Below are positions 1 to 64,000 of a stretch of 64,000 bases of DNA, piece after piece; the stretch's first letter is position 1, and each line of letters opens with the position of its first letter. A program made the position numbers and the translations under genes. Source of the stretch: Mastigias papua (lineage: Eukaryota; Cnidaria; Scyphozoa; Rhizostomeae; Mastigiidae); assembly GCA_964019165.1 (NCBI GenBank), contig OZ025278.1, positions 15,816,759 to 15,880,758 of the forward strand, in the 5' to 3' direction. The notes under the pieces were generated by a model. It made no database searches. It saw only the letters and a list, made by a program, of their open reading frames with translations, and had not been told where the DNA came from.

Positions 1-38
1 ATATATATATATATATATACATATATATTTATGTATGT
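1..38. repeat. (AT)n-rich low-complexity tract
   Basis: Alternating AT with a TATG interruption at the left edge of the window, inside the OGDH intron; it runs up against the polypyrimidine tract of the first exon seen. Confidence 0.8.
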
Positions 39-56
39 TTATATTTGCTTTTGCAG

Positions 57-36733
<36,677 letters not shown>

Positions 36734-37176
36734 CATCATCATTGAATTCAATATATACCTTCTTACATTCGTATCCAACGCATATAATAGAAAGTGCAGT
36801 TTTTAATGAGACTGAATCCGGTTTTATTTATGATATTTTGTGTCATTTACTTTGTATGAATTGATTGATGGTCTGCTTTTAATCGTAATCGCTTTGTTTC
36901 AATTATGAAATTAATGTTAGTCCTTGTGTAAAGTTCATCTAACGCAATATTGCTTTACAATTGTTAGTCTTTATTGGATGGGGTGCTTTTACAACCCTAT
37001 TAAGAAAATTTTGCCCTCTTGTTGGTTTAGAAACCAGGTTTTGTGACATGCGTTTACTTGTTTAGAGGTCATGCATCCATATTGATACCCAGCTTTTAAG
37101 TGCAATGGGTACAATTTGTCACAGTTTGAATATCCGTAAGTGCAGATCAAGCTAGCATATCAGTTTTTTGCAATTA
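36734..37176 (+). other. OGDH 3' UTR and downstream spacer
   Basis: AT-rich. No canonical AATAAA was found here; the first ATTAAA-type hexamers (near 37340-37410) lie inside the following MITE. The cleavage site is unresolved. Confidence 0.5.
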
Positions 37177-37971
37177 CAGTATAATCCGGTTATAACGTAC
37201 TTCAAGGGACCGGTGATTTGGTATGTTATATTCGAAGTAGGTTTTAACCAGAAGAAACAGAAATCGATCAGATTTCTATACTATACTACTATCTACAGAA
37301 TGATATATGCTTATACTACGTTTTGAGGCAGAGATACGCAATTAAAGACAATTAAAGACGTTTAAAGACTCGAATAACTTTCTCCTGTACAATATTAGAG
37401 GACCTGGGAAATTAAAACACATCGATAATAGTGCACTTTCTAATTAAAGTTTCCATCATTAGCTACTTCAAAGCCTAATGAAGTCCACAGCATGGTTTTG
37501 AACAGGTAGTGTCAGTGAGTTCTTCGTTTTTGACTTTATAGGTGGCTCTATATCCCGTTTCAAATTTGCAAAGGCTCTGTCAACACTGAAATGGTACACT
37601 TTAGAACTAACGTAGGTGTACGATTTCTAAAGCTATTTGTGTATAGCTATAGCACATGGGTGTGCTACCACAGTCTTCAATGAACCTCTATTTGGTAATA
37701 AAGCTACTGCCAAGGTAGCACAGATTCATATGACGGAACCGTAAAGAGAAATAGCCATCAAAGCCTATATGAAGTACGTTATAACCGGAGTAATTTGTCT
37801 TGTGGAACCACAAAACGAGTACGTTATAGCTGAAAGTACGTAATAAATGAGTACGCTATAACCGGAGTATTTTATAAGGGTTTGTATGAATCTTTTGCCG
37901 GACCGGCCACTACAGTACGTTATATCTGAAGGTACGTTATAGCAAAGTACGTTATAACGGGATTATTACTG
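37177..37971. mobile_element. 795-bp pogo/Tigger-like MITE
   Basis: Left CAGTATAATCCGGTTATAAC and right ...GTTATAACGGGATTATTACTG are inverted repeats with TA on each side (37175-37176, 37972-37973). The motif GTACGTTATAACCGG recurs inside toward the right end (about 37774-37960), forming extended subterminal repeats. No transposase frame, so non-autonomous. Confidence 0.85.
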
Positions 37972-37973
37972 TA

Positions 37974-38309
37974 TTTGCTTTTTTCGTGAATATGAAGCTT
38001 GCGTTTGCAAACTTGTTGTCCACTCAACCAAACGTTTTATATTATCATGCTTTTGTAAAGGGACACATTTAGACAGATTGTCTTGATTTAAGGAATGGAT
38101 ATTTTATCCGAAAATGGCCTGTCTTGAAATTACAGGATTATGATTGCAAATTTTTATCTGGTAATGCTATGCAAAATTTGGTTTCAATCCATATCCTTTA
38201 ATTTTAGTGGCCGCCTCTTTTCATCAGATTACCCACTGCCATGAGATTACCTCTCTGTTGATTTTGAATGCTTATACCTCTGTTAAAACAATACAACCAT
38301 GATCAAGAA
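37974..38309. other. Spacer between MITE and satellite
   Basis: AT-rich. A weak satellite-like phrase (GGCCGCCTCTTTTCATCA near 38211) may be a fully decayed monomer; otherwise nothing. Confidence 0.5.
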
Positions 38310-38520
38310 CCATGGTCAAGAATCTCTCATTTTCTTTCCATTCGCCTCTAAACTGAAAATTAAAGAATTTCAATTTTGGTAATTTCTTGGATAACGAACC
38401 AGCCTATAGATTTACTCTTTGCCTAAACTTCGCTATTTTCAATCACTTTCAATCCCTCTCAAAATCAACGATTTTCACTCTAAATCATATTTGGGACAAA
38501 TAAAACGTCTATACCCTTAC
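38310..38520. repeat. Decayed outer monomers of the 107-bp satellite
   Basis: Two heavily mutated monomers keep the monomer order, for example GGTCAAGAATCTCTCATTTT at 38312 and CTATAGATTTACTCTTTGCC near 38403. The monomer starting near 38510 has lost about 12 bp around GGCC. Divergence falls sharply by 38600. Confidence 0.7.
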
Positions 38521-41500
38521 TTTTTATATATTTTCATCACTTTTCAATGTTGAATCAAAATCAATTAATTTCAAATGTGGTCATTTTTGAGCACAATACC
38601 AAGGCTATAGCCTTACTTTTTGGCCAAAAATCGCTCACTTTCATCACTTTTCAATGTTGAATCAAAGTCAATTAATTTCAAATTTGGTCAGTTTTGAGCA
38701 AAATACCACGGCTATAGCCTTACTTTTTGGCCAAAAATCGCTCATTTTCATCACTTTTCAATGTTGAATGAAAATTAATCAATGTCAAATTTAGTTACTT
38801 TTGAGCAAAATAGCAAAGCTATAGCCTTACTTTTTGGCCAAAACTCGCTCATTTTCATCACTTTTCAATGTTGAATCAAAATCAATCAATTTCAAATTTG
38901 GTCATGTTTGAGCAAACTACCACGGCTATAGCCTTACTTTTTGGCCACAAATCGCTCATTGTCATCACTTTTCAATGTTGACTCAAAATCAATCAATGTC
39001 AAATTTAGTCATTTTTCAGCAAAATACTAAGGCTATAGCCTTACTTTTTAGCCATATATCGCTCATTGTCATCACTTGTCAATGTTGAATCACAATCAAT
39101 TAATTTCAAATTTGGTCATGTTTGAGCAAAATACCAAGGCTATAGCCTTACTTTTTGGCAACAAATCGCTCATTTTCATCACTTTTCAATGTTGAATCAA
39201 ACTCAATGCCTTTCAAATTTGGTCATGTTTGAGCAAAATACCAAGGCTATTCCCTTACTTTTTGGCCAAAAATCGCTCATTTTCATCACTTTTCAATGTT
39301 GAATGAAAATTAATCAATGTCAAATTTAGTTACTTTTGAGCAAAATACCAAGGCTATAGCCTTACTTTTTGGCCAAAAATCGCTCATTTTCATCACTTTT
39401 CAATGTTGAATCAAACTCAATGAGTTTCAAATTTGGTCATTTTTGAGCAAAATACCAAGGCTATTGCCTTACTTTTTGGCCAAAAATCGCTCATTTTCAT
39501 CACTTTTCAATGTTGAATCAAAGTCAATCAATTTCAAATGTGGTCATTTTGAGCAGAATACTAAGGCTATAGCCTTACTTTTTGGCCAAAAATCGCTCAT
39601 TGTCATCACTTTCCAATGTTGAATGAAAATTAATCAATGTCAAATTTAGTTACTTTTGAGCAAAATAGCAAGGCTATAGCCTTACTTTTTGGCCAATAAT
39701 CGTTCATTTTCATCACTTTTCAATGTTGAATCAAACTCAATGAGTTTCAAATTTGGTCATTTTTGAGCAAAATACCAAGGCTATTGCCTTACTTTTTGGC
39801 CAATAATCGCTCATTTTCATCACTTTTCAATGTGGAATCAAAGTCAATCAATTTCAAATTTGGTCATTTTTGAGGAAAATACCAAGGCTATAGCCTTACT
39901 TTTTGGCCAACAATCGCTCATTTTCATCACTTTTCAATGTTGAATCAAAGTCAATCAATTTCAAATGTGGTCATTTTTGAGCAGAATACTAAGGCTATAG
40001 CCTTACTTTTTGGCCAACCATCGCTCATTTTCATCACTTGTCAATGTTGAATCAAAGTCAATCAATTTCAAATTTGGTCATTTTTGAGCAAAATACTAAG
40101 GCTATAGCCCTACTTTTTGGCCACAAATCGCTCATTTTCATCACCTTTCAATGTTGAATCAAAATCAATCAATGTCACATTTAGTCATTTTTGAGCAAAA
40201 TACCAAGGCTATAGCCTTACTTTTTGGCCAAAAATCGCTCATTTTCATCACTTTTCAATGTTGAATCAAACTCACTCAATTTCAAATTTGGTCATTTTTG
40301 AGCAAAATACTAAGGCTATAGCCTTACTTTTTGGCCAATAATCGCTCATTTTCATCACTTTCCAATGTTGAATGAAAATTAATCAATGTCAAATTTAGTT
40401 ACTTTTGAGCAAAATACCAAGGCTATATCCTTACTTTTTGGCCAAAAATCGCTCATTTTCATCACTTTTCAATGTTGAATCAAACTCACTCAATTTCAAA
40501 TTTGGTCATTTTTGAGCACAATACTAAGGCTATAGCCTTACTTTTTGGCCAACAATCGCTCATTTTCATCACTTTCCAATGTTGAATGAAAATTAATCAA
40601 TGTCAAATTTAGTTACTTTTGAGCAAAATACCAAGGCTATAGCCTTACTTTTTGGCCAAAAATCGCTCATTTTCATCACTTTTCAATGTGGAATCAAAGT
40701 CAATCAATTTCAAATTTGGTCATTTTTGAGGAAAATACCAAGGCTATAGCCTTACTTTTTGGCCACAAATCGCTCATTTTCATGAGCTTTCAATGTTGAA
40801 TCACAATCAATCAATGTCACATTTAGTCATTTTTGAGCAAAATACCAAGGCTATAGCCTTACTTTTTGGCCAAAAATCGCTCATTTTCATCACTTTTCAA
40901 TGTTGAATCAAAATCACTCAATTTCAAATTTGGCCATTTTTGAGAACAATACTAAGGCTATAGCCTTACTTTTTGGCCAAAAATCGCTCATTTTCATCAC
41001 TTTTCAATGTTGAATCAAAATCACTCAATTTCAAATTTGGTCATTTGTGAGCAAAATACTAAGGCTATAGCCTTACTTTTTGGCCAACAATCGCTCATTT
41101 TCATCACTTTCCAATGTTGAATGAAAATTAATCAATGTCACATTTAGTCATGTTTGAGCAAAATACCAAGGCTATTGCCTTACTTTTTGGCCAAAAATCG
41201 CTCATTTTCATCACTTTTCAATGTTGAATCAACATCACTCAATTTCAAATTTGGTCATTTTTGAGCAAAATACTAAGGCTATAGCCTTACTCTTTGGCCA
41301 ACAATCGCTCATTTTCATCACTTGTCAATGTTGAATCAAGATCACTCAATTTCAAATTTGGTCATTTTTGAGCAAAATACTAAGGCTATAGCCTTACTTT
41401 TTGGCCAACAATCGCTCATTTTCATCACTTTCCAATTTTGAATGAAAATTAATCAATGTCAAATTTAGTTACTTTTGAGCAAAATACCAAGGCTATAGCC

Positions 41501-42049
41501 TTACTTTTTGGCCAATAATCGTTTATTTTCATCACTTTTCAATGTCGAATCAAACTCAATGAGTTTCAAATTTGGTCATTTTTGAGCAAAATACCAAGGC
41601 TATTGCCTTACTTTTTGGCCAAAAATCGCTCATTTTCATCACTTTTCAATGTGGAATCAAAGTCAATCAATTTCAAATTTGGTCATTTTTGAGGAAAATA
41701 CCAAGGCTATAGCCTTACTTTTTGGCCAACACTCGCTCATTTTCATCACTTTTCAATGTTGAATCAAAGTCAATCAATTTCAAATGTGGTCATTTTTGAG
41801 CAGAATACTAAGGCTATAGCCTTACTTTTTGGCCAAACATCGCTCATTTTCATCACTTTTCAATGTTGAATCAAAATCACTCAATTTCAAATTTGGTCAT
41901 TTTTGAGCAAAATACTAAGGCTATAGCCCTACTTTTTGGCCACAAATCGCTCATTTTCATCACCTTTCAATGTTGAATCAAAATCAATCAATGTCACATT
42001 TAGTCATTTTTGAGCAAAATACCAAGGCTATAGCCTTACTTTTTGGCCA

Positions 42050-45000
42050 AAAATCGCTCATTTTCATCACTTTTCAATGTTGAATCAAACTCACTCAATT
42101 TCAAATTTGGTCATTTTTGAGCAAAATACTAAGGCTATAGCCTTACTTTTTGGCCAACAATCGCTCATTTTCATCACTTTCCAATGTTGAATGAAAATTA
42201 ATCAATGTCAAATTTAGTTACTTTTGAGCAAAATACCAAGGCTATAGCCTTACTTTTTGGCCAAAAATCGCTCATTTTCATCACCTTTCAATGTTGAATC
42301 AAAATCAATCAATGTCACATTTAGTCATTTTTGAGCAAAATACCAAGGCTATAGCCTTACTTTTTGGCCAAAAATCGCTCATTTTCATCACTTTTCAATG
42401 TTGAATCAAACTCACTCAATTTCAAATTTGGTCATCTTTGAGCACAATACTAAGGCTATAGCCTTACTTTTTGGCCAACAATCGCTCATTTTCATCACTT
42501 TCCAATGTTGAATGAAAATTAATCAATGTCAAATTTAGTTACTTTTGAGCAAAATACCAAGGCTATAGCCTTACTTTTTGGCCAAAAATCGCTCATTTTC
42601 ATCACTTTTCAATGTTGAATCAAACTCAATGAGTGTCAAATTTGGTCATTTTTGAGCAAAATACCAAGGCTATTGCCTTACTTTTTGGCCAAAAATCGCT
42701 CATTTTCATCACTTTTCAATGTGGAATCAAAGTCAATCAATGTCAAATTTGGTCATTTTTGAGGAAAATACCAAGGCTATAGCCTTACTTTTTGGCCAAA
42801 AATCGCTCATTTTCATGAGCTTTCAATGTTGAATCAAAATTAATCAATGTCACATTTAGTCATTTTTGAGCAAAATACCAAGGCTATAGCCTTACTTTTT
42901 GGCCAAAAATCGCTCATTTTCATCACTTTTCAATGTGGAATCAAAGTCAATCACTTTCAAATTTGGTCATTTTTGAGGAAAATACCAAGGCTATAGCCTT
43001 ACTTTTTGGCCACAAATCGCTCATTTTCATCACTTGTCAATGTTGAATCAAGATCACTCAATTTCAAATTTGGTCATTTTTGAGCAAAATACTAAGGCTA
43101 TAGCCTTACTTTTTGGCCAACAATCGCTCATTTTCATCACTTTCCAATTTTGAATGAAAATTAATCAATGTCAAATTTAGTTACTTTTGAGCAAAATAGC
43201 AAGGCTATAGCCTTACTTTTTGGCCAAAAATCGCTCATTTTCATCACTTTTCAATGTTGAATCAAACTCACTCAATTTCAAATTTGGTCATTTTTGAGCA
43301 AAATACTAAGGCTATAGCCTTACTTTTTGGCCAACAATCGCTCATTTTCATCACTTTCCAATGTTGAATGAAAATTAATCAATGTCAAATTTAGTTACTT
43401 TTGAGCAAAATACCAAGGCTATAGCCTTACTTTTTGGCCAAAAATCGCTCATTTTCATCACCTTTCAATGTTGAATCAAAATCAATCAATGTCACATTTA
43501 GTCATTTTTGAGCAAAATACCAAGGCTATAGCCTTACTTTTTGGCCAAAAATCGCTCATTTTCATCACTTTTCAATGTTGAATCAAACTCACTCAATTTC
43601 AAATTTGGTCATCTTTGAGCACAATACTAAGGCTATAGCCTTACTTTTTGGCCAACAATCGCTCATTTTCATCACTTTCCAATGTTGAATGAAAATTAAT
43701 CAATGTCAAATTTAGTTACTTTTGAGCAAAATACCAAGGCTATAGCCTTACTTTTTGGCCAAAAATCGCTCATTTTCATCACTTTTCAATGTTGAATCAA
43801 ACTCAATGAGTGTCAAATTTGGTCATTTTTGAGCAAAATACCAAGGCTATTGCCTTACTTTTTGGCCAAAAATCGCTCATTTTCATCACTTTTCAATGTG
43901 GAATCAAAGTCAATCAATGTCAAATTTGGTCATTTTTGAGGAAAATACCAAGGCTATAGCCTTACTTTTTGGCCAAAAATCGCTCATTTTCATGAGCTTT
44001 CAATGTTGAATCAAAATTAATCAATGTCACATTTAGTCATTTTTGAGCAAAATACCAAGGCTATAGCCTTACTTTTTGGCCAAAAATCGCTCATTTTCAT
44101 CACTTTTCAATGTGGAATCAAAGTCAATCACTTTCAAATTTGGTCATTTTTGAGGAAAATACCAAGGCTATAGCCTTACTTTTTGGCCACAAATCGCTCA
44201 TTTTCATCACTTGTCAATGTTGAATCAAGATCACTCAATTTCAAATTTGGTCATTTTTGAGCAAAATACTAAGGCTATAGCCTTACTTTTTGGCCAACAA
44301 TCGCTCATTTTCATCACTTTCCAATTTTGAATGAAAATTAATCAATGTCAAATTTAGTTACTTTTGAGCAAAATAGCAAGGCTATAGCCTTACTTTTTGG
44401 CCAAAAATCGCTCATTTTCATCACTTTTCAATGTTGAATCAAACTCACTCAATTTCAAATTTGGTCATTTTTGAGCAAAATACTAAGGCTATAGCCTTAC
44501 TTTTTGGCCAACAATCGCTCATTTTCATCACTTTCCAATGTTGAATGAAAATTAATCAATGTCAAATTTAGTTACTTTTGAGCAAAATACCAAGGCTATA
44601 GCCTTACTTTTTGGCCAAAAATCGCTCATTTTCATCACCTTTCAATGTTGAATCAAAATCAATCAATGTCACATTTAGTCATTTTTGAGCAAAATACCAA
44701 GGCTATAGCCTTACTTTTTGGCCAAAAATCGCTCATTTTCATCACTTTTCAATGTTGAATCAAACTCACTCAATTTCAAATTTGGTCATTTTTGAGCACA
44801 ATACTAAGGCTATAGCCTTACTTTTTGGCCAACAATCGCTCATTTTCATCACTTTCCAATGTTGAATGAAAATTAATCAATGTCAAATTTAGTTACTTTT
44901 GAGCAAAATACCAAGGCTATAGCCTTACTTTTTGGCCAAAAATCGCTCATTTTCATCACTTTTCAATGTTGAATCAAACTCAATGAGTGTCAAATTTGGT

Positions 45001-45260
45001 CATTTTTGAGCAAAATACCAAGGCTATTGCCTTACTTTTTGGCCAAAAATCGCTCATTTTCATCACTTTTCAATGTGGAATCAAAGTCAATCAATTTCAA
45101 ATTTGGTCATTTGTGAGGAAAATACCAAGGCTATAGCCTTACTTTTTGGCCAAAAATCGCTCATTTTCATGAGCTTTCAATGTTGAATCAAAATCAATCA
45201 ATGTCACATTTAGTCATTTTTGAGCGAAATACCAAGGCTATAGCCTTACTTTTTGGCCAA
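42050..45260. repeat. 1177-bp (11-mer) higher-order repeat, about 3 copies
   Basis: Diagnostic words recur exactly 1177 bp apart: GGTCATCTTTGAGCACAATA at 42430 and 43607 (with CATTTTT at 44784), and the ATGAGCTTTCAATG monomer near 42820, 43997 and 45174. Copies 2 and 3 also share their left part. Confidence 0.92.
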
Positions 45261-46319
45261 AAATCGCTCATTTTCATCACTTTTCAATGTTGAATCAAAA
45301 TCACTCAATTTCAAATTTGTTCATTTTTGAGAACAATACTAAGGCTATAGCCTTACTTTTTGGCCAAAAATCGCTCATTTTCATCACTTTTCAATGTTGA
45401 ATCAAAATCACTCAATTTCAAATTTGGTCATTTGTGAGCAAAATACTAAGGCTATAGCCTTACTTTTTGGCCAACAATCGCTCATTTTCATCACTTTCCA
45501 ATGTTGAATGAAAATTAATCAATGTCACATTTAGTCATTTTTGAGCAAAATACCAAGGCTATAGCCTTACTTTTTGGCCAAAAATCGCTCATTTTCATCA
45601 CTTTTCAATGTGGAATCAAAGTCAATCAATTTGAAATTTGGTCATTTTTGAGGAAAATACCAAGGCTATAGCCTTACTTTTTGGCCACAAATCGCTCATT
45701 TTCATGAGCTTTCAATGTTGAATCAAAATCAATCAATGTCACATTTAGTCATTTTTGAGCAAAATACCAAGGCTATAGCCTTACTTTTTGGCCAAAAATC
45801 GCTCATTTTCATCACTTTTCAATGTTGAATCAAAATCACTCAATTTCAAATTTGGTCATTTGTGAGCAAAATACTAAGGCTATAGCCTTACTTTTTGGCC
45901 AACAATCGCTCATTTTCATCACTTTCCAATGTTGAATGAAAATTAATCAATGTCACATTTAGTCATGTTTGAGCAAAATACCAAGGCTATAGCCTTACTT
46001 TTTGGCCAAAAATCGCTCATTTTCATCACTTTTCAATGTTGAATCAACATCACTCAATTTCAAATTTGGTCATTTTTGAGCAAAATACTAAGGCTATAGC
46101 CTTACTCTTTGGCCAACAATCGCTCATTTTGATCACTTTCCAATGTTGAATGAAAATTAATCAATGTCAAATTTAGTTACTTTTGAGCCTAGTAGCAATG
46201 CTATAGCCTTACTTTTTGGCCAATAATCGTTCATTTTCATCACTTTTCAATGTTGAATCAAATTCAATGAGTTTCAAATTTGGTCATGTGTGAGCAAAAT
46301 ACCAAGGCTATTGCCTTAC

Positions 46320-48257
46320 TTTTTGGCCAAACATCCCTCATTTTCATCGCTTTTCAATGTTGAATCAAAATCACTCAATTTCAAATTTGGTCATTTTTGA
46401 GCAAAATACTAAGGCTATAGCCTTACTCTTTGGCCAACAATCGCTCATTTTGATCACTTTCCAATGTTGAATGAAAATTAATCAATGTCAAATTTAGTTA
46501 CTTTTGAGCCTAATAGCAATGCTATAGCCTTACTTTTTGGCCAAAAGTCGCTCATTGTCATCACCTTTCAATGTTGAATCAAAATCAATGAGTTTCAAAT
46601 TTGGTTATGTTTGAGCAAAATACCAAGGCTATTGCCTTACTTTCTGGCCAAAAATCGCTCATTTTCATCACTTTTCAATGTTGAATCAAAGTCAATCAAT
46701 TTCACATTTGGTCATGTTTGAGGAAAATACCATGGCTATAGCCTTACTGTTTGGCCAAAAATCGCTCATTTTCATCACTTTTCAATGATGAATCCAACTC
46801 AATGAGTGTCAAATTTGGTCATTTTTCAGCAAAATACCAAGGCTATTGCCTTACTTCTTGGGCAAAAATCGCTCATTTTCATCACTGGTCAATGTTGAAT
46901 CAAAATCAATCAATGTCAAATTTGGTCATTGTTGAGCAAAATACCAAGGCTATAGCCTTACTCTTTGGCAACAAATCGCTCATTTTCATGACTTTTCAAT
47001 GTTGAATCACAATCAATCAATGTCACATTTAGTCATTTGTGAGCAAAATACCAAGGCTATAGCCTTACTTTTTGGCCAAAACTCGCTCATTTTCATCACT
47101 TTTCAATGTTGAATCAAATTCAATGAGTTTCAAATTTGGTCATGTGTGAGCAAAATACCAAGGCTATTGCCTTACTTTTTGGCCAAAAATCGCTCATTTT
47201 CATCACTTTTCAATGTTGAATCAAAATCAATCAATTTCACATTTGGTCATGTTTGAGCAAAATAGCAAGGCTATAGCCTTAATTTTTGGCCAAAACTCGC
47301 TCATTTTCATCACTTTTCAATGTTGAATCAAATTCAATGAGTTTCAAATTTGGTCATGTGTGAGCAAAATACCAAGGCTATTGCCTTACTTTTTGGCCAA
47401 AAATCGCTCATTTTCATCACTTTTCAATGTGGAATCAAAGTCAATCAATTTCAAATTTGGTCATTTTTGAGCAGAATACTAAGGCTATAGCCTTACTTTT
47501 TGGCCAAACATCCCTCATTTTCATCGCTTTTCAATGTTGAATCAAAATCACTCAATTTCAAATTTGGTCATTTTTGAGCAAAATACTAAGGCTATAGCCT
47601 TACTCTTTGGCCAACAATCGCTCATTTTGATCACTTTCCAATGTTGAATGAAAATTAATCAATGTCAAATTTAGTTACTTTTGAGCCTAATAGCAATGCT
47701 ATAGCCTTACTTTTTGGCCAAAAGTCGCTCATTGTCATCACTTTTCAATGTTGAATCAAAATCAATGAGTTTCAAATTTGGTTATGTTTGAGCAAAATAC
47801 CAAGGCTATTGCCTTACTTTCTGGCCAAAAATCGCTCATTTTCATCACTTTTCAATGTTGAATCAAAGTCAATCAATTTCATATTTGGTCATGTTTGAGG
47901 AAAATACCATGGCTATAGCCTTACTGTTTGGCCAAAAATCGCTCATTTTCATCACTTTTCAATGATGAATCCAACTCAATGAGTGTCAAATTTGGTCATT
48001 TTTCAGCAAAATACCAAGGCTATTGCCTTACTTCTTGGGCAAAAATCGCTCATTTTCATCACTGGTCAATGTTGAATCAAAATCAATCAATGTCAAATTT
48101 GGTCATTGTTGAGCAAAATACCAAGGCTATAGCCTTACTCTTTGGCAACAAATCGCTCATTTTCATGACTTTTCAATGTTGAATCACAATCAATCAATGT
48201 CACATTTAGTCATTTGTGAGCAAAATACCAAGGCTATAGCCTTACTTTTTGGCCAAA
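46320..48257. repeat. Second 1177-bp-offset duplication in the satellite
   Basis: About 7 monomers at 46320-47080 reappear at 47497-48257 almost unchanged (ACATCCCTCATTTTCATCGC at 46331 and 47508; the unusual GAGCCTAATAGCAATGC in both). The 4 monomers between contain a local 214-bp dimer repeat. Confidence 0.9.
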
Positions 48258-50759
48258 AATCGCTCATTTTCATCACTTGTCAATCTTGAATCAAAATCCA
48301 GACAATGTCAAATTTAGTCATTTTTCAGCAAAATACTAAGGCTATAGCCTTACTTTTTGGCCAAAAGTCGCTCATTGTCATCACTTTTCAATGTTGAATC
48401 AAAGTCAATCAATTTCAAATTTGGTCATGTTTGAGCAAAATACCAAGGCTATAGCCTTACTGTTTGGCCAACAATCGCTCATATTCATCACTTTTCAATG
48501 TTGAATCAAACTCAATCAATTTCAAATTTGGTCATTTTTCAGCAAAATACCAAGGCTATTGCCTTACTTTTTGGCCAAAAATCGCTCATTTTCATCACTT
48601 TTCAATGTTGAATCAAAATCAATCAATTTCACATTTGGTCATGTTTGAGCAAAATACCAAGGCTATAGCCTTACTTTTTGGCCAATAATCGCTCATTTTC
48701 ATCACTTTTCAATGTTGAATCAAAATCTATCAATTTCAAATTTGGTCATTTTTGAGCAAAATACCATGGCTATAGCCTTACTGTTTGGCCAAAAATCGCT
48801 CATTTTCATCACTTTTCAATGATGAATCCAACTCAATGAGTGTCAAATTTGGTCATTTTTCAGCAAAATACCAAGGCTATTGCGTTACTTCTTGGGCAAA
48901 AATCGCTCATTTTCATCACTGGTCAATGTTGAATCAAATCAATCAATGTCAAATTTGGTCATTTTTGAGCAAAATACCAAGGCTATAGCCTTACTTTTTG
49001 GCCAATAATCGCTCATTTTCATCACTTTTCAATGTTGAATCAAAATCTATCAATTTCAAATTTGGTCATTTTTGAGCAACATAGCAAGGCTATAGCCTTA
49101 CTTTTTGGCCAAAACTCGCTCATTTTCATCACTTTTCAATGATGAATTCAACTCAATGAGTGTCAAATTTGGTCATTTTTCAGCAAAATACCAAGGCTAT
49201 TGCGTTACTTCTTGGGCAAAAATCGCTCATTTTCATCACTGGTCAATGTTGAATCAAATCAATCAATGTCAAATTTGGTCATTTTTGAGTAAAATACCAA
49301 GGCTATAGCCTTACTCTTTGGCAACAAATCGCTCATTTTCATGACTTTTCAATGTTGAATCACAATCAATCAATGTCACATTTAGTCATTTGTGAGCAAA
49401 ATACCAAGGCTATAGCCTTACTTTTTGGCCAAAAATCGCTCATTTTCATCACTTGTTAATCTTGAATCAAGATCCAGACAATGTCAAATTTAGTCATTTT
49501 TCAGCAAAATACTAAGGCTATAGCCTTACTTTTTGGCCAAAAGTCGCTCATTGTCATCACTTTTCAATGTTGAATCAAAGTCAATCAATTTCAAATTTGG
49601 TCATGTTTGAGCAAAATACCAAGGCTATAGCCTTACTGTTTGGCCAAAAATCGCTCATTTTCATCACTTTTCAATGTTGAATCAAACTCAATCAATTTCA
49701 AAATTTGGTCATTTTTCAGCAAAATACCAAGGCTATTGCCTTACTTTTTGGCCAAAAATCGCTCATTTTCATCACTTTTCAATGTTGAATCAAAATCAAT
49801 CAATTTCACATTTGGTCATGTTTGAGCAAAATACCAAGGCTATTGCCTTACTTCTTGGGCAAAAATCGCTCATTTTCATCACTTTTCAATGTTGAATCAA
49901 AATCAATCAATGTCAAATTTGGTCATTTTTGAGCAAAATACCAAGGCTATAGCCTTACTCTTTGGCAACAAATCGCTCATTTTCATGACTTGTCAATGTT
50001 GAATCACAATCAATCAATGTCACATTTAGTCATTTGTGAGCAAAATACCAAGGCTATAGCCTTACTTTTTGGCCAAAAATCGCTCATTTTCATCACTTGT
50101 CAATCTTGAATCAAAATCCAGACAATGTCAAATTTAGTCATTTTTCAGCAAAATACTAAGGCTATAGCCTTACTTTGTGGCCAAAAGTCGCTCATTGTCA
50201 TCACTTTTTAATGTTGAATCAAAGTCAATCAATTTCAAATTTGGTCATGTTTGAGCAAAATACCAAGGCTATAGCCTTACTGTTTGGCCAAAAATCGCTC
50301 ATTTTCATCACTTTTCAATGTTGAATCAAACTCAATCAATTTCAAATTTGGTCATTTTTCAGCAAAATACCAAGGCTATTGCCTTACTTTTTGGCCAAAA
50401 ATCGCTCATTTTCATCACTTTTCAATGTTGAATCAAAATCAATCAATTTCACATTTGGTCATGTTTGAGCAAAATACCAAGGCTATAGCCTTACTTTTTG
50501 GCCAATAATCGCTCATTTTCATCACTTTTCAATGTTGAATCAAAATCTATCAATTTCAAATTTGGTCATTTTTGAGCAAAATAGCAAGGCTATAGCCTTA
50601 CTTTTTGGCCAAAACTCGCTCATTTTCATCACTTTTCAATGTTGAATCAAACTCAATGAGTGTCAAATTTGGTCATTTGTGAGCATAATACCAAGGCTAT
50701 AGCCTTACTCTTTGGCCAAAAATCGCTCATTTTCATCACTTTTCAATGTTGAATCAAAC

Positions 50760-52290
50760 TCAATCAATTTCAAATTTGGTCATTTTTCAGCAAAATACCA
50801 AGGCTATTGCCTTACTTTTTGGCCAAAAATCGCTCATTTTCATCACTTTTCAATGTTGAATCAAAATCAATCAATTTCACATTTGGTCATGTTTGAGCAA
50901 AATACCAAGGCTATAGCCTTACTTTTTGGCCAATAATCGCTCATTTTCATCACTTTTCAATGTTGAATCAAAATCTATCAATTTCAAATTTGGTCATTTT
51001 TGAGCAAAATAGCAAGGCTATAGCCTTACTTTTTGGCCAAAACTCGCTCATTTTCATCACTTTTCAATGTTGAATCAAACTCAATGAGTGTCAAATTTGG
51101 TCATTTGTGAGCAAAATACCAAGGCTATAGCCTTACTCTTTGGCAACAAAACGCTCATTTTCATCACTTTTCAATGTGGAATCAAAGTCAATCAATTTCA
51201 AATTTGGTCATTTTTGAGGAAAATACCAAGGCTATAGCCTTACTGTTTGGCCAAAAATCGCTCATTTTCATCACCTTTCAATGTTGAATCAAAATCAATC
51301 AATGTCACATTTAGTCATTTTTGAGCAAAATACCAAGGCTATAGCCTTACTTTTTGGCCAATAATCGCTCATTTTCATCACTTTTCAATGTTGAATCAAA
51401 ATCTATCAATTTCAAATTTGGTCATTTTTGAGCAAAATAGCAAGGCTATAGCCTTACTTTTTGGCCAAAACTCGCTCATTTTCATCACTTTTCAATGATG
51501 AATCCAACTCAATGAGTGTCAAATTTGGTCATTTTTCAGCAAAATACCAAGGCTATTGCCTTACTTTTTGGCCAAAAATCGCTCATTTTCATCACTTTTC
51601 AATGTTGAATCAAAATCAATCAATTTCACATTTGGTCATGTTTGAGCAAAATACCAAGGCTATAGCCTTACTTTTTGGCCAATAATCGCTCATTTTCATC
51701 ACTTTTCAATGTTGAATCAAAATCTATCAATTTCAAATTTGGTCATTTTTGAGCAAAATAGCAAGGCTATAGCCTTACTTTTTGGCCAAAACTCGCTCAT
51801 TTTCATCACTTTTCAATGTTGAATCAAACTCAATGAGTGTCAAATTTGGTCATTTGTGAGCAAAATACCAAGGCTATAGCCTTACTCTTTGGCAACAAAA
51901 CGCTCATTTTCATCACTTTTCAATGTGGAATCAAAGTCAATCAATTTCAAATTTGGTCATTTTTGAGGAAAATACCAAGGCTATAGCCTTACTGTTTGGC
52001 CAAAAATCGCTCATTTTCATCACCTTTCAATGTTGAATCAAAATCAATCAATGTCACATTTAGTCATTTTTGAGCAAAATACCAAGGCTATAGCCTTACT
52101 TTTTGGCCAATAATCGCTCATTTTCATCACTTTTCAATGTTGAATCAAAATCTATCAATTTCAAATTTGGTCATTTTTGAGCAAAATAGCAAGGCTATAG
52201 CCTTACTTTTTGGCCAAAACTCGCTCATTTTCATCACTTTTCAATGATGAATCCAACTCAATGAGTGTCAAATTTGGTCATTTTTCAGCA
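50760..52290. repeat. 749-bp (7-mer) higher-order repeat, 2 copies
   Basis: CAAAATCTATCAATTTC, AAACTCGCTC, GGCAACAAAACGCTC and the GTGGAATC monomer all recur with a 749-bp shift (e.g. 50971 and 51720). Confidence 0.9.
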
Positions 52291-52299
52291 AAATACCAA

Positions 52300-55200
52300 G
52301 GCTATTGCGTTACTTCTTGGGCAAAAATCGCTCATTTTCATCACTGGTCAATGTTGAATCAAAATCAATCAATGTCAAATTTGGTCATTTTTGAGTAAAA
52401 TACCAAGGCTATAGCCTTACTCTTTGGCAACAAATCGCTCATTTTCATGACTTTTCAATGTTGAATCACAATCAATCAATGTCACATTTAGTCATATGTG
52501 AGCAACATACCAAGGCTATAGCCTTACTTTTTGGCCAAAAATCGCTCATTTTCATCACGTGTCAATCTTGAATCAAAATCCAGACAATGTCAAATTTAGT
52601 CATTTTTCAGCAAAATACTAAGGCTATAGCCTTACTTTTTGGCCAAAAGTCGCTCATTGTCATCACTTTTCAATGTTGAATCAAAGTCAATCAATTTCAA
52701 ATTTGGTCATGTTTGAGCAAAATACCAAGGCTATTGCCTTACTTTTTGGCCAAAAATCGCTCATTTTCATCACTTTTCAATGTTGAATCAAAATCAATCA
52801 ATTTCACAATAGGTCATGTTTGAGCAAAATACCAAGGCTATTGCCTTACTTCTTGGGCAAAAATCGCTCATTTTCATCACTGGTCAATGTTGAATCAAAA
52901 TCAATCAATGTCAAATTTGGTCATTTTTGAGCAAAATACCAAGGCTATAGCCTTACTCTTTGGCAACAAATCGCTCATTTTCATGACTTGTCAATGTTGA
53001 ATCACAATCAATCAATGTCACATTTAGTCATGTGTGAGCAAAATACCAAGGCTATAGCCTTACTTTTTGGCCAAAAATCGCTCATTTTCATCACTTGTCA
53101 ATCTTGAATCAAAATCCAGACAATGTCAAATTTAGTCATTTTTCAGCAAAATACTAAGGCTATAGCCTTACTTTGTGGCCAAAAGTCGCTCATTGTCATC
53201 ACTTTTTAATGTTGAATCAAAGTCAATCAATTTCAAATTTGGTCATGTTTGAGCAAAATACCAAGGCTATAGCCTTACTGTTTGGCCAAAAATCGCTCAT
53301 TTTCATCACTTTTCAATGTTGAATCAAACTCAATCAATTTCAAATTTGGTCATTTTTCAGCAAAATACCAAGGCTATTGCCTTACTTTTTGGCCAAAAAT
53401 CGCTCATTTTCATCACTTTTCAATGTTGAATCAAAATCAATCAATTTCACATTTGGTCATGTTTGAGCAAAATACCAAGGCTATAGCCTTACTTTTTGGC
53501 CAATAATCGCTCATTTTCATCACTTTTCAATGTTGAATCAAAATCTATCAATTTCAAATTTGGTCGTTTTTGAGCAAAATACCAAGGCTATAGCCTTACT
53601 TTTTGGCCAAAAATCGCTCATTTTCATCACTTTTCAATGTTGAATCAAAATCACTCAATTTCAAATTTGGTCATTTTTGAGAACAATACTAAGGCTATAG
53701 CCTTACTTTTTGGCAACAACACGCTCATTTTCATCACTTTTCAATGTGGAATCAAAGTCAATCAATTTCAAATTTGGTCATTTTTGAGGAAAATACCAAG
53801 GCTATAGCCTTACTGTTTGGCCAAAAATCGCTCATTTTCATCACCTTTCAATGTTGAATCAAAATCAATCAATGTCACATTTAGTCATTTTTGAGCAAAA
53901 TACCAAGGCTATAGCCTTACTTTTTGGCCAAAAATCGCTCATTTTCATCACTTTTCAATGTTGAATCAAAATCACTCAATTTCAAATTTGGTCATTTTTG
54001 AGCAAAATACTAAGGCTATAGCCTTACTCTTTGGCAACAAATCGCTCATTTTCATGACTTTTCAATGTTGAATCAAAATCAATCAATGTCACATTTAGTC
54101 GTTTTTGAGCAAAATACCAAGGCTATTGCGTTACTTCTTGGGGAAAAATCGCTCATTTTCATCACTGGTCAATGTTGAATCAAAATCAATCAATGTCAAA
54201 TTTGGTCATTTTTGAGTAAAATACCAAGGCTATAGCCTTACTCTTTGGCAACAAATCGCTCATTTTCATGACTTTTCAATGTTGAATCACAATCAATCAA
54301 TGTCACATTTAGTCATTTGTGAGCAACATACCAAGGCTATAGCCTTACTTTTTGGCCAAAAATCGCTCATTTTCATCACTTGTCAATCTTGAATCAAAAT
54401 CCAGACAATGTCAAATTTAGTCATTTTTCAGCAAAATACTAAGGCTATAGCCTTACTTTTTGGCCAAAAGCCGCTCATTGTCATCACTTTTCAATGTTGA
54501 ATCAAAGTCAATCAATTTCAAATTTGGTCATGTTTGAGCAAAATACCAAGGCTATTGCCTTACTTTTTGGCCAAAAATCGCTCATTTTCATCACTTTTCA
54601 ATGTTGAATCAAAATCAATCAATTTCACAATAGGTCATGTTTGAGCAAAATACCAAGGCTATTGCCTTACTTCTTGGGCAAAAATCGCTCATTTTCATCA
54701 CTGGTCAATGTTGAATCAAAATCAATCAATGTCAAATTTGGTCATTTTTGAGCAAAATACCAAGGCTATAGCCTTACTCTTTGGCAACAAATCGCTCATT
54801 TTCATGACTTGTCAATGTTGAATCACAATCAATCAATGTCACATTTAGTCATGTGTGAGCAAAATACCAAGGCTATAGCCTTACTTTTTGGCCAAAAATC
54901 GCTCATTTTCATCACTTGTCAATCTTGAATCAAAATCCAGACAATGTCAAATTTAGTCATTTTTCAGCAAAATACTAAGGCTATAGCCTTACTTTGTGGC
55001 CAAAAGTCGCTCATTGTCATCACTTTTTAATGTTGAATCAAAGTCAATCAATTTCAAATTTGGTCATGTTTGAGCAAAATACCAAGGCTATAGCCTTACT
55101 GTTTGGCCAAAAATCGCTCATTTTCATCACTTTTCAATGTTGAATCAAACTCAATCAATTTCAAATTTGGTCATTTTTCAGCAAAATACCAAGGCTATTG

Positions 55201-58200
55201 CCTTACTTTTTGGCCAAAAATCGCTCATTTTCATCACTTTTCAATGTTGAATCAAAATCAATCAATTTCACATTTGGTCATGTTTGAGCAAAATACCAAG
55301 GCTATAGCCTTACTTTTTGGCCAATAATCGCTCATTTTCATCACTTTTCAATGTTGAATCAAAATCTATCAATTTCAAATTTGGTCGTTTTTGAGCAAAA
55401 TACCAAGGCTATAGCCTTACTTTTTGGCCAAAAATCGCTCATTTTCATCACTTTTCAATGTTGAATCAAAATCACTCAATTTCAAATTTGGTCATTTTTG
55501 AGAACAATACTAAGGCTATAGCCTTACTTTTTGGCAACAACACGCTCATTTTCATCACTTTTCAATGTGGAATCAAAGTCAATCAATTTCAAATTTGGTC
55601 ATTTTTGAGGAAAATACCAAGGCTATAGCCTTACTGTTTGGCCAAAAATCGCTCATTTTCATCACCTTTCAATGTTGAATCAAAATCAATCAATGTCACA
55701 TTTAGTCATTTTTGAGCAAAATACCAAGGCTATAGCCTTACTTTTTGGCCAAAAATCGCTCATTTTCATCACTTTTCAATGTTGAATCAAAATCACTCAA
55801 TTTCAAATTTGGTCATTTTTGAGCAAAATACTAAGGCTATAGCCTTACTCTTTGGCAACAAATCGCTCATTTTCATGACTTTTCAATGTTGAATCAAAAT
55901 CAATCAATGTCACATTTAGTCGTTTTTGAGCAAAATACCAAGGCTATTGCGTTACTTCTTGGGGAAAAATCGCTCATTTTCATCACTGGTCAATGTTGAA
56001 TCAAAATCAATCAATGTCAAATTTGGTCATTTTTGAGTAAAATACCAAGGCTATAGCCTTACTCTTTGGCAACAAATCGCTCATTTTCATGACTTTTCAA
56101 TGTTGAATCACAATCAATCAATGTCACATTTAGTCATTTGTGAGCAACATACCAAGGCTATAGCCTTACTTTTTGGCCAAAAATCGCTCATTTTCATCAC
56201 TTGTCAATCTTGAATCAAAATCCAGACAATGTCAAATTTAGTCATTTTTCAGCAAAATACTAAGGCTATAGCCTTACTTTTTGGCCAAAAGCCGCTCATT
56301 GTCATCACTTTTCAATGTTGAATCAAAGTCAATCAATTTCAAATTTGGTCATGTTTGAGCAAAATACCAAGGCTATTGCCTTACTTTTTGGCCAAAAATC
56401 GCTCATTTTCATCACTTTTCAATGTTGAATCAAAATCAATCAATTTCACATTTGGTCATGTTTGAGCAAAATACCAAGGCTATTGCCTTACTTCTTGGGC
56501 AAAAATCGCTCATTTTCATCACTGGTCAATGTTGAATCAAAATCAATCAATGTCAAATTTGGTCATTTTTGAGCAAAATACCAAGGCTATAGCCTTACTC
56601 TTTGGCAACAAATCGCTCATTTTCATGACTTGTCAATGTTGAATCACAATCAATGAATGTCACATTTAGTCATTTGTGAGCAAAATACCAAGGCTATAGC
56701 CTTACTTTTTGGCCAAAAATCGCTCATTTTCATCACTTGTCAATCTTGAATCAAAATCCAGACAATGTCAAATTTAGTCATTTTTCAGCAAAATACTAAG
56801 GCTATAGCCTTACTTTGTGGCCAAAAGTCGCTCATTGTCATCACTTTTTAATGTTGAATCAAAGTCAATCAATTTCAAATTTGGTCATGTGTGAGCAAAA
56901 TACCAAGGCTATAGCCTTACTTTTTGGCCAAAAATCGCTCATTTTCATCACTTGTCAATCTTGAATCAAAATCCAGACAATGTCAAATTTAGTCATTTTT
57001 CAGCAAAATACTAAGGCTATAGCCTTACTTTGTGGCCAAAAGTCGCTCATTGTCATCACTTTTTAATGTTGAATCAAAGTCAATCAATTTCAAATTTGGT
57101 CATGTTTGAGCAAAATACCAAGGCTATAGCCTTACTGTTTGGCCAAAAATCGCTCATTTTCATCACTTTTCAATGTTGAATCAAACTCAATCAATTTCAA
57201 ATTTGGTCATTTTTCAGCAAAATACCAAGGCTATTGCCTTACTTTTTGGCCAAAAATCGCTCATTTTCATCACTTTTCAATGTTGAATCAAAATCAATCA
57301 ATTTCACATTTGGTCATGTTTGAGCAAAATACCAAGGCTATAGCCTTACTTTTTGGCCAATAATCGCTCATTTTCATCACTTTTCAATGTTGAATCAAAA
57401 TCTATCAATTTCAAATTTGGTCGTTTTTGAGCAAAATACCAAGGCTATAGCCTTACTTTTTGGCCAAAAATCGCTCATTTTCATCACTTTTCAATGTTGA
57501 ATCAAAATCACTCAATTTCAAATTTGGTCATTTTTGAGAACAATACTAAGGCTATAGCCTTACTTTTTGGCAACAACACGCTCATTTTCATCACTTTTCA
57601 ATGTGGAATCAAAGTCAATCAATTTCAAATTTGGTCATTTTTGAGGAAAATACCAAGGCTATAGCCTTACTGTTTGGCCAAAAATCGCTCATTTTCATCA
57701 CCTTTCAATGTTGAATCAAAATCAATCAATGTCACATTTAGTCATTTTTGAGCAAAATACCAAGGCTATAGCCTTACTTTTTGGCCAAAAATCGCTCATT
57801 TTCATCACTTTTCAATGTTGAATCAAAATCACTCAATTTCAAATTTGGTCATTTTTGAGCAAAATACTAAGGCTATAGCCTTACTCTTTGGCAACAAATC
57901 GCTCATTTTCATGACTTTTCAATGTTGAATCAAAATCAATCAATGTCACATTTAGTCGTTTTTGAGCAAAATACCAAGGCTATTGCGTTACTTCTTGGGG
58001 AAAAATCGCTCATTTTCATCACTGGTCAATGTTGAATCAAAATCAATCAATGTCAAATTTGGTCATTTTTGAGTAAAATACCAAGGCTATAGCCTTACTC
58101 TTTGGCAACAAATCGCTCATTTTCATGACTTTTCAATGTTGAATCACAATCAATCAATGTCACATTTAGTCATTTGTGAGCAACATACCAAGGCTATAGC

Positions 58201-59230
58201 CTTACTTTTTGGCCAAAAATCGCTCATTTTCATCACGTGTCAATCTTGAATCAAAATCCAGACAATGTCAAATTTAGTCATTTTTCAGCAAAATACTAAG
58301 GCTATAGCCTTACTTTTTGGCCAAAAGCCGCTCATTGTCATCACTTTTCAATGTTGAATCAAAGTCAATCAATTTCAAATTTGGTCATGTTTGAGCAAAA
58401 TACCAAGGCTATTGCCTTACTTTTTGGCCAAAAATCGCTCATTTTCATCACTTTTCAATGTTGAATCAAAATCAATCAATTTCACATTTGGTCATGTTTG
58501 AGCAAAATACCAAGGCTATTGCCTTACTTCTTGGGCAAAAATCGCTCATTTTCATCACTGGTCAATGTTGAATCAAAATCAATCAATGTCAAATTTGGTC
58601 ATTTTTGAGCAAAATACCAAGGCTATAGCCTTACTCTTTGGCAACAAATCGCTCATTTTCATGACTTGTCAATGTTGAATCACAATCAATGAATGTCACA
58701 TTTAGTCATTTGTGAGCAAAATACCAAGGCTATAGCCTTACTTTTTGGCCAAAAATCGCTCATTTTCATCACTTGTCAATCTTGAATCAAAATCCAGACA
58801 ATGTCAAATTTAGTCATTTTTCAGCAAAATACTAAGGCTATAGCCTTACTTTGTGGCCAAAAGTCGCTCATTGTCATCACTTTTTAATGTTGAATCAAAG
58901 TCAATCAATTTCAAATTTGGTCATGTTTGAGCAAAATACCAAGGCTATAGCCTTACTGTTTGGCCAAAAATCGCTCATTTTCATCACTTTTCAATGTTGA
59001 ATCAAACTCAATCAATTTCAAATTTGGTCATTTTTCAGCAAAATACCAAGGCTATTGCCTTACTTTTTGGCCAAAAATCGCTCATTTTCATCACTTTTCA
59101 ATGTTGAATCAAAATCAATCAATTTCACATTTGGTCATGTTTGAGCAAAATACCAAGGCTATAGCCTTACTTTTTGGCCAATAATCGCTCATTTTCATCA
59201 CTTTTCAATGTTGAATCAAAATCTATCAAT
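52300..59230. repeat. 1821-bp (17-mer) higher-order repeat, about 3.8 copies, one enlarged to 2036 bp
   Basis: The GGCTATTGCGTTACTTCTTG monomer marks starts at 52300, 54121, 55942 and 57978. Two spacings are 1821 bp (17 monomers, two of them 108 bp). The third is 2036 bp because a 215-bp dimer (CCAGACAATG monomer plus its neighbour) is present twice near 56740-57060. Copies differ by only a few bases (e.g. TTCACAATAGGTCATG in the first two, TTCACATTTGGTCATG in the next). Confidence 0.94.
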
Positions 59231-59579
59231 TTCAAATTTGGTCATTTTTGAGCAAAATACCAAGGCTATAGCCTTACTTTTTGGCCAAAACTCGCTCATT
59301 TTCATCACTTTTCAATGTTGAATCAAACTCAATGAGTGTCAAATTTGGTCATTTGTGAGCACAATACCAAGGCTATAGCCTTACTCTTTGGCAACAAAAC
59401 GCTCATTTTCATCACTTTTCAATGTGGAATCAAAGTCAATCAATTTCAAATTTGGTCATTTTTGAGGAAAATACCAAGGCTATAGCCTTACTGTTTGGCC
59501 AAAAATCGCTCATTTTCATCACCTTTCAATGTTGAATCAAAATCAATCAATGTCACATTTAGTCATTTTTGAGCAAAAT

Positions 59580-60500
59580 ACCAAGGCTATAGCCTTACTT
59601 TTTGGCCAAAAATCGCTCATTTTCATCACTTTTCAATGTTGAATCAACATCACTCAATTTCAAATTTGGTCATTTTTGAGCAAAATACTAAGGCTATAGC
59701 CTTACTTTTTGGCCAAAAGTCGCTCATTGTCATCACTTTTCAATGTTGAATCAAAATCAATGAGTTTCAAAGTTGGTCATGTTTGAGCAAAATACCAAGA
59801 CTATTGCCTTACTTTTTGGCCAAAAATCGCTCATTTTCATCACTTTTCAATGTTGAATCAAAATCAATCAATGTCACATTTAGTCATTTTTGAGCAAAAT
59901 ACCAAGGCTATAGCCTTACTTTTTGGCCACAAATTTCTCATTTTCATGACTTTTCAATGTTGAATCACAATCAATCAATGTCACATTTAGTCATTTTTGA
60001 GCAAAATACCAAGGCTATAGCCTTACTTTTTGGCCAAAAATCGCTCATTTTCATCACTTTTCAATGTTGAATCAACATCACTCAATTTCAAATTTGGTCA
60101 TTTTTGAGCAAAATACTAAGGCTATAGCCTTACTTTTTGGCCAAAAGTCGCTCATTGTCATCACTTTTCAATGTTGAATCAAAATCAATGAGTTTCAAAG
60201 TTGGTCATGTTTGAGCAAAATACCAAGACTATTGCCTTACTTTTTGGCCAAAAATCGCTCATTTTCATCACTTTTCAATGTTGAATCAAAATCAATCAAT
60301 GTCACATTTAGTCATTTTTGAGCAAAATACCAAGGCTATAGCCTTACTTTTTGGCCACAAATTTCTCATTTTCATGACTTTTCAATGTTGAATCACAATC
60401 AATCAATGTCACATTTAGTCATTTTTGAGCAAAATACCAAGGCTATAGCCTTACTTTTTGGCCAAAAATCGCTCATTTTCATCACTTTTCAATGTTGAAT
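59580..60500. repeat. 428-bp (4-mer) higher-order repeat, 2 copies
   Basis: ATCAACATCACTC at 59643 and 60071, and the rare TACCAAGACTATTGCC and ACAAATTTCTCATTTTCATG words, recur 428 bp apart. Confidence 0.9.
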
Positions 60501-60539
60501 CAACATCAATCAATTTCACATTTGGTCATGTTTGAGCAA

Positions 60540-62090
60540 ATTACTAAGGCTATAGCCTTACTTTTTGGCCAACAATCGCTCATTTTCATCACTTTTCAAT
60601 GTTGAATCAAACTCAATCAATTTCAAATTTGGTCATTTTTCAGCAAAATACCAAGGTTATAGCCGTACTGTTTGGCCAAAAATCGCTCATTTTCATCACT
60701 TTTCAATGTTGAATCAAACTCAATCAATTTCAAATTTGGTCATTTTTCAGCAAAATACCAAGGCTATTGCCTTACTTTTTGGCCAAAAATCGCTCAGTTT
60801 CATCACTTTTCAATGTTGAAACAAAATCAATCAATTTCAAATTTGGTCATGTTGGAGCAAAATACCAAGGCTATAGCCTTACTTTTTGGCCAATAATCGC
60901 TCATTCACATCACTTATCAATGGTGAATCACAATCAATCAACTTAAAATTTGGTCATTTTTGAGCAAAATACCAAGGCTATAGCCTTACTTTTTGGCCAA
61001 AAATCGCTCATTTTCATCACTTTTCAATGTTGAATCAACATCACTCAATGTCAAAGTTGGTCATTTTTGAGCAAATTACTAAGGCTATAGCCTTACTTTT
61101 TGGCCAACAATCGCTCATTTTCATCACTTTTCAATGTTGAATCAAACTCAATCAATTTCAAATTTGGTCATTTTTCAGCAAAATACCAAGGCTATAGCCG
61201 TACTGTTTGGCCAAAAATCGCTCATTTTCATCACTTTTCAATGTTGAATCAAACTCAATCAATTTCAAATTTGGTCATTTTTCAGCAAAATACCAAGGCT
61301 ATTGCCTTACTTTTTGGCCAAAAATCGCTCAGTTTCATCACTTTTCAATGTTGAAACAAAATCAATCAATTTCAAATTTGGTCATGTTGGAGCAAAATAC
61401 CAAGGCTATAGCCTTACTTTTTGGCCAATAATCGCTCATTCACATCACTTATCAATGGTGAATCACAATCAATCAACTTAAAATTTGGTCATTTTTGAGC
61501 AAAATACCAAGGCTATAGCCTTACTTTTTGGCCACAAATCGCTCATTTTCATCACTTTTCAATGTTGAATCAACATCACTCAATTTCAAAGTTGGTCATT
61601 TTTGAGCAAATTACTAAGGCTATAGCCTTACTTTTTGGCCAACAATCGCTCATTTTCATCACTTTTCAATGTTGAATCAAACTCAATCAATTTCAAATTT
61701 GGTCATTTTTCAGCAAAATACCAAGGCTATAGCCGTACTGTTTGGCCAAAAATCGCTCATTTTCATCACTTTTCAATGTTGAATCAAACTCAATCAATTT
61801 CAAATTTGGTCATTTTTCAGCAAAATACCAAGGCTATTGCCTTACTTTTTGGCCAAAAATCGCTCAGTTTCATCACTTTTCAATGTTGAAACAAAATCAA
61901 TCAATTTCAAATTTGGTCATGTTGGAGCAAAATACCAAGGCTATAGCCTTACTTTTTGGCCAATAATCGCTCATTCACATCACTTATCAATGGTGAATCA
62001 CAATCAATCAACTTAAAATTTGGTCATTTTTGAGCAAAATACCAAGGCTATAGCCTTACTTTTTGGCCAAAAATCGCTCATATTCATCAC
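60540..62090. repeat. 535-bp (5-mer) higher-order repeat, 3 copies
   Basis: The monomers with GCTCAGTTTCATCAC, GCTCATTCACATCACTTATC and ATAGCCGTACTGTTTGG recur at 535-bp spacing, nearly identical in three consecutive copies. Confidence 0.93.
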
Positions 62091-64000
62091 TTTTCAATGT
62101 TCAATCAATTTGAATCAATTTCAAATTTGATCATTTTTGAGCAAAATACCAAGGCTATAGCCTTACTGTTTGGCCACAAATCGCTCATTTTCATCACTTT
62201 TCAATGTTGAATCAAAGTCAATCAATTTCAAATGTGGTCATTTGTGAGCAAAATACCAAGGCTATAGCCTTACTTTTTGGCCAAAAATCGCTCACTTTCA
62301 TCACTTTTCAATCTTGAATTAAAATCAATCACTTTCAAAGTTGGCCATTTTTGAGCAAAATACCAAGGCTATAGCCTTACTTTTTGGCCAAACATCTCTC
62401 ATTTTCATCACTTTTCAATGTTGACTCACAATCAATCTAATTCAAAATTGGCCATTTTTGAGGAAAATACTAAGGCTATAGCCCTACTTTTTAGCCAAAT
62501 ATCGTTCATTGTCATCACTTTTCAATGTTCAATGACAATCAATCAATTAAAAATGTGGTCATGTTTGAGCAAAATACCAAGGTTATAGCCTTACTCTTTG
62601 CCAAAAATCGCTCATTTTCATCACTTTTCAATGTTGAATCAAAATCAATCAATTTCAAATTTGGTCATGTTTGAGCAAAATACCAAGGCTATAGCCGTAC
62701 TCTTTGGCAACAAATCGCTCATTTTCATCAATTTTCAATGTTGAATCAAAATCAATCAATTTCAAATGTGGTGATTTTTGAGCAAAATACCAAGGTTATA
62801 GTCTTACTTTTTGGCCAAAAATCGCTCACTTTCATCACTTTTCAATGTTGAATCAAAATCAATGAATTTACAATTTGGTCATGTTGGAGCAAAATACCAA
62901 GGCTATTGCCTTACTTCTTGGGCAAAAATCGCTCATTTTCATCACTGGTCAATGTTGAATCAAAATCAATCAATGTCAAATTTGGTCATTGTTGAGCAAA
63001 ATACCAAGGCTATAGCCTTACTCTTTGGCAACAAATCGCTCATTTTCATGACTTTTCAATGTTGAATCACAATCAATCAATGTCACATTTAGTCATTTGT
63101 GAGCAAAATACCAAGGCTATAGCCTTACTTTTTGGCCAAAAAATCGCTCATTTTCATCACTTGTCAATCTTGAATCAAAAACCAGACAATGTCAAATTTA
63201 GTCATTTTTCAGCAAAATACTAAGGCTATAGCCTTACTTTTTGTTCAAAAGTCGCTCATTGTCATCACTTTTCAATGTTGAATCAAAGTCAATCAATTTC
63301 AAATTTGGTCATGTTTGAGCAAAATACCAAGGCTATAGCCTTACTGTTTGGCCACAAATCGCTCAGTTTCATCACTTTTCAATGTTGAATCAAACTCAAT
63401 CAATTTCAAATTTGGTCATTTTTCAGCAAAATACCAAGGCTATTGCCTTACTTTCTGGCCAACAATCGCTCATTTTCATCACTTTCCAATGTTGAATGAA
63501 AATTAATCAATGTCACATTTAGTCATTTTTGAGCAAAATACCAAGGCTATAGCCTTACTTTTTGGCCAAAAATCGCTCATTTTCATCACTTTTCAATGTT
63601 GAATCAACATCACTCAATTTCAAATTTGGTCATTTTTGAGCAAAATACTAAGGCTATAGCCTTACTCTTTGGCCAACAATCGCTCATTTTGATCACTTTC
63701 CAATGTTGAATGAAAATTAATCAATGTCAAATTTAGTTACTTTTGAGCCTAATAGCAAGGCTATAGCCTTACTTTTTGGCCAATAATCGTTCATTTTCAT
63801 CACTTTTCAATGTTGAATCAAATTCAATGAGTTTCAAATTTGGTCATGTGTGAGCAAAATACCAAGGCTATTGCCTTACTTTTTGGCCAAAAATCGCTCA
63901 TTTTCATCACTTTTCAATGTGGAATCAAAGTCAATCAATTTCAAATTTGGTCATTTTTGAGCAGAATACTAAAGCTATAGCCTTACTTTTTGGCCAAACA

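Follow-up and report, generated by a model that had tools for sequence, protein, structure and literature searches.

The window analysed here, 64,000 nucleotides in length, forms the final 64 kb of contig C15 (15,880,758 bp) in the Mastigias papua assembly. It contains a tandem satellite array that runs to the contig end, preceded by decayed satellite copies. The features are, in order of position:
32113..32193, + strand: possible lone decayed satellite fragment (12.8 bits, E 0.0021; a weak match).
38313..38525, + strand: decayed satellite of about two monomer lengths, with 151 of 212 aligned bases equal to the consensus and broken palindromes.
38530..64000, + strand: 107-bp satellite repeated head to tail in 238 near-complete copies, up to the end of contig C15, which truncates the array.
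38543..38554, no strand assigned: third partial dyad, TTCAA-TG-TTGAA, at consensus positions 14-25.
38601..38614, no strand assigned: palindrome P1, AAGGCTATAGCCTT, in the first full monomer, at consensus positions 72-85 and repeated every 107 bp.
38617..38630, no strand assigned: palindrome P2, TTTTTGGCCAAAAA, in the first full monomer, at consensus positions 88-101 and repeated every 107 bp.

Tandem Repeats Finder (TRF) reported a single 107-bp array at 38,530-63,998 with 237.9 copies and 89% matches, and wraparound alignment yielded 238 near-complete monomers, 218 of them exactly 107 bp long, together with the make-up at each site. All copies of a 21-bp core within the window lie on one strand (124 on +, 0 on -). 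The array start given in the initial annotation, 38,521, is close to correct: homogeneous copies start at ~38,530, and decayed satellite precedes them at 38,313-38,525. This edge relic aligned to the consensus with a score of 160, compared with at most 48 in 200 shuffles. Both of its P1 copies and its complete P2 copy are broken, its two partial copies of P2 are either truncated or broken, and all changed palindrome pairs are unpaired. The palindromes have fared no differently from the rest of the relic, with consensus identity of 43/57 in P1 plus P2 and 104/151 elsewhere (Fisher p 0.40).

P1 and P2 lie side by side in the consensus, separated by a 2-bp AC spacer and covering 30 of 107 bp, as initially described. 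The accompanying statement that every consensus monomer carries both is true of the consensus and fails for individual copies: of the 238 copies in the window array, 171 have an exact P1, 86 an exact P2 and 55 both, and both are intact in 11 of 58 monomer types. The extended 16-bp form of P1 is also present, with ACTA preceding it in 54 copies and a perfect 16-bp palindrome in 50 of the 238. No P1 or P2 that departs from the consensus among these 238 copies is itself a perfect palindrome. The paired arrangement exceeds chance, as had been supposed. When the consensus was shuffled 20,000 times with its dinucleotides preserved, 522 shuffles contained one or more 14-bp palindromes, 5 contained two that did not overlap, and just 1 contained two that lay no more than 2 bp apart.

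Per-site diversity separated the two palindromes. Lower diversity than in the rest of the monomer, the signature by which the initial annotation proposed to recognize a functional pair, was found for P1, and P2 showed the reverse. Mean entropy in the window array was 0.123 for P1, 0.359 for P2 and 0.284 outside the 30-bp block; among the 107 circular 14-bp windows of the monomer, P1 ranked 3rd lowest and P2 92nd. When the copies were collapsed to 58 types, the ranks were 9 and 90. Of 20,000 random draws of site sets, 1.3% were as low as P1 when all copies were used, 1.9% with unique copies and 4.7% with types.

We then aligned ten arrays, comprising 799 copies (430 unique): 238 from the window, 494 from contig C1 and 67 from contig starts. 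The C1 copies come from four places chosen from block matches, and seven of the eight 10-kb stretches taken there contributed; the eighth, L016, is without satellite. One of these places, C1_18.95, pools stretches L012, L014 and L015 and perhaps represents more than one array. The 67 remaining copies, from the starts of C2, C7, C15, C16 and C24, were not chosen by the block. In the mean over nine arrays, which leaves out the tenth, C1_4.52, with its two unique monomers only, P1 was the least diverse window (rank 1 of 107), and only one window was more diverse than P2 (rank 106). Composition-matched site sets were as low as P1 in 0.03% of cases and as high as P2 in 0.05%. Across the ten arrays, P1 is exact in 647 of 799 copies, P2 in 312 and both in 263; in the contig-start copies, unchosen by block, the figures are 57/67 for P1 and 21/67 for P2. 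All ten array consensuses carry an exact P1, and P2 is altered in three of them (C1_5.57, C7start and C16start). The P1 and P2 pair thus does not act as a single unit.

These data bear on the possibility that a functional binding site for a homodimeric protein is confined to P1. Such a site would work like the CENP-B box, except for being palindromic, with P2 as a variable spacer. In favour of such a site are the minimum at P1 over the nine arrays, the climb in diversity immediately beside it (0.109 at position 71 and 0.126 at position 87), and the excess of exact P1 over exact P2 that also appears in the unchosen copies. In single arrays the rank of P1 ranges from 1 to 43. Against such a site, the distinctiveness of P1 depends on the arrays grouped. 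In 2000 permutations per grouping, the lowest window attained P1's value 27 times for the nine arrays, 82 times with the window array omitted, 181 times for C1 on its own, 766 times for the pair of C15 arrays and 906 times for the set of five contig starts. In addition, the best low-diversity segment over nine arrays is 102-28, a zone without a perfect palindrome; segments starting at 102 or 104 were best in three of four other groupings, and 73-24 was best for C15 alone. Since P1's value is reached so often in contig-start permutations and the 102-28 zone is also low, the conservation of P1 is real but moderate and not unique in the monomer. P1 is lost in the relic copies as well, and the protein is putative. 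We regard a functional P1 site as rather unlikely. It is more doubtful still that P1 serves an undescribed protein which binds the satellite as a homodimer, at ~67,000 exact targets across the dispersed arrays, and whose binding would have kept P1 and left P2 to decay.

Compensatory substitutions between palindrome arms, another expected mark of function, were in total no more frequent than chance, both among window types and among the 430 unique monomers. The window test used one ungapped representative for each of 54 of the 59 clusters. No pair of the two-palindrome structure had changed on both sides (random dealing, mean 0.6), and 500 of 500 shuffles paired at least as well as that structure. 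Among the 430 unique monomers, P1 has 2 double changes that keep pairing, each at its central pair (0.57 expected under independence), and P2 has 7 (6.2 expected). Within P2, pair 91/98 exceeded expectation (4 vs 1.0), and pairs 88/101 (0 vs 1.5) and 89/100 (1 vs 2.3) fell below it. Outside the window, P2 forms a perfect palindrome of different sequence in 20 of 561 copies, 19 of them at C1_18.95 and 1 at C1_5.57, and P1 does so in none of the 561. Genome-wide, P1 pair 75/82 is double-changed, with the rest of the word exact, in 47 copies at five array places, 10 of which, at two places, retain pairing. For P2 pair 89/100 there are 495 copies double-changed in this way, the rest of the word again exact; among the first 100 listed, 50 retain pairing, and ~43 would be expected to pair from their letters (hand tally). 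The symmetry as such therefore shows no clear sign of upkeep, though single P2 variants retain it.

Folding was considered with respect to the proposal that hairpins or cruciforms of both palindromes matter for chromatin, replication or array rearrangement. The monomer RNA does fold better than shuffles (z -2.64 on this strand and -1.96 on the other), and short dyads have been proposed as centromere features in the accessible text of PMC8997354. In the whole-monomer folds, however, P2 has no hairpin of its own and instead pairs with the upstream TTTTTGAGCAAAA in a longer dyad enclosing P1, which shows no covariation beyond shuffles. When the 30-bp block is folded as DNA, both hairpins form, yet 59 of 200 shuffles fold as well. 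Maintenance of the dyads as structure, by which the centromeric dyad-rich satellites are recognized, was not seen here, with no total excess of compensation and with P2 decaying; duplication ends do not fall at the palindromes either (see below). A role for hairpins or cruciforms is thus very improbable. Least probable of all is that the dyads act in satellite RNA, as a ribozyme or as a signal for its processing. Tandem repeats are known to give rise to RNAs with self-cleaving motifs (PMC7229834, in its accessible part), but the whole window contains no Rfam family at gathering score, self-cleaving ribozyme motifs included, and neither structure covaries beyond shuffles. Of the functions first suggested for the dyads, a sequence-specific site is possible for P1 alone, and the paired two-palindrome site, the cruciform unit and the RNA processing signal are unsupported.

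The third partial dyad, TTCAA-TG-TTGAA, is present where the initial annotation placed it, yet it is limited to the window array among the ten sampled. Its arms are intact in 145 of 238 window copies and in 0 of 561 copies of the nine other arrays, whose consensuses all depart from that of the window at position 20, 22 or 23, or at several of these. The third dyad is a local feature.

The 238 copies comprise 128 unique sequences in 59 greedy clusters, 58 of which have a near-complete member, and the monomer types recur in repeated patches along the array. Identical monomers are most frequent at lags 17, 11, 36 and 19 (lags 1-59 examined). With its long head-to-tail run and its patchwork of types, the array shows the concerted evolution that marks satellite DNA. 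From 105 near-identical duplicated segments we obtained, after deduplication, 54 left and 57 right ends. These were not concentrated in the 30-bp block (left 10/54, 15.1 expected; right 17/57, 16.0 expected by length); the palindromes do not appear to be favoured as breakpoints within the array. The single outer edge studied, at ~38,510-38,530, lies within the block, and internal duplication ends are not enriched there. Types with an intact palindrome have higher mean copy numbers than the rest (P1 1.9x, p 0.07; P2 1.6x, p 0.047), an effect that is not distinctive, with P1 and P2 ranking 7 and 23 of 107 windows.

The block, for which a genome-wide search had been suggested, proved abundant in the jellyfish's own genome, where it occurs in dispersed arrays. 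In 346,844,687 bases on 172 contigs, we found at least 51,378 + 50,343 = 101,721 occurrences of the 30-bp block with at most 3 mismatches, and none of the reversed control. This is the high genomic copy number typical of satellite DNA and, at 107 bp per block match, arithmetic gives a share of ~10.9 Mb or 3% of the genome. As exact words, P1 occurs 67,231 times and P2 37,210 times; these two palindromic words were counted without non-palindromic control words. Matches to one rare variant place arrays at many sites on C1-C5 among the first 100 of 495 listed, and other searches added places on C10, C11 and C23. The arrays are dispersed, rather than forming one block per chromosome, and their presence at many positions of a large contig argues against a role confined to centromeres. 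The same satellite, on the opposite strand, occupies the first 1.5 kb of C15 (L031). A further 33 terminal stretches of 1.5 kb from chromosome-sized contigs were inspected (20 at contig starts, among them that of C15, and 13 at contig ends; some read N). Of these, 14 have at least 138 copies of a telomere hexamer (TTAGGG or CCCTAA), and the satellite is present in just one, the start of C15. Among the starts of small contigs inspected, C2, C7, C16 and C24 begin in satellite and C9, C30 and C60 do not. The end of C15 may therefore be a mere break within satellite, with a subtelomeric position of the array as the other possibility. The exact 23-bp core had no match in viral contigs or in bacterial and archaeal genome contigs.

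Starting from direct observations (the array, its patchwork, the diversity pattern, the genome-wide spread and the total of compensation no higher than chance), we consider it probable that the satellite is of an ordinary dispersed type and has spread through duplication of blocks, and that its palindromes derive from a founder, with P2 drifting and P1 in a conserved zone. A founder monomer would have happened to hold two side-by-side palindromes, which copying then spread. Blocks of several monomers were presumably copied via unequal exchange, conversion or break-induced replication, and such copying would give rise both to the ~58 monomer types in patches here and to the related arrays at many genomic places. 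P2 would afterwards have drifted freely, losing its symmetry in most copies. P1, by contrast, belongs to one of the two parts of the monomer that change slowly. Three observations run against this ordinary origin: two 14-bp palindromes arise so close together in only one of the shuffles; P1 as the lowest window over nine arrays is poorly explained by drift alone; and alternative perfect P2 palindromes exist, with pair 91/98 in excess. If P1 reflects more than drift, it would most likely be its letters that are kept and not its folding, for example by a dimeric DNA-binding protein.

Satellites with comparable palindromes have already been published. In the accessible text of PMC5139131, the bivalve satellite phBglII400 has two palindromes, of 12 and 10 bp, with junctions mapping to them, and bivalve DTHS3 has palindromes of 6 and 8 bp plus a 15-bp segment of low variability. 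The present monomer shares with both the short palindromes that define a phBglII400-like class, a likeness of feature; here the palindromes are adjacent and 14 bp long, and, unlike the junctions of phBglII400, the ends of block duplications do not cluster on them. Published palindromes and low-variability segments therefore place this satellite among a known kind. Dyad-rich centromeric satellites, as far as PMC8997354 and PMC9070824 could be consulted, are similar as AT-rich satellites with dyads; those surveys count dyads of <10 bp. The arrays here lie at many places on large contigs. The CENP-B box of alpha satellite (PMC8997354, same part) is likewise one short low-diversity box in a monomer, a resemblance only. 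TmSat1 and TmSat2 of Tribolium madens also have a ~110-bp basic unit with short inverted repeats, according to the available part of PMC13081366, but their macro-dyads of opposed subarrays were not seen in this window, where the cores have a single orientation. Short inverted repeats were viewed by the authors of a grasshopper study as an outcome of stochastic satellite dynamics (PMC8822648, accessible part), and a sugar-beet motif with two palindromes flanks a minisatellite (PMC2820488, accessible part). Our literature search returned no paper matching four block stretches or a 107 bp cnidarian satellite monomer, and among the further papers listed none names this satellite in its title or in the opening of its abstract.

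An apparent two-part element is thereby separated into a conserved palindromic box, P1, and a decaying neighbour, P2. As a candidate site drawn from sequence comparison, P1 would be testable, providing a concrete bait for finding a satellite-binding protein, with P2 as control; if no protein binds P1, the satellite would exemplify palindromes spread through copying alone.

Classification as a CENP-B-box satellite was rejected. With up to 2 mismatches allowed, the core of that box, which we take to be TTCGNNNNANNCGGG, matches at 33 positions of the window, below the chance mean of 46, and at none within the array. Phased A-tracts were not apparent in the satellite, AA/TT power at ~10.7 bp being no higher than in base shuffles (86/500 as high). 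The satellite is AT-rich. A threefold repeat of ~36 bp inside the monomer is weak (3/300 shuffles as high), and TRF also gives 37-bp periods; through this internal repeat, P2 may be related to the upstream TTTTTGAGCAAAA.

Satellite variants show no transition bias, either in the window array or in the sampled arrays. Within the window array (38530–64000), we counted 90 transversions against 43 transitions (n = 133 site-alleles), and pooling the ten arrays gave 119 transversions against 67 transitions among alleles carried by at least three copies. Among the fixed differences that separate array consensuses, G-to-C changes are frequent.

The 10-kb stretch on contig C1 (C1:4523000–4532999) contains 37 satellite copies with just two distinct sequences, and the two 14-bp palindromes of the consensus, P1 and P2, are both intact in every copy (37/37). 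This array is probably the product of very recent amplification.

In the window, the boundary between decayed and homogeneous monomers (38510–38530) lies within the 30-bp palindrome block, a single case. Here, ATAT rather than GGCC comes after the T run of P2. For the CENP-B box core, matches with up to two mismatches are fewer in total than expected by chance; one exact match lies outside the satellite array, at 18792–18806 on the minus strand.

Five exon-sized stretches ahead of the satellite match a 2-oxoglutarate dehydrogenase E1 gene (E1_dh, Transket_pyr and OxoGdeHyase_C). The final match ends ~3.5 kb before the satellite starts. The 29402–30097 reverse transcriptase fragment, for which we found 128 relatives, probably derives from a non-LTR element; weaker RVT_1 and zf-RVT matches, below the cut-off, occur near it.

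Features flanking the satellite array in the window
13763–14050, +, E1 exon-sized match (E1_dh/Transket_pyr/OxoGdeHyase_C set)
22170–22496, +, E1 exon-sized match, below Pfam's cut-off
24272–24517, +, E1 exon-sized match (E1_dh/Transket_pyr/OxoGdeHyase_C set)
25091–25351 and 26021–26311, further reverse transcriptase stretches
29402–30097, +, reverse transcriptase fragment (RVT_1)
33556–33831, +, E1 exon-sized match, OGDH score above DHTKD1 score
34633–34908, +, E1 exon-sized match, OGDH score above DHTKD1 score
36287–36383, 7.5 copies of a 13-bp repeat, AATGGTGATATCG, in a short array
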